Assembly: GCA_030528625.1 (NCBI GenBank)
Contig: JAUMYN010000002.1
Coordinates: forward strand, 1 to 64,000
Reading direction: 5' to 3'
Length of the DNA: 64,000 bases
Source: Candidatus Saccharimonadota bacterium
GTDB lineage: Bacteria > Patescibacteriota > Saccharimonadia > Saccharimonadales > Saccharimonadaceae
Below the pieces are notes generated by a model. The model did not search any database, was not told the origin of the DNA, and saw only the letters and a list, made by a program, of their open reading frames with translations. The translations under genes were made by a program, and so were the position numbers. Shown one piece after another: positions 1 to 64,000 of this stretch (position 1 is the stretch's first letter; every line of letters begins with the position of its first letter).

Positions 1-660
1 TTCACTATCGATCGTATATTATATTTAGCCTTGGCTGGTGGTCCAGCCAGATTCAAACAGGGTTTCTCGTGCCCCGTCCTACTCGATAAAACATATATAA
101 GGTCAGCGTCGTTTTCGCATACACGACTTTCACGTTCTTTGGTTAATCATTCAAATTATTCTGCTAACCACGCCGATTTCTTACCTTACTCACTGTTGAT
201 AGCCAGTGATCGCAAATCAGATTGCTGAACCGAAGTTCAACGCTCTGACTTGGTCATATGTTATATCACAACCCCTTATAAGTATTCGCCTATCAGCTTA
301 TTGTCTATTGATCCAAGCTTTGAACTTGCGCGGCGTTCGTTAAAACCCGAGTTCAAAGTATTTGAACAATAGACAAAACTTAAAAGGTTTGGGCTGTTGC
401 GATTTCGCTCGCCACTACTTTCGCAATCGTTATTTACTTTCTCTTCCTCAACCTACTAAGATGTTTCAGTTCAGTTGGTTCCCGCTCACGTACCTATGTG
501 TTCAGTACGAGGCAACATGGCATGTCCCATGCTGGGTTTCCCCATTCGGAAATCCCCGGATCAAAGCTTGTTGACAGCTTCCCGAGGCTTATCGCAGTCT
601 TCCACGTCCTTCATCGGTAATATACGTCTAGGCATCCATTTAGCGCCCTTGAGTACCTTT
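1..660 (-). rRNA. rrl: 23S ribosomal RNA, 5' part
   Basis: This is the 5' third of domain I of 23S rRNA; the gene runs out of the window at position 1. Read on the minus strand it shows conserved blocks such as GGATGCCTAGACG near the 5' end (about 620-640), GAAACATCTTAGTAGG (about 456-471) and CCAAGGCTAAATA near position 30. The exact 5' nucleotide is uncertain by about 15 bases. About 660 nt cover what takes about 455 nt in E. coli. Most of the surplus is an extended hairpin arm at 270-390, including a perfect 10-bp stem 301-310/367-376. I see no intron or homing-endonuclease ORF in this part. Confidence 0.95.
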
Positions 661-902
661 TTATGCATTGACTTAACTAGTAATTGTTACTTTACAATCA
701 CTACTACCGTCAATTAAAAACTCAATTTCTTCTCTTCAGATTGTTAATGATCGGTGCCTCACGCTTGAGTGCACACTCGATCCGTCAAAAAAGTTCACGC
801 ATCTGGTTTGCATTCAAGTTGTGGTTCTTACGTCACTGCCCTCGCACTATCCGCAGTGTCTTGCCAGAGGTTCTCTCGGAACATTCGCGTAACTGTTTAT
901 CC
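661..902 (-). other. 23S rRNA leader region
   Basis: No coding sequence is credible here. The stretch lies between the pyrD stop and the mature 23S 5' end and would be the pre-23S leader transcribed from the promoter at 903-931. It should carry the 5' half of the 23S processing stalk, but the partner lies outside the window, so the pairing cannot be tested. Confidence 0.6.
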
Positions 903-931
903 ACTATACAGCAGGTGTTTTCTTTTTGCAA
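903..931 (-). promoter_or_regulatory. Predicted 23S rRNA promoter overlapping pyrD stop
   Basis: Minus strand: -35 TTGCAA (926-931), 17-bp spacer, -10 TATAGT (903-908). The TAG stop codon of pyrD (904-906) lies inside the -10 box. Transcription would begin near 896 and run into 23S, so 23S need not be transcribed from the 16S promoter. Confidence 0.55.
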
Positions 932-2082
932 GTCTTTTTGGAAAGATTTTTAGAATTTTTGGGTGATTTTTTGCAATCGGCGCCAATCGCCTCTGAGATA
1001 TGCGAAAAACCATCCTTTTCAAGCAGAGAAACCAACTCTCGATTCATACGACCGATCAGCGCTGGCCCTTCAAAAATTACACCGGTAATAAGCCCTACTA
1101 AACTAGCCCCTGCGCGAATTTTTTGATATGCATCCTCGGCGGAAAATACTCCCCCCACCCCGATAACCACCAATCGATCGCCGTAGTTCTCGTACGTATG
1201 CCGTATTAGCTCCAGGCTGTGTTGCTGGGCGGGGATACCACTCAAGCCGCCTCGAATCTCGTCGGTTAACGGATCCTTCACCGCCACCCGATCGCGCTCT
1301 TTCACTAGATTTGCTACCGTCACTCCCTGCACATTGTGCTGCGCAATTACCGACAAGAGTCGCTCAAACTGTGCTCTATCGTAGAGATGCGGCATCTTGA
1401 TGAGCAGCGGCACATTCCGTCGCGGTACCGCATCAAGAGCGGCCAGTAGCGCCTTCAACGATTGCGGCTCAATAAAGGGCTCGCGCCCCGCATTTGGACA
1501 AGAGATGTTAATTTCAATAGCGGTCGCCAACTGATGTTCGATAATATACTCTGTTGTTTTTTTAACATCGTTGATAATCGCCTGCTCAGTGGGGCGCCCT
1601 TGTCCTGCGGTAATTGTTGTCGTATTAGCAATAACCGCTACCGATAGGATAGTCGGCATGTGTTGTAATTTTGTCAGCTTTTTAGCTATCTGGGGTGCGC
1701 AGTGCCCCAACCCCTTGTTTGGCATACCAGCAAACACTACCAGCGACCGAGTTTTCGGCAGTCGATGAAACCACGGCCGACGATTGCCTTTTCGCGGCTC
1801 CAGAGTCATTGATCCGCCAGTAGCGAACCCGAATCCGACGCGCTCCATTAGAGGTGCTAATTCAGCGCTCTTGTCAAAGCCAGCGGACAGCCCCACTGGG
1901 TTTTGAAACTGCATCCCCATAAGCTCCTGCTTTAAGGCCTCGTGGCTAAACGACCACCATCGCCCCAGCAGCCATCGCAGCGGTGCAATCGATTGTACGA
2001 GCCGACCCGCTGCCACTGTCAGCCGATGCGCCGTATCTGGACTCAGTAAAAACAACAACGGCTTCATCACGTATTTGTACAT
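904..2082 (-). CDS. pyrD: Dihydroorotate dehydrogenase, class 2-like
   Basis: 392 aa. PyrD oxidises dihydroorotate to orotate in pyrimidine synthesis. The helical N-terminal extension (residues 1-60) is typical of membrane-associated class 2 enzymes, followed by an FMN-binding TIM barrel with NPVGLSAGFDKSAEL near residue 62, an INISCPN active-site segment near 195 and a phosphate-binding GVGG/GLITG region near 300-330. The C-terminal 25 residues are a lysine-rich tail (SKKTCKKK) outside the family core. The start is supported by a -10 box (TATACT, 2089-2094) ending 6 bp before the ATG, which implies a leaderless mRNA. It lies between 16S and 23S, an unusual place. No other pyrimidine-synthesis gene is in the window. 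Confidence 0.93.
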   Translation of the reverse strand: MYKYVMKPLLFLLSPDTAHRLTVAAGRLVQSIAPLRWLLGRWWSFSHEALKQELMGMQFQNPVGLSAGFDKSAELAPLMERVGFGFATGGSMTLEPRKGNRRPWFHRLPKTRSLVVFAGMPNKGLGHCAPQIAKKLTKLQHMPTILSVAVIANTTTITAGQGRPTEQAIINDVKKTTEYIIEHQLATAIEINISCPNAGREPFIEPQSLKALLAALDAVPRRNVPLLIKMPHLYDRAQFERLLSVIAQHNVQGVTVANLVKERDRVAVKDPLTDEIRGGLSGIPAQQHSLELIRHTYENYGDRLVVIGVGGVFSAEDAYQKIRAGASLVGLITGVIFEGPALIGRMNRELVSLLEKDGFSHISEAIGADCKKSPKNSKNLSKKTCKKKTPAV

Positions 2083-2088
2083 GAAACG

Positions 2089-2094
2089 AGTATA
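2089..2094 (-). promoter_or_regulatory. -10 box of pyrD (leaderless)
   Basis: TATACT on the minus strand, separated from the pyrD ATG (2082) by only 6 bp. The expected transcription start therefore falls on or next to the start codon and leaves no room for a ribosome binding site. Confidence 0.5.
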
Positions 2095-2115
2095 CTACAG
2101 TTAAGCGCTAATCGT

Positions 2116-3813
2116 CTACGGCCCGATAATCGTCAGCACATCACTCTGGGCAGTCTCCGTATTGCCAGCCAAATCGACAAATGACACTTCAACCGCAATA
2201 GTCTTCCCGGCATCATCTGCACCAATATGGCAATACCTCTCCGTTTCCGGCGCAAGAAGCTGCCCGTTCTTATACCAACGATATATCACCTTATCCTGAG
2301 GTACTCCGTCACCATCACTCACCTCTGCAACTACGGAGCCGCCCGCTTTTATCTCGCCCTTTAGGTATACGCCAGCATGAGTATGGTTGCTTGCCACCCT
2401 ATTGTTCACACCTTGGTCGACAATCGCACCACCTAGAAGCACATTATCAATAACCTGTACCTGGCGAGAGGTAGATGAAAGATGTATGGTGTAATCATCT
2501 TCACCCAACACTCCTCGATGGATGCGATTACCTATAATCTGACTATCGGTTGCTCCGAGTACCATCACGCCATAGCCGTTGTTCACTAGCGTATTTCCCT
2601 CTATGACAATATCTTTTATCGTTGCCTGGTTTTCTTGACGTTTCACCAATGCCACCCCTGAGCCAAGATTGCCCGACATAACGGAGTCGCGGATTTCCAC
2701 TCCGATAACTGACTGTAGATGCTCTGGTTCAATATCGATACCAGCGCTCGGAGCGGTACCGTGCGTCGTACGAAATACCGAACGTAACACCTTAATAGAC
2801 GCTCCGTCGACAATCGATAAGCCCTGGCGTCGATTCCCTTCCGCTGTTACTCTATGCAAAATAATATCACGACTTCTGTGGGCAACATTTCCTCCAATAT
2901 AAAACCCATCACCCCAGAACTCCTTTGCCCTTACTCCTTCAATAACGACTTTTTTGGATGAAACAATGCTCACGCCATGGCCCCATTCGCCGCCTTCTCC
3001 CTGATGGTTCGCCCGATCACCTACCAAGGTGCCGCCTGCGATATGGGCATTTTCCACCCCGCTTAACCTGAAAATTGCATAATGCGAAGAACTAGTCGCC
3101 ATCGCCTGCAATGTCGTCGTCTCGGTCATTCGCACCGTTACATTACTCCTCATATACAGTCCCGTCAACCCGAACTGACCATCAGAGGCATTTAATGTGC
3201 TGTTAATCATATAGGTACCGCTAGGGATTTCGACTACTCCTCCGCCCGCAGCGGCCGCATAATCAATTGCGCGCTGAATGGCGATCGTGTCATCACTCAG
3301 GCCATCGCCTTTGGCGCCGAAGCGCTCGTCCGTGACATTTATTACCGTGCTATTAGACTGTCCTGGAATCAAAGTGATAACCTCCCCAGGTTGAGCAGGG
3401 CTGCTCGACGGCGGCAGCGCCGGCCGTGGGAGAATCGGTAATATGGCGGGATGTTCGGCGCGAGGCCGCGGCGGAGCGGTCGCTGGAGTCGTCACCGGTA
3501 CTCGCCGCGCAGTCCTACGAGAAGAGGTCGCTGTTGTCGCCTGCTGCCACCTGTCCGTTCCTCTTTCCTCTTCCCTCCTATCGGTGATCGATCCTTGCGA
3601 GTCATCGCTCTTGCGATAGTCTTGACCTGCCGCGACACCCTGCGCCGCGGTACGTTTCGTGACGACATCGCCGCTCGTATCACTGTTGAGGGCAATATGC
3701 CTATCTGGCGACAAAGCGGCCGCTACACCAAGTACCACAACCGCCGCAATCAGCGCCAGCATTGCTGCGACTATGCTTATGGTTATTCTTGACTGTTGGC
3801 TTGGTATGTCCAT
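2116..3813 (-). CDS. Membrane-anchored right-handed beta-helix protein (pectate-lyase-like)
   Basis: About 565 aa from ATG 3813; an in-frame TTG at 3840 would add 9 residues. One membrane segment follows a short basic start (about residues 12-36), then a Ser/Thr/Arg/Pro-rich linker to about 165. Next comes a pectate-lyase-3-like start (DERFGAKGDGLSDDTIAIQRAID) and many turns of a parallel beta-helix with N-rich ladders (IEGNTLVNNGYGVMVLGATDSQIIGN). An Ig-like domain (YRWYKNGQLL near the C-terminus) ends the protein. The architecture suggests an exported, anchored protein that binds or cuts polysaccharide (lyase, hydrolase or epimerase). No catalytic residues can be assigned, so activity is unproven. 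In an epibiont, the host cell surface is a plausible target. Confidence 0.8.
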   Translation of the reverse strand: MDIPSQQSRITISIVAAMLALIAAVVVLGVAAALSPDRHIALNSDTSGDVVTKRTAAQGVAAGQDYRKSDDSQGSITDRREEERGTDRWQQATTATSSRRTARRVPVTTPATAPPRPRAEHPAILPILPRPALPPSSSPAQPGEVITLIPGQSNSTVINVTDERFGAKGDGLSDDTIAIQRAIDYAAAAGGGVVEIPSGTYMINSTLNASDGQFGLTGLYMRSNVTVRMTETTTLQAMATSSSHYAIFRLSGVENAHIAGGTLVGDRANHQGEGGEWGHGVSIVSSKKVVIEGVRAKEFWGDGFYIGGNVAHRSRDIILHRVTAEGNRRQGLSIVDGASIKVLRSVFRTTHGTAPSAGIDIEPEHLQSVIGVEIRDSVMSGNLGSGVALVKRQENQATIKDIVIEGNTLVNNGYGVMVLGATDSQIIGNRIHRGVLGEDDYTIHLSSTSRQVQVIDNVLLGGAIVDQGVNNRVASNHTHAGVYLKGEIKAGGSVVAEVSDGDGVPQDKVIYRWYKNGQLLAPETERYCHIGADDAGKTIAVEVSFVDLAGNTETAQSDVLTIIGP

Positions 3814-3929
3814 AGTGTTTATTTTTGTATTGACGATCAATACGCCCCAATCAGGTATTGTCTTGGCTTACACCCTATACTGTAGCGGGTTTTGAGGTAA
3901 AAAGCAAATTGTTTACAGATAGCGGGGAA

Positions 3930-3955
3930 ATAAAAAACTACCCAATAGAGTAGTT
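3930..3955 (-). terminator. Terminator of the Val-Ile-Ala tRNA operon
   Basis: On the minus strand an 8-bp hairpin (AACTACTC/GGGTAGTT, loop TATT; 3936-3955) is followed by TTTTATTT. It lies 8 bp past the CCA end of tRNA-Val, so the tRNA operon ends here, before the beta-helix gene. Confidence 0.75.
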
Positions 3956-3963
3956 ATCGTTAA

Positions 3964-4040
3964 TGGTGGGCGCTGAGGGGCTCGAACCCCCGACCCTCTC
4001 GGTGTAAACGAGATGCTCTAGCCAACTGAGCTAAGCGCCC
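3964..4040 (-). tRNA. tRNA-Val (UAC)
   Basis: 77 nt with encoded CCA. It has a 7-bp acceptor stem GGGCGCT/AGCGCCC, a D-arm GCTC..GAGC, an anticodon stem TCTCG/CGAGA with loop TTTACAC (anticodon TAC) and a standard T-arm. Last gene of a three-tRNA operon. Confidence 0.97.
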
Positions 4041-4098
4041 GCACTGGGTGTATCCATAGCGCATATTATATCTCGCCCTGCTCGATATAATGACACTA

Positions 4099-4175
4099 TG
4101 GTGGGCGATGAGGGACTTGAACCTCCGACCTCGTCATTATCAGTGACGCGCTCTAACCAGCTGAGCTAATCGCCC
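4099..4175 (-). tRNA. tRNA-Ile (GAU)
   Basis: 77 nt with encoded CCA. Acceptor stem GGGCGAT/ATCGCCC; anticodon stem CGTCA/TGACG with loop CTGATAA, anticodon GAT. Middle gene of the operon. With tRNA-Ala it recalls the classic 16S-Ile-Ala-23S spacer, but here the order is Ala-Ile-Val behind a separate promoter. Confidence 0.97.
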
Positions 4176-4221
4176 TCATGCTGTCTTGGAGGATGCACCA
4201 GACTAAGCCTGACATCCTGTA

Positions 4222-4298
4222 TGGTGGAGGCACAGGGACTCGAACCCTGGACCCCCTGCTTGCAAAGCAGGTGCTCTAGCCAACTGAGCTATGCCCCC
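4222..4298 (-). tRNA. tRNA-Ala (UGC)
   Basis: 77 nt with encoded CCA. Acceptor stem GGGGGCA/TGCCTCC contains the G3:U70 wobble pair that identifies alanine tRNAs; anticodon loop TTTGCAA gives anticodon TGC. First gene of the tRNA operon. Confidence 0.98.
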
Positions 4299-4318
4299 AT
4301 TTCGCCAAGACTTACTCC

Positions 4319-4347
4319 ATTGTACCGTATCTTTTTCGTTCTGACAA
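4319..4347 (-). promoter_or_regulatory. Promoter of the Ala-Ile-Val tRNA operon
   Basis: -35 TTGTCA (4342-4347), 17-bp spacer, -10 TACAAT (4319-4324) on the minus strand, about 20 bp before tRNA-Ala. It is interleaved with the oppositely oriented promoter of the small membrane protein gene. Confidence 0.75.
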
Positions 4348-4350
4348 GAG

Positions 4351-4356
4351 TATAAT
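4351..4356 (+). promoter_or_regulatory. -10 box of the 77-aa membrane protein gene
   Basis: TATAAT on the plus strand, 9 bp before the ATG at 4366, so any leader would be only 2-3 nt. I see no good -35 element. Confidence 0.5.
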
Positions 4357-4365
4357 GGAAAAGAT

Positions 4366-4599
4366 ATGTATGAATTTAGTTTTGGCGCCTTTATTCTTGG
4401 AACGCTCATCCTGGCGAGCGGCGCAACCATAACGATCTATCATCAGAAAATTGCCGATAATCTGGGCGGCGGTGTCGCCAGCTATGATCGCTTTAAGTTT
4501 TGGGGTGTCGTCATCTGTATTGTCGGTCTTTTTATCGCCCTTGGGCTCCACTCCATCCTTCTCCATGGTCTGGTGAATTTGCTTTTTCATCGCTCCTGA
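4366..4599 (+). CDS. Small membrane protein, unknown function
   Basis: 77 aa with two hydrophobic segments (about residues 6-25 and 45-68) separated by a short polar loop (YHQKIADNLGGG). I recognise no domain. The ORF has a -10 box 9 bp upstream and a terminator 35 bp downstream, so it looks like a complete single-gene unit. It is inserted, on the opposite strand, between the tRNA operon and 16S. Confidence 0.7.
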   Translation: MYEFSFGAFILGTLILASGATITIYHQKIADNLGGGVASYDRFKFWGVVICIVGLFIALGLHSILLHGLVNLLFHRS

Positions 4600-4633
4600 C
4601 TCCACTCGCCGCAATAGGAATGATACTAAACGA

Positions 4634-4663
4634 AAACACCCCCTGGTTCACAAGGGGGTGTTT
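4634..4663. terminator. Bidirectional terminator between 16S and the small membrane gene
   Basis: Perfect inverted repeat AAACACCCCCT/AGGGGGTGTTT around an 8-nt loop, with T-rich ends on both strands. On the minus strand it lies about 165 bp past the mature 16S 3' end; on the plus strand it ends the 4366-4599 gene. It separates 16S transcription from the tRNAs and 23S. Confidence 0.85.
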
Positions 4664-4668
4664 CTTGA

Positions 4669-4694
4669 TAACAATTTGATTGTGCAATCCATCG
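4669..4694 (-). repeat. 16S pre-rRNA processing stem, 3' half
   Basis: The 20 bases at 4669-4688 are perfectly complementary to 6455-6474 in the 16S leader, and CATCG (4690-4694) extends the match after a small internal loop. Together they form a roughly 25-bp helix closing the whole 16S precursor, the usual substrate of RNase III-type processing. Confidence 0.85.
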
Positions 4695-4828
4695 CTGGTT
4701 TATCGTAGAGAAGGTTGTTGAACTTTGTCTCACCCCGATAGGGTAATAGTAAATATGTAAGCTCAGCATATTTACGAGACCGACCTAGCTCAACTTGTGA
4801 TTGCTCGACAAGTTGGCATCTATTCTCC

Positions 4829-6405
<1,577 letters not shown>

Positions 6406-6447
6406 TTACTTATCACAAGTAAAAGGCTCTACAAAAATATAAACTGA

Positions 6448-6474
6448 CGATGATATTGCACAATCAAATTGTTA
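6448..6474 (-). repeat. 16S pre-rRNA processing stem, 5' half
   Basis: 6455-6474 pairs perfectly over 20 bases with 4669-4688 beyond the 16S 3' end, and 6448-6452 pairs with 4690-4694. It lies about 50 nt before the mature 16S 5' end. Confidence 0.85.
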
Positions 6475-6567
6475 ACGTTCGGGCCTGGTGTCGCCGTCGC
6501 GACTGATGCTACACTTACTGATGTAATTGCGGCTTGGCCTCGCACTCCAGCCACCAGACTGATACCC

Positions 6568-6596
6568 ATCATACCTGATCCTCTCCGCCAGGTCAA
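6568..6596 (-). promoter_or_regulatory. 16S rRNA promoter
   Basis: -35 TTGACC (6591-6596), 17-bp spacer, -10 TATGAT (6568-6573) on the minus strand. The predicted start near 6561 gives a leader of about 155 nt. The promoter sits 14 bp past the stop codon of the DUF212 gene. Confidence 0.8.
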
Positions 6597-6609
6597 GGGT
6601 TATTGTCGA

Positions 6610-7041
6610 TTATTTTGTAGCGAAAATTACAACAGATGCTATTGCCGCGCCAAGCACGGCGCCAACCAATACCTCGACAGGGGTGTGCCCATGCGCTACA
6701 CGCGGCATTTTTAACGGCAGTTTCTGCATCGTGATCACCTCGCGCAAGGCATTGCCCTGTTCGCCAGAAGAAAATCGCACCATAATCGCATCATACATCA
6801 CCACCGCGGCAAACAGCGCAGCAATGGCAAAGGAAGCACCCTGTACACCATCGTACCAGCCAATGGCTATCGCAAGCGCCGCTACCGACGCCGCATGGGC
6901 GCTCGGCATACCGCCAGAGAGTAGCAGCCCTGATCGTGGATTGCCATGGAAGATTCGACGGTTATGGCCAAGCATCCGCACCAGCTGCTTCGCTCCTTGG
7001 GCTGCCACCCAGGCAATTGCCACGATCAGTAGATATTTCAT
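6610..7041 (-). CDS. DUF212 / YuiD-like PAP2-related membrane protein
   Basis: 143 aa. It matches the divergent PAP2 family (DUF212, YuiD-like) with SGGMPSAHAASVAALA (about residues 42-57), VMYDAIMVR (about 80-88) and a C-terminal GHTPVEVLVGAVLG segment. Several hydrophobic stretches indicate 3-4 membrane passes. Related PAP2 enzymes are lipid phosphatases, but activity of this family is not established. The start lies 3 bp past the gyrA stop, so it is the last gene of the gyrase operon. Confidence 0.85.
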   Translation of the reverse strand: MKYLLIVAIAWVAAQGAKQLVRMLGHNRRIFHGNPRSGLLLSGGMPSAHAASVAALAIAIGWYDGVQGASFAIAALFAAVVMYDAIMVRFSSGEQGNALREVITMQKLPLKMPRVAHGHTPVEVLVGAVLGAAIASVVIFATK

Positions 7042-7044
7042 GTT

Positions 7045-9546
7045 CTATTCCTCGCCTGCCGGCCGCTCCTCCATGAGACCGATCGACGACACCGCATCAC
7101 CCTCGCTGAGGCGCATAATCGTCACGCCCTGTGTCGTACGCCCGAGTAGTTTAATATCAGCCAGGCTTAGCCGGATCGTCTGGCCGTTTTGCGAAACCAG
7201 GATGGCATCGGTCATATCCGGATCAATGGTTTGCACCGAGATAATCGGCCCAGTCTTCGTCGTCACCAAGGCAGCCTTGATACCGACACCGCCGCGCTTA
7301 TGGCTCGGGAAGTGAGTCACTTTGGTACGCTTGCCAAAGCCTCTCTCGCTGATCACCAGTAAGGTTTGCTCGTCGCTGGTCACAATATCCATGCCAACCA
7401 CCCAATCACGAGGGCGCAGTCGTACACCGCGTACGCCACGCGCCGCCCGGCCCATCGGTCGAGCATCCTTCTCGTTGAAACGAATCGCTTGTCCAGCCGA
7501 TGTCGAGATGATGACGTCGCTCTCTCCATCGGTCTTCTTGATCCAGCGCAGCTCATCGCCATCGTCCAGCTTGATAGCAATCAACCCGTTGGTACGAATA
7601 TTGGCATAATCAGCCAGCGGCGTCTTCTTGACAGTGCCGTGAGTCGTTGCCATAAACAGATAACCGGTGTCCTTAGCATTCTTTTCATGCTTGATGATAG
7701 CCGTAATTTTCTCTTCAGGCTGTAGTTGCAACAGGTTAACTGCCGCCACGCCTTTAGCGCTCAGGCTAGCTGCTGGCACCTCATAGGCCTTGAGTCGGAA
7801 GACGCGGCCTCTGTTGGTAAAGAAGAGGAGATAGTCATGGGTATTAGCCGGCACAATCTGAGCGATAATATCCTCCTCCTTGGTGGTCATGCCGCGCTTG
7901 CCCTTGCCACCGCGGTTCTGCTTACGATAGTCGCTTGCCAGGGTACGCTTGATGTAATTCTCCGTTGTCAAAAGAACAACGGCATCTTCCTCTGGGATAA
8001 GCTCCTCATCGGAGAACTTGCCCAGCTCGTGATTGATCATCTTACTGCGGCGCTCATCACCATACCTGTCTTTCATCTCCAATAGCTCAGTCTTGATGAT
8101 CTTCAAAATCTCGCGCTCGTCCGCCAAAATCCCCTCTAGCTTGGCGATTAAGACGAGCAGCTCTTTCAGCTCATTCTCGATTGCCTCACGCTCCAGACCA
8201 GTCAGGCGACGCAACTGCATTGCCAAAATGGCCTTGGCTTGAATTTCGCTCAGACCAAACTTTTCGCGCAGATTTTTCTCGGCCTCTTCCTGAGTCTTGG
8301 AGGCGCGGATCGTCTTGATGACTTCCTCAATATGATCCAGCGCAATCTTGTAACCTTCGAGAATATGCGCCCGCGCCTTGGCTTTCTTTAATTCAAACTC
8401 AGTGCGGCGGCGCACCACGATCTGGCGGTGTTTGACAAACTCGCCCAGGATATCACACAGCCCTAGAATTCGCGGCTGAATACCATCAATTAGCGCCAGC
8501 ATATTGTAGTGGAAATTGGTCTGTAGTGCCGTCAGTTTATACAATTGATTGAGCACTTTCTTAGGATAAGCATCCTTTTTCAATTCAATCACCACTCGGA
8601 CATCGCCGCGAGCCGACTCGTCGCGCAGATCGCTAATGGTGGTCAGTTTCTTCTCCTTCACCAGATCGGCAATTTTTTCAATCAGTGTCGCCTTGTTCAC
8701 CCCATAGGGAATTTCGCTTACCACAATCTGATGACGGCCGCGCTTCGTCTCCTCAATCTCGGCTACCGCCCGAATCGTCACACTACCGCGACCCGTCGCA
8801 TAGGCTTGGCGCATCGGCGCACCGCCATACACCGTCGCCCCAGTCGGGAAGTCCGGCCCCTTAACATAGGCCAAGAGGTCATCGACCGTCGCCTCAGGAT
8901 GATCAATCAGATGAATGGTTGCGTCAACCAACTCACCGAGATTATGCGTCGGAATACTGGTAGCCATGCCGACCGCGATACCCACTTGACCATTCAACAA
9001 CAGATTAGGCAGCTTGGCCGGGAGCACTTTCGGCTCCTGTTCTGAACCGTCAAAATTGTCCTTAAAGTCAACCGTTTCTTTGTCGATATCAGCTAATAGC
9101 TCCTCGGCTGGCTTATCAAGTCGCGCCTCAGTGTAGCGATGGGCAGCTGGCGGGTCGCCGTCCATTGAGCCGAAATTACCTTGCCCCTGCACTAGGGTGT
9201 AGCGCATCGCCCAGTCTTGCGCCAAACGCACCATTGAGTCATAAATCGCCGAATCACCATGCGGATGATACTTACCCATCACGTCACCGATGATACGAGC
9301 TGACTTAACAAACTTCGCCGTACTGCGATTACCATTCTGGTTCATTGAATACAGAATACGGCGATGCACCGGCTTGAGGCCATCGCGCACGTCTGGTAGT
9401 GCGCGATCGATAATCACGCTCATAGAGTAGCGCATAAAGCTATCCTCCATGACATGCTCTAGCGTACGGTCTTCGATACGTCGAGAGTGTGTTGTATTAT
9501 TTACAACTTCACCTGAAATCGTTGTGTTTTTATCATCACTACCCAT
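7045..9546 (-). CDS. gyrA: DNA gyrase subunit A
   Basis: 833 aa. This is the DNA-cutting and rejoining subunit. The catalytic Tyr138 lies in [10 protein letters not shown]. The quinolone region reads [10 protein letters not shown] (94-103), keeping Ser99 and Asp103, the residues of the drug-sensitive form. The coiled-coil DNA gate spans about 360-480. The C-terminal domain begins with a GyrA box (QNRGGKG, about residue 565), which marks gyrase rather than topoisomerase IV, and continues as a six-bladed repeat domain. gyrB lies 2 bp upstream on the same strand. Confidence 0.97.
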
Positions 9547-9548
9547 AG

Positions 9549-11564
<2,016 letters not shown>

Positions 11565-11577
11565 TTACAACTCTCCC

Positions 11578-11606
11578 ATTATAGCGCATAAAAATTGTTC
11601 ACTCAA
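11578..11606 (-). promoter_or_regulatory. gyrB promoter
   Basis: -35 TTGAGT (11601-11606), 17-bp spacer, -10 TATAAT (11578-11583) on the minus strand, giving a leader of about 40 nt. Confidence 0.8.
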
Positions 11607-11621
11607 GTGCTTTACGTGAAC
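11597..11621. promoter_or_regulatory. Inverted repeat between divergent promoters (possible operator)
   Basis: GTTCAC (11597-11602) and GTGAAC (11616-11621), spaced by 13 bp. The arms overlap the -35 elements of both the gyrB promoter and the divergent surface-protein promoter. One bound dimer could control both; no regulator is known. Confidence 0.35.
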
Positions 11622-11640
11622 ATATTTCTTATGCTATAAT
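11611..11640 (+). promoter_or_regulatory. Promoter of the LPXTG-type surface protein
   Basis: -35-like TTTACG (11611-11616), 18-bp spacer, -10 TATAAT (11635-11640) on the plus strand. The predicted leader is about 45 nt. Confidence 0.65.
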
Positions 11641-11691
11641 TTACACCATATAGGTAATACTATTGATTGAATAAACAAAAAGGCCAGCACT

Positions 11692-13386
11692 ATGTTCAAA
11701 AAACTCGTCTCCCATCTACCATTTAGCCCTTCGCTTATCGGCGAACTTGGCTTTTACGCCAAGCGCCTCAGAAAAGAAGAAGCGACCCGGCGTATCGGCC
11801 TTATTTTGACCGCCTTTGCACTCGTTGTGCAGTTATTTATCTCCTTTGCTCCGCCAGAGTCGGCCAACGCAGCCAACGCCAATGATATTCTCTATGGCGG
11901 CGTAAAGAATAAGTCACAAATCCTGGCTGCCTGGGATAATAACACCCAGGGGTTCCGTGACATTATGACCTACGCTGGAATCACCCGTGACAACTTGGCA
12001 CAAGGAAAGGAGGGTCGCTCTGTGGAGATCCATAGCCGCAATGGCGGACGCGACGCTGGCTGGCGCTCTTGGGGAAGACTCCCCCGTTTCGGTGCGCAGC
12101 GCGGCGAAGTAGCTCATCGTATTGGCGACATGACAGTCTACTCCAGGCCTCTCTCTAACAGTGATACTGGTCGCAATGTCAAAGGCACTGGCTCATGGTA
12201 TCCAGCGCTTATGGGAACAAACTCTCTCGGGCAGCCATTCGCTATCATTAAAGGCTGCGGCAACCTGGCAATGAAGGAAGATCCAAAACCTAAGCCTCAG
12301 CCAAAAAACATGACGGTCTGCCGCCTCGCCGACAAGAAGTACCCAGTCACTATTCGTGAAGATCAATTTAATACCGCGCTCCATTCAAAAAATCCCGAAG
12401 ACTGCAAGCCAAAGCCAAAACCGTTAGCCCAATGTACTAGTCTCGTCGTAAAGCCAACCAACTCCCGAACCGCTGTCGAGGTGACGGTTGACGCCTCGGT
12501 CGCGGGCGGCGCTGCAGTCAACGGGTATACTGTCATATTCACCAATAACAAGGGCAAGGAGGTGGCTCGTAAATCCGTCAAAACCACGGCCTTATCGACT
12601 ACGTTTACCCATAACCTGACGGATGCGGGCACCTACACCGTAGAAGCGATCGTTGAAACCAGCCTTGGGGCAAAAAAATCCGACGGCTGTAAAACGACTG
12701 TGGCCATAAAAGAAATAGAACGCTGTCCGCTCAATCCAGCGTTGCCGATAAATCATCCTGATTGCCAGCCATGCCTGGGCGACCCGACGCTGTGGGTGAA
12801 AGACGCTCGTTGTACGGCTCAGATCATCCGCCGCAAATCGGTTAAAAACTTGACCTCTGGCGAGGATGCTACTGCCAAGAAGGCTAAGGCGAGCGAACGT
12901 ATTGAGTATACCATCACCGCCAAAAACGAAGGTAAGGACGAGGCTGGTGTGCAGATGTCCGACGACCTAAGCGACGTGCTGGAGTACGCCTCTCTGTATG
13001 ATCGAGGCGGTGCAACCCTAGATGAGCGCACTAAAACCCTGATCTGGCCAAAGATCACTCTCAAGCCAGGCCAGCAGCAAACCCGCACTTATGTTGTTCA
13101 GGTCTCAAGCAAGCTGTCGCCTCTCCCTCAGGGGGCAAGCGAGCGAAGCTCTGGCGACTGCCGTATGACCAACACTTTTGGCACCAGCACCGATGTGCAC
13201 GTTGACTGCCCGCCAGTCAAAGTTGTCGAGAGTGTCGTCACTCAGCTACCGAAGACCGGCCCAGGAGAAACGATGATCATCGCTGGTATTGTTGCTGGTA
13301 TTGTTACTTTCCTGTATTTTCGCTCACGCCAACTAGGAAAAGAAGTTCGCTTAATTCGCCGCGAGATGACCGCTGGCACACTATAG
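11692..13386 (+). CDS. Surface protein with DUF11-like domain and LPKTG anchor
   Basis: 564 aa. A charged N-terminus precedes a signal or anchor segment (about residues 37-55) and AANAAN, a possible cleavage region. Lys/Pro-rich linkers (PKPKPQPK) separate cysteine-containing, Ig-like beta domains (about 240-345). A DUF11-type repeat follows at about 390-490 (IEYTITAKNEGKDEAGVQMSD). The C-terminus holds LPKTG (519-523), a membrane helix and a basic tail, which is the layout of a sortase substrate. No sortase gene is in the window. It is divergent from gyrB and followed 14 bp later by a membrane protein gene. Likely exposed on the cell surface; function unknown. Confidence 0.82.
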   Translation: MFKKLVSHLPFSPSLIGELGFYAKRLRKEEATRRIGLILTAFALVVQLFISFAPPESANAANANDILYGGVKNKSQILAAWDNNTQGFRDIMTYAGITRDNLAQGKEGRSVEIHSRNGGRDAGWRSWGRLPRFGAQRGEVAHRIGDMTVYSRPLSNSDTGRNVKGTGSWYPALMGTNSLGQPFAIIKGCGNLAMKEDPKPKPQPKNMTVCRLADKKYPVTIREDQFNTALHSKNPEDCKPKPKPLAQCTSLVVKPTNSRTAVEVTVDASVAGGAAVNGYTVIFTNNKGKEVARKSVKTTALSTTFTHNLTDAGTYTVEAIVETSLGAKKSDGCKTTVAIKEIERCPLNPALPINHPDCQPCLGDPTLWVKDARCTAQIIRRKSVKNLTSGEDATAKKAKASERIEYTITAKNEGKDEAGVQMSDDLSDVLEYASLYDRGGATLDERTKTLIWPKITLKPGQQQTRTYVVQVSSKLSPLPQGASERSSGDCRMTNTFGTSTDVHVDCPPVKVVESVVTQLPKTGPGETMIIAGIVAGIVTFLYFRSRQLGKEVRLIRREMTAGTL

Positions 13387-13399
13387 GAGGGGATGGTAT

Positions 13400-13975
13400 A
13401 TGGTAGAAAAAAGTCGCGCACCGCGCGCCGAAACAGTGGCCAGCGCTGAAATCAGCACTGATGCGGTAGACAAACTCGGCGAACAACTTACCGAACGAGC
13501 CGAGCACGCCGCTGAAAAAGCTAGAAAAACTGAGGAAACAGCCGCTGAGGCACGTCATAAAGCAGTCGAACTAGCGCGCAGTGCCGAAGAAGAGGTGGCA
13601 AAGACCGCCGAAACGGTTAAGCAATCGACAGCGCAGCCGCTTACCAAACAGGACGTCGCTGAGCGCTATCAGCAGACGCTGCGCCGCGTGCAATCGCAAT
13701 TGCCAGCACCATCGCGCGCTTTCAGCAAGGTTATTCATAATCCAGTTGTCGATAAGGCCAGTGATGTTATTGGTAACACCGTCGCTCGGCCAAACCTGAT
13801 TGTCGCTGGCGCTATCGGTGCTATCGCCTCAATTATCGTCTACGTTATTGCGCAGCGCTATGGCTACCCCCTGTCTGGGTCTGAGGCCATGGTGCTCTTC
13901 GTCTTGGGGTGGCTGATTGGTGTCATTATCGAATACGCCCGCGTTGGATTCGCTAATAAACGGTCATCGTCTTAG
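13400..13975 (+). CDS. Coiled-coil membrane protein, unknown function
   Basis: 191 aa. Residues 25-90 are Ala/Glu/Lys-rich and should form a long helix or coiled coil (EQLTERAEHAAEKARKTEE). Two membrane helices follow at about 132-150 and 160-180. AGGAGG lies 8 bp before the ATG. It probably forms an operon with the LPXTG-type gene 14 bp upstream. I recognise no family. The next gene is convergent. Confidence 0.75.
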   Translation: MVEKSRAPRAETVASAEISTDAVDKLGEQLTERAEHAAEKARKTEETAAEARHKAVELARSAEEEVAKTAETVKQSTAQPLTKQDVAERYQQTLRRVQSQLPAPSRAFSKVIHNPVVDKASDVIGNTVARPNLIVAGAIGAIASIIVYVIAQRYGYPLSGSEAMVLFVLGWLIGVIIEYARVGFANKRSSS

Positions 13976-14009
13976 CCCTCTATCTAGACCCCGACTTATA
14001 GCGGCCGGC

Positions 14010-16964
14010 CTATCGCAATTTGATCGATACCTCGGTCGCGTCATCATCTCCACGCAGATCCAACCGGTTCGCCTCTTCCTTGGCAAGCTCCTGTGCCATC
14101 TGATCCGCCACCGATAGCGGGACCGCAGGGCGCGATGAGACGGGAGGCGCTGGTGCGGTAGCACTCTGTTCGATCACAGTAGGTGGCGCAGCTGACCCAA
14201 GCGTACCAGAGGGAGTCAACGGAGCTGGTGCGGCTGCTGACGACGATACAGCCGAGCCCGGCACAGGAACCGGCGCCTGTGCACCCGAGGGGGTTGCTCC
14301 GACCGGAGAGATTGGCAAATTTGTCGCACCAAACGGCGGCTGATTTGCCGCTCCGCTTGGAGCGCCTGGCGGCGTAAATGGTCTTGGCGAAGCTGAAGCT
14401 GGCACAGGCGCACTACCCCCCAATTGCTGCCGCTTAGAAAGCCACTCATCCAAGAATGAAGAGCCGCTCTTGGCTGGACGCGGCTTTTCGTCCACCACCG
14501 TCCGCGACCGACCAAGCCGGTCAAAAATTTCTTTCTCGACCACCGCTCGCGGCTTGCCATACTTGGCTGCTGACAATCGTACCAGCGCGTCCCGTAGCTG
14601 TGTATTCACCTGCCCCATCGGCGGCACCCAGTTCATACTAAACGGCGCCGACGGTACATTATTGATCATCACCGAAGTAATTGACTGGAAATTCGGCAGT
14701 TTCGTCAGATCATCAACATCAAACACTGGTTGAAACTTCTTCACCATGAGTTCGGCATCGGTCACGCCGATACGCCCGGAAATCACCGTACCAACGTTAC
14801 CAATAATTGCCTCGCGAATCTTATCGGTCAGCTGCGTCATAAACTGGTTGCCCATAATCAGGCTCAATTTATATTTACGAGCCTCGGACATAATTGATTC
14901 AAAACTGTCGGTAGCAAAGTTCTGAAACTCGTCCACATATAGCGAGAAGTCCACGCGCTGATCCTCAGGAATATCGGCCCGCGACATAGCAGCCGCCTGA
15001 AACTTCATCACGAAAATAATACCCAGCAGCTTTGAATTCAACTCACCCATCTTGCCCTTTGACAGGTTAACTAGCAAAATCTTATTATTGTCCATAATCT
15101 CGCGCAGATCAAAGCCCGATTTAGTCTGGCCGATAATATTACGCATCGCATCGTTGGAGATGAATGGACCGAACTTGGCCACCACCCACGAAATCACTTC
15201 GCCCGCCTCATTTGAGCGCTGGGACGCAGGAAACTCCTTCGTCCAAAAGTCGATCACCTGCGGATCGGTCACATATTTCAGCTTACTCTTCACAAACTCC
15301 GGATCAATCAAACACTTCGGTACATCAATAAAGGTGCCGCCCGCCGGATCGGCCATCAGAAGCAAGGCACAGTTACGGAAAATATGCTCCAAACGCGGCC
15401 CCACAATGCCAGTTCGCCCCGGGTCGTACAGACTATAGAGCATATTGATCGCCTCTTGAATCAAAAAGTCCTTTTGATCAGGCGTATCAAACTCAAACAT
15501 ATTCATGCCAATCGGATTAGTCATATCCGCTGGGTTGAAGTAGATAATATCCTCAACGCGCTCTTTTGGCACTTTACCAAGTAGCGACTCCACCAAATCG
15601 CCGTGCGGATCGATAAAGGCGAATCCTCGACCATCCATCATATCCTGATAGGCCATGTTTTCCTGCAGTACTGACTTACCAACGCCCGTCTGACCGATAA
15701 TATAGACGTGGCGCCGGCGATCCTTGGTACCAATGCGAATTGGCTTCTTGGTACCGCGAAACTCATTGTAGCCAATCAGCAACCCCTCATCCATCACATC
15801 GGTCGGCCCATCGACCTGCTTTGACATTTGTCGCTTGACCTGGGAAGTCGGGATAGCGCTGGCGCTTGGCAAATGAAACAGCGTTGCCATCTCAACGCTA
15901 TTGAGGATATTGCTTCTAATCTGCTGCGGGAAAAAGCGCATAATATACGCTGTGGTCATTTCTTCAATATTGCGCGTCAGAGAAAACTTGAAACCATTGT
16001 TGCGCGGCGAGTCAAACAAAGCAAACGCCGCTATCACATTTTTTAATAGTACCTGCGATCGCGCTGCCGTATTGGACGATATAACCACCCGCACCAACAC
16101 TTCATAGGCTGGATAGCGTGTTTTTTCCGCCACGGCATCGATCTCCGCCTGCTCAATTGAAGTAAGCTGGGTGTCCTCTGGCTTTGGCGGTTCTTTATCC
16201 TTACCAGATTCAGGCGGACGCCACAGCGCCTCCAGCAAATCCCGCGCCGACACCAAGCCGCCCGCGGCACCGATACCCTTCTTCTTGCCCTTATTCTTTT
16301 TCACTGACTCGATATGCGATTCCGAGGCTTTTGACCAGCCGTCATACGCCGGTCGTAACAAAAACTGTACGCCTATGCCATCCTCTTTAGTGGCCGCCGA
16401 CAGCGCATTGAGCAATGCCCTTGAAGCATCACGCTTTGATTCCTGATAGGTGGCAATCGGGAAAATAAACGACTTGCGCAGTGTAAATTCACCGCCTATA
16501 GTGCCGCTCATTTTGCCGACCTTGCTAAAGATGTTCGTCTCTTTGACCTCTTCCAGCCGAGCCGACGGATAGGCTGCCGCTACAGCCTGGCGAATCACAT
16601 CGACCAGCACCGTCGGTACGACTGCATAGTAGCGCACTAGTCCTTCATGCGCCATCAGTTCAAGCGAAATATGCCGCTGTCCATACACCTTGCTCTTGAA
16701 TCCCTTAGTGGCGGTACTGGAGATGATATTGTACATTACCTGCGCCTGACTCAGTAACTCCTCGGTCAAATCTCGCTGGTCGCGGCTTCCACTCTCAATA
16801 TCCTCACTGCTTGGCGGCAGATGAATCAAGAGCGGCACCATCTTGAGGCCGCGTTCATAGTTCTTAGCCTCACGTAGTACCTTGCGATATTGAAAAAACG
16901 ATATAGTAGCACCAGCCCCCACAATCGCAACAATGATAAATGCTAGTATCAACGGCCCGCCCAT
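14010..16964 (-). CDS. TraG/VirD4-like membrane ATPase (DUF87-type)
   Basis: 984 aa. An N-terminal membrane helix (about 4-24) is followed by a large alpha/beta region, then a P-loop ATPase with Walker A GQTGVGKS (424-431), a conserved IDPHGDL (451-457) and a Walker B-like LYVDEFQNF (675-683). This matches type IV secretion coupling-type ATPases (VirD4/TraG, HerA/FtsK superfamily). Residues about 825-950 are Pro/Ala/Ser-rich and probably disordered. No relaxase or other conjugation gene is present, so it is more likely part of a CPR-specific envelope or DNA-handling machine than of a mobile element. It follows two small genes on the same strand. Confidence 0.82.
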   Translation of the reverse strand: MGGPLILAFIIVAIVGAGATISFFQYRKVLREAKNYERGLKMVPLLIHLPPSSEDIESGSRDQRDLTEELLSQAQVMYNIISSTATKGFKSKVYGQRHISLELMAHEGLVRYYAVVPTVLVDVIRQAVAAAYPSARLEEVKETNIFSKVGKMSGTIGGEFTLRKSFIFPIATYQESKRDASRALLNALSAATKEDGIGVQFLLRPAYDGWSKASESHIESVKKNKGKKKGIGAAGGLVSARDLLEALWRPPESGKDKEPPKPEDTQLTSIEQAEIDAVAEKTRYPAYEVLVRVVISSNTAARSQVLLKNVIAAFALFDSPRNNGFKFSLTRNIEEMTTAYIMRFFPQQIRSNILNSVEMATLFHLPSASAIPTSQVKRQMSKQVDGPTDVMDEGLLIGYNEFRGTKKPIRIGTKDRRRHVYIIGQTGVGKSVLQENMAYQDMMDGRGFAFIDPHGDLVESLLGKVPKERVEDIIYFNPADMTNPIGMNMFEFDTPDQKDFLIQEAINMLYSLYDPGRTGIVGPRLEHIFRNCALLLMADPAGGTFIDVPKCLIDPEFVKSKLKYVTDPQVIDFWTKEFPASQRSNEAGEVISWVVAKFGPFISNDAMRNIIGQTKSGFDLREIMDNNKILLVNLSKGKMGELNSKLLGIIFVMKFQAAAMSRADIPEDQRVDFSLYVDEFQNFATDSFESIMSEARKYKLSLIMGNQFMTQLTDKIREAIIGNVGTVISGRIGVTDAELMVKKFQPVFDVDDLTKLPNFQSITSVMINNVPSAPFSMNWVPPMGQVNTQLRDALVRLSAAKYGKPRAVVEKEIFDRLGRSRTVVDEKPRPAKSGSSFLDEWLSKRQQLGGSAPVPASASPRPFTPPGAPSGAANQPPFGATNLPISPVGATPSGAQAPVPVPGSAVSSSAAAPAPLTPSGTLGSAAPPTVIEQSATAPAPPVSSRPAVPLSVADQMAQELAKEEANRLDLRGDDDATEVSIKLR

Positions 16965-16973
16965 ACGCTCGCC

Positions 16974-17396
16974 TTACTCATCCGCCTGGCCAAGTGACCG
17001 GTTAAGTCGCTTCTTCAAATAGTCGGCCTGTATTTGCGCAATCACGCGCGCCCGCTCATATGGATCTTCTTTCGTCAGAGAGATAATCTTTTTCAACTTC
17101 TCAACCCATTCTTTTTCGATCAGATCATCGTCGGCAGCCAGAAGCGGCAAGCTTGTGCCTACCGGGTCGGCAGGCGTAACAGTGTCAGTCGGTGGCGAAG
17201 CAATTGGTGGCGGCGCAATAGATGGCAGCGCTACTGGCAGCTCTTGCGTGCTGTCGCTCGCCGGTATCGGTGCGGTCTCATAACGACCCGCACGCTCTCG
17301 CTCAAGGATTTGGCTCCCGGCCGACTCAACCAGCTCGCCGCCAACGACTGGCGACTGCTCAAGGCTCGGTTGTACTCTAGGCAGTTCCGGATTCAT
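16974..17396 (-). CDS. Proline-rich small protein upstream of the TraG-like ATPase
   Basis: About 140 aa from ATG 17396 (MNPELPRVQ). The same frame is open further upstream to 17441, but a -10 box at 17405-17410 would be inside it, so the shorter form is preferred. The N-terminal 90 residues are Pro/Ser/Thr-rich and low in complexity; the C-terminal 45 residues are a charged helix (LIEKEWVEKLKKIISLTKED). I recognise no domain. It ends 9 bp before the ATPase gene, so it is probably a partner or regulator of it. Confidence 0.7.
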   Translation of the reverse strand: MNPELPRVQPSLEQSPVVGGELVESAGSQILERERAGRYETAPIPASDSTQELPVALPSIAPPPIASPPTDTVTPADPVGTSLPLLAADDDLIEKEWVEKLKKIISLTKEDPYERARVIAQIQADYLKKRLNRSLGQADE

Positions 17397-17404
17397 ACAG
17401 TTAT

Positions 17405-17410
17405 AGTATA
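17405..17410 (-). promoter_or_regulatory. -10 box of the proline-rich protein gene
   Basis: TATACT on the minus strand, 8 bp before the ATG at 17396; suggests a leaderless start. The adjoining TATAGT could serve instead. Confidence 0.4.
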
Positions 17411-17437
17411 CTATATCACCACTGAAAAGCCTATGCT

Positions 17438-17830
17438 TCAAAAGCGCTTTACGACATAAAAACTAGCGATTATTTCAAAAAGAAGCAGCAGAACCCCATC
17501 CATCAACCCAATACCGCCAACCGATTGCATACCAAGCAAAATAACTGGCGCCAGACCGATCACGCTCGACAAGTAATAAAGCTTCAGGGGTGGAATGTGT
17601 GCAAGCAAAAAGCGCCGTCCGATTGACTTTGCTGACAGGCGCATAATAATAACAATACCGTGCAGCAGTCCATAAGTCAGACCTATAGACACCACGTATA
17701 TACATGCGAAAAGCGCCAGAACCCCCAGGGGCCCAGCGGAACTAGGCGTTGTCTTTGTGATAATTAGTAAGCCGCCCGCAACCGCCAGGCAGACTACCGC
17801 CAAAAAAAACCGCTTCACATGTGTCACCAT
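17438..17830 (-). CDS. Four-helix membrane protein, unknown function
   Basis: 130 aa with four hydrophobic segments (about residues 6-25, 35-60, 80-102 and 105-126) and basic loops (LSAKSIGRRF). I recognise no family. A purine-rich GGTGGGAG lies about 10-15 bp upstream of the ATG. The candidate structured RNA at 17880-18265 is directly upstream on the same strand, so that RNA could instead be its 5' leader. Confidence 0.65.
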   Translation of the reverse strand: MVTHVKRFFLAVVCLAVAGGLLIITKTTPSSAGPLGVLALFACIYVVSIGLTYGLLHGIVIIMRLSAKSIGRRFLLAHIPPLKLYYLSSVIGLAPVILLGMQSVGGIGLMDGVLLLLFEIIASFYVVKRF

Positions 17831-17879
17831 ATACTATCCACTCCCACCTTGTACAAGAGAGCCTGAGCGGCAACCTACG

Positions 17880-18265
17880 ACCACTAACGCACCATCCACC
17901 GCTTAAAATAACTATTTGGGCGCGGGCGTCCAGTGTGGGAGCTGCCGCTCAAGGCGACTGACCGCTCCTCTGTGAGGAGCATGTCCCTGCGCGGCTTTCC
18001 TCTCCACGCATCCAGTAGACTCGCTGCCATTTCATGACAAGGATTAACTGGATGCGTGCGGTACTCGCTCGCGCGCGCTCGATGCCAAAACCGCATTACG
18101 CGCGGCACCTTGGCAGAGCTTCGGCGGCACCATGCCATCAACGAAATGCATACCCTCACGGGCCCTCATTTCGGCGCATGTTGCTGCCGAGTAGCTGCCA
18201 ACAAACATCAAGTTCGCATGTAGATTGTTAAGGTTTTTGTAGGCTTTTTGTGTTTGGAAAAGCTT
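17880..18265 (-). ncRNA. Candidate long structured RNA (or structured leader)
   Basis: This GC-rich stretch follows a good minus-strand promoter (18272-18300) and holds several strong hairpins in a row: a perfect 12-bp stem 18005-18016/18047-18058; a 7-bp hairpin with a 3-nt loop at 17964-17980; a composite hairpin 18083-18115 (TGCCAA/TTGGCA plus CCGC/GCGG); and a 7-bp stem 18142-18148/18167-18173. The ORFs in it are unconvincing (a 54-codon ATG frame without a binding site, and an Arg-rich 91-codon frame). It lacks the hallmarks of SRP RNA, RNase P, tmRNA, 5S and 6S as I know them. No terminator is visible at the 3' side, so it may be a riboswitch-like leader of the gene at 17438-17830. Confidence 0.5.
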
Positions 18266-18271
18266 ATGTCT

Positions 18272-18300
18272 ATCCTAGCACAAGACGGTCAGTCCGTCAA
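18272..18300 (-). promoter_or_regulatory. Promoter of the candidate structured RNA
   Basis: -35 TTGACG (18295-18300), 17-bp spacer, -10 TAGGAT (18272-18277) on the minus strand, with a predicted start near 18265. It borders the AT-rich stretch 18301-18470. Confidence 0.65.
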
Positions 18301-18868
18301 TATATTAGATTGATATTTTTGTTGTATATTTTACATTTTTTATTATGTTGTAAATATTATAATCTGTTATATTTCCGTCATGCGTTGTTATATAAAAAGT
18401 TTTCATTACAACATTTTTGCATTTTATGTCGCCCAAAAACACCTTTATCCATCCCTTGATTGCTATGAAGTCCATGACGAGCTAGTGAAAGTATCCAGCC
18501 ATACACTGCCCGTAGCGATCCCTGGTAGCCCGCCGCACGGGGAGCCAAATACTCGTTCGCAAAAGTATAGTTTCGACCCAACAGCCCAAGACCCCCTCGG
18601 CTCATGGGTAATAGCGATGTATCGGCATCTTGTATGTATCGCTTAATTCTTTACCGGCGCTTGCCACTCCATTCCCTACAACGGCTCTCGTGCTTATGAG
18701 CACCGACCTACTTTCAGCCAGCCATAGAGTTTTGACGGCATGGAAAAATTCAATCAAACTACAGCCTCATACCCCACTGCTCGCACCTCCCAGTGGACTC
18801 TCCAGCCTGGTCCTAGGGAGTAGTAAAGAATGTGGTAATTTTTACCAGCAGATTTTACTAAAAAGCCG
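18301..18868. other. Long intergenic stretch without a credible gene
   Basis: 18301-18470 is very AT-rich. 18475-18868 is much richer in GC and has several short hairpins, for example CCACTG/CAGTGG (18774-18779/18791-18796), GTGCT/AGCAC (18690-18703) and TGGTAA/TTACCA (18833-18847). Reading frames of 50-90 codons exist on the minus strand (for example 18378-18605), but they overlap one another, lack binding sites and resemble no family. The GC-rich half could hold another structured RNA or decayed sequence. I recognise no DnaA-box cluster. Confidence 0.4.
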
Positions 18869-18897
18869 TTGACATAACCATTTTGATGGCTTATTAT
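18869..18897 (+). promoter_or_regulatory. Strong promoter of the candidate small RNA
   Basis: Perfect -35 TTGACA (18869-18874), 17-bp spacer, -10 TATTAT (18892-18897) on the plus strand. No ORF follows before the terminator at 18970-19000. Confidence 0.8.
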
Positions 18898-18903
18898 AGA
18901 GGT

Positions 18904-19003
18904 AGCTTCTGAATAAAAAACTTATACAGAAGCCAAACATAAACAACACTTCGAAAAACTCCACTTTAGAAAACAACCACTACTCGCAGGTGGTTGTTTT
19001 CGT
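18904..19003 (+). ncRNA. Candidate small non-coding RNA, about 100 nt
   Basis: The unit is complete: a consensus promoter, a 5' hairpin GCTTCTG/CAGAAGC (18905-18911/18927-18933), an A-rich single-stranded middle with no ATG, and a strong terminator hairpin. It does not contain the SRP core motif and is too short for 6S. Its neighbours are tmRNA (opposite strand) and the gap at 18301-18868. It may be a regulatory RNA; class unknown. Confidence 0.6.
18970..19000. terminator. Terminator of the small RNA
   Basis: AAAACAACCAC/GTGGTTGTTTT inverted repeat (11-bp stem, 9-nt loop), followed on the plus strand by CGTCTC. It is nearly symmetrical, so it may also stop minus-strand read-through from tmRNA. 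Confidence 0.8.
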
Positions 19004-19028
19004 CTCTGAACCTTTTCCTACAGGTAAC

Positions 19029-19051
19029 AAAAAACCAGCCAACAAGCTGGT
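19029..19051 (-). terminator. tmRNA terminator
   Basis: On the minus strand ACCAGC/GCTGGT with loop TTGTTG, followed by TTTTTTG. It lies about 14 bp past the CCA end of tmRNA. Confidence 0.88.
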
Positions 19052-19062
19052 CGCATACTGTG

Positions 19063-19451
19063 TGGTGGAGCTGCCGGGTACCGCCCCCGGGTCCAACTGG
19101 TATCACGATAGTCGTCTACGAACATAGGCTTATTTCGTTGTTTTATAACAAGGCTTGGCTCAAAATAAGTCGAAAATACCAAGCCTCGTTACGCAGTAGT
19201 AGTCCCGCGCATTCGCTGCTGCCCGAACGCACAGCAAGCAACATCACTATGACACCTCGCACGCACTATGTTGCCTGTGCGACAAGATGGCTGTAAAAAA
19301 TTACGCTACAGCTGGTGCAAAGGCGCGAACCTGGAACAGGCTAGCAACCTTGCTTGCAAAGTTCTTTGCAGATATATCATACGTTACGCGTATCGTCGGT
19401 TCGCAAACTATCTTGATAACGTCCAATTGTCGAAAGCTATATCAGCCCCAC
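19063..19451 (-). ncRNA. ssrA: tmRNA (transfer-messenger RNA)
   Basis: About 389 nt. The 5' end GGGGCTGATATAGCTTTCGAC and the 3' end CAGCTCCACCA form a tRNA-like acceptor stem with the G3:U70 alanine identity pair. The T-arm reads GGACCCGGGGGCGGTACCC with a usual spacing. The resume codon is most likely GCA at 19369 (nt 83), and the tag frame runs to TAA at 19301-19303. It starts AKNFASKVAS and ends AFAPAVA, 22 residues in all, roughly twice the E. coli length. The hydrophobic Ala-rich end is as expected for protease recognition. tmRNA rescues stalled ribosomes together with SmpB, which is not in the window. Confidence 0.95.
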
Positions 19452-19462
19452 AATGACATAAT

Positions 19463-19491
19463 CATAGCAAATTTCCCTTCCAAAGTCCAGC
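19463..19491 (-). promoter_or_regulatory. tmRNA promoter
   Basis: -35 TGGACT (19486-19491), 17-bp spacer, extended -10 TGC-TATGAT (hexamer 19463-19468) on the minus strand. It starts tmRNA with a short 5' extension for RNase P to remove. Confidence 0.7.
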
Positions 19492-19515
19492 TGGTTATGG
19501 TTAACTGGAGGCAGT

Positions 19516-21033
19516 ATGGTTTGCAAGGTCGCTTCCGCAACACCGTGTGGCTTTCAAGGGCAGCTGATTGAAGTTGAGGGCGACATGTCCCGCGGCCTGC
19601 CTGGCGTCCAAATCGTCGGGCTAGGAAACAAGGCGATTGATGAGTCCCGTGACCGCGTCCGCAGCGCGATTAAAAACAGCTCTCTTGATTTTCCAAAGGG
19701 TAAGGTTGTGATAAATCTTGCGCCCGCTGAAATACCAAAAGACGGGGTGCAGTTTGACCTGCCCATTGCGCTGGTACTGCTCTGCCTGGCCGGCCAGCTG
19801 CCAAAAGTCGCACTTGAAGGAGCACTGTTTGCTGGCGAGCTGGCGCTCGACGGAACATTACGGCCCATCCGCTCAAGCATCATTATCGCTGAAACCGCCA
19901 AAGCACACGGCATATCCACCGTCTATGTGCCAGCCGCCAACGCCGATCAGGCGCTGCTTATTGACAGCATCACTGTCATCCCGGTCAAGACCCTCCAGCA
20001 GCTCTTTTTACATCTGCGCGGCGAGCAGCCTATTGCGCCAGCACAACAACAAGATCTACCGCTGTCAGCACCCAGCAGCGGCGTCTATCTTGACGACATC
20101 AGGGGTCAAGAACAGGCCAAGCGCGCCATCGCCATCGCGGTAGCTGGGCGGCATAACATTCTGCTATCTGGACCGCCTGGTTCTGGAAAGACCATGCTCG
20201 CGAGGGCGCTTAACACGCTACTGCCTCCTCTGAACGCCGACGAAATTATTGAGGTCACCAAGCTACATAGCCTCGGTGAAACCGAACCGCTCGCCAGTAT
20301 TATCACCAGCCGGCCGTTTCGAGCACCACACCACACCGCAAGTCGTACGTCGATAATCGGCGGCGGAGCCAAGGCCCAACCTGGCGAAATAAGCCTGGCG
20401 CATCACGGTACGCTATTCTTGGACGAACTGCTGGAATATCCCCGCACCGTCCTAGAGTCGCTGCGTCAGCCTATGGAAGATCATCATATTACCATCACCC
20501 GGGCGCATGGCCGCTACCGATATCCAGCACATTTTCTGCTGGTTGGCACCATGAATCCTTGCCCATGTGGTTACTACGGCGACCAAGAAAAGGCCTGCCA
20601 GTGCTCATCCAGCCAGCTCCTCAACTACCAAAAGCGGCTTTCCGGCCCCCTGCTTGACCGCATCGATCTGACGGTCACGGTCAGCCGAGTTCCCCATGAG
20701 GCGCTCCTTACTCACTCTACGTTGTCAAAAAAGCAACATATATCCTACCAACAAAAAATCACCCAGGCCATCTCGAGACAGCAACGACGTTTTAGTAATA
20801 GTAAAAAACACAACGGATCTCTATCAAGTAAAGATGTTGATATTTTTACACCACTCGATGCCACAGCGAAGCACTTCCTGCTCACCGCAGCCAAAAAGCT
20901 CGACCTAAGCGCTCGCAGCTATTTCAAAGTCATCAAAGTCGCCCGCACCATCGCCGACCTGGAAGATCAAGACGACATCACTGTTGCCCATTTGGCCGAG
21001 GCGCTGCAATACCGTCAAATTACCGCTGCCTAG
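19516..21033 (+). CDS. comM: YifB/ComM family Mg-chelatase-like AAA+ ATPase
   Basis: 505 aa. An N-terminal Lon-protease-like fold (GLPGVQIVGLGNKAIDESRDRVRSA) precedes an AAA+ domain with Walker A GPPGSGKT near residue 217, the family segment RPFRAPHHTAS, Walker B GTLFLDELLEY, and the C-x-C segment NPCPCGYYGD. ComM-type helicases promote branch migration during natural transformation, which fits the type IV pilus locus elsewhere in the window. GGAGG lies 5 bp before the ATG. It is divergent from tmRNA. Confidence 0.95.
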   Translation: MVCKVASATPCGFQGQLIEVEGDMSRGLPGVQIVGLGNKAIDESRDRVRSAIKNSSLDFPKGKVVINLAPAEIPKDGVQFDLPIALVLLCLAGQLPKVALEGALFAGELALDGTLRPIRSSIIIAETAKAHGISTVYVPAANADQALLIDSITVIPVKTLQQLFLHLRGEQPIAPAQQQDLPLSAPSSGVYLDDIRGQEQAKRAIAIAVAGRHNILLSGPPGSGKTMLARALNTLLPPLNADEIIEVTKLHSLGETEPLASIITSRPFRAPHHTASRTSIIGGGAKAQPGEISLAHHGTLFLDELLEYPRTVLESLRQPMEDHHITITRAHGRYRYPAHFLLVGTMNPCPCGYYGDQEKACQCSSSQLLNYQKRLSGPLLDRIDLTVTVSRVPHEALLTHSTLSKKQHISYQQKITQAISRQQRRFSNSKKHNGSLSSKDVDIFTPLDATAKHFLLTAAKKLDLSARSYFKVIKVARTIADLEDQDDITVAHLAEALQYRQITAA

Positions 21034-21036
21034 CTC

Positions 21037-21065
21037 TTGAACTCCTCTACCACCTCTGATATAAT
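21037..21065 (+). promoter_or_regulatory. infC operon promoter
   Basis: -35 TTGAAC (21037-21042), 17-bp spacer, -10 TATAAT (21060-21065). It begins 4 bp past the comM stop and gives a leader of about 40 nt. Confidence 0.85.
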
Positions 21066-21112
21066 GGCTTGGTAAATATTAACGATTCGCTTCAACGAAA
21101 AGGAGATTAGCG

Positions 21113-21619
21113 ATTAACAAATCAATCCGTATCAACGGTGCGATTCGCGCCCGCGAGCTACGCGTTATCGGTACTGATGGCGAGCAACTGGGTGTGATGT
21201 CGCTCCGTGAGGCTCTGCAAGCAGCAGAGGAGGCGGGACTGGATCTGGTAGAGATTTCACCAGACGCCACCCCTCCGGTAGCAAAAATCATCGACTGGGG
21301 TAAGTATCAATACCAGAAGATGAAGGATCAACAGCGCAGCCGTCGTGCCGCCAAAGCCAGCGATCTGAAGCAAATGCGCTTCGGTCTCAAAATCGGCGCC
21401 GGTGACCTTGAGGTTAAATTGCGTAAAATCCGCGGCTTCCTGTCAGATGGGCACAAGGTTCGCATCCAGGTGGTGTACCGCGGTCGCGAGATGGCCCACA
21501 AGGAAATCGGCTACGAATTGATTGATAAAATCACTGGTCTACTGGAAGAAGAAGCGATCATTGAACAAAAGCCTCAGATGGCTGGTCGCAATCTGAGCAT
21601 TGTCATAAGGAGTAAGTAA
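21113..21619 (+). CDS. infC: Translation initiation factor IF-3 with AUU start
   Basis: 168 aa if read from ATT at 21113 (INKSIRINGAIRARELRVI), which matches the conserved IF-3 N-terminus. AGGAG ends 7 bp upstream. The first in-frame ATG (21194) would remove 27 conserved residues. AUU is the classic infC start codon: IF-3 itself discriminates against it and so limits its own synthesis. The protein has the N-domain (YQKMKDQQRSRRAAKA linker) and the C-domain that binds 16S. The stop overlaps the rpmI start (TAATG). It heads the infC-rpmI-rplT operon. Confidence 0.95.
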   Translation: MNKSIRINGAIRARELRVIGTDGEQLGVMSLREALQAAEEAGLDLVEISPDATPPVAKIIDWGKYQYQKMKDQQRSRRAAKASDLKQMRFGLKIGAGDLEVKLRKIRGFLSDGHKVRIQVVYRGREMAHKEIGYELIDKITGLLEEEAIIEQKPQMAGRNLSIVIRSK

Positions 21620-21813
21620 TGCCAAAACTCAAGACCCATAAGGGCACTGCTAAGCGCATTAAGCTAACCAGTACCGGCAAACTGACCCGCCAACGCGCAT
21701 TCGGCGGGCACTTCTTGGCGAAGAAATCCAAGAGTCGCAAGCGCGCTATCAACCAAACAGCAACCGTAACCGGCTCAATGGCAAAGAATGCCAAGCGAGC
21801 GATGGGGGTATAG
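21619..21813 (+). CDS. rpmI: 50S ribosomal protein L35
   Basis: 64 aa, very basic. It shows the family pattern [27 protein letters not shown]...[12 protein letters not shown]. The start overlaps the infC stop by one base and GGAG lies just upstream. Second gene of the conserved infC-rpmI-rplT operon. Confidence 0.97.
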
Positions 21814-21815
21814 TC

Positions 21816-22160
21816 ATGCGAGTCAAACGAGGAGTTCCCGCACGCGCCAAGCATAAGAAAATCCTTAAAGCCGCCAAGGGCATGCAGCACAACCGCACCC
21901 GTAGTTTTCGTCTAGCAAAACAGGGGGTAATTCGCGCCTTGCAGTACGCCTACCGCGACCGCCGCAATAAGAAGCGCGACCTGCGCGCACTATGGATTAC
22001 CCGCATCAATGCTGCTGCTCGCCAGGAAGGCACTACCTATGGCCGCCTGATTGCTGGCATGAAAGCGCATAACATCGAGGTCAATCGTAAAATGCTAGCC
22101 GATATCGCCGTGAGCGATCCGGCTGCCTTCAGGGCAATCGTTGAGGCTGCAACCAAGTAG
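21816..22160 (+). CDS. rplT: 50S ribosomal protein L20
   Basis: 114 aa. It begins [23 protein letters not shown], followed by the long basic helix typical of L20 and a globular C-terminal domain. L20 is needed early in 50S assembly and in many bacteria represses this operon by binding its mRNA; no obvious L20 operator was identified here. It ends just before a shared terminator. Confidence 0.97.
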
Positions 22161-22177
22161 CCAAGTCCTCGTATCGT

Positions 22178-22208
22178 AAAAATCTCCCGCTCTATTCGGG
22201 AGATTTTT
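22178..22208. terminator. Shared bidirectional terminator of rplT and rnpB
   Basis: AAAAATCTCCCG/CGGGAGATTTTT, a 12-bp perfect arm pair with a 7-nt loop and T-runs on both strands. It ends the infC operon on plus and RNase P RNA on minus. Confidence 0.9.
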
Positions 22209-22211
22209 ATT

Positions 22212-22550
22212 GGCAGCCCACCGATAAGCCGGGTTCTGTCGTGGACGATCATCTATCTAGTTCGCCTGTTGCCAAGCGAATCAAGCGGTTATCGACCTGC
22301 GAGCGGACCACTCTAATGCAGATCTCCTTGCAGTCAACAGGGTTTACCTCCTCGCCATGTCACCATGACCAGCTGTAAGCTCTTACCTTACTCGTTTCAC
22401 CTTTTCCCGCGCGCCGTAACGCATGGGTAGTTTCGTTTCTGTGGCACTTTCCCTAGGGTTACCCCCGGTCGCCGTTAGCGACTGTCGGTGTCCTTCACTG
22501 CCCGGACTTTCCTCTTGACCGATGCCAAGCGATCGCCTAGCGGGCTGCCG
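22212..22550 (-). ncRNA. rnpB: RNase P RNA, type A-like
   Basis: About 339 nt. The conserved cores are present: GAGGAAAGTCCGGGC (22501-22515) near the 5' end and ACAGAACCCGGCTTA (about 22224-22238) near the 3' end, with the outer stem CGGCAGCCC/GGGCTGCC closing the molecule. It is the catalytic subunit that matures tRNA 5' ends. The 5' end starts only 7 bp past the stop codon of the Nudix-RNase H gene, whose last bases supply its -10 box. Confidence 0.97.
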
Positions 22551-22556
22551 ATCCCT

Positions 22557-22562
22557 ATTATA
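22557..22562 (-). promoter_or_regulatory. -10 box of rnpB inside the upstream stop codon
   Basis: TATAAT on the minus strand. The TAA at 22558-22560 is also the stop codon of the Nudix-RNase H gene. The mature RNA begins 6-7 bp later, as expected for a transcription start. The -35 is weak. Confidence 0.7.
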
Positions 22563-23430
22563 CGATATCCGCACGCTTTTTGCTATCGTCAAGCACCTTA
22601 TTCACCATGCCGTCGGCCAGCCGATTCATTTCGCGCGGCACATGAACAAACTTCACCTTATCGAACTGGGGAATAAGCTCTCGAATCAACTCGTGCACCG
22701 GCCATAATTCGCGGTTCTTTATCTTGTATACACCGTTAAGCTGATGCACCACTAGCATACTGTCGACGCGCACCTCGATTGTCTGCCAGCCTCGCGCCAG
22801 AGCTGCCTCTAGCCCCAGCCTTACTCCCTGATATTCAGCCTGGTTATTTGTCGTAATGCCAAGGTATTCGCCTCCCTGATCCACCACTTCCGCCTGCTCA
22901 TTCACTAACACATAGCCGGCCGCCGATGGACCGGGGTTGCCTCGAGAGCCGCCATCAGTATACACCACCGGCATCGACACTCCCTGCGATACTGTCGATA
23001 CTACAGGCTGGGCATTGGACAGTCCCAGCGCCGAAAGTGTCAGTCCAGTGAGCTGCTCAAGCGGCAGTTTTCCAGGTTGGTACCAAACATACTTATCATA
23101 GTGACGCCCCAGATTGATTGCCCGCTTGGTGCGATCAAACACCGCATGATAGAGCACAATCGCATACTGGATGTCCCTGTCATCGGCGTCAGTATAGGTG
23201 AATACATTGCTAACAACAGCGTCTATTGCAGTTTCCCCTATCGCCTCGCCAAGGTGGCGACGAAGTGCGTCTTCTGGTTGCTCATCCGCAAGCAACCTTC
23301 CTCCAGGCAGTTCATAATACCCCAAAATACTCTCTCGGCCATCCGACCGGCGGAGAAGTAGAACTTTTCCCTTGTGTTCTAAAACAATTCGTACCGCAAT
23401 TCGTTGGATCATACCCGCTTCTTGCACCAT
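22558..23430 (-). CDS. Nudix domain - RNase HI fusion protein
   Basis: 290 aa, two domains. Residues about 7-135 are Nudix-like, but the Nudix box is degenerate: at 44-66 the pattern GX5EX7REUXEEXGU reads with His59 for the first Glu and Ala63 for one of the EE pair, so hydrolysis is doubtful. Residues about 153-285 are RNase HI-like with Asp159 (YTDGGSRGNPG), Glu199 (NNQAEY), Asp223 (VDSML) and Asp273 (RLADGM), so all four acidic catalytic residues are present. It should cut RNA in RNA-DNA hybrids. It lies between a candidate structured RNA and RNase P RNA. Alternative start: ATG at 23412. Confidence 0.85.
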   Translation of the reverse strand: MVQEAGMIQRIAVRIVLEHKGKVLLLRRSDGRESILGYYELPGGRLLADEQPEDALRRHLGEAIGETAIDAVVSNVFTYTDADDRDIQYAIVLYHAVFDRTKRAINLGRHYDKYVWYQPGKLPLEQLTGLTLSALGLSNAQPVVSTVSQGVSMPVVYTDGGSRGNPGPSAAGYVLVNEQAEVVDQGGEYLGITTNNQAEYQGVRLGLEAALARGWQTIEVRVDSMLVVHQLNGVYKIKNRELWPVHELIRELIPQFDKVKFVHVPREMNRLADGMVNKVLDDSKKRADIV

Positions 23431-23433
23431 AAA

Positions 23434-23575
23434 GCCCTGATCGCGAGCACGTGATATTCCCCGCTTTAGCGCAAGGTGGGTGCTCGCAACCGACTACCAC
23501 GATAGACCGATCATATAAAGCTCCCTATCACATGATGTTAGGAAAATCATGAGTGCCCGCGGACAGATCAGGGCT
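23434..23575 (-). ncRNA. Candidate structured RNA or riboswitch-like leader, about 142 nt
   Basis: The ends pair perfectly (AGCCCTGATC/GATCAGGGCT; 23566-23575/23434-23443). Moving inward, after a small bulge a second 9-bp helix (CGCGGGCAC/GTGCTCGCG) stacks on the 3' side, then TGATA/TATCA, a side hairpin CATGAT/ATCATG (23536-23541/23551-23556 by eye) and a terminal region with CCTTGC/GCGGGG. A TATAAT box ends 7 bp before its 5' base. Its 3' end lies 3 bp before the ATG of the Nudix-RNase H gene, and the only AGGG near that ATG is buried in the closing helix. It could be an independent RNA or a translational switch. I recognise no known class. Confidence 0.6.
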
Positions 23576-23582
23576 ACCTCTA

Positions 23583-23588
23583 ATTATA
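23583..23588 (-). promoter_or_regulatory. -10 box of the structured RNA inside the M50 stop codon
   Basis: TATAAT on the minus strand. TAA at 23584-23586 is the stop codon of the M50 gene. This repeats the GTA-TAA-T arrangement found before rnpB. Confidence 0.65.
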
Positions 23589-24234
23589 CACCAAATATCC
23601 AGAAAAAGGCAGTCATAATAGCATTGACACACATCAACATTACTTTGCCCAAAAACGATGAACCAAGCAGTACCAGCGCAAATACCAGTAGGATGCCATA
23701 CTGTTCGACCACTTCCATGCCGCGCCGCACACTATCTGGTGCCAGCGCGTAGAGAAAGCGTGAGCCATCCAGCGGTGGAATCGGCAGCATATTGAACACA
23801 AAGAAGCCTAAGTTAATCACCACCCCTGCTGCCAATACCTGCGGCAAAAAACCCAGCTGGGCGACTCCCTGGCTCGTGAATACGCCGCACCACACCCCAA
23901 TACCGAACACTGCAAAAGCAATGAGTAGGTTGGTCAGCGGGCCAGCGATCGCTACCATGGCCGCCCCCCACTCACCATAGCGAAGATTACGCGGATCAAG
24001 CGGTACAGGCTTGGCTCCACCGAAAATCGGGCCGCCCACCAACGCCAGCATGAGGGGCAGTAGGATCGTCATAAAGGGGTCGATATGTCGAATAGGGTTT
24101 AGACTAAGCCGACCCTCTTGCCGGGCAGTATCATCTCCAAGCGCATATCCGACAAAAGCATGCACCGCTTCGTGGAGTGTCATTGACACTAAAATAACAC
24201 TAATAACAATGGCAATATATGTCACGCTGACCAT
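23584..24234 (-). CDS. Site-2 protease family (M50) membrane metalloprotease
   Basis: About 216 aa. It has the zinc-binding HEAVH motif near residue 21 in the first membrane helix and the second metal motif NMLPIPPLDGSR near 150, with about six hydrophobic segments. S2P proteases cut membrane-embedded substrates such as anti-sigma factors. The ATG at 24243 overlaps the -10 box (TATAATGG), so the next in-frame ATG at 24234, 7 bp past the -10, is the likely start (MVSVTYIAIVIS). Confidence 0.93.
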   Translation of the reverse strand: MVSVTYIAIVISVILVSMTLHEAVHAFVGYALGDDTARQEGRLSLNPIRHIDPFMTILLPLMLALVGGPIFGGAKPVPLDPRNLRYGEWGAAMVAIAGPLTNLLIAFAVFGIGVWCGVFTSQGVAQLGFLPQVLAAGVVINLGFFVFNMLPIPPLDGSRFLYALAPDSVRRGMEVVEQYGILLVFALVLLGSSFLGKVMLMCVNAIMTAFFWIFGV

Positions 24235-24241
24235 GATTGCC

Positions 24242-24247
24242 ATTATA
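24242..24247 (-). promoter_or_regulatory. -10 box of the M50 gene (leaderless)
   Basis: TATAAT on the minus strand, 7 bp before ATG 24234. It also covers the upstream in-frame ATG, which therefore cannot be in the transcript. Confidence 0.6.
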
Positions 24248-24273
24248 ACCCACTCCTAACGACACCGTAAGTC

Positions 24274-24302
24274 TTGACTAATTATCAAAATGCCGCTACA
24301 AT
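24274..24302 (+). promoter_or_regulatory. rpmB promoter
   Basis: -35 TTGACT (24274-24279), 17-bp spacer, -10 TACAAT (24297-24302). It leaves a leader of about 36 nt with GAGAGG before the ATG. Confidence 0.85.
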
Positions 24303-24344
24303 AACAAGGATAGTTTATCATTAAAGTTCAAAGAGAGGTTGGAA

Positions 24345-24557
24345 ATGGCATCACGATGCGAACTAACCGGCAAGGGCAAGCAGTACGGCCACAACGTCAG
24401 CTTCTCCCTGCGCCGCACTAAACGTAAGTTCAAACCAAATCTACAAAAGAAGACTCTTGTCGTTGACGGACAGCGAATCAGCATGACGATCAGTACTCAG
24501 GCAATTCGCACCCTCAAGAAAAAAGGCCTGTTGCAGCAGCCAGCAAGCAGCAAGTAG
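24345..24557 (+). CDS. rpmB: 50S ribosomal protein L28
   Basis: 70 aa from ATG 24345 (MASRCELTGKGKQYGHNVSFSLRRTKRKFKPNLQ, given here in part), the usual L28 pattern. GAGAGG precedes the ATG; an in-frame ATG two codons earlier is less likely. It forms a single-gene unit with its own promoter and a downstream hairpin. Confidence 0.96.
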   Translation: MASRCELTGKGKQYGHNVSFSLRRTKRKFKPNLQKKTLVVDGQRISMTISTQAIRTLKKKGLLQQPASSK

Positions 24558-24581
24558 TTTGCACAAAACAGCTCTTGTTAT

Positions 24582-24608
24582 ATACCCCCGACTTGGATCG
24601 GGGGTTAT
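24582..24608 (+). terminator. rpmB terminator
   Basis: ACCCCCGA/TCGGGGGT, an 8-bp stem with a 6-nt loop, 27 bp past the rpmB stop. The following TATGCTTTCT is only moderately T-rich. Confidence 0.65.
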
Positions 24609-24637
24609 GCTTTCTATTCGCTCCTTATCCGTATCCG

Positions 24638-25267
24638 CTAACTACGCGCGATCTTTACCAGTGTCAGCTGCTCTGGTAGCGCAGAGCTATTCTTGAGCTT
24701 CCATTTCGTACCCGCTTCAAGCACGGTCGCACCCAGCTCGCCAACAAAGGTCTCTAGCGGCTCCTGCGCGGTTCCATAGGCGATCTCATCATCGGCATAA
24801 TGTACTGGTATCACCGCCTTGGGATCTATTTGACGCACTATGACTGCGGCTTCGGAAGCACTCAGAGTTCCGCCGCCACCCACTGGCAACACCACTACAT
24901 CAACCATCCCGATCGCCTCTAGCTGCTGCTCGGTTAGCTGCGGTGTTATATTCCCCAATACCGCCACACGAAGGTCTCCCGAGGTTAGTCGATATATTGT
25001 TGCATTTTTTACATCAACTTCTCCATATCGGCACGCGGCAGTACCCACCAGAGAAACATCTCCGATCTCGTACTCGCCCGGCCCCTGGAAACATACCTTT
25101 GGCAAAGCATTTTTTACAACAAACTTCTGCTCGGTGACTACCTCAACCGCCCCATCAACCAACACGGCCCCGGTAGTCTTTCCCGGTAGCACTGGATCAA
25201 ACACCACTTGTGTCGTTTTTGTTGTAATAACAACAGCATTAGCACCTTTATATTCAATGTCTAGCAT
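24638..25267 (-). CDS. MBL-fold protein (UlaG-like), likely lacking the HxHxDH motif
   Basis: 209 aa. The order of strands and motifs (FDPVLPGKTTGAVLVDGA, FQGPGEYEIGDVSLVGTAA, VDVVVLPVGGGGTLSASEAA, DPKAVIPVHYADDE) resembles metallo-beta-lactamase-fold proteins of the UlaG-like type. The canonical HxHxDH metal site is not visible, so a hydrolase activity is uncertain. The start overlaps the stop of the upstream wHTH gene (ATGCTAG). Confidence 0.8.
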   Translation of the reverse strand: MLDIEYKGANAVVITTKTTQVVFDPVLPGKTTGAVLVDGAVEVVTEQKFVVKNALPKVCFQGPGEYEIGDVSLVGTAACRYGEVDVKNATIYRLTSGDLRVAVLGNITPQLTEQQLEAIGMVDVVVLPVGGGGTLSASEAAVIVRQIDPKAVIPVHYADDEIAYGTAQEPLETFVGELGATVLEAGTKWKLKNSSALPEQLTLVKIARS

Positions 25268-25872
25268 ACACTTCCTTTCCCTGACTTTATAACATGCTCG
25301 GCATCAACCAAGACCCGACAAGCGCCCTGTATAATCTCGGCGACGAATTTATCACGAACACTCAACCGATAATAAAAATCATCATATGGCATCACGGCAT
25401 AGTTAATTTCACGCCCCTCGGCTTTTTCTATCTTTTTAATCACAGCTGCCACCTGTGCCGTGCTCAGCGACCCGACTAGTAGCAAATCAACTCCGCTCGC
25501 CGAACCCCGAACCAACTTACCGGCTGCTACCGCGATACGGAGACCTGGTACCCGGCGAAGCCACTCAACCCAATCGGGTGAGGATGCCGCGGAACCTTTT
25601 GACGGAGCTGTTGTTGCCTTATCAGCGAATATGCCCCGCAGCGGCTCATAATAATCGTACTGTCGATTGACCGTATAGTACAACTTGTTGTCGGCATTAT
25701 CGGACAGGATGATGCCGACATTCAGCATATTAGCCAGCTCTCGGCGCACCGAATTAATCTGCTCGTCTATCAGCCGGGTGATTTCGCGCACATAGAACGA
25801 CTTTTCTGGATTATTCAAAAAAAGGTGCAGTAACTTTACCCTCGTTTTTGAGCCAAATAGTGCGTCAATCAT
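25261..25872 (-). CDS. Winged-helix protein with nucleotidyltransferase-like domain
   Basis: About 203 aa from ATG 25872 (MIDALFGSKTRVKLLHLFLNN). Residues 1-75 form an ArsR/MarR-like winged helix (YVREITRLIDEQINSVRRELANM). Residues about 105-185 resemble a minimal nucleotidyltransferase fold (GSASGVDLLLVGSLS, INYAVMPYDDFYYRL). Possibly a transcription regulator, or a toxin-antitoxin-type nucleotidyltransferase; the usual GSxxxGxxxxxSDxD signature is altered. The frame continues upstream to 25941, but a -10 box at 25880-25885 supports the inner start. It overlaps the MBL-fold gene. Confidence 0.78.
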   Translation of the reverse strand: MIDALFGSKTRVKLLHLFLNNPEKSFYVREITRLIDEQINSVRRELANMLNVGIILSDNADNKLYYTVNRQYDYYEPLRGIFADKATTAPSKGSAASSPDWVEWLRRVPGLRIAVAAGKLVRGSASGVDLLLVGSLSTAQVAAVIKKIEKAEGREINYAVMPYDDFYYRLSVRDKFVAEIIQGACRVLVDAEHVIKSGKGSVC

Positions 25873-25879
25873 AGTAAAA

Positions 25880-25885
25880 ATTGTA
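25880..25885 (-). promoter_or_regulatory. -10 box of the winged-helix gene (leaderless)
   Basis: TACAAT on the minus strand, 7 bp before ATG 25872, in the 25-bp gap after miaA. Confidence 0.5.
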
Positions 25886-25897
25886 TCACAGCTTTTA

Positions 25898-26770
25898 CTA
25901 TTCCGCCAGAAGACCGGACAAATAGTGTTCAGCGGACGCAAGATCAGCCCACATGATAAAGGGATTACGACGCAACCATGTCAGCTGTCGTTTTGCCAGT
26001 CGCCAATCGCTAATAATAAATTGTCGCACTAACTCATCGTCGTCAATTTCACCACGGAGATAATGTCGCACGAGCGGATAGATATTACCCGTCATCGCTT
26101 CACTCTCCCAACCATATATTTCGCCCAACATTGTTGCTTCTTTTACAACTCCACCGGAAAATAGTTGTTCAGCTCTGAGCTCGATCCGTGTTCGCAACAA
26201 CTCTTTTTTTGTTGCTATTCCTACAACAATAGTTTGTTTATCAGGGGTACTGTTTCTTGTGTTGTCGTGGTTACATCGCTCAATCGCCCGCATAAGATAC
26301 CGCTTATTCCTCCGATTTTCTGGTAAGTTAACGTTGTTTTTAACACAATAATCCTGCAGTTGTTCGACGCTCATCCGCGAAAGTCGCTGCCGCATAGACT
26401 CGTCCGCTTTGGTGCCAAATTGAAAGTCAAAAATCACCGCATCAATGTAAAGTCCTGTTCCCCCAACCAAAAAGGGCACTTTACCGTGTGCGCGAATCTC
26501 GGCAATTTTTTGTACGGCGTAATCTTTGAATTGAGCGACGGAAAACGACTGATCTGGCTCGACCAAATCTAGTCCCCAGTGCGGTACTCCGCGTCGCTCT
26601 TCAGTTGTCGGCTTAGCGGTGCCAATGTCCATGCCGCGGTAGACTGTCCGGCTATCGGCGCAAATAATTTCTCCGCTATAGCGTTTGGCGAGTTCAATGG
26701 CCAGCGATGTCTTACCGCTCGCAGTCGGCCCGGTAATGACGATAAGCGGTGCTACCATTGTGGTCGCCAT
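25898..26770 (-). CDS. miaA: tRNA dimethylallyltransferase MiaA
   Basis: 290 aa. MiaA adds an isopentenyl group to A37 of tRNAs that read UNN codons. P-loop GPTASGKT (14-21), the substrate signature ADSRTVYRGMDIGTAKP (38-54) and VGGTGLYIDAV are present. GAGGA lies 7 bp before the ATG. The start overlaps the end of the alkyltransferase-like gene. The codon use between 26130 and 26350 is notably AT-rich (many AAC/ACA codons) compared with neighbours. Confidence 0.96.
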   Translation of the reverse strand: MATTMVAPLIVITGPTASGKTSLAIELAKRYSGEIICADSRTVYRGMDIGTAKPTTEERRGVPHWGLDLVEPDQSFSVAQFKDYAVQKIAEIRAHGKVPFLVGGTGLYIDAVIFDFQFGTKADESMRQRLSRMSVEQLQDYCVKNNVNLPENRRNKRYLMRAIERCNHDNTRNSTPDKQTIVVGIATKKELLRTRIELRAEQLFSGGVVKEATMLGEIYGWESEAMTGNIYPLVRHYLRGEIDDDELVRQFIISDWRLAKRQLTWLRRNPFIMWADLASAEHYLSGLLAE

Positions 26771-27066
26771 CGCCGTTCCTCGAAATCAGCCACCCGCCAC
26801 TCATCATCACACTGGATACCGTCCTGCGCCAGAAGCTGTCGCTGCACCTCCTGGCCGCCAGGAAAACCGATCGCCAGTCTGCCGCGCGCATTCACTAGCC
26901 GATGCCACGGCAAATCGGTCGGACCACCATGGGCAATATTACCAACCTGACGCGCCGCATACGGATGCCCCGCCATGACCGCCAGATCGCCATAGGTCGT
27001 TACCTTATTCTCCGGCAGCGACGCCATGAGCGCATACACCCGATCGCGAAAACTACTGATTGGCAA
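26752..27066 (-). CDS. Alkyltransferase-like (ATL) DNA repair protein
   Basis: About 105 aa if started at TTG 27064-27066 (LPISSFRDRVYALMASLPENKVTTYGDLA); the frame is open to 27159 and an ATG lies at 27099, so the start is uncertain. It matches the DNA-binding domain of O6-alkylguanine methyltransferase, but the active-site PCHR reads PWHR. Trp for Cys defines ATL proteins, which bind alkylated guanine and hand it to nucleotide excision repair instead of removing the alkyl group. It overlaps the HAD gene upstream and miaA downstream. Confidence 0.88.
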   Translation of the reverse strand: MPISSFRDRVYALMASLPENKVTTYGDLAVMAGHPYAARQVGNIAHGGPTDLPWHRLVNARGRLAIGFPGGQEVQRQLLAQDGIQCDDEWRVADFEERRWRPQW

Positions 27067-27670
27067 TTCTGTCAATGGCTGCCTCCACTTGTGTCCAATC
27101 ATGACACCGCGCCACCAAGTCTGGCAGCTCCTTCGCTCTATTCCATGCATAATCGCCAAAAAGAATCGCGTGACGTCCCTGCTCAGCCACCGCCATGCAG
27201 TGTTTCAGCTGATCATCAATCAGCACATCCGCCCCGATTTGATTTACTAGCTCGGCTTTCGTCATCTTATAGGAGTCATGCCGAACGTCATCCCAGATGC
27301 CAGCAAAATACACCGCGGTACTAGAAAAAATACCAGGAAAGTGCTCTTCAATCCACATCAGAGTATCATGCTTCATCTGCAAACGTCGCGACGTCGCGAT
27401 CATCACATGGTGCTGACCTGATAGGCGCTCCAACACGTCAAACGCCCCCCCTACATGCCCATACTGCCGAGCTGCTGGCGAACGAAAGTACTCTGCCGCT
27501 CGACGCTCTGTCTCCGCTTGGTCGATACGCCACATCTTGGCCCAGTGTTCATCATAGTCATCAACCGTCAGTTTTGTTCCCCAGCGCTGGTTACTAAACG
27601 CCACAAACCCTGCGGCATTCTCTGCTAGAACATCGTCAATGTCAATCGCAATCTTCAATCGCTGAGTCAT
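27053..27670 (-). CDS. HAD-family 5' nucleotidase-like protein, copy 2
   Basis: 205 aa. Motif I DIDDVLAEN (10-18) has the two catalytic Asp; motif II is ATSRR (about 91-95); motif III/IV ADVLIDDQLKH (about 147-157) is present. It resembles 5'(3')-deoxyribonucleotidases (NT5C type). The next gene upstream is a paralogue, and both end with W-T-[EQ]-V-E-A-A-I-[DE]-R-I-A. The start overlaps that gene's stop by 4 bp (ATGA). Confidence 0.85.
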   Translation of the reverse strand: MTQRLKIAIDIDDVLAENAAGFVAFSNQRWGTKLTVDDYDEHWAKMWRIDQAETERRAAEYFRSPAARQYGHVGGAFDVLERLSGQHHVMIATSRRLQMKHDTLMWIEEHFPGIFSSTAVYFAGIWDDVRHDSYKMTKAELVNQIGADVLIDDQLKHCMAVAEQGRHAILFGDYAWNRAKELPDLVARCHDWTQVEAAIDRIANQ

Positions 27671-28299
27671 ACCGCCCCCTTCTCGGTGGCAATTCGCTCA
27701 ATGGCCGCCTCCACTTCTGTCCAGCTGCTTGCCCTTGTTACCCTGGCTATAGGTAAACTATCTCCGCTCCAAGGATACGCACCAAATTGAATCGCCTCTA
27801 GTGATGGAACGTCTTCGACGGCCCGGACGATATGGTGCGGCAAGTCATCAACAAGAACCTGAATCCCCAACTGCTTGCATACCTCACTTTTACTCAAGGT
27901 GCCTAGGTGATGGTTTGTCAGAACAACATCTCGGAACATTCCTTTAAAATGGTTACTGATGAGCGTATCGGTAATGGCTTGCATTGACGCAGAGCGTCCG
28001 GTGATAACATAGAGTGTATGTTGATCGGCTAACCTCCCGATGACTGCTTTTGCTTCTACCGATGGTGCTGCATCGTAGACCGACTTCTCTGAAAGATACA
28101 GCCCATAAATACGCCTTGAAGCCTCTGCCATATCGTCCAAACCCCACAGCGCAGGATCATTTGTATAGCAGGCCGACAACCCTATTTGATTGCCATAGCT
28201 ATCGAATTCGCCATAAACGCGCCTGTACGCATCAACCGTAGGCTGTGCAGTATTCACAATAACATCGTCAAGATCGAAAGCAATCCGTAAATTTCTCAT
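27667..28299 (-). CDS. HAD-family 5' nucleotidase-like protein, copy 1
   Basis: 210 aa. Motif I DLDDVIVNT (8-16), motif II ITGRSAS (about 99-105), motif III/IV VLVDDLPHH (about 148-156). It is a tandem paralogue of the following gene, with about the same length and a shared C-terminal segment. It starts 6 bp past thrS. Likely hydrolyses small phosphate compounds such as nucleotides; substrate unknown. Confidence 0.85.
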   Translation of the reverse strand: MRNLRIAFDLDDVIVNTAQPTVDAYRRVYGEFDSYGNQIGLSACYTNDPALWGLDDMAEASRRIYGLYLSEKSVYDAAPSVEAKAVIGRLADQHTLYVITGRSASMQAITDTLISNHFKGMFRDVVLTNHHLGTLSKSEVCKQLGIQVLVDDLPHHIVRAVEDVPSLEAIQFGAYPWSGDSLPIARVTRASSWTEVEAAIERIATEKGAV

Positions 28300-28304
28300 A
28301 TTAT

Positions 28305-30116
28305 CTATAGTCCCTTCAAGTACTCGGCGAGTTTTTCTAACAACACTTTTTCCTCGCCAGACTGGGTGCGCACGCTCACTTCACCCGCCACGGTGTCCTT
28401 TGGGCCGACGATGAGCTGAACTGGGATTTTGGCCGCGGTCGCTTCGCGAATTTTCTTACCGAGCGACTCGTTGCGGTCATCTGTTGTAAATCTTACTTCA
28501 TTATATTTGACTGGTGTATCCAGCACGACCCCTGATAAAATTGTTGTAATTTTATCTACATATTCCGAAACTTCGTCATTGATAGTCAAAATGCGCACCT
28601 GCTCTGGTGCCGCCCAGAATGGGAACCAACCGCCCGTGTGTTCGATAAAGACACTCATAAAACGCTCAATCGAACCAAGTAAGGCGCAGTGAATCATCAC
28701 AGGTGTTGTAAATTTTCCATCACTTTCAGCGTATTCCAGGCTGAAGCGTTGTGGCTGCACAAAGTCGAGTTGCACCGTCGCTACCTGGTGTTCGCGGCCA
28801 ATCGCGTCCGTTGCCATAAAGTCAATTTTCGGACCATAAAAGGCAGCTTCACCTTCCTGCTCAAAATATTCCAGACCGACTTTTTCAACCGCCGACTTCA
28901 ACTGGTTTTGTGCTGATGTCCACAATGCAGGATCGCCTAAATACGCATCCGAGTCATCCCGATAGCTCAACCGCACCCGGAGTTTCATGTCAATGGTCAT
29001 ATACAATTCACGCGCCGCCGCCAGCAAATTATTTATTTCCTGCTCGATTTGGTCTGGTCGACAAAACACATGACTATCATCCTGCGTTAGTGAACGTACC
29101 CGGCTCAGCCCGCCCAGCTCACCAGTCTTCTCGTCCCGATAGTCAGTCGTCGTTTCCAGATAGCGCACTGGCATGTCACGATAACTACGCGGACGCGAAG
29201 CAAAAATCTGCGTGTGATGCGGGCAGTTCATCGGCTTCAAGGCCATCTCGTCGCTCGTTTCCTGGCTTTTCACCAGGAATAGCTCATCACCAAACTTTGC
29301 CCAGTGACCACTCTTTTCATACAAATCTTTCTTTGTGATATGTGGTGTCCACACTTTTTGAAAGCCATACGCTTGGCGCAGCTGGTTTGAATACTGGGCA
29401 ACAATATCACGCACAATCGTTCCCCGCGGCGTAAACAGCGGCAATCCCACACCGACCAGCTGCGACGTGGTGTACAGATCTAGCTCCCGGCCAAGTTTGC
29501 GGTGATCGCGCTGCTTAGCTAATTCAAGGCGCTCCAGGTAGGCGTCCAGCTCCTCTTGGGTGGCAAAGGCCACACCATACAGTCGCTGCATTTGCGGATT
29601 TTTTTCATTGCCCCGCCAGTAAGCGCCCGCCACCCGAAGCAGTTTAAAAGCACCGACCTCGCGGGTATTTGCTACATGCGGACCGCGACACAAGTCACGA
29701 AACTCGCCATTGGTATAAAATGACACTTCCTCCAGCGCCGCATCGCCATCAGCAATCGTCCCCATCTCGGCTGCATCAAGGTCTTTGGCAGCGGTCGTGC
29801 CGGCGCGCTTCAGGTCGTTCAATAGCTCTTCTTTATATGGCTGCCCTGTTTCTTTGGCCCAAGCAATCGCCTCATCAATATGACACTTGGTACAGACGAA
29901 ATCCTGCCCCTCGGCAATAATCCGCCGCATGGTCTTTTCAATTTTGCCAAACTGCTGCTCGCTGATCTTCGTTTCGCCAAGGTCAATGTCGTAGTAAAAC
30001 CCATTGTCCACCACCGGCCCCACGCCAAACTTGGCATCCGGCCAGAGCCGCTGCACCGCAGCTGCCGTGATGTGCGCCAGGCTATGACGCATCGCATATA
30101 GTTGTTCGTCATTCAT
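28305..30116 (-). CDS. thrS: Threonyl-tRNA synthetase without TGS domain
   Basis: 603 aa. It begins directly with the editing domain (HSLAHITAAAVQRLWP; editing-site HxxxH with DLCRGPH near 142-148), so the usual N-terminal TGS (N1) domain is missing. The class II catalytic domain is complete, with zinc ligands Cys in KPMNCPHH, His in TQDDSHVFC and His in VMIHCALLGS. The anticodon-binding domain spans about 505-603. A -10 box (30124-30129) ends 7 bp before the ATG, so the mRNA should be leaderless. First gene of a seven-gene operon. Confidence 0.96.
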   Translation of the reverse strand: MNDEQLYAMRHSLAHITAAAVQRLWPDAKFGVGPVVDNGFYYDIDLGETKISEQQFGKIEKTMRRIIAEGQDFVCTKCHIDEAIAWAKETGQPYKEELLNDLKRAGTTAAKDLDAAEMGTIADGDAALEEVSFYTNGEFRDLCRGPHVANTREVGAFKLLRVAGAYWRGNEKNPQMQRLYGVAFATQEELDAYLERLELAKQRDHRKLGRELDLYTTSQLVGVGLPLFTPRGTIVRDIVAQYSNQLRQAYGFQKVWTPHITKKDLYEKSGHWAKFGDELFLVKSQETSDEMALKPMNCPHHTQIFASRPRSYRDMPVRYLETTTDYRDEKTGELGGLSRVRSLTQDDSHVFCRPDQIEQEINNLLAAARELYMTIDMKLRVRLSYRDDSDAYLGDPALWTSAQNQLKSAVEKVGLEYFEQEGEAAFYGPKIDFMATDAIGREHQVATVQLDFVQPQRFSLEYAESDGKFTTPVMIHCALLGSIERFMSVFIEHTGGWFPFWAAPEQVRILTINDEVSEYVDKITTILSGVVLDTPVKYNEVRFTTDDRNESLGKKIREATAAKIPVQLIVGPKDTVAGEVSVRTQSGEEKVLLEKLAEYLKGL

Positions 30117-30123
30117 GAGGTTT

Positions 30124-30129
30124 ATTATA
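30124..30129 (-). promoter_or_regulatory. Extended -10 of thrS (leaderless)
   Basis: TGC-TATAAT on the minus strand, 7 bp before the thrS ATG. It is divergent from and close to the tRNA-Val promoter. Confidence 0.65.
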
Positions 30130-30138
30130 GCACGAATG

Positions 30139-30167
30139 TTGCAATCTCCCCCTGTTCTTGGTACAAT
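30139..30167 (+). promoter_or_regulatory. tRNA-Val (GAC) promoter
   Basis: -35 TTGCAA (30139-30144), 17-bp spacer, -10 TACAAT (30162-30167) on the plus strand, 13 bp before the tRNA. Confidence 0.75.
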
Positions 30168-30180
30168 AAAAAAGGTTTAC

Positions 30181-30257
30181 GGGCGATTAGCTCATTTGGC
30201 TAGAGCGCAGCATTGACGTTGCTGAGGTGATAGGTTCGAATCCTATATCGCCCACCA
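30181..30257 (+). tRNA. tRNA-Val (GAC)
   Basis: 77 nt with encoded CCA. Acceptor stem GGGCGAT/ATCGCCC; anticodon stem CAGCA/TGCTG with loop TTGACGT, anticodon GAC. With tRNA-Val (UAC) at 3964-4040 the window covers both valine anticodon types. A CDS starts 33 bp downstream. Confidence 0.97.
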
Positions 30258-30290
30258 AATGGTATTTTTACGAAATACTATAGATTGCTT

Positions 30291-30992
30291 ATGACCTACG
30301 GTATTATCTTCATCTCAGGGGCGGGACTAGACAGTTGGATTTGGGATGACGTTATCAGCGAACTAGATATGCAATCGATTGTAGCCGATTTCTCGATCGT
30401 TCGTAACAATAAAGGCGCTTCACTCGGCAATTATGTCAATGCGGCCGCCGAAAGTATCGAGCAGCTCAAAACCGACAAAATCATCATTGTAGCGCACTCC
30501 ATTGGCGGGGTTGTCGGGGTAGAACTGGCTCGCCAGCTTGTCGGCAACCGCGTGGCTGGGTTTGTCGGTATCAGCGCAACCGTGCCGAATCCGAACGGAA
30601 ACTTTTTCTCATGCTTGCCGTTCCTACAAAAAGTCATTATGCCCATCATTGTCAAGCTGGCTGGCACAAAACCACCCGAAAGTGCTATTCGCAACGGTCT
30701 AGCGAGCGGCTTACAGGGTGAAAGTGTTGACAGGCTCGTTAGCTCCTTCCAGCCTGAAGCAAGGGGACTATACTATGACAAAACCTCTTCTACGGACTAC
30801 CCTGCCATACCATACCGCTATATTCGCACCACAGAAGACACGGAGTTGCCAGTTGCCGTGCAGGATACGATCATCAAGCGATTACCAAATGTTGCAGTAC
30901 GCGACATCGCGAGCGGGCATTTGCCTATGTTATCACATGCTGACGAAGTTGCAGCGACTGTCAGAGAGTTTGTCCGTAGTTTGGACACATAA
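30291..30992 (+). CDS. Alpha/beta hydrolase
   Basis: About 233 aa from ATG 30291 (MTYGIIFISGAGLDSWIWDDV); a TTG two codons earlier is less likely. It has the nucleophile elbow AHSIGG near residue 69 and a catalytic-type His near the C-terminus (ASGHLPML). The oxyanion region is SGAGLDSW. Substrate unknown (esterase or lipase-like). TACTAT (30276-30281) lies 9 bp before the ATG. It follows tRNA-Val, so it may be expressed from its own near-leaderless start or with the tRNA. Confidence 0.85.
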   Translation: MTYGIIFISGAGLDSWIWDDVISELDMQSIVADFSIVRNNKGASLGNYVNAAAESIEQLKTDKIIIVAHSIGGVVGVELARQLVGNRVAGFVGISATVPNPNGNFFSCLPFLQKVIMPIIVKLAGTKPPESAIRNGLASGLQGESVDRLVSSFQPEARGLYYDKTSSTDYPAIPYRYIRTTEDTELPVAVQDTIIKRLPNVAVRDIASGHLPMLSHADEVAATVREFVRSLDT

Positions 30993-31092
30993 ACACTACT
31001 CTTACCTAGCGTAGGCACACTAAGGTAAGTATATTCTGCACCCGCTCTACCAATACCCAGCTGGCACCTTCAGTGCTAAACTAGTAGGTTCA

Positions 31093-31113
31093 GGCGCAAG
31101 GCGCCCGTTTTTT
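31093..31113 (+). terminator. Terminator after the alpha/beta hydrolase
   Basis: GGCGC/GCGCC with a 3-nt loop, followed by CGTTTTTT. It lies about 100 bp past the hydrolase stop. Confidence 0.75.
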
Positions 31114-31212
31114 ATATCCTATAGCAACCCGCAGATTGTACTTTTATACGTCACTACTAATCCCCCGCCTCGATTACCCGCCTTGCGATATTCTCCCTCC
31201 TTTTCTGTTCGC

Positions 31213-31241
31213 TTGACTTTTATATTGAAGTATGCTACCAT
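31213..31241 (+). promoter_or_regulatory. Promoter of the 46-aa protein (leaderless)
   Basis: -35 TTGACT (31213-31218), 17-bp spacer, extended -10 TGC-TACCAT (hexamer 31236-31241). The ATG follows after 7 bp. Confidence 0.75.
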
Positions 31242-31248
31242 AAGAAAC

Positions 31249-31389
31249 ATGGATCATCATCCCACGTCAACCACCCAAAAGAAAGCTGCCTCGCTGCTTA
31301 GCCAGGTGACGCTTCATTTTGAGTACGACAAGAAAATTACCGAGGTGCGTGCCAATCTGCATGCCAAGCGATCACAGAACACCAAATAA
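31249..31389 (+). CDS. Small soluble protein, 46 aa, unknown function
   Basis: 46 aa, starting MDHHPTSTTQKKAASLLSQV and rich in charged residues towards the C-terminus (FEYDKKITEVRANLHAKRS). It is probably helical. A full promoter places transcription start at the ATG and a hairpin terminator lies about 50 bp after the stop, so it looks like a real single-gene unit despite its size. I recognise no domain. Confidence 0.65.
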   Translation: MDHHPTSTTQKKAASLLSQVTLHFEYDKKITEVRANLHAKRSQNTK

Positions 31390-31440
31390 GCGCCCCTTAC
31401 TGCTCATCGCACCACTCGGACTCCCATCCTGCTTTTCATA

Positions 31441-31462
31441 CCCCGCATTATGGCGGGGCTTT
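31441..31462 (+). terminator. Terminator after the 46-aa gene
   Basis: CCCCGC/GCGGGG with a 6-nt loop, followed by CTTTG. The T-tract is weak. Confidence 0.55.
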
Positions 31463-31528
31463 GCTATCCACAGCGCATTATTGAGTTTTCCACTAGCTTT
31501 TTTGCTAGCGGTATGTCAATATGTAGAT

Positions 31529-32029
31529 ATGATTTGTCCTAATTGTTTTCACACCAAAACCACCGTCACCAATTCCCGCGGGAACAAAACCCGCGCCGCA
31601 ACCTGGCGGCGGCGACGCTGCGCCCACTGCCAGACAGACTTCACGACATACGAACTACCTTCGCTAGATAACCAACCAGTACTCGGAAGAGACCGAGAGC
31701 AGCGGTCCTTTTGTCTTGGTAAACTAATAGTTAGCATCAGCCGCTGCTTTCAGCATGATCCCGATAGGGCTGGCGCTGCCAGCTATCACCTTGCCCAAAC
31801 CATTGAGCAACACCTTATTCTCCAAACACCCAACCCATCAGTCGACGACATTGCTGCCATCACCCATACAACCCTGCAGCGCTACGACGCGGTAGCAGCC
31901 ATTCAGTACGCCGCCCAGCACAACCTGCTCATGCTCAGCGGCCGACGACGCCCCGGCCGCCCCTCGCTTAACTACTCGCGCCGCGCTTCTTCGCCGGCGG
32001 ACGCGTCGTCACCACGGCTTTTTCCGTAA
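31529..32029 (+). CDS. nrdR: NrdR-like ribonucleotide reductase repressor
   Basis: 166 aa from ATG 31529. The N-terminal zinc ribbon has Cys3, Cys6, Cys31 and Cys34 (MICPNC..RRRRCAHC) and the NrdR pattern FTTYE. An ATP-cone-like domain follows (VLGRDREQRSFCLGKLIVSISRCF). NrdR represses ribonucleotide reductase genes when dATP is abundant; none are in the window. The basic tail (SGRRRPGRPSLNYSRRASS) is longer than usual, and its last 62 bp overlap the end of the convergent glycosyltransferase gene. No clear binding site precedes the ATG. Confidence 0.88.
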   Translation: MICPNCFHTKTTVTNSRGNKTRAATWRRRRCAHCQTDFTTYELPSLDNQPVLGRDREQRSFCLGKLIVSISRCFQHDPDRAGAASYHLAQTIEQHLILQTPNPSVDDIAAITHTTLQRYDAVAAIQYAAQHNLLMLSGRRRPGRPSLNYSRRASSPADASSPRLFP

Positions 32030-33623
32030 CATCGAATTTGTCCAAATACTTTCCGAGCAGCAACCGAGTTTGTGAATTATACGCTGCCATGGAGCTATAG
32101 ACAATGGCAGTAACTGGCATCAGCAACCACTGTAGCACCATCCAGATCGTACGCCGTCGCGTGTAGCGGGCTGGACGAGGCGGCAGCAGCTTAAACGATG
32201 TAAAGATCGCAATCGCTAGGCCAATTAGACCAATACGCTGCAAGAGACTGACGGTATCGGGCAACTGATAGGCCGCCACGCTCCGCGCCGCCTCGGCGTT
32301 CACCAGTAGCGGCACCCAGCCGCCAAAGGCCACCAAAATCGCTACACAGGACAGTGTTACATGTCCATCAAGCAGCCTGACAAAGCGCGCCAATCCACCC
32401 CAGAACGGCACTGTACGCTGACGAGAAAAAATCCGCGTACCCACATAGGCGACATCAGATGCTCCGTAGGCCCAGCGCCGCAGTTGGATAAACTGAGCTT
32501 TGAGCGTCCGTATATAACCGCCAGCCAGCACGGCGTCCTGGTAGATTGGCACGTGCAATGGCACAACCTCATAATCACCCTTAAAATGAAAATAGCTGCG
32601 CCAGTACTGGTGCCCGTCTTCAACAATAGTGCGCACCGACCAAAAATCCATCTCGATCAGGGCGTCCATCGGCTGGGCGTGCGAAGCAAAATTACGTAAT
32701 GAGTGCGGCCGCATGGAGCTGATGATGTTCCAGAATGAATTACCGGTGGCCACCACGCGCATCGGTGCTGGCACATCCCAAATATTATTAGTAAACAGGC
32801 AGACTGGCTGATAGGACAAACGCCGCCGATCTTCGCGCACGATATATTCATAGGTCAGATAGTCGAAATACGTCGGATGCGGCTTGTTGTCGCAGTCCAT
32901 AGTGGTCACAATTACTTGCCGAGGATCAATCCGCTGCTCGGCTAAATAGCGCTGTAGCCAGCGTCCAGCATAGGTAATATTGCCGCCTTTGCCAATCACT
33001 TCATGAGGAATATTTTTCGGATGCTCCACGATATGAAAGGAGTGAAATTCCTTGCGATAGCGACGCTGTAGCTGCTGAGCAGTCCGACGCATCGCCTCGC
33101 CGCCCCGCTCCTCGTACGCAAATACGATAATCAGGCGCTGGCGGTCATAGGTGGTCTCAAGCACCGAGCGCAGCGCTGGTTCAATCACCTCAATGCCTTC
33201 GTTGTAGGCCGGCATAATCAGCGCATTATAGACCTCAGAAGGACGAGGATAAGTACCCGGTGCCGCCGTAGCCAGAGTGCGCAGATTTTCCATATGCTCA
33301 GCAAAACCAAGCTCCGCTGATGGCTGCTTGCTGTACCGCTGGTAGGCCTCGGCTGGCGACTCCAGATCCGACAGACGAGCCGCCCAGTCCAACTGACAGG
33401 CCTGCTGCATGATTCCTCGACCGCGCACCATATGATAGGTGATACCAACAACCTTAACCAGCATTGACAGAATAACAATCAGTAGATAGACCGCTGCCGC
33501 CACCGGACTAAAGATTGACAGTACCACCAAAAGAACAATGGCGCCGTAGCTCAGCAGGGCCGGTAGCATTTCAAAAAATCGATATAACGGGGTACGCTTA
33601 CCGAGAGGAATTTCCAAATCCAT
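31968..33623 (-). CDS. Membrane glycosyltransferase family 2
   Basis: About 551 aa from ATG 33623, with GGGGCG before it. Two membrane helices (about 20-65) precede a GT-A domain with MPAYNEG (near 140), TTMDCDNKPH (DxD-type metal site, near 242) and a QxxRW-type motif (QLRRWAYG, near 382). Three or four more helices follow (about 410-510). This layout is typical of processive or envelope polysaccharide synthases. Product unknown. It follows a small membrane protein gene by 7 bp and overlaps nrdR at its 3' end. Confidence 0.87.
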   Translation of the reverse strand: MDLEIPLGKRTPLYRFFEMLPALLSYGAIVLLVVLSIFSPVAAAVYLLIVILSMLVKVVGITYHMVRGRGIMQQACQLDWAARLSDLESPAEAYQRYSKQPSAELGFAEHMENLRTLATAAPGTYPRPSEVYNALIMPAYNEGIEVIEPALRSVLETTYDRQRLIIVFAYEERGGEAMRRTAQQLQRRYRKEFHSFHIVEHPKNIPHEVIGKGGNITYAGRWLQRYLAEQRIDPRQVIVTTMDCDNKPHPTYFDYLTYEYIVREDRRRLSYQPVCLFTNNIWDVPAPMRVVATGNSFWNIISSMRPHSLRNFASHAQPMDALIEMDFWSVRTIVEDGHQYWRSYFHFKGDYEVVPLHVPIYQDAVLAGGYIRTLKAQFIQLRRWAYGASDVAYVGTRIFSRQRTVPFWGGLARFVRLLDGHVTLSCVAILVAFGGWVPLLVNAEAARSVAAYQLPDTVSLLQRIGLIGLAIAIFTSFKLLPPRPARYTRRRTIWMVLQWLLMPVTAIVYSSMAAYNSQTRLLLGKYLDKFDVTEKAVVTTRPPAKKRGASS

Positions 33624-33630
33624 TGCGCCC

Positions 33631-34008
33631 CTACCCCAGTGCCGCAATGCTGATTATTGAACGAGCAAACAGATAGACAATCGCAATAATACCGAGAGTG
33701 AGCCATAGCAATGCCAGTGCCAATCCGCGGCGCTCTAGGCTCAATAGCTTGGCGCTCATGGCGGCATGACCGAGCAGTATAACGATAACCAGAGCGCCAT
33801 ACGACCACAGCGTATACCAATAATTACGATAAAACCCAGTAATACCAAAAGAACTGTACTGCGTCACCACCTGCGTCTCTTTTGGTTCGATGCTCACCCC
33901 TATCAGAAGCAGTACAACAAGGGTGGCCACTAGGTTCGCTAGCAGCAAACCGACCATCCAGCGGTCGGCCAACACCTGTTTAGCGAGTGGTAATAGCCGT
34001 TGTTTCAT
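33631..34008 (-). CDS. Small membrane protein upstream of the glycosyltransferase
   Basis: About 125 aa from ATG 34008, with three hydrophobic segments (about residues 18-40, 65-85 and 95-120) and a polar loop (SIEPKETQVVTQYSS). I recognise no family. The ATG lies 14 bp past the CCA end of tRNA-Thr with no binding site, so its mRNA may arise by tRNA 3' processing. Probably works with the glycosyltransferase. Confidence 0.7.
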   Translation of the reverse strand: MKQRLLPLAKQVLADRWMVGLLLANLVATLVVLLLIGVSIEPKETQVVTQYSSFGITGFYRNYWYTLWSYGALVIVILLGHAAMSAKLLSLERRGLALALLWLTLGIIAIVYLFARSIISIAALG

Positions 34009-34022
34009 CAATAATCAACCTA

Positions 34023-34098
34023 TGGAGCCGCTGACCGGACTTGAACCGGTGGCCTACGCTTTACGAAAGCGCCGCTCTACCAACTGAGCTACAGCGGC
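34023..34098 (-). tRNA. tRNA-Thr (CGU)
   Basis: 76 nt with encoded CCA. Acceptor stem GCCGCTG/CAGCGGC with discriminator T; anticodon loop TTCGTAA gives CGT. It stands directly before the small membrane protein gene. Confidence 0.96.
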
Positions 34099-34103
34099 AA
34101 GCT

Positions 34104-34135
34104 CCCCTCATAGAATTATAACAAATTATGAGGGG
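34104..34135. repeat. Inverted repeat across the tRNA-Thr promoter
   Basis: CCCCTCAT (34104-34111) and ATGAGGGG (34128-34135), perfect 8-bp arms around the -10 box. It could be an operator, or part of a terminator on the plus strand where TTTTC follows. Confidence 0.45.
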
Positions 34136-34142
34136 TTTTCAA
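34115..34142 (-). promoter_or_regulatory. tRNA-Thr promoter
   Basis: -35 TTGAAA (34137-34142), 16-bp spacer, -10 TATAAT (34115-34120) on the minus strand. Confidence 0.75.
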
Positions 34143-34173
34143 CCTCTCAGGTGGCCGGGCAGATGCCGGCTCG

Positions 34174-35184
34174 CTAGCCTTCGACCTTGACGTAATAGTG
34201 AATCTTGCCGTCATTTTTTAGCGATCCGACCATTTCCTGGAGCGTCGTTAGCGGCACCCGTATGTACGAATAGGTGACAGAGGTCGCGTCGCTGGAATGC
34301 AGCCGGATGAAGTAGTAGCCATCACCGGCTAGGGTTTTCGTGGCACCAGACACCTGACCGGGCTTTAGAGCGCTCGCAGCCAGACTAAGTCCGCCATCGG
34401 CATTGTCCTTGCCAACCGTCTCTGGAGCAACAAACTGCACTTTTTGACCGAGCTCTTCGGCAATCGCCTCCAGACCCTTCCCTTTACCAAGCAGCGATGA
34501 TACCGTAGCAGAGGTGTCGGCTGCTGTCTGATCAACACTAAACGCTACTGCTTGGCGCAGCAAGGCTGCTTGCATCACTTCGCGCAATTCGTCCATCGAC
34601 CAGCCGAGGTGCTGCCGCACCACATCTTCGTATCCCTGAGCCGACAGCCCGCTTTCTTGACGCTTCTGTTCAATCGCCGCCACCACCTGGTCGCGGCCAA
34701 CTCGCAAATCCCTCTCTCGAGCTAGTTTGCGCACATAGGCGTCCTCAACCGCCCGCGTCATGGCTTGCTGGCGCTGAAAAGCCGCCTTATCAGCCGCCGT
34801 ATCTACCCGCCCCTGACTTTCCTGAATGGCCATTGTGCTACGGTGGTAAAGTAAATAGTCACTGTAGCGCACTGCTTCACCATCCACCTTTCCAGCTGGT
34901 AGAGGCAAGAAGCGCGTAATGCGATAAGCTATGTCGCCAGTGTCTCGCCATACGTAGAGCTGTAGCCATACCAACAGCCCGGCAAGAAACAGGACGATAG
35001 CCGAGATAATTACCGTGTTCCAAATAAGTCGATGTTTGGTGTACTGCAAGGGATATTTGTGCTTGCGGCCACCCGCCAAGATCTTTTCGCGATGCTCAGC
35101 TACCGTGTCATTGGTGATGCGTACCGGCAACTGCTTGGCTGCGTTGGCCTTTTTGGTGCGCGCCTTATACAGCTTCCGAATCAT
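34174..35184 (-). CDS. Membrane-anchored SurA/PpiC-like chaperone
   Basis: 336 aa. A basic N-terminus (about 50 residues) precedes one membrane helix (about 54-76). Residues about 110-215 resemble the SurA N-terminal helical domain (RAVEDAYVRKLARERDL...QVVAAIEQKRQESGLSAQGYEDVVRQHLGW). A degenerate parvulin-like region follows (about 225-330). Likely an extracytoplasmic folding factor; prolyl isomerase activity is uncertain. The start overlaps the end of the PH-domain gene by 20 bp. Confidence 0.78.
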   Translation of the reverse strand: MIRKLYKARTKKANAAKQLPVRITNDTVAEHREKILAGGRKHKYPLQYTKHRLIWNTVIISAIVLFLAGLLVWLQLYVWRDTGDIAYRITRFLPLPAGKVDGEAVRYSDYLLYHRSTMAIQESQGRVDTAADKAAFQRQQAMTRAVEDAYVRKLARERDLRVGRDQVVAAIEQKRQESGLSAQGYEDVVRQHLGWSMDELREVMQAALLRQAVAFSVDQTAADTSATVSSLLGKGKGLEAIAEELGQKVQFVAPETVGKDNADGGLSLAASALKPGQVSGATKTLAGDGYYFIRLHSSDATSVTYSYIRVPLTTLQEMVGSLKNDGKIHYYVKVEG

Positions 35185-35698
35185 GATGTTCGCTCCTTTT
35201 GTCTACCTGTTCAACAGCGTCCTGTAATTTGTTATAAATCTCGTCAGGGTGTTCGACGTTCTTGATGACCAGATCACCCACGAAGGTCTGGATCACTACT
35301 GTACCAAAATGAAACACTTCGCCGAAAAAACCCGGTACATTATAGCTGATATTCTGAATTTTGGCTAGCCGCAGCTCAACCACATCCTTACCGAAAAAAC
35401 CACGCTGCGTGATCTGGCGGATTCGCTGATCGGTAACGATATAATATGTGTAAAACCACATCAGGAAATGATAGATGAATAGCACCAGCCCGAGCGCAAA
35501 ACTACCAACAAAGATCCACAACAGCTCGATATTGTCCTGCCATATCAAAAACGGCAATGCGCCCAGCGCCATCGGCACCACTAATAAATAGAATCCTTTG
35601 CGCATGGCGATAATGTGCCGTCGAAACACGAATAGCAACACCTCGCCATCGCGCTGGCCATCAAAAGCGGTATCCGATGCTGCTGTTCGTTTCATCAT
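35165..35698 (-). CDS. Membrane protein with bacterial PH domain (YdbS/DUF304-like)
   Basis: About 177 aa. Two membrane helices (about 35-80) lie before a bPH_2-type domain, recognisable by YYIVTDQRIRQITQRGFFGKDVVELRLAKIQNI, given here in short: TDQRIRQ and IQNISYN. The frame starts at 35704 inside the CCA of tRNA-Arg, so the ATG at 35698 or 35695 is more likely. Such proteins are common membrane components of unknown role. Confidence 0.82.
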   Translation of the reverse strand: MMKRTAASDTAFDGQRDGEVLLFVFRRHIIAMRKGFYLLVVPMALGALPFLIWQDNIELLWIFVGSFALGLVLFIYHFLMWFYTYYIVTDQRIRQITQRGFFGKDVVELRLAKIQNISYNVPGFFGEVFHFGTVVIQTFVGDLVIKNVEHPDEIYNKLQDAVEQVDKRSEHHDSEAV

Positions 35699-35703
35699 AT
35701 GCA

Positions 35704-35780
35704 TGGTACCCCGGGCAGGAGTCGAACCTACAACCTTATCCTTAGGACGGATCTGCTCTATCCAGTTGAGCTACCGAGGC
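35704..35780 (-). tRNA. tRNA-Arg (CCU)
   Basis: 77 nt with encoded CCA. Acceptor stem GCCTCGG/CCGGGGT with wobble pairs; anticodon loop GTCCTAA gives CCT. The next gene's ATG begins within 6 bp of its 3' end. Confidence 0.93.
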
Positions 35781-35788
35781 GCATCTCT

Positions 35789-35794
35789 ATTATA
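35789..35794 (-). promoter_or_regulatory. Extended -10 of tRNA-Arg
   Basis: TGG-TATAAT on the minus strand, about 8 bp before the tRNA; no clear -35. Confidence 0.6.
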
Positions 35795-35822
35795 CCACGG
35801 AAGCTCTCAAGAGCGGGCAGAA

Positions 35823-36350
35823 TTACCGGGTGAACTTCTCGCTCAGCGTCGTGTAGCTAACCAGCTCTTCCTCGTCAAACCAGTGCTTGATTTCCTTGAC
35901 GGCTTCTTCGGAGTCGCCCGAAGCGTGGATCAAATTTGGAATGCCTTTGCGGCATGAGTCCGCGTAGCCAAAACTAACATGCGAATAGTCGCCACGGATT
36001 GTTCCCATATCAGCCGACTTTGGCTCAGTTGGGCCAACAATTTTGCGAACGACCGCTACCGCCTCAACGCCCTCTAGTACCACAGCGACAACTGGGCCGT
36101 CCATCATCATATCAAGCGTCATATTTAGCGTTTCTTCGCCGCGTCGCGTGGCCAGTTTGCCAATATCCTCGTAGTGGGCATAGTAGTGCTGACGATCCGG
36201 CGATACCATCTTCATACCGACCATCTTCAGGCCAACCCGTTCAAAGCGCTGTAAAATCTCACCAACAATACCACGCTGCACTGCGTCCGGCTTGAACACA
36301 ATCAGGGTTCGTTCCACGCCGCAGAAATTGTTATCACTTGATTGACTCAT
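35823..36350 (-). CDS. ndk: Nucleoside diphosphate kinase
   Basis: 175 aa from ATG 36350, with AAAGGAGG upstream. The N-terminal ERTLIVFKPDAVQRG and the active-site His in PNLIHASGD are present. It equalises nucleoside triphosphate pools. Compared with the usual 135-150 residues it has an N-terminal extension and an insertion before the catalytic His (GYADSCRKGIPNLIH). The frame is open upstream, but the strong Shine-Dalgarno sequence decides the start. Confidence 0.95.
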   Translation of the reverse strand: MSQSSDNNFCGVERTLIVFKPDAVQRGIVGEILQRFERVGLKMVGMKMVSPDRQHYYAHYEDIGKLATRRGEETLNMTLDMMMDGPVVAVVLEGVEAVAVVRKIVGPTEPKSADMGTIRGDYSHVSFGYADSCRKGIPNLIHASGDSEEAVKEIKHWFDEEELVSYTTLSEKFTR

Positions 36351-36397
36351 GCGTCCTCCTTTGGGATTAGGTTTGTATCCATCATAACAAAAGCCAT

Positions 36398-36426
36398 TTG
36401 ATAAACCAACCAGCAGTTTGTACAAT
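36398..36426 (+). promoter_or_regulatory. Promoter of the Xer recombinase gene
   Basis: -35 TTGATA (36398-36403), 17-bp spacer, -10 TACAAT (36421-36426). ATG 36433 follows after 6 bp, so the transcript should be leaderless. Confidence 0.75.
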
Positions 36427-36432
36427 AAGGAT

Positions 36433-37350
36433 ATGTTTATGTCTGATGCACTGGTGGCTTTTCTGGAGCACTTAGAGGTGGAAGGCGGCCGCAGCCAGCG
36501 CACCATTGATAATTATCGCCTCTACCTTGAGCGCTTCATTGATTTTGCGGGAGATATCGCTGTTGTTGATATTACAACGGAGTTGGTGCGGCAGTATCGC
36601 CTCTGGCTCAATCGTTATAAAAATGACAACGGCGATAGCCTGCTCTTGATTACTCAAAACTATCACCTGGTGGCGCTGCGCGGCTTTCTGACCTATTTAT
36701 CACGGCGCGACATTGCCTCGCTAGCGGCCGATAAAATCGTCTTGCCGAAAACCACCCGTCGCCAAGTGACATTTTTGCACTACGATGAGGTGATGCGGCT
36801 CATCGCACAGATTCCCTTGGATAGCGAACAGGGGCTGCGTGATCGGGCAATTGTCGAGCTGCTTTTTTCCAGCGGGCTGCGCGTCTCAGAACTAGTCGCT
36901 CTCAACCGCGACCATATCAATCTGAAACGGCGCGAATTCATGGTACGCGGCAAGGGGCAAAAGGATCGCCCAGTCTTTATCTCCGAGGCCGCCGCCGAGC
37001 AAGTTGCCGCCTACCTGTCGGCGCGCCAAGATACCCTACCAGCACTCTTTTTGAGCTATAGCAAACACCAACGCCAGCCCTCCCTGTCTGGCGATTTTCG
37101 GCGACTTTCGGCGCGCAGCATTCAGCGGCTGGTAGCTCACTATGCACGACTGGCTGGTATTACCAAGCATGTCAGCCCCCACACGATACGGCATAGCTTT
37201 GCTACCGACTTGCTGATGAATGGTGCTGATTTGCGATCGGTTCAGTCGATGCTCGGACATAGCAGTATCGCAACCACCCAAATTTATACTCATGTCACTG
37301 ACCAGCATCTGAAAAGCGTTCATGAGCGCTTTCACAGCGACACGCGCTAA
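36433..37350 (+). CDS. Xer-family tyrosine recombinase
   Basis: About 305 aa from ATG 36433; ATG 36439 with AAGGA 7 bp upstream is an alternative. The N-terminal SAM-like DNA-binding domain spans 1-95. All catalytic residues are present: Arg150 (SSGLRVSEL), His250 and Arg253 (SPHTIRHSF), His276 (MLGHSS) and nucleophile Tyr285 (QIYTHV). Length and lack of mobile-element neighbours favour XerC/XerA-type chromosome dimer resolution over a phage integrase. It is convergent with the pilus locus, overlapping by 4 bp. Confidence 0.93.
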   Translation: MFMSDALVAFLEHLEVEGGRSQRTIDNYRLYLERFIDFAGDIAVVDITTELVRQYRLWLNRYKNDNGDSLLLITQNYHLVALRGFLTYLSRRDIASLAADKIVLPKTTRRQVTFLHYDEVMRLIAQIPLDSEQGLRDRAIVELLFSSGLRVSELVALNRDHINLKRREFMVRGKGQKDRPVFISEAAAEQVAAYLSARQDTLPALFLSYSKHQRQPSLSGDFRRLSARSIQRLVAHYARLAGITKHVSPHTIRHSFATDLLMNGADLRSVQSMLGHSSIATTQIYTHVTDQHLKSVHERFHSDTR

Positions 37351-38489
37351 GGAGTGCAGGCGCCCGGTCGAACAGTCGAACCGGTGACTGCAAAGTCTTT
37401 ACAGATACTATGCTTGGACTCAAGAGCCTGTTCAGGATACGGGAAGGTGTCGCCAAGCTGGATCCTGGCGTCAACCCGGCGAAACAGACTGGCGGCCCGC
37501 CCAGTGGCGTCAACCGAAGGCTGTACGCCGCGAAACAGCACGGCGTTCGGCCCCTTGGCTAACGACACTCTCACTTGGGCGTGCTTATACAGCGCCGTCA
37601 ACCGTATGAAAGCATGTTCGCTCGCCGCTGGCGATACCGTCGGCAGCTCAATAATTGCCCGGCAGGCATAGCCATCATGCCCAAATCCGGACGAACAAGT
37701 CATACTGGTCAATCCGGTCTGGTGTGCGGTGCCGTGCGTAGCGCGGGCAGTGTCATCGGTTTTGACGTGCAGCGGTGCTGCTGCGCCATGAACGATTGAC
37801 GGATAGAAAAAGAAGGTTGCTGAGGCGGCTGAGCTATCTAAGTCCGACAGCTTGAATGCCGCACCCGGCGTGATTATCTGAGCGCGCATGAGCGGCGGTG
37901 CTGGACGCACGACGTCCCACTTACCAACCGGCGGCAACTTACCTCGCAGACTGGTAGCATAGGCTGGCGCTCCAATCATACCGCCAGCGCTGGATGGAAG
38001 GTCAGACTGCATGTACCAATCAACAATCACCCGGTCAAACTCATCCCGCGAGCGCAGCGGCACTAGCTGCGATAGACCGTCCCGAGCCTCGTACAGATAA
38101 TCATCTGTATCAGAGGTGATATTGACGCAGGTATATGCCTGATCGAACTGCTGGCCAACGCGACCACTTGTTGAACGAATCATCACTTCGCTGCTGGCAG
38201 CACCAGTCACGATACCCGCACGCTGAATTACTCGGCAGTCGTGAGCAGCTTTTAATGCGGTACAGGCCCGGCCATTACCCTGCATACACGCCCGCAGCAC
38301 CCGTTTGGCGTCTTCCACACCAGCCAGCGCTGCATCATAAGCGCTCTGCGAAAGATCATGGTTAGTGGCCTGCCGCTGATCACGCAGCATCAACCCCATG
38401 AAGCTAATGGTGATAATAGACAGTAACATGGCGGCAAAAATCACCGCGAATAATGACACTGCCCCCTGTTCTGTGTGCTTATTATCCAT
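37347..38489 (-). CDS. PilX-like pilus-associated protein
   Basis: 380 aa. A short N-terminus (HTEQGAVSLFAVIFAAMLLSIITISFMGLML) carries one membrane helix like PilX_N proteins; the rest is secreted, with several cysteines. Last gene of the pilus locus; the start overlaps the upstream prepilin stop. Probably a minor, pilus-associated component. Confidence 0.72.
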   Translation of the reverse strand: MDNKHTEQGAVSLFAVIFAAMLLSIITISFMGLMLRDQRQATNHDLSQSAYDAALAGVEDAKRVLRACMQGNGRACTALKAAHDCRVIQRAGIVTGAASSEVMIRSTSGRVGQQFDQAYTCVNITSDTDDYLYEARDGLSQLVPLRSRDEFDRVIVDWYMQSDLPSSAGGMIGAPAYATSLRGKLPPVGKWDVVRPAPPLMRAQIITPGAAFKLSDLDSSAASATFFFYPSIVHGAAAPLHVKTDDTARATHGTAHQTGLTSMTCSSGFGHDGYACRAIIELPTVSPAASEHAFIRLTALYKHAQVRVSLAKGPNAVLFRGVQPSVDATGRAASLFRRVDARIQLGDTFPYPEQALESKHSICKDFAVTGSTVRPGACTP

Positions 38490-39219
38490 TGGTCCTCACT
38501 ATCATATCAAATGTATTGATGGCGCAAAATTCCTGGTTAGACTGGTCATCGTCTGGTGGTCGACAGCTGCCACCAACTGTAATCTCGGACACTTCGCTAG
38601 TACCAAGCGTCAAGCGCACCCCATAAAGACGCTCTCTGGCCGTACCGCCCGCCACCTGACGAAATGTCAAGCGATGCACCGCTACAACCACCTCGCCGCG
38701 ACTAGTGATACTTTTGAGTAGCTGAGTGGTCTGCGCCGGATCGACCCGATTCGGGTAGGCGCCAGTCGCTTCGTTTTTCTTGCAAAGCGCCCCGTCCTGA
38801 TCAATCACCCGAGCTAATGTAACCGGCGTCTGTTCACGATCGCTCAGGCGTATAATCGCCTCGCTGGTAGTACGAATCCGCTCATCATTCAGTGCGGCAG
38901 CATAATTCCACACGTAGGAATGGCCGCCCAAGCAGAAGCGCTCGCTTATCGTCTGGCTGCCTTGTTTAACACTGATGATCAGCGAACCATCCTCGGTGGT
39001 ACTAATCTTGCTAGCATCGGTCTGGAGAAAATCGCGCCGTAGCGTATCACTCACCTCGCGGCCAGCTTGATTGACGCTGCGCAGCACCAGGCCGCGATTA
39101 TACATGCGGCCAGTTTGAATAGCCACGAACGCAATTGAGAGCAGTAGCACTGAAATGAATGTCATTGATAACAATAGCTCAATAAGAGTAAAGCCCTTGC
39201 TGCTAGGCCGCCGCATCAT
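38482..39219 (-). CDS. Type IV minor prepilin, PilW-like
   Basis: 245 aa. Prepilin leader SSKG then FTLIELLLSMTF, with Glu at position 5 of the mature form. Hydrophobic helix about 10-30, then a beta-rich globular part with two Cys near the C-terminus. It overlaps the preceding and following prepilin genes by 8-17 bp. Confidence 0.85.
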   Translation of the reverse strand: MMRRPSSKGFTLIELLLSMTFISVLLLSIAFVAIQTGRMYNRGLVLRSVNQAGREVSDTLRRDFLQTDASKISTTEDGSLIISVKQGSQTISERFCLGGHSYVWNYAAALNDERIRTTSEAIIRLSDREQTPVTLARVIDQDGALCKKNEATGAYPNRVDPAQTTQLLKSITSRGEVVVAVHRLTFRQVAGGTARERLYGVRLTLGTSEVSEITVGGSCRPPDDDQSNQEFCAINTFDMIVRTNG

Positions 39220-39745
39220 ATACCCTCACAATCGTCCCCGTGGTCATTGGCCGCAACAACCCCGGACTATACCAGCAAGCTTGAATATAGGCATCATAGG
39301 CCCCGCCGCCCTGCACGCGCACCAACTGAATCTGTAATCCCTCAGACACATCAGCCCTTTGCTGAGCGTAGGTTTCAGCCCGTCGATACCGCGTCGCCTG
39401 TCGCACCGAATCACCAGCCGTATACAGGGTAAACCCACCGGTCGGGAGCGAAGCTGGGCAGCTATCGATATTGAGGATATCCACAATGGTACTCGCCCGC
39501 GGCAGAGACTGCCAGGCAGCTTTGTCGCTCGCCAGCGCTCCGGGCCCAGTCGCCCGAGCATGGACGAAGCGCAGCAACTCAGCCTGAGCATCAATCTGAT
39601 GGCGCACCAGGGTCACCTCCAGCGATCGCTGCGCCGTACTAGTGCCTCGATTCATCACCGCCATTGTACCAACCGCCACAACACTAAACAGAGTCACCGC
39701 TAGCAGCACCTCAATAATAGTGTCGCCTCGCTGCTTACGCTGCAT
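39203..39745 (-). CDS. Type IV minor prepilin, PilV-like
   Basis: About 180 aa from ATG 39745; ATG 39766 is possible. The N-terminus KQRGDTIIEVLLAVTLFSVVAV is a type IV prepilin signal in which the residue after Gly is Asp rather than Phe, but Glu5 is kept. A globular part follows. Overlaps both neighbours. Confidence 0.83.
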   Translation of the reverse strand: MQRKQRGDTIIEVLLAVTLFSVVAVGTMAVMNRGTSTAQRSLEVTLVRHQIDAQAELLRFVHARATGPGALASDKAAWQSLPRASTIVDILNIDSCPASLPTGGFTLYTAGDSVRQATRYRRAETYAQQRADVSEGLQIQLVRVQGGGAYDAYIQACWYSPGLLRPMTTGTIVRVYDAAA

Positions 39746-40457
39746 CACGGCACGCTCCCGTAGCATTACCTACCTGAATAGCGCTGCTGGAGCCAGCACG
39801 GGCACCAATAAACACCGATCGCCGCTCATTTTGAAACCAACCCCTGTCATACACGCAGATCTCATAGCGCGCCAGCTGGCTGTCGCCAGTCGCTGCGCTA
39901 TCGCTTTTGCCAGCAATAAACTCGCCGATCGTGGCGCTAGTGTAGCGGCCACTATTCGCCCGCATAATAATTTGTCCGTTTTCTGGGTCGCGATACATCA
40001 GGAGCGCGATGCGGGCTGACAACTCACCCTGCATAGAAAAGCGTGTCTTCACCCCCCAGTTCAGCGCGTAGGGTGCGGCCTCGCCAAGCGCATAGCGCCA
40101 AGTACTACCGACCTTGCGCGCATAGACCGGATAGGCCGCATAACGAGAGCCATCCACCGTATCAGTCGGCCCCACCGATGCGATATAACGCCCGATGATC
40201 ACGCAGTCCGACTGGCCGCGTAGTGTCTCGAGGCTACCGGTCAGCGGACAGGTTTTGGCGGTGCGCTCGTTTTCAACGTGGAGTACTTTGGCGTACTGAT
40301 CAGATAGAAAGCCGGCAAAAGACTGCACTGCGTCACGGTATTGCTGACGCTGAATGGCTAACGACGTACCAATCAACAGCGCCACCGCCAAGCTGCCGGA
40401 GATGGCCAAAAAAAGCATCACCTCAATTATCGTAAAGCCGCGACATCGTCCTGTCAT
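39735..40457 (-). CDS. Type IV minor prepilin, GspH/FimT-like
   Basis: 240 aa. Leader MTGRCRG then FTIIEVMLFLAISGSLAVALLI. The globular part contains GQIIMRANSG and paired cysteines. First of four minor pilin-type genes after pilD. Confidence 0.83.
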   Translation of the reverse strand: MTGRCRGFTIIEVMLFLAISGSLAVALLIGTSLAIQRQQYRDAVQSFAGFLSDQYAKVLHVENERTAKTCPLTGSLETLRGQSDCVIIGRYIASVGPTDTVDGSRYAAYPVYARKVGSTWRYALGEAAPYALNWGVKTRFSMQGELSARIALLMYRDPENGQIIMRANSGRYTSATIGEFIAGKSDSAATGDSQLARYEICVYDRGWFQNERRSVFIGARAGSSSAIQVGNATGACRDAA

Positions 40458-40485
40458 ATGGAGGTATTATAGCATAAGCAGCTTG

Positions 40486-41352
40486 TTATGGCACGAAAAG
40501 CAGTTGCTCAATCAACCAGGCGCCGCCCCACCACGCCAGCAGCATGCCAGCGATTAAAAGCGGACCAAACGGCACTTTGGCGCCGCGCGCCACTTTACCT
40601 CGCAGCATCCCTGGTAGTACCAGTAGGGTGCCGATGAAATTCGCCAGAAACAGCGCAATAAACGCCAGCTGCCAATTTCCCAATAGCCCAGCCAGCCCCA
40701 GTCCCAGCTTTACATCACCAAAACCGACCCACTCGCCTTTCGAGATGATATAGAGGGCCAGATAGAGACCGCTCAGGATAGCAATGGCCCCGCTCAGCGA
40801 CAGTAGTGCCGCCGCCACATCCGCCGCACCGAGCAGCGTCAATAACGCGTAGCTCATCGCCAAACCGATAAAAGGCAGGTTGACGATATCCGGCAGAAGA
40901 TACCAGCGCAGATCATAAACAAACAAGATCACTAAGCACACCAGCGCTGTCAGCCACAATACCAGTCGAGCGATTTCCAGTCCCGTCACCAGTGGCGACG
41001 GCCAAAGATATATCGACAATACAAAGAGCGCCGCCACACCAAGCTCCAACAGCAACTCAGTCCAGCCGATCGGCCGACGACAATAACGGCACTTGCCGGC
41101 TAGCGACAGCCAACTTATAACTGGTAATAGATCATACCACCGCAATTGATGAGCACAGTGCAAGCAACGCGAGCGATCCTGTCGCAGCGTAGCCAGCAGT
41201 GGCTGGAGGCGACGTAGCTCGGCCTTATCAACCGGCTCGCCGCGCGCCTGGTCTTCAACCAGCTGCCGCGCCCGTAGCCGCCACACCTGGGCCCCAGCAA
41301 AGCTCCCCAGTGCGGCACCCAGCATCGCTGCTCCTATATAGACGTATATCAT
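40486..41352 (-). CDS. pilD: Prepilin peptidase / methylase
   Basis: 288 aa. It cuts the prepilin leaders and methylates the new N-termini. Two CxxC pairs (CLHC and CRYC, about residues 65-92) form the cytoplasmic zinc site. The two catalytic Asp lie in VYDLRWYLLPD (near 147) and GFGDVKL (near 215). About eight membrane helices. AAGGAGG is directly against the ATG, which is unusually close. Confidence 0.95.
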   Translation of the reverse strand: MIYVYIGAAMLGAALGSFAGAQVWRLRARQLVEDQARGEPVDKAELRRLQPLLATLRQDRSRCLHCAHQLRWYDLLPVISWLSLAGKCRYCRRPIGWTELLLELGVAALFVLSIYLWPSPLVTGLEIARLVLWLTALVCLVILFVYDLRWYLLPDIVNLPFIGLAMSYALLTLLGAADVAAALLSLSGAIAILSGLYLALYIISKGEWVGFGDVKLGLGLAGLLGNWQLAFIALFLANFIGTLLVLPGMLRGKVARGAKVPFGPLLIAGMLLAWWGGAWLIEQLLFVP

Positions 41353-41380
41353 CCTCCTTATGGTAACAAATCCGCCCCAG

Positions 41381-41404
41381 AAAAAACAGCCCCCGAGGGG
41401 GCTG
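41381..41404 (-). terminator. pilA terminator
   Basis: On the minus strand CAGCCCCC/GGGGGCTG with a 2-base loop, then TTTTTT. It isolates the major pilin gene from pilD and the minor pilins. Confidence 0.9.
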
Positions 41405-41424
41405 TCGCTAGTTTCCTTGTCGGG

Positions 41425-41886
41425 TTATGAGCTGGCGCAGAAGACTTGTTTTTGCGAACCGTTGTTTTCGAGTAGCGCCGCCACTGCAGCAGTGCTTGAT
41501 GACTGCTTTTTGAACTTAATGGAAGTCGTGCCAGGAGCCGGCAATATATCTGGGCAGACAGCGCCCACGCGCACTATGATCTTATCGGCCGGCACTTCAG
41601 CCCGGTCGCTACTCACTACCATCACCTGCGACGACTTGTCGTATTGGTCAAGCTTATCAATATACTTAGTAAGGTCGGCACTTTTCATGTTGGTCAGAAC
41701 GCGATTGTTCGTGCGGTAGTTGTTAATCGCTGCCGCAACAATCGAGACATCGTTCTTACGTCCATTATCGCGCTGGCCGCGCTGCATGGCTGGCAAAGCG
41801 ATGAAAATCATCAAGAAGATAAGGCCAGCGATCGCCAAGACCAACACAACCTCGATGATGGTAAATCCTTGTTTATTACTCTTCAT
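41425..41886 (-). CDS. pilA: Major type IV pilin candidate
   Basis: 153 aa. Leader MKSNKQG then FTIIEVVLVLAIAGLIFLMIFIA, with Glu5. The globular domain has a C-terminal disulfide-type Cys pair (VCPDILP and FCASS). AGGGGG lies before the ATG. It has its own promoter (41926-41954) and a strong terminator, so it can be made at a higher level than the rest; this is the reason for calling it the major pilin. Confidence 0.85.
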   Translation of the reverse strand: MKSNKQGFTIIEVVLVLAIAGLIFLMIFIALPAMQRGQRDNGRKNDVSIVAAAINNYRTNNRVLTNMKSADLTKYIDKLDQYDKSSQVMVVSSDRAEVPADKIIVRVGAVCPDILPAPGTTSIKFKKQSSSTAAVAALLENNGSQKQVFCASS

Positions 41887-41925
41887 ATAAACCCCCTATT
41901 TATTGCACATTTAGTGCTTATGTTT

Positions 41926-41954
41926 AGCATACAGTACCAGGTATATTTTGTCTA
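41926..41954 (-). promoter_or_regulatory. pilA promoter, -35 overlapping the pilC stop
   Basis: -35 TAGACA (41949-41954), 17-bp spacer, -10 TATGCT (41926-41931) on the minus strand. The TAG of the -35 is the pilC stop codon. Confidence 0.7.
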
Positions 41955-43163
41955 CATATTTATATCTCCGACCAGCCCGTAAATTGGCAGCAAAATCGCC
42001 CCCACCATAATACCAGCGACAATCGCCAGCACCACCATTAGCACCGGCTCAATAGCAGTCGAGATCGCCTTGATCTCTTCGTCTAGTTCGTCCTCGTAAA
42101 TCTGGGCGCATTTGCCCATCATCTCATCGATTTTACCCGACTGCTCACCGATCTTGATCATTTGCGGTACCATTGGCAAAATATATTCCTCGGGCTTTAA
42201 CGAAACTGACAGCGCCTTACCGCTTTTTACCTTGTCAATCGCCCGGCTGATCGCCTCGCTAATAATGGTATTATTGACGGCATTGGCAGTAATGCTCAAC
42301 ATATCAAGCATACTCACCCCTGTACTCAGCAGCGTTTGGCCGGTACGGGTGAACCGTGCCATATATAACTTACGAAACATCCCCTTAAACAGCGGCACGT
42401 TCAGCTTGAAATTATCCTTAGCTCGAATACCGGAGCTAGTCTTGAGCCACTGCATAAAGAAATAACCGCCAATTGCTACAATTGCTATCATCAGCCACCA
42501 GAAAGCAATAAAGAAATCGGCCGTCCCCACCATAGCTTGCGTCAAAAAAGGCAGCTCCTTGTTAAGGTCTTTGTAGAGTGTTTTGACTTGCGGCACCACG
42601 GTAAGCAGCATAAAACCAATCACCAGGACAATCACCACCAAAACGATGATCGGATAGGTCAGCGCTCCCTTTACTTTGCGCATCATGGCGGCGTCCTTCT
42701 CCTGCTGCGCAGCGATACGCTTCAACGCCTCGTCTAAGGTTCCCGATGCCTCGCCCGCCGCTACGAGCGATACGAACACCCGGTCAAACACTTCTGGATG
42801 CTTGGCAAAGGCCTCGGAGAGCTGCTTGCCGCTTTCAATATCGGCAATCACTCCTTGGATTACCTCCTGCATTTTCTTATTCTGCGTCTGATCCAGTACT
42901 GTGCGAATGCTCTGTGCCAATGGCAGGCCGGCACCGATCAACGTCGCCAACTGTCGGCTAAAAACAATCTTATCCTTACCAGTGATGCGCCCGCTCAGCC
43001 GAGCCAGCAACCCCTGGCGCTCATCCTCCAACTCTATTTTGAGCGGCACAAAACCCTGGGCACTCAGCAGCTTGGCGGCCGCGTTCTCGCTCTCCGCCTG
43101 TACCACCGACTCAACGACTTTGCCGCTAGCGGTGTCTTTTGCCTGATAGTGGTATTTCTTCAT
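41952..43163 (-). CDS. pilC: Type IV pilus inner membrane platform protein
   Basis: 403 aa, PilC/GspF family. Two T2SSF domains (about 65-190 and 268-392), each with GxxLxxAL-type segments (LIGAGLPLAQSIRTV; LLSTGVSMLDMLS) and membrane helices near 170-195, 215-240 and 375-398. It couples the motor ATPases to pilin assembly. It starts 3 bp past pilT. Confidence 0.95.
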   Translation of the reverse strand: MKKYHYQAKDTASGKVVESVVQAESENAAAKLLSAQGFVPLKIELEDERQGLLARLSGRITGKDKIVFSRQLATLIGAGLPLAQSIRTVLDQTQNKKMQEVIQGVIADIESGKQLSEAFAKHPEVFDRVFVSLVAAGEASGTLDEALKRIAAQQEKDAAMMRKVKGALTYPIIVLVVIVLVIGFMLLTVVPQVKTLYKDLNKELPFLTQAMVGTADFFIAFWWLMIAIVAIGGYFFMQWLKTSSGIRAKDNFKLNVPLFKGMFRKLYMARFTRTGQTLLSTGVSMLDMLSITANAVNNTIISEAISRAIDKVKSGKALSVSLKPEEYILPMVPQMIKIGEQSGKIDEMMGKCAQIYEDELDEEIKAISTAIEPVLMVVLAIVAGIMVGAILLPIYGLVGDINM

Positions 43164-43166
43164 CGG

Positions 43167-44237
43167 CTACCCCCTCATCAACCTCTCGAACTCCGTGAGA
43201 TCAACGGCGAACTCCCGGGCGCTGTCATACGTGATAGTACCCGACTGCACTAAATTAACCAGCGTCCGATCCATGGTCTGCATCCCCTGCTCAGCGCCAG
43301 TCTGAATCACGGCGTCCAGCTGATGGGATTTACCTTCGCGGATAATATTGCGCACCGCTGGGTTGGCAATCAAAATTTCCGCCGCTACCACGCGGCCGCC
43401 GCCGATGGCTGGCACCAGACGCTGCGAACAAATCGCCATCAAGATATTCGACAGCTGAGCACGAATCTGCGGCTGCTGATGGGGCGGGAAGACGTCGATC
43501 ATACGGTCAATCGACTGAGCCGCCGAGTTAGTGTGCAGTGTTGCAAACACCAAGTGGCCCGTTTCAGCGATAGTAATTGCTGCCGAGATGGTCTCGAGGT
43601 CACGCATCTCACCAATCAGCACCACATCCGGGTCCTGGCGCAAACTGGAGCGCAGCGCTGCCGAGAAAGAATAGGTATCGTAGTGAATCTCGCGCTGCAC
43701 TACCACCGACTTTTTCGAACGATGCGTAAACTCAATCGGATCTTCAATAGTAATAATGTGCTGCGATTTTTCGGAGTTAATTTTGTCTACCAGCGCCGCC
43801 AAGGTAGTTGATTTACCCGAGCCAGTCGGCCCCGTCACTAATACCAAGCCGCGCGGAAATTCAGCAAAACTGTTCACCACGGGCGGCATACCCAACTCCA
43901 TGGCAGACTTGATTTCATTCGGAATCAGACGCAGCGCCGCCGCCAAATTGCCCCGCTCATGAAAGGCGTTGACGCGGAATCGTCCCAAGGTTCCGAAAGC
44001 AAAGGAAAAGTCAAATTCCTTATCTTTGAGGAGAATCTGCCGTTGGTCATCTTCCAAAATCTGGAACACCAGTCGTTCCACGGCCGCCTCGTCGAGCGGC
44101 TGCGTACCAGCTGCCGGCACCAGTGCACCATCAATGCGCAGCATCGGTGGCAAGCCAACCTGAATATGAAGGTCAGAGGCGCGCTTTTTCACCACCTCCT
44201 CAAGCAATAACTCAATGCGTAATTCCTGGCCGTTCAT
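43167..44237 (-). CDS. pilT: Type IV pilus retraction ATPase
   Basis: 356 aa. Walker A GPTGSGKS (136-143), Asp box, Walker B and His box (GHLVFATLHTNSA) are present. The C-terminal AIRAEL-like retraction motif is not obvious. PilT pulls pili back and drives twitching or DNA uptake. Starts 15 bp past pilB. Confidence 0.95.
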   Translation of the reverse strand: MNGQELRIELLLEEVVKKRASDLHIQVGLPPMLRIDGALVPAAGTQPLDEAAVERLVFQILEDDQRQILLKDKEFDFSFAFGTLGRFRVNAFHERGNLAAALRLIPNEIKSAMELGMPPVVNSFAEFPRGLVLVTGPTGSGKSTTLAALVDKINSEKSQHIITIEDPIEFTHRSKKSVVVQREIHYDTYSFSAALRSSLRQDPDVVLIGEMRDLETISAAITIAETGHLVFATLHTNSAAQSIDRMIDVFPPHQQPQIRAQLSNILMAICSQRLVPAIGGGRVVAAEILIANPAVRNIIREGKSHQLDAVIQTGAEQGMQTMDRTLVNLVQSGTITYDSAREFAVDLTEFERLMRG

Positions 44238-44252
44238 ACCCCCTCCTTTATT

Positions 44253-46016
44253 TTATGCTGTGTCCGCTGCCACGCGATTCACCTCTTCTAATGTTGTCAT
44301 CCCCTGGAGGGCTTTCAGATAGCCGTCCTGTCGCATCGTAATCATCCCCTGCTGAATTGCCAGACGCTGAATCTCGGCCGAGGTTGCCCGATTGACAATC
44401 AATCCCTGGATTTCCTCGGTGACATCCATCACCTCGTAGAGTCCAGCCCGACCAGCATAGCCTCGCGGCGCTTGCGGCGAGTCGCGACCCTTGACTAAAG
44501 TATAAGCGTTTTGCCCCGCCAATGGCAAGGTCTTGTAGCCAAGATCGGCCGCTACCGTTGGCATCTCCGCCTGGGTTTTTGGTAATAAGTGTCCAACGGT
44601 CGCCTGAATTGTCTGCGTCTCAAGAGGCGATGATTGATACGCGTCCTGCTTTTTTGCCACCCGGCGTACCAGACGCTGCCCGATGATAGTGTTGACAGTA
44701 CTGGCAATCAAAAACGGCTCAATGCCCATATCTAAGAGGCGAGGCAGGACGCCAGCCGCCGAGTTGGTGTGCAGCGTCGAGAACACCAAGTGTCCCGTCA
44801 GCGCCGCCTGCACCGCCAAATTAGCCGTCTCGGCATCACGAATCTCTCCCACCATCACAATATCCGGATCTTGGCGCAAAATTGAGCGTAGCCCCGAAGC
44901 AAAGGTCAAGCCAACCTCGGCATTCACCTGAATCTGATTAACCCCATCCATCTTGTACTCCACCGGGTCTTCCAGCGTCACAATATTTACCGTATCGTCC
45001 TTGATCTCCTTGATGAGCGCGTACAGACTGGTTGACTTACCCGAACCAGTCGGCCCCGACGTCAAAATCATACCGTTGGGCCGCTTAATACCCTTGCGAA
45101 TCGCCCGCAGCGCTCGCCCAGCATATCCCATATCTTCCAAACTGAACGAGCTGCCAGACTTGTCTAGCAGGCGAATCACCACCTGTTCGCCCCACACCAC
45201 TGGCGAAATAGCGATGCGCAGATCGACCTCCTTGCCAGCCACCTCAACCGCAAACTGGCCGTCTTGCGGAATACGGTGTTCGTCAATTTTAAGATTGGAC
45301 AAAATTTTAATACGACTGACCAGAGCTGGCTCAATACTCTTAGGTAGCTGCATGATTTCTCGCAGCACACCGTCAACCCGACAGCGAATCTTTAGCGCTT
45401 TTTCCAGTGGCTCAATATGGACATCGGAAGCATGGCTTTTGATGGCGTATTCCAAAATAGTACTGAGAGCCCGCGAAATCGGCGAATCTTGCACGATAGT
45501 CTTGATAGAGCTAGCCGCTTCAATTTTAGCCTCCTCCTGCGATGCCTCAGCGGCAATATTGACGGTCGAAAGGTCGGTCTTGTACTGACTGAGCACGTGG
45601 CGCACGCTATCCTCAGACGCCATGAACACCTTGATCGGCCGCTGGATACGATTGGCCAGATAATCCACCGCTTGGACATTATTGGCGTCAATCATCGCCA
45701 CTGCCAGGCGATTCTGTACCTCAGCCAACGGTACCGCCATAAAGCGCTCGGCGATGTCAGCTGGCAGCAGACTCAAAATACTCTGATCAATAAAACTGGT
45801 AGTCAAGTTGACATAGGGTACACCTGACACCTGGGCCACCGCATGAGTCAGTAGCTCGGTATCAAGGATTTTCTGCTCCACGAGTAGCGAGACCAGCGGC
45901 CGCGACTCCGTCTTGGCACGCTCCACCGCCGCATCCAGTACTGCCTGCTCAATCAACCCCTCGCTAACGAGGAGGTGCATCATTTTGTCCTGGATTTCAT
46001 CGGTCAATAGTGCCAC
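44253..46016 (-). CDS. pilB: Type IV pilus extension ATPase
   Basis: 587 aa. N-terminal T2SSE-N domain (about 1-160), ATPase domain with Walker A GPTGSGKS (321-328) and His box (GHLVFSTLHTNSA). The tetracysteine zinc element usual in PilB/GspE between Walker B and the C-terminus is missing: after RLVRRVAKK there is a segment without cysteine (about 455-510). Confidence 0.95.
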   Translation of the reverse strand: MALLTDEIQDKMMHLLVSEGLIEQAVLDAAVERAKTESRPLVSLLVEQKILDTELLTHAVAQVSGVPYVNLTTSFIDQSILSLLPADIAERFMAVPLAEVQNRLAVAMIDANNVQAVDYLANRIQRPIKVFMASEDSVRHVLSQYKTDLSTVNIAAEASQEEAKIEAASSIKTIVQDSPISRALSTILEYAIKSHASDVHIEPLEKALKIRCRVDGVLREIMQLPKSIEPALVSRIKILSNLKIDEHRIPQDGQFAVEVAGKEVDLRIAISPVVWGEQVVIRLLDKSGSSFSLEDMGYAGRALRAIRKGIKRPNGMILTSGPTGSGKSTSLYALIKEIKDDTVNIVTLEDPVEYKMDGVNQIQVNAEVGLTFASGLRSILRQDPDIVMVGEIRDAETANLAVQAALTGHLVFSTLHTNSAAGVLPRLLDMGIEPFLIASTVNTIIGQRLVRRVAKKQDAYQSSPLETQTIQATVGHLLPKTQAEMPTVAADLGYKTLPLAGQNAYTLVKGRDSPQAPRGYAGRAGLYEVMDVTEEIQGLIVNRATSAEIQRLAIQQGMITMRQDGYLKALQGMTTLEEVNRVAADTA

Positions 46017-46024
46017 AGCCGCTC

Positions 46025-46258
46025 CTATTGTCCAGGGGCACCGCTACCAACGATCACCTCAACAGTTGGATTAATTGCGTCCTTGTGAAATACCGCACTG
46101 TCTGGCTGCTCGATCTCGGCGTTAATAGTTCGCACTGTTTGTACCTTGACGCCACTTTCCGGCAACTTCAAAAATGGAAGGTTCGTGGCGACGAAATAGG
46201 CAATAATAACCCCAACGCTGGCGATCAGGATGATCATGGCAATATCGGTTTTTTTCAT
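46025..46258 (-). CDS. Small membrane protein in the pilus locus (PilP-position)
   Basis: 77 aa: one N-terminal membrane helix (residues 6-28) and a short polar tail with NPTVEVIVGSG. No recognised family. It lies where pilP often stands (after pilO, before pilB) but is much shorter and lacks a lipobox. Its start overlaps the pilO stop. Confidence 0.7.
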   Translation of the reverse strand: MKKTDIAMIILIASVGVIIAYFVATNLPFLKLPESGVKVQTVRTINAEIEQPDSAVFHKDAINPTVEVIVGSGAPGQ

Positions 46259-46914
46259 GGCTTTACCACCTTTGTTTCCAAATTGACATGTTGCGCCGGC
46301 TCATAGTGCGCCTGTCCCGCAATATCAAGAGTCAGTCGTTTATCGTTGGCAGTCAGTTTCGACGAGGTAATTGTAATCACCCTGATGGAGCGCTCAAATC
46401 GCACCAAAAGCTCCTTGAGTTTTTCAGCTGAACCACTGACACTCATCGTAAAACCAATTGACAGGTCATCAGCCTGTTCGCCATCACCACTACCAATACC
46501 CTCCACTGACAAACTTTCCAGCGTGAGCCCTTCAACAGGAGCAATGAATTTTTGCTGGAGTGAAGCGCCGAGCGCCTCGGGATTGGCGGTCGCTGGCAGG
46601 GCGTCAAGCACCGACTGGAGTGCGTTCCCGTCCTGCTTGAGCTTAACCGCGCCGAGCGCCTCGCTCGCCTCAAGAGCTCGCACCGCGTCCTTCAACTCCT
46701 TGGCCTGGCTAATATTAGTATCCAGTGTTCGGATGGTCTCCTGCTTAGCACCCCATACCTGCCCATGAAAGAGCACTTGCTTGACCAGAAAAATCGATAC
46801 CACGGCGGCGATACCGGTCAAAAAAGCTGCGGCGGCTACCGACAAAAACATCGTTTTTTGCGAAGCGTCAATCTGCTGTCGCTTACGGGCGGCGACATCT
46901 CGTTTTTCCGGCAT
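46255..46914 (-). CDS. pilO: Type IV pilus alignment protein PilO-like
   Basis: 219 aa. One membrane helix (about 23-47), a coiled-coil stretch (ETIRTLDTNISQAKELKDAVRALEAS) and a ferredoxin-like C-terminal domain. Assigned by topology and its place after pilN. It partners PilN in the periplasm-equivalent space. Confidence 0.78.
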   Translation of the reverse strand: MPEKRDVAARKRQQIDASQKTMFLSVAAAAFLTGIAAVVSIFLVKQVLFHGQVWGAKQETIRTLDTNISQAKELKDAVRALEASEALGAVKLKQDGNALQSVLDALPATANPEALGASLQQKFIAPVEGLTLESLSVEGIGSGDGEQADDLSIGFTMSVSGSAEKLKELLVRFERSIRVITITSSKLTANDKRLTLDIAGQAHYEPAQHVNLETKVVKP

Positions 46915-47642
46915 TAGTTCCCCTCCTGTTTACTGTCGTCGGCTTTCTTTTTGAACAAGCTGTCTGGCACACCCAGTCTGGAGTCGGTTACATCGATTTT
47001 ACCAGTCGGCGTCGCAATAATCACTGGTGTTTTGGCTACAGTGAACAGCTCGTCGCTATAGGTCATAGTAAACCGAAAACGCAGCACTTTCTTGCCCTCA
47101 GCATTCTCGCCAAAACTGGTTTCACCGTCGCTCACTTCTTGGGCTAGCGACACGGACTGCTCTTGACCGTCGGTCGTAGTGCGAATCGTCGAATGAGCGA
47201 TAGTCTTCTTTAGCACTTCGAGCGCCGCGTAACCATTCACTGCCTCGCCCTCAAGGATGATCTGCTTCTCGCTCGGATTGATCTCCACTGCCGAGAAGCT
47301 CACCGTGTTGGGAGCTGGCGGATTGATGGCCACCAGCATATCGAAGAGCCGCGACTGTAGCTTCTTATCGGCGTGGGCCTGGGAGATCTGCCGCAACTGG
47401 TGTTGAATCGTCACCGTCTTATCTAGGTCCTCAATAGAGGAAAGCTCCTTAAACTTATCTTTGATGGCGCCATCCTGAAATGACTCAGCCGCCAACTGGC
47501 CGCCCAGGATCAGGCCTAACACGACCGCCACTGCCAACGCTCCCGCCCCAATAAGCACTGAGAACGAGACCACTGCGTTGCGCACCGAACGCGCATGCAG
47601 CAGCTCTCGCTTGACATCGGGTATCAGGTTAATCTCAATCAT
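46914..47642 (-). CDS. pilN: Type IV pilus alignment protein PilN-like
   Basis: 242 aa. It starts MIEINLIPDVKRELL, the conserved PilN N-terminus (INLLP-type) that binds PilM, followed by a membrane helix (about 25-50) and a coiled coil plus globular domain. Start overlaps pilM stop by 4 bp. Confidence 0.88.
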   Translation of the reverse strand: MIEINLIPDVKRELLHARSVRNAVVSFSVLIGAGALAVAVVLGLILGGQLAAESFQDGAIKDKFKELSSIEDLDKTVTIQHQLRQISQAHADKKLQSRLFDMLVAINPPAPNTVSFSAVEINPSEKQIILEGEAVNGYAALEVLKKTIAHSTIRTTTDGQEQSVSLAQEVSDGETSFGENAEGKKVLRFRFTMTYSDELFTVAKTPVIIATPTGKIDVTDSRLGVPDSLFKKKADDSKQEGN

Positions 47643-48685
47643 GACAGATTACTCCTCTGCGCCAGGCCGACTGCGGTGGCATATTCGGTCGCGACGAGTG
47701 ACAATTGCTCCTGCTGGCTCGGGGCAAGCTGAACGCGCTGCCATGGATTGGCGGCGACTGCCTGAATATCAGCCTTGCTGGCAATATACTGATCCAGCTG
47801 CGGCACCGAGGCGCCAAATCCAGATAGCAAGATGCCCGATACTTGGATACTTGGATAGCGCGTCTGGAAAAACTTAATGGATTTGATCAGCTCTTGGGCA
47901 AAACTGTCCAACACGCCGTCGATGGCGCGCACCACCTGACCATCCAATCGATCGGCCGCCAGGCCAAATTTGAGAATGAACTGCCGCGCCTGATCGGTCT
48001 GCACGTTAAGGTTTTGTACAGCGGCACGCACCAGCGACTGCAGGCCGCTCGGTACCGTTCGCACCAGCCGCGGCATATCACCGTACATCACCACCAGGTC
48101 AGTCGAATTTTCGCCCACATCAACCACGGTCCAGGCATTCTGGGTGTCGCTCGGGGCTAGCGCACGCACCATGGCGATTGGATCTGGTTCCTCCGCAACA
48201 ACATTAAAGCCCAGACCCTCGATAAACTCCAGCCGCTCTTCAGCATAGCTTTTGGCAACACTAGTCAGCAATACCTCGTACTGGCCCTGAGCCCGCAGAC
48301 TATCGCCCAGCAGCGCCCAATCAACCTTGGCATCCTCAATCGCCATCGGAATATACTGATCCACCTGGTATTTCATGGTAGCCCTTAATTCACTATCAGA
48401 TACTTTTGGCACATCAATAATCGTGGTAAAAGTCTTGCTGGACGGCAGTCCGATAGCCACATTCGACGTCTTAATACCGCTCTGCCCGACCGCTGTCATA
48501 ATAGCCTCGCCCAGGCGGCGCCTAGCCTCTGGCGAGTCGCTAGCGGCGATCTTGGCATCAACTGGCACATAACCGTAATGCGCCAGGCTCCAGCCAGCAC
48601 CAGCACGCCGCAACTGGACGACCCGCACCGCGTTCGTCCCGATATCTAATCCGAAGAAATCGCCCGACCCTTTTGCTAATTTCAT
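47639..48685 (-). CDS. pilM: Type IV pilus assembly ATPase-fold protein PilM
   Basis: About 348 aa from ATG 48685 (MKLAKGSGDFFGLDIGTNAVRVVQL). Actin-like fold: phosphate-binding GLDIGTNAVR, a second VVDVGENSTDLVV near 170, and ILLSGFGASVPQL near 280. It recruits PilN. GGGGGT precedes the ATG. A promoter (48696-48723) is directly upstream, so pilM-pilN-pilO-pilB-pilT-pilC may form one transcript. Confidence 0.93.
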   Translation of the reverse strand: MKLAKGSGDFFGLDIGTNAVRVVQLRRAGAGWSLAHYGYVPVDAKIAASDSPEARRRLGEAIMTAVGQSGIKTSNVAIGLPSSKTFTTIIDVPKVSDSELRATMKYQVDQYIPMAIEDAKVDWALLGDSLRAQGQYEVLLTSVAKSYAEERLEFIEGLGFNVVAEEPDPIAMVRALAPSDTQNAWTVVDVGENSTDLVVMYGDMPRLVRTVPSGLQSLVRAAVQNLNVQTDQARQFILKFGLAADRLDGQVVRAIDGVLDSFAQELIKSIKFFQTRYPSIQVSGILLSGFGASVPQLDQYIASKADIQAVAANPWQRVQLAPSQQEQLSLVATEYATAVGLAQRSNLS

Positions 48686-48695
48686 ACTACCCCCT

Positions 48696-48723
48696 ATTAT
48701 ACACAAGCGTGATGATTTGTAAA
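48696..48723 (-). promoter_or_regulatory. pilM promoter
   Basis: -35 TTTACA (48718-48723), 16-bp spacer, -10 TATAAT (48696-48701) on the minus strand. Confidence 0.7.
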
Positions 48724-48733
48724 ACGTTTTCTA

Positions 48734-51274
48734 TTAGAAGCGCGGCGGTAATTCCCGCGCATACATGGTGCGCATGGCGCCAGAGCGATGGGAGTGATCA
48801 TAACCGTACAGATAGGCGTCTGGTCGCAAATTTACTACTTCCGCTGGCGAGCCGGGATTGCGCTCTGGCGTGTCGCCCTGAGTGCTAAAGGTTCGCCGCA
48901 AATACAGTCGTTCGGTCACCACAGGGCCATTAAGCTGTAGTTGCTGCCCGCACGCTGCAACATTCAGACCATCAAGCCATTTCGCACTATCCCGCACCCA
49001 GCCACAGGTACTGAGCTGTCCCCGCCGGGCAATCAGCCAAGCATCAATACGCTTAACACTATCAGTCACCACGATAGCATCGGCAATAATCACTACCTGC
49101 GGCACCTGGCGCAGGTCGCTGTACGGCCCATCATGATATATGATATCGCTGGTGATTGTCACTGTTCCTGTCGCTTTTATGACAACCCGCCGACCAGCTG
49201 GGACTGTGCCTCCCTGGAGATTGATATGGCTTGTCGTGCCATACACTTTTGACTGCAAGGCCCCTATGGAAGTAGAGCCGGTTCGTTCCTGGACTGTATA
49301 ATGAGCTTCTATTGGCGGCGCAGCTGGCGCACGGCCGAACAAACCTAGTCGACGCTGCGTGTTGGCGAACGTCAGCTGATTAAACCTAATAGCGTCCGCT
49401 TCCCATGGTACTCCTGACCCGCTAGACGCAAGCCCTGCCCCTGATGCCGAAGTTATTTCTCCCGTAGCACGCAGACCATACTCGCCCCACGACCCATACA
49501 TCACCCGATCACCCCCCGCCGACAGCGTTGTTATGCTCGTCTTGATGTCCTTATCAGTGCGAATGTCCCCGCCCCACGCCTGCACTTTCGGCTTGGCGGC
49601 CACCACCGCACAATCCACTGCGTAGCGAAAAGTGCTGTCGTCTACGGCCGCCCTGTAGCCGCTCACCACCGTGGCGTAACAGAGCTGATCGCCCTTTTTC
49701 AGCTGCAAGCGCTCAATGTCATTGTGAAATGGCGAGCCCGGTATTGACAGGCCCGGCGGCGAAATCAGCCGCCCACTCCCATCGCGCACCAGCTCCTGAC
49801 CAGTACAGGAAGCTCGATCCATCCCAGGCACCCCCCAGACGACGGCGCAGGCCCAGTCCGGTATAAGATTCGCTGGATTTCTTGGATCGTGCGGCACCCG
49901 AATATTCTCTCCGCCGCCTATCGTTGCTCCCTCGCGCCCCTTCACTGCAAAACGAATCACCGCATAGTGAGCCCTGTTCGATACCGAAGGGCCATCATTG
50001 ACAATGCCCGCCCGCACACCATCGACCCGACGCTCGCCCTCCTGCAACGTATCAATCGGCAAATCGACTGTTGGGCGCAACTGATAGGTTCGGTGAATTT
50101 TGACGCAGGCCGCCGCCGTCAGGCGATAGCGCTTCGGATCGGCCAGCGATGACGGTTCATCGGCCGTCAATCCCAACCGCTGACAGACGTATTTGCCGGC
50201 GTCACTGCTCTTGACAGTGTACACCAGAGCCGCCACGTCGCCTTTTGCTGGATGATACTCTTGCATCGCCGGCGCTGGTGTATAGGAGCGCGGCGTCAAC
50301 GCCACACCTGGCGGATTCCATTTGTTTGGCACACCAGTGCTAAATTCGCCGCTGTTATGACCAGGTGACAGGCTATCTACGGTGAAGGTCTGCGCGTAGG
50401 CTGGCAAATTACTAATGGTGCGCGGCGAGGTATTGGCCACTCGATGATAGAAAGTAATCTTATCACCCACTTCGGCTGCCTGGCTTGGTCGCTGCTGGTA
50501 CAAAGCATTCCAATTCGCTCCTGGTGCGGCGGTATGTTCCCCAATGGCCGCATAGCTACTCGGTGACACCGACCACATCGGGCCGCGCCGCACGGTGATC
50601 GTCATATCTTCCGTGCCGCAACGATTTGCGGCAATCGTTACCACCTGGCCACTGGCGTTACGATACAGCGGGCAGCGATACAGCCCCACCTGAATCTTCT
50701 CTTCAATATAATTATTCTTCATCGGCCCAGTGCGCGCAATATTACGCACATCCAATCGCCCCGCTAGGTAGCCATTATACGTTGTGCCGCCCAGACGTAC
50801 CGTACGCTGCTGGTTTGTCCAACGTCCCGCTCTCAGGTCGCGGTCAAACCGGCCGCGCAAAAAACTGTTACCATACAAAGTCAGCAAAGAGCGGTTCGCT
50901 CCAGTCACTTCAACATCTTGCGCAAAGAAGTATAGCCCGCGCAGCTGATTGTAAAACGGCGTGCTTCCCGGCCCCATATAGGCCGAGCCGTGAATATACA
51001 CCGTCGCTTCGGTTTGCGTGGCGCTAATATCAATCACGTTACGGTGATAATTACTCCCCACGCCATCAACTGGTGCACCGCCATTCGCAAACGAATTGCT
51101 ATCACCCATCCAAATAACGCCAGTCAGCCACGTCTGGCCGTAAGCGGTCTGTTCCTGGGCATTCAACGGCCCGCGCGCCACAGCCGACACGCTGTCGGCG
51201 AGCACAATACCGCCCACTACGGACAGTATGATAGCAAGGCCGCTACTCGCCCAGCTGTTCAGGCGCATCGCCAT
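48734..51274 (-). CDS. Large secreted protein of the pilus locus (tip or adhesin candidate)
   Basis: 846 aa (ATG 51268 is an alternative start). A signal peptide (LAIILSVVGGIVLADSVSAVA) leads a secreted, beta-rich protein with about a dozen Cys. Middle repeats are Ig/DUF11-like (GDKITFYHRVANTSPRTISN). The C-terminal region (VVIIADAIVVTDSVKRIDAWLIARRGQLSTCG, given in part) looks like a beta-solenoid. No named family. It starts the pilus locus with the gene upstream, overlapping it by about 30 bp. A pilus-tip adhesin that touches the host cell is a reasonable guess; it could also be a free-standing surface protein. Confidence 0.72.
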   Translation of the reverse strand: MAMRLNSWASSGLAIILSVVGGIVLADSVSAVARGPLNAQEQTAYGQTWLTGVIWMGDSNSFANGGAPVDGVGSNYHRNVIDISATQTEATVYIHGSAYMGPGSTPFYNQLRGLYFFAQDVEVTGANRSLLTLYGNSFLRGRFDRDLRAGRWTNQQRTVRLGGTTYNGYLAGRLDVRNIARTGPMKNNYIEEKIQVGLYRCPLYRNASGQVVTIAANRCGTEDMTITVRRGPMWSVSPSSYAAIGEHTAAPGANWNALYQQRPSQAAEVGDKITFYHRVANTSPRTISNLPAYAQTFTVDSLSPGHNSGEFSTGVPNKWNPPGVALTPRSYTPAPAMQEYHPAKGDVAALVYTVKSSDAGKYVCQRLGLTADEPSSLADPKRYRLTAAACVKIHRTYQLRPTVDLPIDTLQEGERRVDGVRAGIVNDGPSVSNRAHYAVIRFAVKGREGATIGGGENIRVPHDPRNPANLIPDWACAVVWGVPGMDRASCTGQELVRDGSGRLISPPGLSIPGSPFHNDIERLQLKKGDQLCYATVVSGYRAAVDDSTFRYAVDCAVVAAKPKVQAWGGDIRTDKDIKTSITTLSAGGDRVMYGSWGEYGLRATGEITSASGAGLASSGSGVPWEADAIRFNQLTFANTQRRLGLFGRAPAAPPIEAHYTVQERTGSTSIGALQSKVYGTTSHINLQGGTVPAGRRVVIKATGTVTITSDIIYHDGPYSDLRQVPQVVIIADAIVVTDSVKRIDAWLIARRGQLSTCGWVRDSAKWLDGLNVAACGQQLQLNGPVVTERLYLRRTFSTQGDTPERNPGSPAEVVNLRPDAYLYGYDHSHRSGAMRTMYARELPPRF

Positions 51275-51725
51275 GAGCCTGACGCTCCTTTTCTATATCC
51301 TGCTGTAGTTTCACCATCGACTCCGCCGCCTCAACCGAGCGCAGATCCTTGAGCGCTGGATTGCTATAACCGCTCTGACGCAACTGCTTCAATGTCGCGA
51401 TTGCGCTATCAGCCGCCGCAAACTCCTTCTTTTGCAGCGCTCCCTGGAGTAATATCCAGACACAAGTGGCATCCTGCTCGTGCCCCGACCGAGCCTTCAC
51501 TTCGTCTACCAGCTGGCCCAGTTGCTCCTCGTGCTTGGGCGACGGCTGCCCCAGCACCTCATTATAGCGCTCCACCATCCTATCATCGCAGATCCCCTGC
51601 CGCAGCAGCACCGTCGCCTTGGGTGACTTAACCCCCACATAGAGCCAGCCGCCGATCAGTCCGACCGCCAACAAGCCAAGCACCAACAGACCGCTCAATA
51701 TCAATATTATCCCCTGTCGTTTCAT
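51243..51725 (-). CDS. Membrane-anchored small protein heading the pilus locus
   Basis: About 160 aa from ATG 51725 (MKRQGIILILSGLLVLGLLAVGLIGG). One N-terminal membrane helix, then a mostly helical domain with two Cys (QGICDDRM, DATCVWILL). The frame continues upstream but runs through the ychF promoter, so it is not used. A -10 box 7 bp before the ATG implies a leaderless mRNA. Function unknown; translation is coupled to the 846-aa protein. Confidence 0.78.
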   Translation of the reverse strand: MKRQGIILILSGLLVLGLLAVGLIGGWLYVGVKSPKATVLLRQGICDDRMVERYNEVLGQPSPKHEEQLGQLVDEVKARSGHEQDATCVWILLQGALQKKEFAAADSAIATLKQLRQSGYSNPALKDLRSVEAAESMVKLQQDIEKERQAHGDAPEQLGE

Positions 51726-51732
51726 ACTGCTT

Positions 51733-51738
51733 ATTCTA
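51733..51738 (-). promoter_or_regulatory. -10 box of the pilus-locus first gene (leaderless)
   Basis: TAGAAT on the minus strand, 7 bp before ATG 51725; a TTGCGC 17 bp further upstream may be the -35. Divergent from ychF. Confidence 0.55.
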
Positions 51739-51797
51739 ATACATCGCCTGTCCCGGCGCAAGGCCCGCCGCTTGATGCGTCGACTGATATTTTTTGC

Positions 51798-51803
51798 TAT
51801 ACT
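51798..51803 (+). promoter_or_regulatory. Extended -10 of ychF (leaderless)
   Basis: TGC-TATACT on the plus strand, 7 bp before ATG 51811. Confidence 0.65.
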
Positions 51804-51810
51804 AAGCGTC

Positions 51811-52893
51811 ATGAGTTCACTTTCCATCGGTATTGTTGGGCTGCCCAATGTTGGCAAGTCCACCACCTTTAATGCCCTGACAAATAATGATATTCTCGCA
51901 GCCAACTATCCGTTTGCCACCATCGAGCCAAACACCGGCATCGTGCCAGTGCCAGATGAGCGGCTGGAGGTTCTTGCCAAGATGTACGGTGCTCAAAAAG
52001 CCCTGCCCGCCACCGTCACCTTTGTGGATATTGCCGGCCTGGTGGCTGGTGCGTCAAAGGGCGAGGGTCTGGGCAATAAATTTCTGGCCAATATTCGCCA
52101 GTGTGATGCCATCGTTCATGTGGTGCGCGCCTTTGAAAACGACGACATTTTGCGCCACGATGAAGCACCGGTCGATCCAAAAGCTGACATTGACATCATC
52201 AACACCGAACTAATTTTGGCCGATATTCAAACTATCGAAAATCGTCTGCCACGCCTTGCCAAAGAAGCCAAGGCCAATCCAGCGGCGCGCCAAGCGGTTG
52301 GCTACCTAGAAAGTCTACTGCGCCACCTGCAGGCTGGCACACCGCTGTCGGCGCTGCCATCGCTCGACCTTGAACAGATCGCCGATCTGCATCTACTTAC
52401 CGCTAAACCGGTAATTTACGCTTTTAACGTTGACGAAGCTGGCCTGACTGACAATGATCTACAGGCTAAGTTATCCAGCCTGGTTGCCCCAGCCAAATCA
52501 TTATTTATCAGCGCCAAATTAGAAGAAGAGCTAAAAGGCCTGCCGCCAGAGGATGCCGCCGAACTGCTCGAAAGCTACGGCGTCAAAGAAACTGGCCTAG
52601 TGCAGCTGATCCACGCCGCCTACGACACCCTGGGTTTGCAAAGTTACCTCACCGCCGGACCAAAAGAAGTCCGTGCCTGGACGATTCACCAAGGCTGGAC
52701 TGCGCCGCAAGCCGCTGGCGTCATTCATACCGATTTTGAACGAGGCTTTATTGCCGCCCAAATCGTCAATTATGGTGATTTAGTGGCGGCCGGCTCTGAA
52801 GCCGCTGCCCGCGCGGCCGGCAAACTTCGCACCGAGGGCAAAGACTATATTATGCAACCAGGCGATGTCGTTGAGTTCCGTTTCAATGTCTAG
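51811..52893 (+). CDS. ychF: YchF/OLA1-type ATPase
   Basis: 360 aa from ATG 51811 ([18 protein letters not shown]). G1 [10 protein letters not shown]3 DIAGLV and an altered G4 (NVDE instead of NKxD), which in this family shifts preference to ATP. C-terminal TGS domain (about 280-360). It binds ribosomes and is linked to stress responses. The frame is open 13 codons further upstream, but the -10 box excludes that start. The stop overlaps the start of the next gene. Confidence 0.95.
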
Positions 52894-53737
52894 CATTTTT
52901 ACCGGCATTTACTACACGGATGACCCGCTGCGCCCTATATGCAGCACACTTGAAGGCGATCATTCGCTAATTGGCACTATCTGCACCCTTTCATTTGATA
53001 CTACCGCCCGTTTTTGCATCGGCTGGCACGATTTAGCCACCGGTAAAAATCACCCCTGCCCCGAGCAGGCGGCCATCAGCACTTCATACGATACCTGCCC
53101 CGCCTGCCAAAAACGCACCGGGTTTAACCCGGCCTTTTATCATGCCGCCAGCGTCTCGCCGCAACAAGCAGCGCGTAACGCCGAGCCGCACATTTTATAC
53201 CTTGCCTACATGGGTGGTGATTATGTGAAAGTTGGCATCAGCTGGGCGAAGCGTGGTATTCGCCGCCTGCTTGACCAAGGTGCTCAGGCTTGTATCGTGC
53301 TTGATACCTTCCCAACCGCCCTCATCGCTCGCCAATACGAGGCCAAAATTGCCGCACTACCGAACCTTCACGAAACAACGCCAACCGCCAAAAAGCTGCA
53401 ATTATTAGCTCAGCCATCGACACCCGCCGAGGCCGAACACCATTTACACGCCGCACTCACCGCAATCAAAAAAGAGCTTTCGCTCTCGTTTGATAACCCA
53501 ACCGTTCAACCACTCACCCACCACTACACCGCCGACACTCTGCCGCATCACTTTACTGTGCGCGATGAGCCGACCATTAGTGGCACTGTACTCGCAATTG
53601 TGGGCGATATTATCTTTACTAGGTATCACGATCGCACGCTCGCCTTGCCGGTTGGTCGCTACAAAGGATACCCGCTCACTATCACCTCAACACTAACTGA
53701 GCTTGATTTGCCTGCCGAGCAAATTAGCCTTTTTTAA
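52886..53737 (+). CDS. DUF2797 family protein
   Basis: About 283 aa from ATG 52886, overlapping the ychF stop (ATGTCTAG). Zinc-finger-type cysteines (TCPACQKR near 73) precede the family core ILYLAYMGGDYVKVGISWAKRGIRRLLDQGA (about 103-133), then a helical C-terminal half. Function unknown; the core faintly recalls GIY-YIG nucleases, without certainty. Its last 14 bp overlap the convergent tlyA. Confidence 0.83.
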   Translation: MSSIFTGIYYTDDPLRPICSTLEGDHSLIGTICTLSFDTTARFCIGWHDLATGKNHPCPEQAAISTSYDTCPACQKRTGFNPAFYHAASVSPQQAARNAEPHILYLAYMGGDYVKVGISWAKRGIRRLLDQGAQACIVLDTFPTALIARQYEAKIAALPNLHETTPTAKKLQLLAQPSTPAEAEHHLHAALTAIKKELSLSFDNPTVQPLTHHYTADTLPHHFTVRDEPTISGTVLAIVGDIIFTRYHDRTLALPVGRYKGYPLTITSTLTELDLPAEQISLF

Positions 53738-54449
53738 GCCGCAGCTTATAAAACCGCTCGATATTCCCCTTGCTGCCAGCCACATCACTATCTTTTTTAT
53801 CAAGCACGACAAAATACTGGCGTGCCCAAGTTTCAAAATCCGCCAAAATCTGACGGCGAACCGCGTTGTTTTTAACCACACCTTTGTTGGTTTGCCCGCG
53901 GCCCGCTTCAAACTGCGGCTTGACCATCGCCACTAGCACCGTCTCCGGCTGCATCAAATATTTCGCCACATGCGGCAAAATCTCCCGCAAGCTAATAAAC
54001 GATACATCACCGACAATCACATCAATCACCTCATCGGTATAAAAGTCACGAATATCGGTTTTTTCGTGCAAGCTAATCCGCTCATTGCCGCGCAAACTCG
54101 GGTGAAGTTGATCCGTCCCTACATCCACCGCGAACACTTTTTTTGCACCATGCTGCAACGCGTAATCAGTAAAGCCGCCAGTACTTGAACCAATATCTAG
54201 TACCACCGCATCACGAAAATCAAGCGCAAACGCTTGCGCCACACTGGCCAGCTTCAGCCCGGCCCGGCTGACAAACCGCTCGCACCGACGCATTACCACA
54301 GCATCATCAGGACCGACCGTCACACCAGCCTTGGTCGCCACTGCGCCATTCACCATCACATCGCCCAGGCGAATATAATTCTCCGCCTGTGACCGCGTCG
54401 TCGCCAAGCCTCGTGCTACCAATGTCTTATCTAGCCGCTGTTTCATCAT
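53724..54449 (-). CDS. tlyA: TlyA-family rRNA 2'-O-methyltransferase
   Basis: 241 aa. N-terminal S4 RNA-binding domain (RLDKTLVARGLATTRSQAENYI, in part) and an FtsJ-like methyltransferase with VLDIGSSTGGFTDYAL (SAM site, near 85), DVSFISL and a KPQFEAGR motif. TlyA methylates rRNA and is needed for capreomycin sensitivity in mycobacteria. The ATG abuts the T-tract of the efp terminator. Confidence 0.93.
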   Translation of the reverse strand: MMKQRLDKTLVARGLATTRSQAENYIRLGDVMVNGAVATKAGVTVGPDDAVVMRRCERFVSRAGLKLASVAQAFALDFRDAVVLDIGSSTGGFTDYALQHGAKKVFAVDVGTDQLHPSLRGNERISLHEKTDIRDFYTDEVIDVIVGDVSFISLREILPHVAKYLMQPETVLVAMVKPQFEAGRGQTNKGVVKNNAVRRQILADFETWARQYFVVLDKKDSDVAGSKGNIERFYKLRLKKG

Positions 54450-54478
54450 TAAAAACAGCCCGAGACTTGCCCGGGCCG
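54450..54478 (-). terminator. efp terminator abutting the tlyA start
   Basis: GCCCGGG/CTCGGGC hairpin with a 5-nt loop on the minus strand, followed by TGTTTTTAATG. The T-run ends 1-2 bp before the tlyA start codon. Confidence 0.8.
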
Positions 54479-54485
54479 CTCCCTG

Positions 54486-55046
54486 CTATTTCTTTCGCTC
54501 GCGGTACTCCGCCGTTGCCGTATCAACACTGACGATATCGCCAACCTTAATAAACGCAGGTACCTTAATCACCAAGCCTGTCTCCAGCGTCGCATCTTTC
54601 AATACGCTTGAAGTTGTGTCACCCTTCACCACATCCTCGGTGTAGGTTACCTCCAGATACAAATTCTTTGGCAACTCAACATTGATCACCCGACCGTCAA
54701 ACAACTGCAGACTCAAGCTATCGCCCTCTTTCAAAAAGTCAGCCGCTGCATCGACAATGTCAGCGCCCAGCTCAAACTGCTCAAAACTGTCCGGATCCAT
54801 AAAATAGAACGACTCACCGTCGCGATACAAAAACTGCACCGTCTTATTGGCTACCTCAGCTGGCTCAATCTTTTCCTGCCCCTTAAAGGTCTTCGGAATC
54901 ACGCTGCCATCCAGCAGATTCTTCAGCTTCACATTAACGATCGAACCGCCACGACCCATCACCTTCTGGCCATATTCCACCACGCGATACGGCTTGCCAT
55001 CAATCTGACACACTGTTCCCTTTTTCAAATCAGTTGGCTGATACAT
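54486..55046 (-). CDS. efp: Translation elongation factor P
   Basis: About 186 aa from ATG 55046 (MYQPTDLKKGTVCQIDGKPY), with AAAGGAG 5 bp upstream; the GTG at 55052 is less likely. Three beta-barrel domains. The loop that enters the ribosome reads VMGRGGSI, so the tip residue is Arg, the type modified by rhamnosylation in some bacteria and by nothing in others. It relieves stalling at polyproline, and this genome has several Pro-rich proteins. Confidence 0.95.
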   Translation of the reverse strand: MYQPTDLKKGTVCQIDGKPYRVVEYGQKVMGRGGSIVNVKLKNLLDGSVIPKTFKGQEKIEPAEVANKTVQFLYRDGESFYFMDPDSFEQFELGADIVDAAADFLKEGDSLSLQLFDGRVINVELPKNLYLEVTYTEDVVKGDTTSSVLKDATLETGLVIKVPAFIKVGDIVSVDTATAEYRERKK

Positions 55047-55082
55047 TATCACTCCTTTTTTCTTACTATTAGACCAATTCGC

Positions 55083-55113
55083 TGGCGCACCGCGTCATCT
55101 ATCGTTGCGCCAA
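55083..55113 (-). other. Hairpin between rpsR and efp
   Basis: TGGCGCA/TGCGCCA, 7-bp arms with a 17-nt loop. There is no T-tract, so it is not a standard terminator; possibly an RNA-stability element or a part of the efp leader. Confidence 0.4.
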
Positions 55114-55126
55114 CAAATGCCCCAAT

Positions 55127-55327
55127 TTAGCCATGAGCCACAAACGGCAGCAGCCCCAAATGGCGCGCCCGCTTAATTGCCACCGCCAATGAACGCTGCT
55201 GCTTTAGCGTCAAGCCGGTTTTGCTGATCGGCTCAATTTGGCCATACGCATTGATGTAGCGCAGCAAGGTCTTTACATCTTTATAGTCAAACACCGTTGG
55301 GGTGTCGCGTCGTTGTCGTTTTGTCAT
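55127..55327 (-). CDS. rpsR: 30S ribosomal protein S18
   Basis: 66 aa with the S18 core [43 protein letters not shown] (partly quoted: [22 protein letters not shown]). Third gene of the conserved rpsF-ssb-rpsR operon; S18 binds S6 in the ribosome. Confidence 0.97.
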
Positions 55328-55337
55328 ATCCTCTCCT

Positions 55338-55775
55338 CTAAAATGGAATTTCGCTCAGGTCGATTGGCGCATCGTCAATCTCCGTTGCAGTTGCTTCTTT
55401 CTTGGTTGGCGCTGTAGCTCCAGACGCCTCACGATCGCCGCGGCTGCCGTCGTTCACAAAGCTGAACTCCTCAACCACCACATCAATCGCGCTCCGGTTT
55501 TTGCCGGTATCCTTATCCTGCCACGTCCGCTGCTGCAAGCGACCGCTTACCAGTAGCTGACGACCCTTTGAGACATATTTTGCAATCGTCTCAGCAGTTC
55601 GCCCCCAGGCTGTACAGTTAATAAAGCTCGTTTCTTCCTGGCGCTCACCCTGAGCGTTATTGTACACCCGGTTTACTGCCAAGGAAAAGCTGGTCACATT
55701 CTGCCCGCCCGCCGTCGTCCGCATTTCCGGATCAGCAGTTAGGTTTCCCAGCAACACTACCTTATTAAATGACAT
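55338..55775 (-). CDS. ssb: Single-stranded DNA-binding protein
   Basis: 145 aa. OB fold (about 1-105) beginning [19 protein letters not shown] with [21 protein letters not shown]. The C-terminal tail is disordered and ends DLSEIPF, the acidic-hydrophobic tip that docks repair proteins. Within rpsF-ssb-rpsR. Confidence 0.96.
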
Positions 55776-55814
55776 AGTCCCCTCCTTTGGTTAAATTATC
55801 ATTTTTGAGATAAT

Positions 55815-56177
55815 TTACGCATCACCTTCGACGGTCGCTTCCGCCGCCATCTTCTCGGCCCGCTCGCGCTGTTCAGCGAGCACCTGGCGCGTCTTCTCGT
55901 CAGTCTTTACCAGCAGATAACGCAGTACTTCATCAGTAATATTTAGAACATTTGAGATCTTTAACGGTGCTTCAGCTGGCAATTTCACCTCAAAACAGAC
56001 ATATACCGCAAAATCCTCGCGGCGAATCTGATAGGCCAGCTTTTTCTTACCCCAATTATCTTCTTTGGTAATCTCACCGCCATTGGTGGTGATCAGCGAC
56101 CGGACCTTGTCCAGCGCCGCGTCCAGATTTGTCTCCAAATCTGGGTGAATCAGAACGGTTAGTTCATATTCGTTCAT
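55815..56177 (-). CDS. rpsF: 30S ribosomal protein S6
   Basis: About 120 aa from ATG 56177 (MNEYELTVLIHPDLE), with AAAGGAGG upstream. Standard S6 ferredoxin-like fold with an Ala/Glu-rich tail. The leader has a 7-bp hairpin GCTTATG/CATAAGC (about 56201-56223). Some bacteria control this operon by S6:S18 binding to the leader; the hairpin is a candidate, not a proven match. Confidence 0.96.
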   Translation of the reverse strand: MNEYELTVLIHPDLETNLDAALDKVRSLITTNGGEITKEDNWGKKKLAYQIRREDFAVYVCFEVKLPAEAPLKISNVLNITDEVLRYLLVKTDEKTRQVLAEQRERAEKMAAEATVEGDA

Positions 56178-56246
56178 GCTTCCTCCTTTGGAATCCTTAT
56201 GGATGCTTATGCTATTGCACATAAGCTTAGGTTAGTATCGGTAGTT

Positions 56247-56275
56247 ATTATACCGTATCATCGGCGGAAAGTCTA
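56247..56275 (-). promoter_or_regulatory. rpsF promoter, -35 overlapping the pilin stop
   Basis: -35 TAGACT (56270-56275), 17-bp spacer, -10 TATAAT (56247-56252) on the minus strand. The TAG of the -35 is the stop codon of the upstream prepilin gene. Confidence 0.8.
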
Positions 56276-56764
56276 GTTAAACATCTTGGCGTAGTTGTAG
56301 GTATAGCCAGAGGTACTCACTGTGGCAGCTGGAGCTGGACAGTTATTGATAGCGGCGGTATAGCTCGCAAGGTCATCGCTGGATGGATTGTTCAGCGAGG
56401 CAAAGATGGCAAAACCGCCATTGGTACAGTTCCAGTACTTAAACACGCCAGTCGATACGTTAACATTCCTACTTTTGATGCCTTTCATAAAATCAGCTGG
56501 TAAATAGGGTTTCACTGCTTCCTTAGCATTAATTTTCGGACTGGTTGCCCCGCCGTGAAGAAAGCCGTTCTCAATCGGTGTCCCCGCCTTCAAAAAATGA
56601 GTACTAACCGCCTTACCCACCGAATCAGCCGTCGCACGAATCTTAGTATCCATGGCATCGTCACGCACCCAAGCAAAGCCAACGATAGCAATGGCTGCCA
56701 GGATGGCGATCACCACGATCACCACGATTAGTTCGACAATTGTAAAACCATAAGCTCTTTTCAT
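56273..56764 (-). CDS. Stand-alone type IV prepilin
   Basis: 163 aa from ATG 56764 (MKRAYGFTIVELIVVIVVIAI). Leader of six residues, then FTIVE with Glu5. Globular part has paired Cys (WNCTNGG and NNCPAPA). It lies far from the main pilus locus, between ftsK and rpsF, as a single gene with a leaderless-type promoter. It may be an alternative major pilin or a competence-type pilin. Confidence 0.88.
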   Translation of the reverse strand: MKRAYGFTIVELIVVIVVIAILAAIAIVGFAWVRDDAMDTKIRATADSVGKAVSTHFLKAGTPIENGFLHGGATSPKINAKEAVKPYLPADFMKGIKSRNVNVSTGVFKYWNCTNGGFAIFASLNNPSSDDLASYTAAINNCPAPAATVSTSGYTYNYAKMFN

Positions 56765-56771
56765 GGCTTTG

Positions 56772-56777
56772 ATTATA
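56772..56777 (-). promoter_or_regulatory. Extended -10 of the stand-alone prepilin (leaderless)
   Basis: TGC-TATAAT on the minus strand, 7 bp before ATG 56764. Confidence 0.65.
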
Positions 56778-56823
56778 GCACGCCCGTCAACACTACGGCA
56801 AGCATCCTTTATCAATCAAGTCG

Positions 56824-59058
56824 CTATACTGGCCCTAACTCATCCATGCTCGATACCAACACATCGCGCGGCCGCGAACCATCAGCCGGCCCGACGATAC
56901 CCTGCTCTTCCATCTCGTCAATAATACGCGAGGCCCGTCCATAGCCGATCTTGAGACGACGCTGGAGATAACTAGTCGATGCCTTGCGACTTTCAACGAC
57001 CACCCGCACTGCATCCTGAAACAGATCATCGCCTAACTCGCTGCCCATATCAACCATTACACCGCCCTTACCGTTGAGCTGTACTGGCTGCGCCACCACC
57101 TCGTCGTTATATTGCGGCGCCGACTGCATCCGCAGATGATCAGTAATCTTATTCACCTCGCCGTCAGTCACCCAGGCGCCCTGAATACGCTTTGGTTTGC
57201 TCATGCTTGGTGTGTACAGCAACATGTCGCCCTGGCCTAACAACTTTTCGGCACCAATCTGATCCAGAATTGTACGCGAATCTACCTGCGAGGCCACCGT
57301 AAAGCCAATGCGTGCTGGAATATTAGCCTTGATCAGGCCAGTAATCACATCGACGCTCGGCCGCTGCGTCGCCAGCACCAGATGGATTCCCACCGCGCGA
57401 GCCTTCTGTGCCAACCGCACAATCAGCGCCTCGACATCGCGCGCCGCTACCATCATCAGATCAGCCAGCTCATCGATTACAATCACGATATACGGCATCG
57501 CGCCCTCCTCGTGCTGCTGAATAATGCCCTGCTCATCCGCTACCGGAATTTTCGTGCCAGCCGCCTTAATCTTCTGATTGTATCCCCGAATGTCGCGAAT
57601 TTTCTCCGCTGCTAGCAATCGATAGCGCCGCTCCATCTCATTAACTGCCCACTTCAACGCCGAAATGGTCTTTTCCGGCTCGGTAATCACCGGGGTGAGC
57701 AGATGCGGAATATCCTCGTATGGCGCCATTTCCACCTGCTTGGGGTCAACCAAAATCAGCTTCATATCGCTTGGACTATTGCGATACAACAGGCTTGTTA
57801 GCAAGGTATTGATCATCACCGACTTACCCGATCCTGTCTGCCCAGCAATCAATAAGTGCGGCATTTTATTTAACTCGCCCACGACCGCCTGGCCAGAAAT
57901 ATCCTTACCGATGGCAAAACTGAGCGGCTCGCGAGCACCCTTCCACTGCTTGGAATCCAGCACTCCAAATAACCGTACATCAGCCGCCCGGCGATTCGGC
58001 ACCTCAATACCAACCGCCTTTTGCCCCGGAATCGGCGCTTCGATGCGCAGACTTTGCGCCGCCAGATTCAGCGCAATATTAGTTTCCAGCGCTGTAATAC
58101 GCGTCAGCTTGACGCCGCTGGGCGGCCTGAGCGTATACTGCGTCACTTTCGGCCCAATATTAGCGTCCTCCATCTCGACCTCGATATTAAATTCAGCCAG
58201 CGTGTCATGAATAATCTGAGCATTTTGTCGAATATCGCCCGCATCAGCCGGACTCTGCTTTTTCTCCAGCAAATCCATACTAGGCGGCTGCCAGTTCGGA
58301 TCATGCGCCGCCACCAGGGCCGCCTGCTCTTCCGCTGCTTTATCTTGTGAAACGCTGCTGCGCAAACTACTCAGCGGCGAAGAACGTTTTGTTTTGTCAG
58401 CCTGGATCGGGTCGATGGTCGGTACGCCAGCATTCAGCTTGATATCGGCCGCCTGTTTCAACGCCTCTTGTTTTTCTGCCTTCTCCGCCTTGGCCGCCTG
58501 CTTCATCACCGTGCGATTGGCCTCCTCTTCACTGCGATCACGCCGCAACAGCTGCCACGTCTTCTTGATCAGTACGAAAGGTGAGGTCTGGGTAATAAAC
58601 AATGCTGTCAGCACGATTAGCACGACATAGATCACCGCGCCAATAACCCCGTCCACCATAGCAAGCATTGCTTGGTTGGCTGCATCACCCACTAGGCCGC
58701 CCGCCTCGGGCCGGACCGCCGTCTTGAGCAAGCCGAATAGGCCGCTCAGCCACACCATCTCCAGCACCGCCGCCGCCTTCATTGCTAGCGGCAAGCGATT
58801 TTCCTCAGCTCGAAACACCTCTACCGCAAGATAAACCAACAGCAGCGGCAACGCATACATCGCGTAGCCAAAAACATACAGCGCCGACCGATTGACCCAT
58901 TCCAGCACCGGCCCGCCCTGGCCAAACCATGCCACGACCAACAGCAGCGACAGCACAATGAGCAGCACCGCCCCCACCTGCGCCCAAAAACCTACCGGCA
59001 AATGATGGCGCGGAGTACTGATAGTCTTTTTCTTGGGAGTCTTTCGTTTTTTTGGCAT
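56824..59058 (-). CDS. ftsK: DNA translocase FtsK
   Basis: 744 aa. Four membrane helices (about 25-155), a short charged linker, then the motor with Walker A GQTGSGKS (406-413), Walker B (PYIVIVIDELADL) and the C-terminal gamma winged helix (about 680-744; TSYLQRRLKIGYGRASRIIDEME in part). It pumps chromosome ends through the septum and activates Xer at dif, fitting the Xer gene at 36433. TATAAT lies 10 bp before the ATG, so any leader is about 3 nt. Confidence 0.96.
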   Translation of the reverse strand: MPKKRKTPKKKTISTPRHHLPVGFWAQVGAVLLIVLSLLLVVAWFGQGGPVLEWVNRSALYVFGYAMYALPLLLVYLAVEVFRAEENRLPLAMKAAAVLEMVWLSGLFGLLKTAVRPEAGGLVGDAANQAMLAMVDGVIGAVIYVVLIVLTALFITQTSPFVLIKKTWQLLRRDRSEEEANRTVMKQAAKAEKAEKQEALKQAADIKLNAGVPTIDPIQADKTKRSSPLSSLRSSVSQDKAAEEQAALVAAHDPNWQPPSMDLLEKKQSPADAGDIRQNAQIIHDTLAEFNIEVEMEDANIGPKVTQYTLRPPSGVKLTRITALETNIALNLAAQSLRIEAPIPGQKAVGIEVPNRRAADVRLFGVLDSKQWKGAREPLSFAIGKDISGQAVVGELNKMPHLLIAGQTGSGKSVMINTLLTSLLYRNSPSDMKLILVDPKQVEMAPYEDIPHLLTPVITEPEKTISALKWAVNEMERRYRLLAAEKIRDIRGYNQKIKAAGTKIPVADEQGIIQQHEEGAMPYIVIVIDELADLMMVAARDVEALIVRLAQKARAVGIHLVLATQRPSVDVITGLIKANIPARIGFTVASQVDSRTILDQIGAEKLLGQGDMLLYTPSMSKPKRIQGAWVTDGEVNKITDHLRMQSAPQYNDEVVAQPVQLNGKGGVMVDMGSELGDDLFQDAVRVVVESRKASTSYLQRRLKIGYGRASRIIDEMEEQGIVGPADGSRPRDVLVSSMDELGPV

Positions 59059-59172
59059 AGCTGTTTCTATTATACCCCGTCCTGGGTACTATTCTACCAT
59101 CTCATTGTAGCATATTTTACAACAAAAGTCTAGCTACTAAATCCACGTGGCTCCATTCGGTCGACGAATGGA

Positions 59173-61311
59173 TCAATATGCCCGTGATTCGGCACGTTCG
59201 CGCGCCTTGGTGTCGTTGGCCTCGGTGTCAGGCACCTGGCGAGTCGGGAAGTGTTTTTTCGGCAGCACCGGCACGGCCGAGGCGTCCTTGGTTGGCTTTT
59301 TGGCCGGTGTCTTGGCGTTCCGCATCGGCTTGCCTGGCGCCTTCAGGCCGCCGCCAATTTCGTTGATCACCGGAATCACAATCGGCGTCCGCCTGGTCTG
59401 GTCATACAAAATATGCGTTACTTCGTCCTTAATCTCTTTTTTGATCACATCCAGATCGTAGGCGCCGCTAAAACTGCGGGCCATCTTTTGCTTCAAATAC
59501 TGGCGGATTAGGCTCATCAATTCCTCGGAATCCCTGAGATAAATAAAGCCGCGCGAGATAATATCTGGACTGGTGAGCAGCCGCCCCGTACCCTTCTGTA
59601 CCGTCAGCACCACTACAAACATGCCTTCCTGGCTCATATGAATGCGGTCTTTGAGCACCACTTCAGAAACTATCGCCCCCGAATCATCATACATCACGCC
59701 GCCCACTTGAATACGACCAGCCTTTTTGGCCTGACGCTCCACGTCGATCTCAATAATATCGCCCGCATCACACACAAAGATATTCTGGCGTGGAATATGG
59801 CATTCTTTCTCGGCCAACCGTGCATTGTGCACCAACATATGGAACTCGCCATGAATCGGCATGTAGTAGGTTGGGTTGAGAGCATTAATCAGCTTGACGT
59901 GATCATCATAATAGCCATGGCCCGATAAGTGCAGCGGCCCCACGCCCGTCAGATGCGTCTTGCCGTTCTGGATCACGTCAGAGCCTTCGCGCATCAGCCC
60001 ATCCACCGTGCGCACCACATTTTTCTCGTTGCCCGGAATCGGGTTAGAGCTAAACACCACCACATCGCTGCCCTTAATTTTCATATGCTTATGGGCGCCC
60101 GTTGCCATGCGGTTGAGCACCGCGTTAAACTCACCCTGCGAGCCAGTACAGACAATGGTGATTTTACTGTCTGGCTGCTTAACAATATCTTCCATCTTCA
60201 TGATGGTGTCTTTAGGAATTTTAATCGTCCCCGTCCGCAAAGCCACTTCCAGGTTCTGAATCATACTATAGCCAGCAAATGCCACCTTGCGGCCGTGCTT
60301 ATGCGCCTCGTCCAAAATCAGCTGCAACCGGTGAATCTGGCTAGAAAAACAGCTGAGAATCACCCGGCTGGAATGGAACTTATCCATCACCTGGCCAATG
60401 GAGTATTGAATATCAAATTCGCTGTGGGTGTGGGTGCCGTCCGACTCACAGTTGGTCGATTCGTTCATGAATAGCAAAATGCCTTCTTTGGCGGCAATTT
60501 CCGTCAAGCGCTCCAGATCAAACTTCTGACCATCGACTGGGTGCTCTTCAAAACGCCAGTCGCCAGAGTCAACAATCACTCCCAGCGGCGTGCGAATGAC
60601 TACTGCGGTCGAGTCAGGAATCGAGTGATTCACCCGTACTAATTCCACCGAAAAATGCTTGGATACCTGCACCGTCTCGTGCGTCAGCGGGTCAAGCACC
60701 CGATAATCCGGCTCAAAATCGGTGTCGGCATCGTCCATCGTCCGATTCAGCATACCGATAGTAAACTTCGAACCATAGACTGGCGCTGGAATGCGGTGAA
60801 TAAAGTGGCGGAATGAACCAATGTGATCAAGGTGGCCATGTGTAAATACATGCGCCTTAATCTTGTGCTTATTTTCCTCAAGGTAGGTAATGTCTGGCGT
60901 AATGTAGTTGATACCTGGGTAGTCGCTACCTGGAAACAAGAAGCCCATGTCAACAATGATAATTTCGTCGTCATACTCGATGGCGTTCATGTTTTTGCCG
61001 ATACCCATTTCACCCACGCCGCCAATCGGAATGACGCGCAGCTTGGGTGCGCCGCCGCGCTGTCTTTTTGGCTGCATTTTCATACTGAATTGCTCGCCGC
61101 CATATCCGTTGTAAACGGACTTATTGACCGGGATATCGATCAGGTGCTGGCTAGCACGCAGCGTGACGTTCTCTGACGTGCGGCGCTGCGCCCGAAACAC
61201 CTCACCCTTGCGGGTATTGGTATTATTGAGCACTGTGTTTTTGCTAGTTTTGCTTGCCGGACGCTTAGCAGGGCTATCGGCCTGCGGCGTGGCGAGTCGT
61301 CGTTGTCCCAT
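59173..61311 (-). CDS. rnj: Ribonuclease J
   Basis: 712 aa. Metallo-beta-lactamase domain with THGHLDHIG (His158, His160, Asp162, His163), beta-CASP domain and a C-terminal domain (about 560-660). An N-terminal extension of about 80 residues and a Lys/Ala-rich tail are added to the usual 555. It is both an endonuclease and a 5' exonuclease for mRNA and rRNA. AAAGGAG precedes the ATG. With PNPase nearby it forms the RNA-decay set. Confidence 0.95.
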   Translation of the reverse strand: MGQRRLATPQADSPAKRPASKTSKNTVLNNTNTRKGEVFRAQRRTSENVTLRASQHLIDIPVNKSVYNGYGGEQFSMKMQPKRQRGGAPKLRVIPIGGVGEMGIGKNMNAIEYDDEIIIVDMGFLFPGSDYPGINYITPDITYLEENKHKIKAHVFTHGHLDHIGSFRHFIHRIPAPVYGSKFTIGMLNRTMDDADTDFEPDYRVLDPLTHETVQVSKHFSVELVRVNHSIPDSTAVVIRTPLGVIVDSGDWRFEEHPVDGQKFDLERLTEIAAKEGILLFMNESTNCESDGTHTHSEFDIQYSIGQVMDKFHSSRVILSCFSSQIHRLQLILDEAHKHGRKVAFAGYSMIQNLEVALRTGTIKIPKDTIMKMEDIVKQPDSKITIVCTGSQGEFNAVLNRMATGAHKHMKIKGSDVVVFSSNPIPGNEKNVVRTVDGLMREGSDVIQNGKTHLTGVGPLHLSGHGYYDDHVKLINALNPTYYMPIHGEFHMLVHNARLAEKECHIPRQNIFVCDAGDIIEIDVERQAKKAGRIQVGGVMYDDSGAIVSEVVLKDRIHMSQEGMFVVVLTVQKGTGRLLTSPDIISRGFIYLRDSEELMSLIRQYLKQKMARSFSGAYDLDVIKKEIKDEVTHILYDQTRRTPIVIPVINEIGGGLKAPGKPMRNAKTPAKKPTKDASAVPVLPKKHFPTRQVPDTEANDTKARERAESRAY

Positions 61312-61409
61312 ATAATACTGTCTCCTTTTTTATTATGAAATGACAAAATGAGAAGCAAGCCTATACTTGCAGATGCCTTTATTGTAGCAAAAACCACCGC
61401 CAAAAGCAA

Positions 61410-61436
61410 GCGCCCCGTCAGTATATGACGAGGCGC
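61410..61436 (-). terminator. Terminator after the 277-aa membrane protein
   Basis: GCGCCTCGTCA/TGACGGGGCGC, an 11-bp stem with one G-U pair and a 5-nt loop, followed by TTGCTTTT on the minus strand. Confidence 0.75.
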
Positions 61437-61461
61437 ATTGGTACTATATTACCTCTATGCT

Positions 61462-62295
61462 CTAGAAGACGACCGCCTTGACGCCAGCTTTATCGCCAAG
61501 CAGCTTTAACAGCTCCTTTTCTTTTTCAGCTACCTTTTTGCCATCATCGACAACCCTAGTGAGGAGCTTGTAGAGCTTTGCTGATCCTGGTGAGGTTGGC
61601 GGCATGAGGCCAGTCTGACCTGCAACACGCTTATTCAAGTACTCCTTATAGTCATTCAGATACTTTGAATACTCGCTGGCATAGTTCTTGATGTCTGTAT
61701 CTGCATCATCTTTTAGCTCCTTCAAGACCGCTGAACACGCCGAGGTATTCTCCTCAAAATCTTTCATTACTTCACCGCCGCTACGGCCATATATAGAAAC
61801 ATAGATAGGCCTACAGTCCTTCAGGCTAATCACCTTTGGTACGCCAGTAATTGAGACTCGCAGCTTCTTGTATTCTTCGCTCATCTCATCATATGCTTTC
61901 TTCACATCAGCGTCGCGCATCGCCTTTTCCTTGCCAAGATCCTCAAGATATGCGTCGATCTTCTTAGTCAGCTCGTCCACCTTCTTTTTGGCGTCTTCAG
62001 AATCAGCAGCACCGGCCATCGAACTAGTATACGTCTTCATGTTCCTGGCAAACTCCTGCGTACGATCAAGCGCCGCCTTATAATCATCCCTGCTTGGCCC
62101 GCCCAGCAAGACAACTGCCAAAATAATGCCGACGATGAGCAGCACCAGGCCAATCAATCCGCCGATAATCCCCCACAGCGCCCCCTTGCTCAGGCCCTTT
62201 TTAGGCGGCATAGCATATGGCGTGCCTACTGGGCCGGGCACTGGCGGCGGCGACATTGGCTGCTGCGGCATGACTGGTTGGTTGCTATTATCCAT
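61462..62295 (-). CDS. Membrane protein with helical extracellular domain, unknown
   Basis: 277 aa. A Pro/Met-rich N-terminus (residues 1-32), one membrane helix (about 40-66) and a highly charged helical domain (about 75-270; ELTKKIDAYLEDLGKEKAMRDADVKK in part) with two Cys. No family recognised. AAGGAGG lies before the ATG. A TACAAT -10 inside the end of pnp may start it. Confidence 0.7.
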   Translation of the reverse strand: MDNSNQPVMPQQPMSPPPVPGPVGTPYAMPPKKGLSKGALWGIIGGLIGLVLLIVGIILAVVLLGGPSRDDYKAALDRTQEFARNMKTYTSSMAGAADSEDAKKKVDELTKKIDAYLEDLGKEKAMRDADVKKAYDEMSEEYKKLRVSITGVPKVISLKDCRPIYVSIYGRSGGEVMKDFEENTSACSAVLKELKDDADTDIKNYASEYSKYLNDYKEYLNKRVAGQTGLMPPTSPGSAKLYKLLTRVVDDGKKVAEKEKELLKLLGDKAGVKAVVF

Positions 62296-62307
62296 ATTCC
62301 TCCTTGC

Positions 62308-64000
62308 TTATACTTCTTTTTCCATTGTACCACGCGGCGCGCCCAATCCAAGCATTGTCAGATTGATTTTACCCCGCTCGTCAATACCAGTAATTTTCAC
62401 TCGTACCATCTGGCCTTCTTTGACCACATCAGTCACCTTGGCGACACGACCTTCAGCCAGTTTTGAGATATGCACCATACCATCAATCCCTGGAAGAATA
62501 TTGACGAAGGCACCGAAATCCTTGATGCTGACCACCTTGCCTTCGTAGATTTTACCAACCTCCGGCTCCTCCACCAGGCTCTTGATCCAAGCAATCGCCT
62601 TTTCAATCGAGGCGCCATCTGGGCTAGCCACGGTGATCAAGCCGTCTTCCTTGATGTCGATCTCAGCGCCGGTTTCGCTAGTAATCTTATTAATTACCTC
62701 GCCACCCTTACCAATCACCGCGCCAATCTTGTCGGGGTTAATCTTCAGCTTCTCGATGCGCGGCGCATACGGACTGAGGCTCTCTCGCGGCTGAGCGATA
62801 ACGCCGAGCATGTGCTCCAAAATCACCCGCCGGCCGTGCGCACTGCCAGCAATCGCCTGCTCTAGCACCGCCACTGGCAGGCCATGCACCTTCATATCCA
62901 TCTGAATAGCCGTGATGCCCTTGGCTGTCCCCGTCACCTTAAAGTCCATATCACCGGCAAAGTCCTCGGCGTCGGCGATGTCGGTCAGAATATATGGCGT
63001 CGCACCATCCATCATTAGCCCCATGGCGATACCCGATACCGGCGCTTTCAGAGGCACGCCAGCATCCATCAGCGCCAAACAGCTAGAGCAAGTGGCGGCC
63101 ATACTGGTCGAACCATTCTGGCTCATAATTTCCGTCACGCTGCGGATGGCGTATGGAAATTCTTCCTCGCTCGGCAATACTGGCACCAGCGCTCGTTCTG
63201 CCAGGTAGCCATGGCCGATTTCCCGTCGTCCTGGGCTACCCAAGCGACGCACCTCGCCCACCGTATAGCCCGGCGCATTGTAGTGGTGCATATAGCGGCG
63301 CTCACCGTCCGTTACCTCCATCGTGTCCACCAGCTGAGCATAACTGAGCGGTGCTAAGGTGACAATATTCATACCCTGCGTCACCCCGCGGGTAAACAAG
63401 CTCGAACCATGAGCACGCGGTAAAAGCCCAACTTCTGAACTCAGTGGCCGCACCTCCGTCAGCTGGCGACCATCTGGCCGCAGGCCCTCTTCGACGATGC
63501 CGCGGCGCACATCGCTATGCAGCGCCGAGGTAAAGGCCTCGTCGTATTCAGCGCGCAGCGCCTCATATTCTTCGCCTCGTTTCTCAGCAAACTCAGCATG
63601 GAAAGTTTCACGCAGCTGAGCAATGAGTTCATTGCGCTGCGGGTACTCGCGGCGAATCGCCGCACCAAATTTATCGTCAGCCCAAGCGTTTACTTCCGCC
63701 TGAATGTCTTCATTTGGCAAGATCAGCTCGTACTGCTGAGCGGCCGGCGCTACCTTTTTTGCCAGCTCACGCTGCAGCTGAATGGCTGGCTGCATCATCT
63801 GATGCGCCCACGCGAGTCCCTCAACAATCACCTGCTCGCTCACTTCATTGGCGCCGGCTTCCACCATGGTGATGCCGCTCTCAATCCCAGCTACCACCAA
63901 ATCCAGGTCGCTGGCCGTCCGCTCTTCAGGGGTCAAAAAGGCCTTGAATTCGCCATTCACCCGGCCGACGCGCAGACCTGACACTGGCCCGTCAAACGGC
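62308..64000 (-). CDS. pnp: Polyribonucleotide nucleotidyltransferase, 5' end outside window
   Basis: The C-terminal 560 or so residues; the frame stays open to the window edge ([18 protein letters not shown]), so the first ATG inside is not the real start. The second RNase PH core ([26 protein letters not shown] in part), a KH domain ([15 protein letters not shown]) and an S1 domain ([21 protein letters not shown] in part) are present. It degrades RNA from the 3' end by phosphorolysis. Confidence 0.97.

Follow-up and report, generated by a model that had tools for sequence, protein, structure and literature searches.

Locus and promoter

The region between an M50 peptidase gene (Pfam PF02163) and a Nudix-RNase H gene of this saccharibacterial contig raises the question of whether a structured element found there is a switch for the following gene or an RNA gene in its own right, and, in the second case, to which class of RNA it belongs. 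The element is located at 23434-23575 on the minus strand, and is read from 23575 to 23434 of the window, i.e. the whole stretch of 64,000 nucleotides that was analysed. A first-pass annotation made from the sequence had given these coordinates together with complementary ends, a TATAAT box ahead of the element and an ATG 3 nt past it, and all of this is borne out: the ends (GCCCUGAUC / GAUCAGGGC) form 9 bp, or 10 with one flanking A-U pair, the box lies at 23588-23583 on the minus strand and the ATG at 23430. This -10 box extends into the stop codon region of the M50 gene ahead of it, the RNA starts after that stop codon, and TATA(A/C)T is present just 5' of the RNA in all 22 aligned copies. 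The downstream gene (22558-23412, minus strand; Pfam NUDIX, RNase_H and RVT_3), whose homologues start at ATG 23412, is a neighbour outside the RNA, and RNase P RNA is found at 22548-22209 (Rfam).

The minus strand of the element folds at -57.5 kcal/mol, compared with -43.6 +/- 3.8 kcal/mol for shuffled sequences (z -3.7; none of 200 shuffles as good); the folding z of the plus strand is -3.0. The element is a real, well-conserved structured RNA.

Similarity to 6S RNA

6S RNA is the small RNA by which many bacteria turn RNA polymerase off and then on again. The element, in which no class had been recognised at first, can now be assigned: it is very probably a divergent and short 6S RNA (SsrS) of about 142 nt, with a free-standing gene and its own TATAAT promoter. 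In a permissive search the best Rfam match is 6S RNA (RF00013), on the same strand and over model positions 1-187 of 187, at 31.1 bits and E 1e-4. The comparison with Rfam that the first-pass annotation had proposed names this family, yet the score falls under the gathering cut-off of 46.4 bits, for which reason a default scan at that cut-off gives no match at the element. Besides 6S RNA, no Rfam match up to E = 1 occurs within 23300-23700; an mt-tmRNA match on the opposite strand (E 8.1) was set aside as chance. RF00013 run over the whole genome gave no match, a limit of the fast initial step of that search, since cmscan on the stretch detects it. Relatives match RF00013 independently, with 45.8 (L010), 40.4 (L071), 38.2 (L024), 32.2 (L013), 31.2 (L072), 30.8 (L069) and 30.7 bits (L004).

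A second covariance model, R1, was built solely from 22 saccharibacterial copies (alignment A1); it scores the window element at 134 bits and finds one copy in the genome. Of 287 genomes sampled across the phylum, 21 match RF00013, four of them above the Rfam cut-off, and 72 match R1. The two models choose the identical place in 11 of the 11 genomes of this sample where both report something (G066, G086, G280, G287, G316, G318, G439, G455, G479, G513 and G529). With filters off, the best R1 match is the RF00013 site in each of 15 loci selected by RF00013; 12 of these reach E < 0.001 and three are weak (E 0.007 to 0.2). The same agreement is seen at all four loci above the cut-off, with E < 0.001 at three. 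We regard this agreement between models of separate origin as decisive for homology to 6S RNA. R1 gives no match with E. coli ssrS, so that the link to the textbook members of the family runs only through the Rfam model.

Conserved secondary structure

Covariation indicates that the conserved fold is the 6S fold; (i) a closing stem; (ii) the P2 helix; (iii) a central bubble; (iv) an apical arm with GGG/CCC; (v) a hairpin in the 3' strand of the bubble and (vi) a collapse helix. RNAalifold, applied to a MAFFT alignment of the 22 copies that was not fitted to any structure, gives 36 pairs, 18 of them with a compensatory change. In this set 93.7% of cells are paired, compared with 38-48% after a shift of the partner by one to three columns, and the covariation score of the fold is 0.416 versus 0.198 after shuffling; the alignment across Saccharibacteria for compensatory changes, the check set in the first-pass annotation, was thereby passed. 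The phylum-level alignment A2, which is fitted to R1 and so favours the R1 fold, contains compensatory changes in 32 of 36 pairs.

P1a and P1b, both with compensatory changes, make up the long closing stem typical of the 6S family, in which the two ends of the RNA pair with each other. P1a joins GCCCUGAUC (23566-23574, minus strand) with GAUCAGGGC (23434-23442, minus strand), with 93% of cells paired and compensatory changes in 5 of 7 pairs. P1b joins the 5' strand GCGGGCAC (23553-23560, minus strand) with GUGCUCGC (23443-23450, minus strand); 81.5% of cells are paired, 6 of 8 pairs show a compensatory change and covariation is 0.555 versus 0.318 after shuffling. The second 9-bp helix that had been described earlier, GCGAGCAC / GUGCUCGC, can form in the window but lacks conservation: among the 22 copies 52.9% of cells pair, its covariation is below that of shuffles and, besides the window, two close relatives alone have it in full. 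In the conserved fold GUGCUCGC pairs with GCGGGCAC in P1b and not with GCGAGCAC of the apical arm.

P2 is formed by GAUUUUCC (23541-23548, minus strand), which is expected to belong to the template of the short product RNA (pRNA), and GGAAUAUC (23460-23453), and is paired in 98.9% of cells in the 22 copies. It covaries across the phylum (none of 5000 permutations as good), with examples such as UUCAUAUCC/GGGUAUGAA, AAGAUCG/CGAUCUU and AACACAAA/UUUGUGUU; in some sequences of the phylum the best helix in this test is P1b, not P2. The 5' strand of the central bubble (5'-CB; 23526-23540, minus strand) contains GUGAUA (23531-23526), which in the window can pair with UAUCAC (23456-23451) as the central-bubble collapse helix (CBCH). 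In 41 sequences the own pairs of the collapse helix covary above all 5000 permutations, with examples UUGAUA/UAUCAA, UGAUA/UAUCA, UAGAUAU/AUAUCUA, CGAUA/UGUCG, UUGGA/UCCAA and GCUUGU/ACAAGC. A hairpin in the 5' bubble strand, AUGAU/AUCAU, is also part of the conserved fold.

The apical arm (23478-23525, minus strand) is based on GGG (23525-23523) and CCC (23480-23478), which hardly vary among 30 sequences from across the phylum, and includes an apical stem-loop with CGUGG; most pairs of the apical helices show compensatory change. The hairpin of the 3' bubble strand, CCUUGC GCUAAA GCGGGG (23459-23476, minus strand), is paired in 99.2% of cells in the 22 copies and, with compensatory changes, in 95.6% at the phylum level. 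The 3' strand of P2, GGAAUAUC (23453-23460, minus strand), is common to P2, this hairpin and the collapse helix, and P2 excludes the other two. The two states lie about 1.5 kcal/mol apart in the window (-55.3 and -56.8). For the window sequence alone, the minimum-energy fold differs from the conserved one (-57.5 versus -56.8 kcal/mol).

Occurrence and gene order

R1 finds a copy in 192 of the 245 genomes of the order (nearly four-fifths), almost always a single one. The 53 genomes with no R1 match could represent losses or divergence beyond the filters; many weak matches and some misses in the genus g2 suggest a fast-evolving 6S RNA there. By blastn the core (about 23550-23453) is present in all 8 genomes of the same genus and in many others of the family, with 72-88% identity; the letters of the closing stem drift. 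A pattern of the conserved core, searched over about 85,000 species genomes, gave 30 matches. Almost all of these have Saccharibacteria, Saccharimonadia, TM7 or Nanosynbacter in the title; four carry different or unspecific titles ('Chloroflexi bacterium', 'bacterium' twice and 'Patescibacteria group bacterium').

Members of the family usually have, in this order, M50 protease, 6S RNA, (tRNA-Pro), Nudix-RNase H and rnpB. In 12 of 21 relatives tRNA-Pro directly follows the element, and in L005 and L006 RNase P RNA does so, with no Nudix gene in between. Given the conserved -10 box and a downstream gene that varies (tRNA-Pro, Nudix-RNase H or rnpB), the 6S gene is very probably free-standing, with its own TATAAT promoter and no tie to one downstream gene. 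The cluster at 22209-24243 is kept in the relatives L003-L065 and L091-L120, and tRNA-Pro is absent in the window and several relatives. Elsewhere in the phylum, the 6S candidates of L066, L068 and L071 are followed by tRNA genes on the same strand.

Alternative explanations

The first-pass annotation had allowed for either a small RNA gene or a riboswitch-like switch acting in cis on translation, in which the closing helix would mask the ribosome-binding site of the Nudix-RNase H gene. Of the two, the small RNA gene is correct; the switch is unsupported and, on account of gene order and start codon, can hardly be credited. Its appeal lies in the first in-frame ATG (23430), 3 nt past the element, and in the AGGG inside the closing helix. 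Homologues of the protein, however, mostly align from residue 7 (MIQRI...), so that ATG 23412, and not 23430, is probably the true start; the gene begun at 23430 is probably six codons too long (23410-23430). The only purine-rich site for ATG 23430 had been placed in the closing helix, but the conserved start has its own AAGAAG (23423-23418), 5 nt upstream and outside the element, and its ribosome-binding site is not sequestered. Nor is there a constant association with a controlled gene, as tRNA-Pro, a longer spacer or RNase P RNA separates element and gene in most relatives and at some loci the Nudix gene is missing; the match to 6S RNA also speaks against a switch. The link that had been suggested with the RNase H-Nudix protein and with RNase P RNA is one of conserved gene neighbourhood and does not count as evidence of regulation.

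A different polymerase-binding RNA of 6S-like shape, one that, such as actinobacterial Ms1, binds the core enzyme without sigma, is highly improbable. PMC9130861 and PMC4191392 report a structural relationship of Ms1 to 6S RNA, the former giving it a 6S-like overall shape; Ms1 differs in binding core polymerase. The Rfam 6S model, though, matches the element over its full length and is the only family to match better than chance, others giving nothing comparable (a comparison in which Rfam 15 may contain no Ms1 model), and the parts for pRNA-driven release, namely the template strand of P2, the 3' hairpin and the collapse helix, are conserved. That the element represents an undescribed class of small RNA resembling 6S RNA by convergence or chance could be argued from the saccharibacterial scores under the Rfam cut-off. 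Such a class is nevertheless extremely unlikely, as the two models, built independently, coincide at loci all across the phylum, four of which score above the Rfam cut-off with RF00013. The assignment to 6S RNA is the reading followed below.

Comparison with known 6S RNAs and proposed function

The saccharibacterial RNA shares with 6S RNA (RF00013) a full-length model match on the same strand, an own promoter, a single copy and the order of its parts: closing stem, P2, central bubble, apical arm with GGG...CCCACC and 3'-bubble hairpin. It differs in its length of about 142 nt, compared with the usual 180-200 nt, in its shorter closing and apical arms, and in a window score under the Rfam cut-off. 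The E. coli 6S gene adjoins ygfA/fau, whereas the saccharibacterial one is situated between the M50 protease gene and tRNA-Pro, Nudix-RNase H or rnpB. As in B. subtilis 6S-1, a 3'-bubble hairpin and a collapse helix are found besides P2 (PMC8876501), although the saccharibacterial RNA is shorter; unlike B. subtilis 6S-1, it forms its 3' hairpin with the 3' strand of P2, an arrangement ascribed to the E. coli type in PMC8876501.

In the scheme of PMC8876501, 6S RNAs have a central bubble flanked by a closing stem on one side and an apical stem on the other. The template for pRNA comprises the 5' strands of the bubble and of P2; once polymerase has transcribed it into pRNA, P2 comes apart, and the RNA folds a 3'-bubble hairpin (E. 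coli type) or a collapse helix (B. subtilis type) while it dissociates from the enzyme. All parts of this scheme are present in the saccharibacterial RNA, whose best conserved letters, UUUUCCUAAC, are the expected pRNA template. Polymerase binding, pRNA synthesis, release and a role in growth phase are carried over from the E. coli and B. subtilis 6S RNAs, and for the saccharibacterial RNA we infer them by analogy. Since the central bubble would imitate an open promoter, the RNA is expected to bind the RNA polymerase-sigma70 holoenzyme and to keep the enzyme inactive. When nucleotides return, polymerase would transcribe a short pRNA from the 5' sides of the bubble and of P2; this synthesis would open P2, allow the collapse helix and the 3'-bubble hairpin to form, and so release the polymerase.

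By analogy with B. subtilis 6S-1, where pRNA starts at nt 40 (PMC8876501), the proposed start template is the C at 23537 (minus strand), i.e. nt 39-40 of an RNA starting at 23575 or 23576. A pRNA from this position would probably read 5'-GUUAGGAAAAUCAU..., and the predicted short products open with GUUAGG or AUGUUAGG. The pRNA of B. subtilis 6S-1 is 5'-GUUCGGUCAAAACUA (PMC12005410); both would be initiated with G and open similarly (GUUAGGAAAA as predicted here, GUUCGGUCAAAA in B. subtilis, PMC12005410).

The genome of the window (99.99% complete) encodes one Sigma70_r2 protein, and relatives with a match to the RNA encode one to five sigma70-type factors; when tested, the idea that one such factor is the norm in the order proved untrue, as many relatives have two to five. 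With one sigma70-type factor, the window's genome would offer a clean case for the role of 6S RNA without sigma competition. In such a genome 6S RNA could not shift polymerase between sigma70-type factors, and we suggest tentatively, with less than even confidence, that in these tiny epibiotic cells it may serve as a general off-switch of transcription, which would act once the nucleotides supplied by the host are exhausted and be undone through pRNA synthesis on their return. Its presence in most sampled genomes of the order would make 6S RNA a testable global regulator of transcription for strongly reduced, host-dependent bacteria. At its normal cut-off Rfam overlooks 6S RNA in Saccharibacteria, and the saccharibacterial model is usable for annotation.

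A literature search found no mention of 6S RNA together with Saccharibacteria or CPR/candidate phyla radiation, and none of ssrS with TM7x; 6S RNA and Patescibacteria were named together only in a paper on mitochondrial SRP. Barrick 2005 and Wehner 2014, the two principal accounts of how 6S RNA is distributed, lie outside this search, so that an earlier mention of 6S RNA in TM7 is possible.

Other features of the window

A divergent saccharibacterial tmRNA is located at 19063-19449 on the minus strand (Rfam, 82 bits), and was missed by ARAGORN. The rRNA genes within 1-6403 lie far apart, with 16S at 6403-4833 and the start of 23S at 662. Between them are tRNA-Ala, tRNA-Ile and tRNA-Val (4298-3964), then two large ORFs, at 3840-2116 and at 2082-904, the latter resembling dihydroorotate dehydrogenase.
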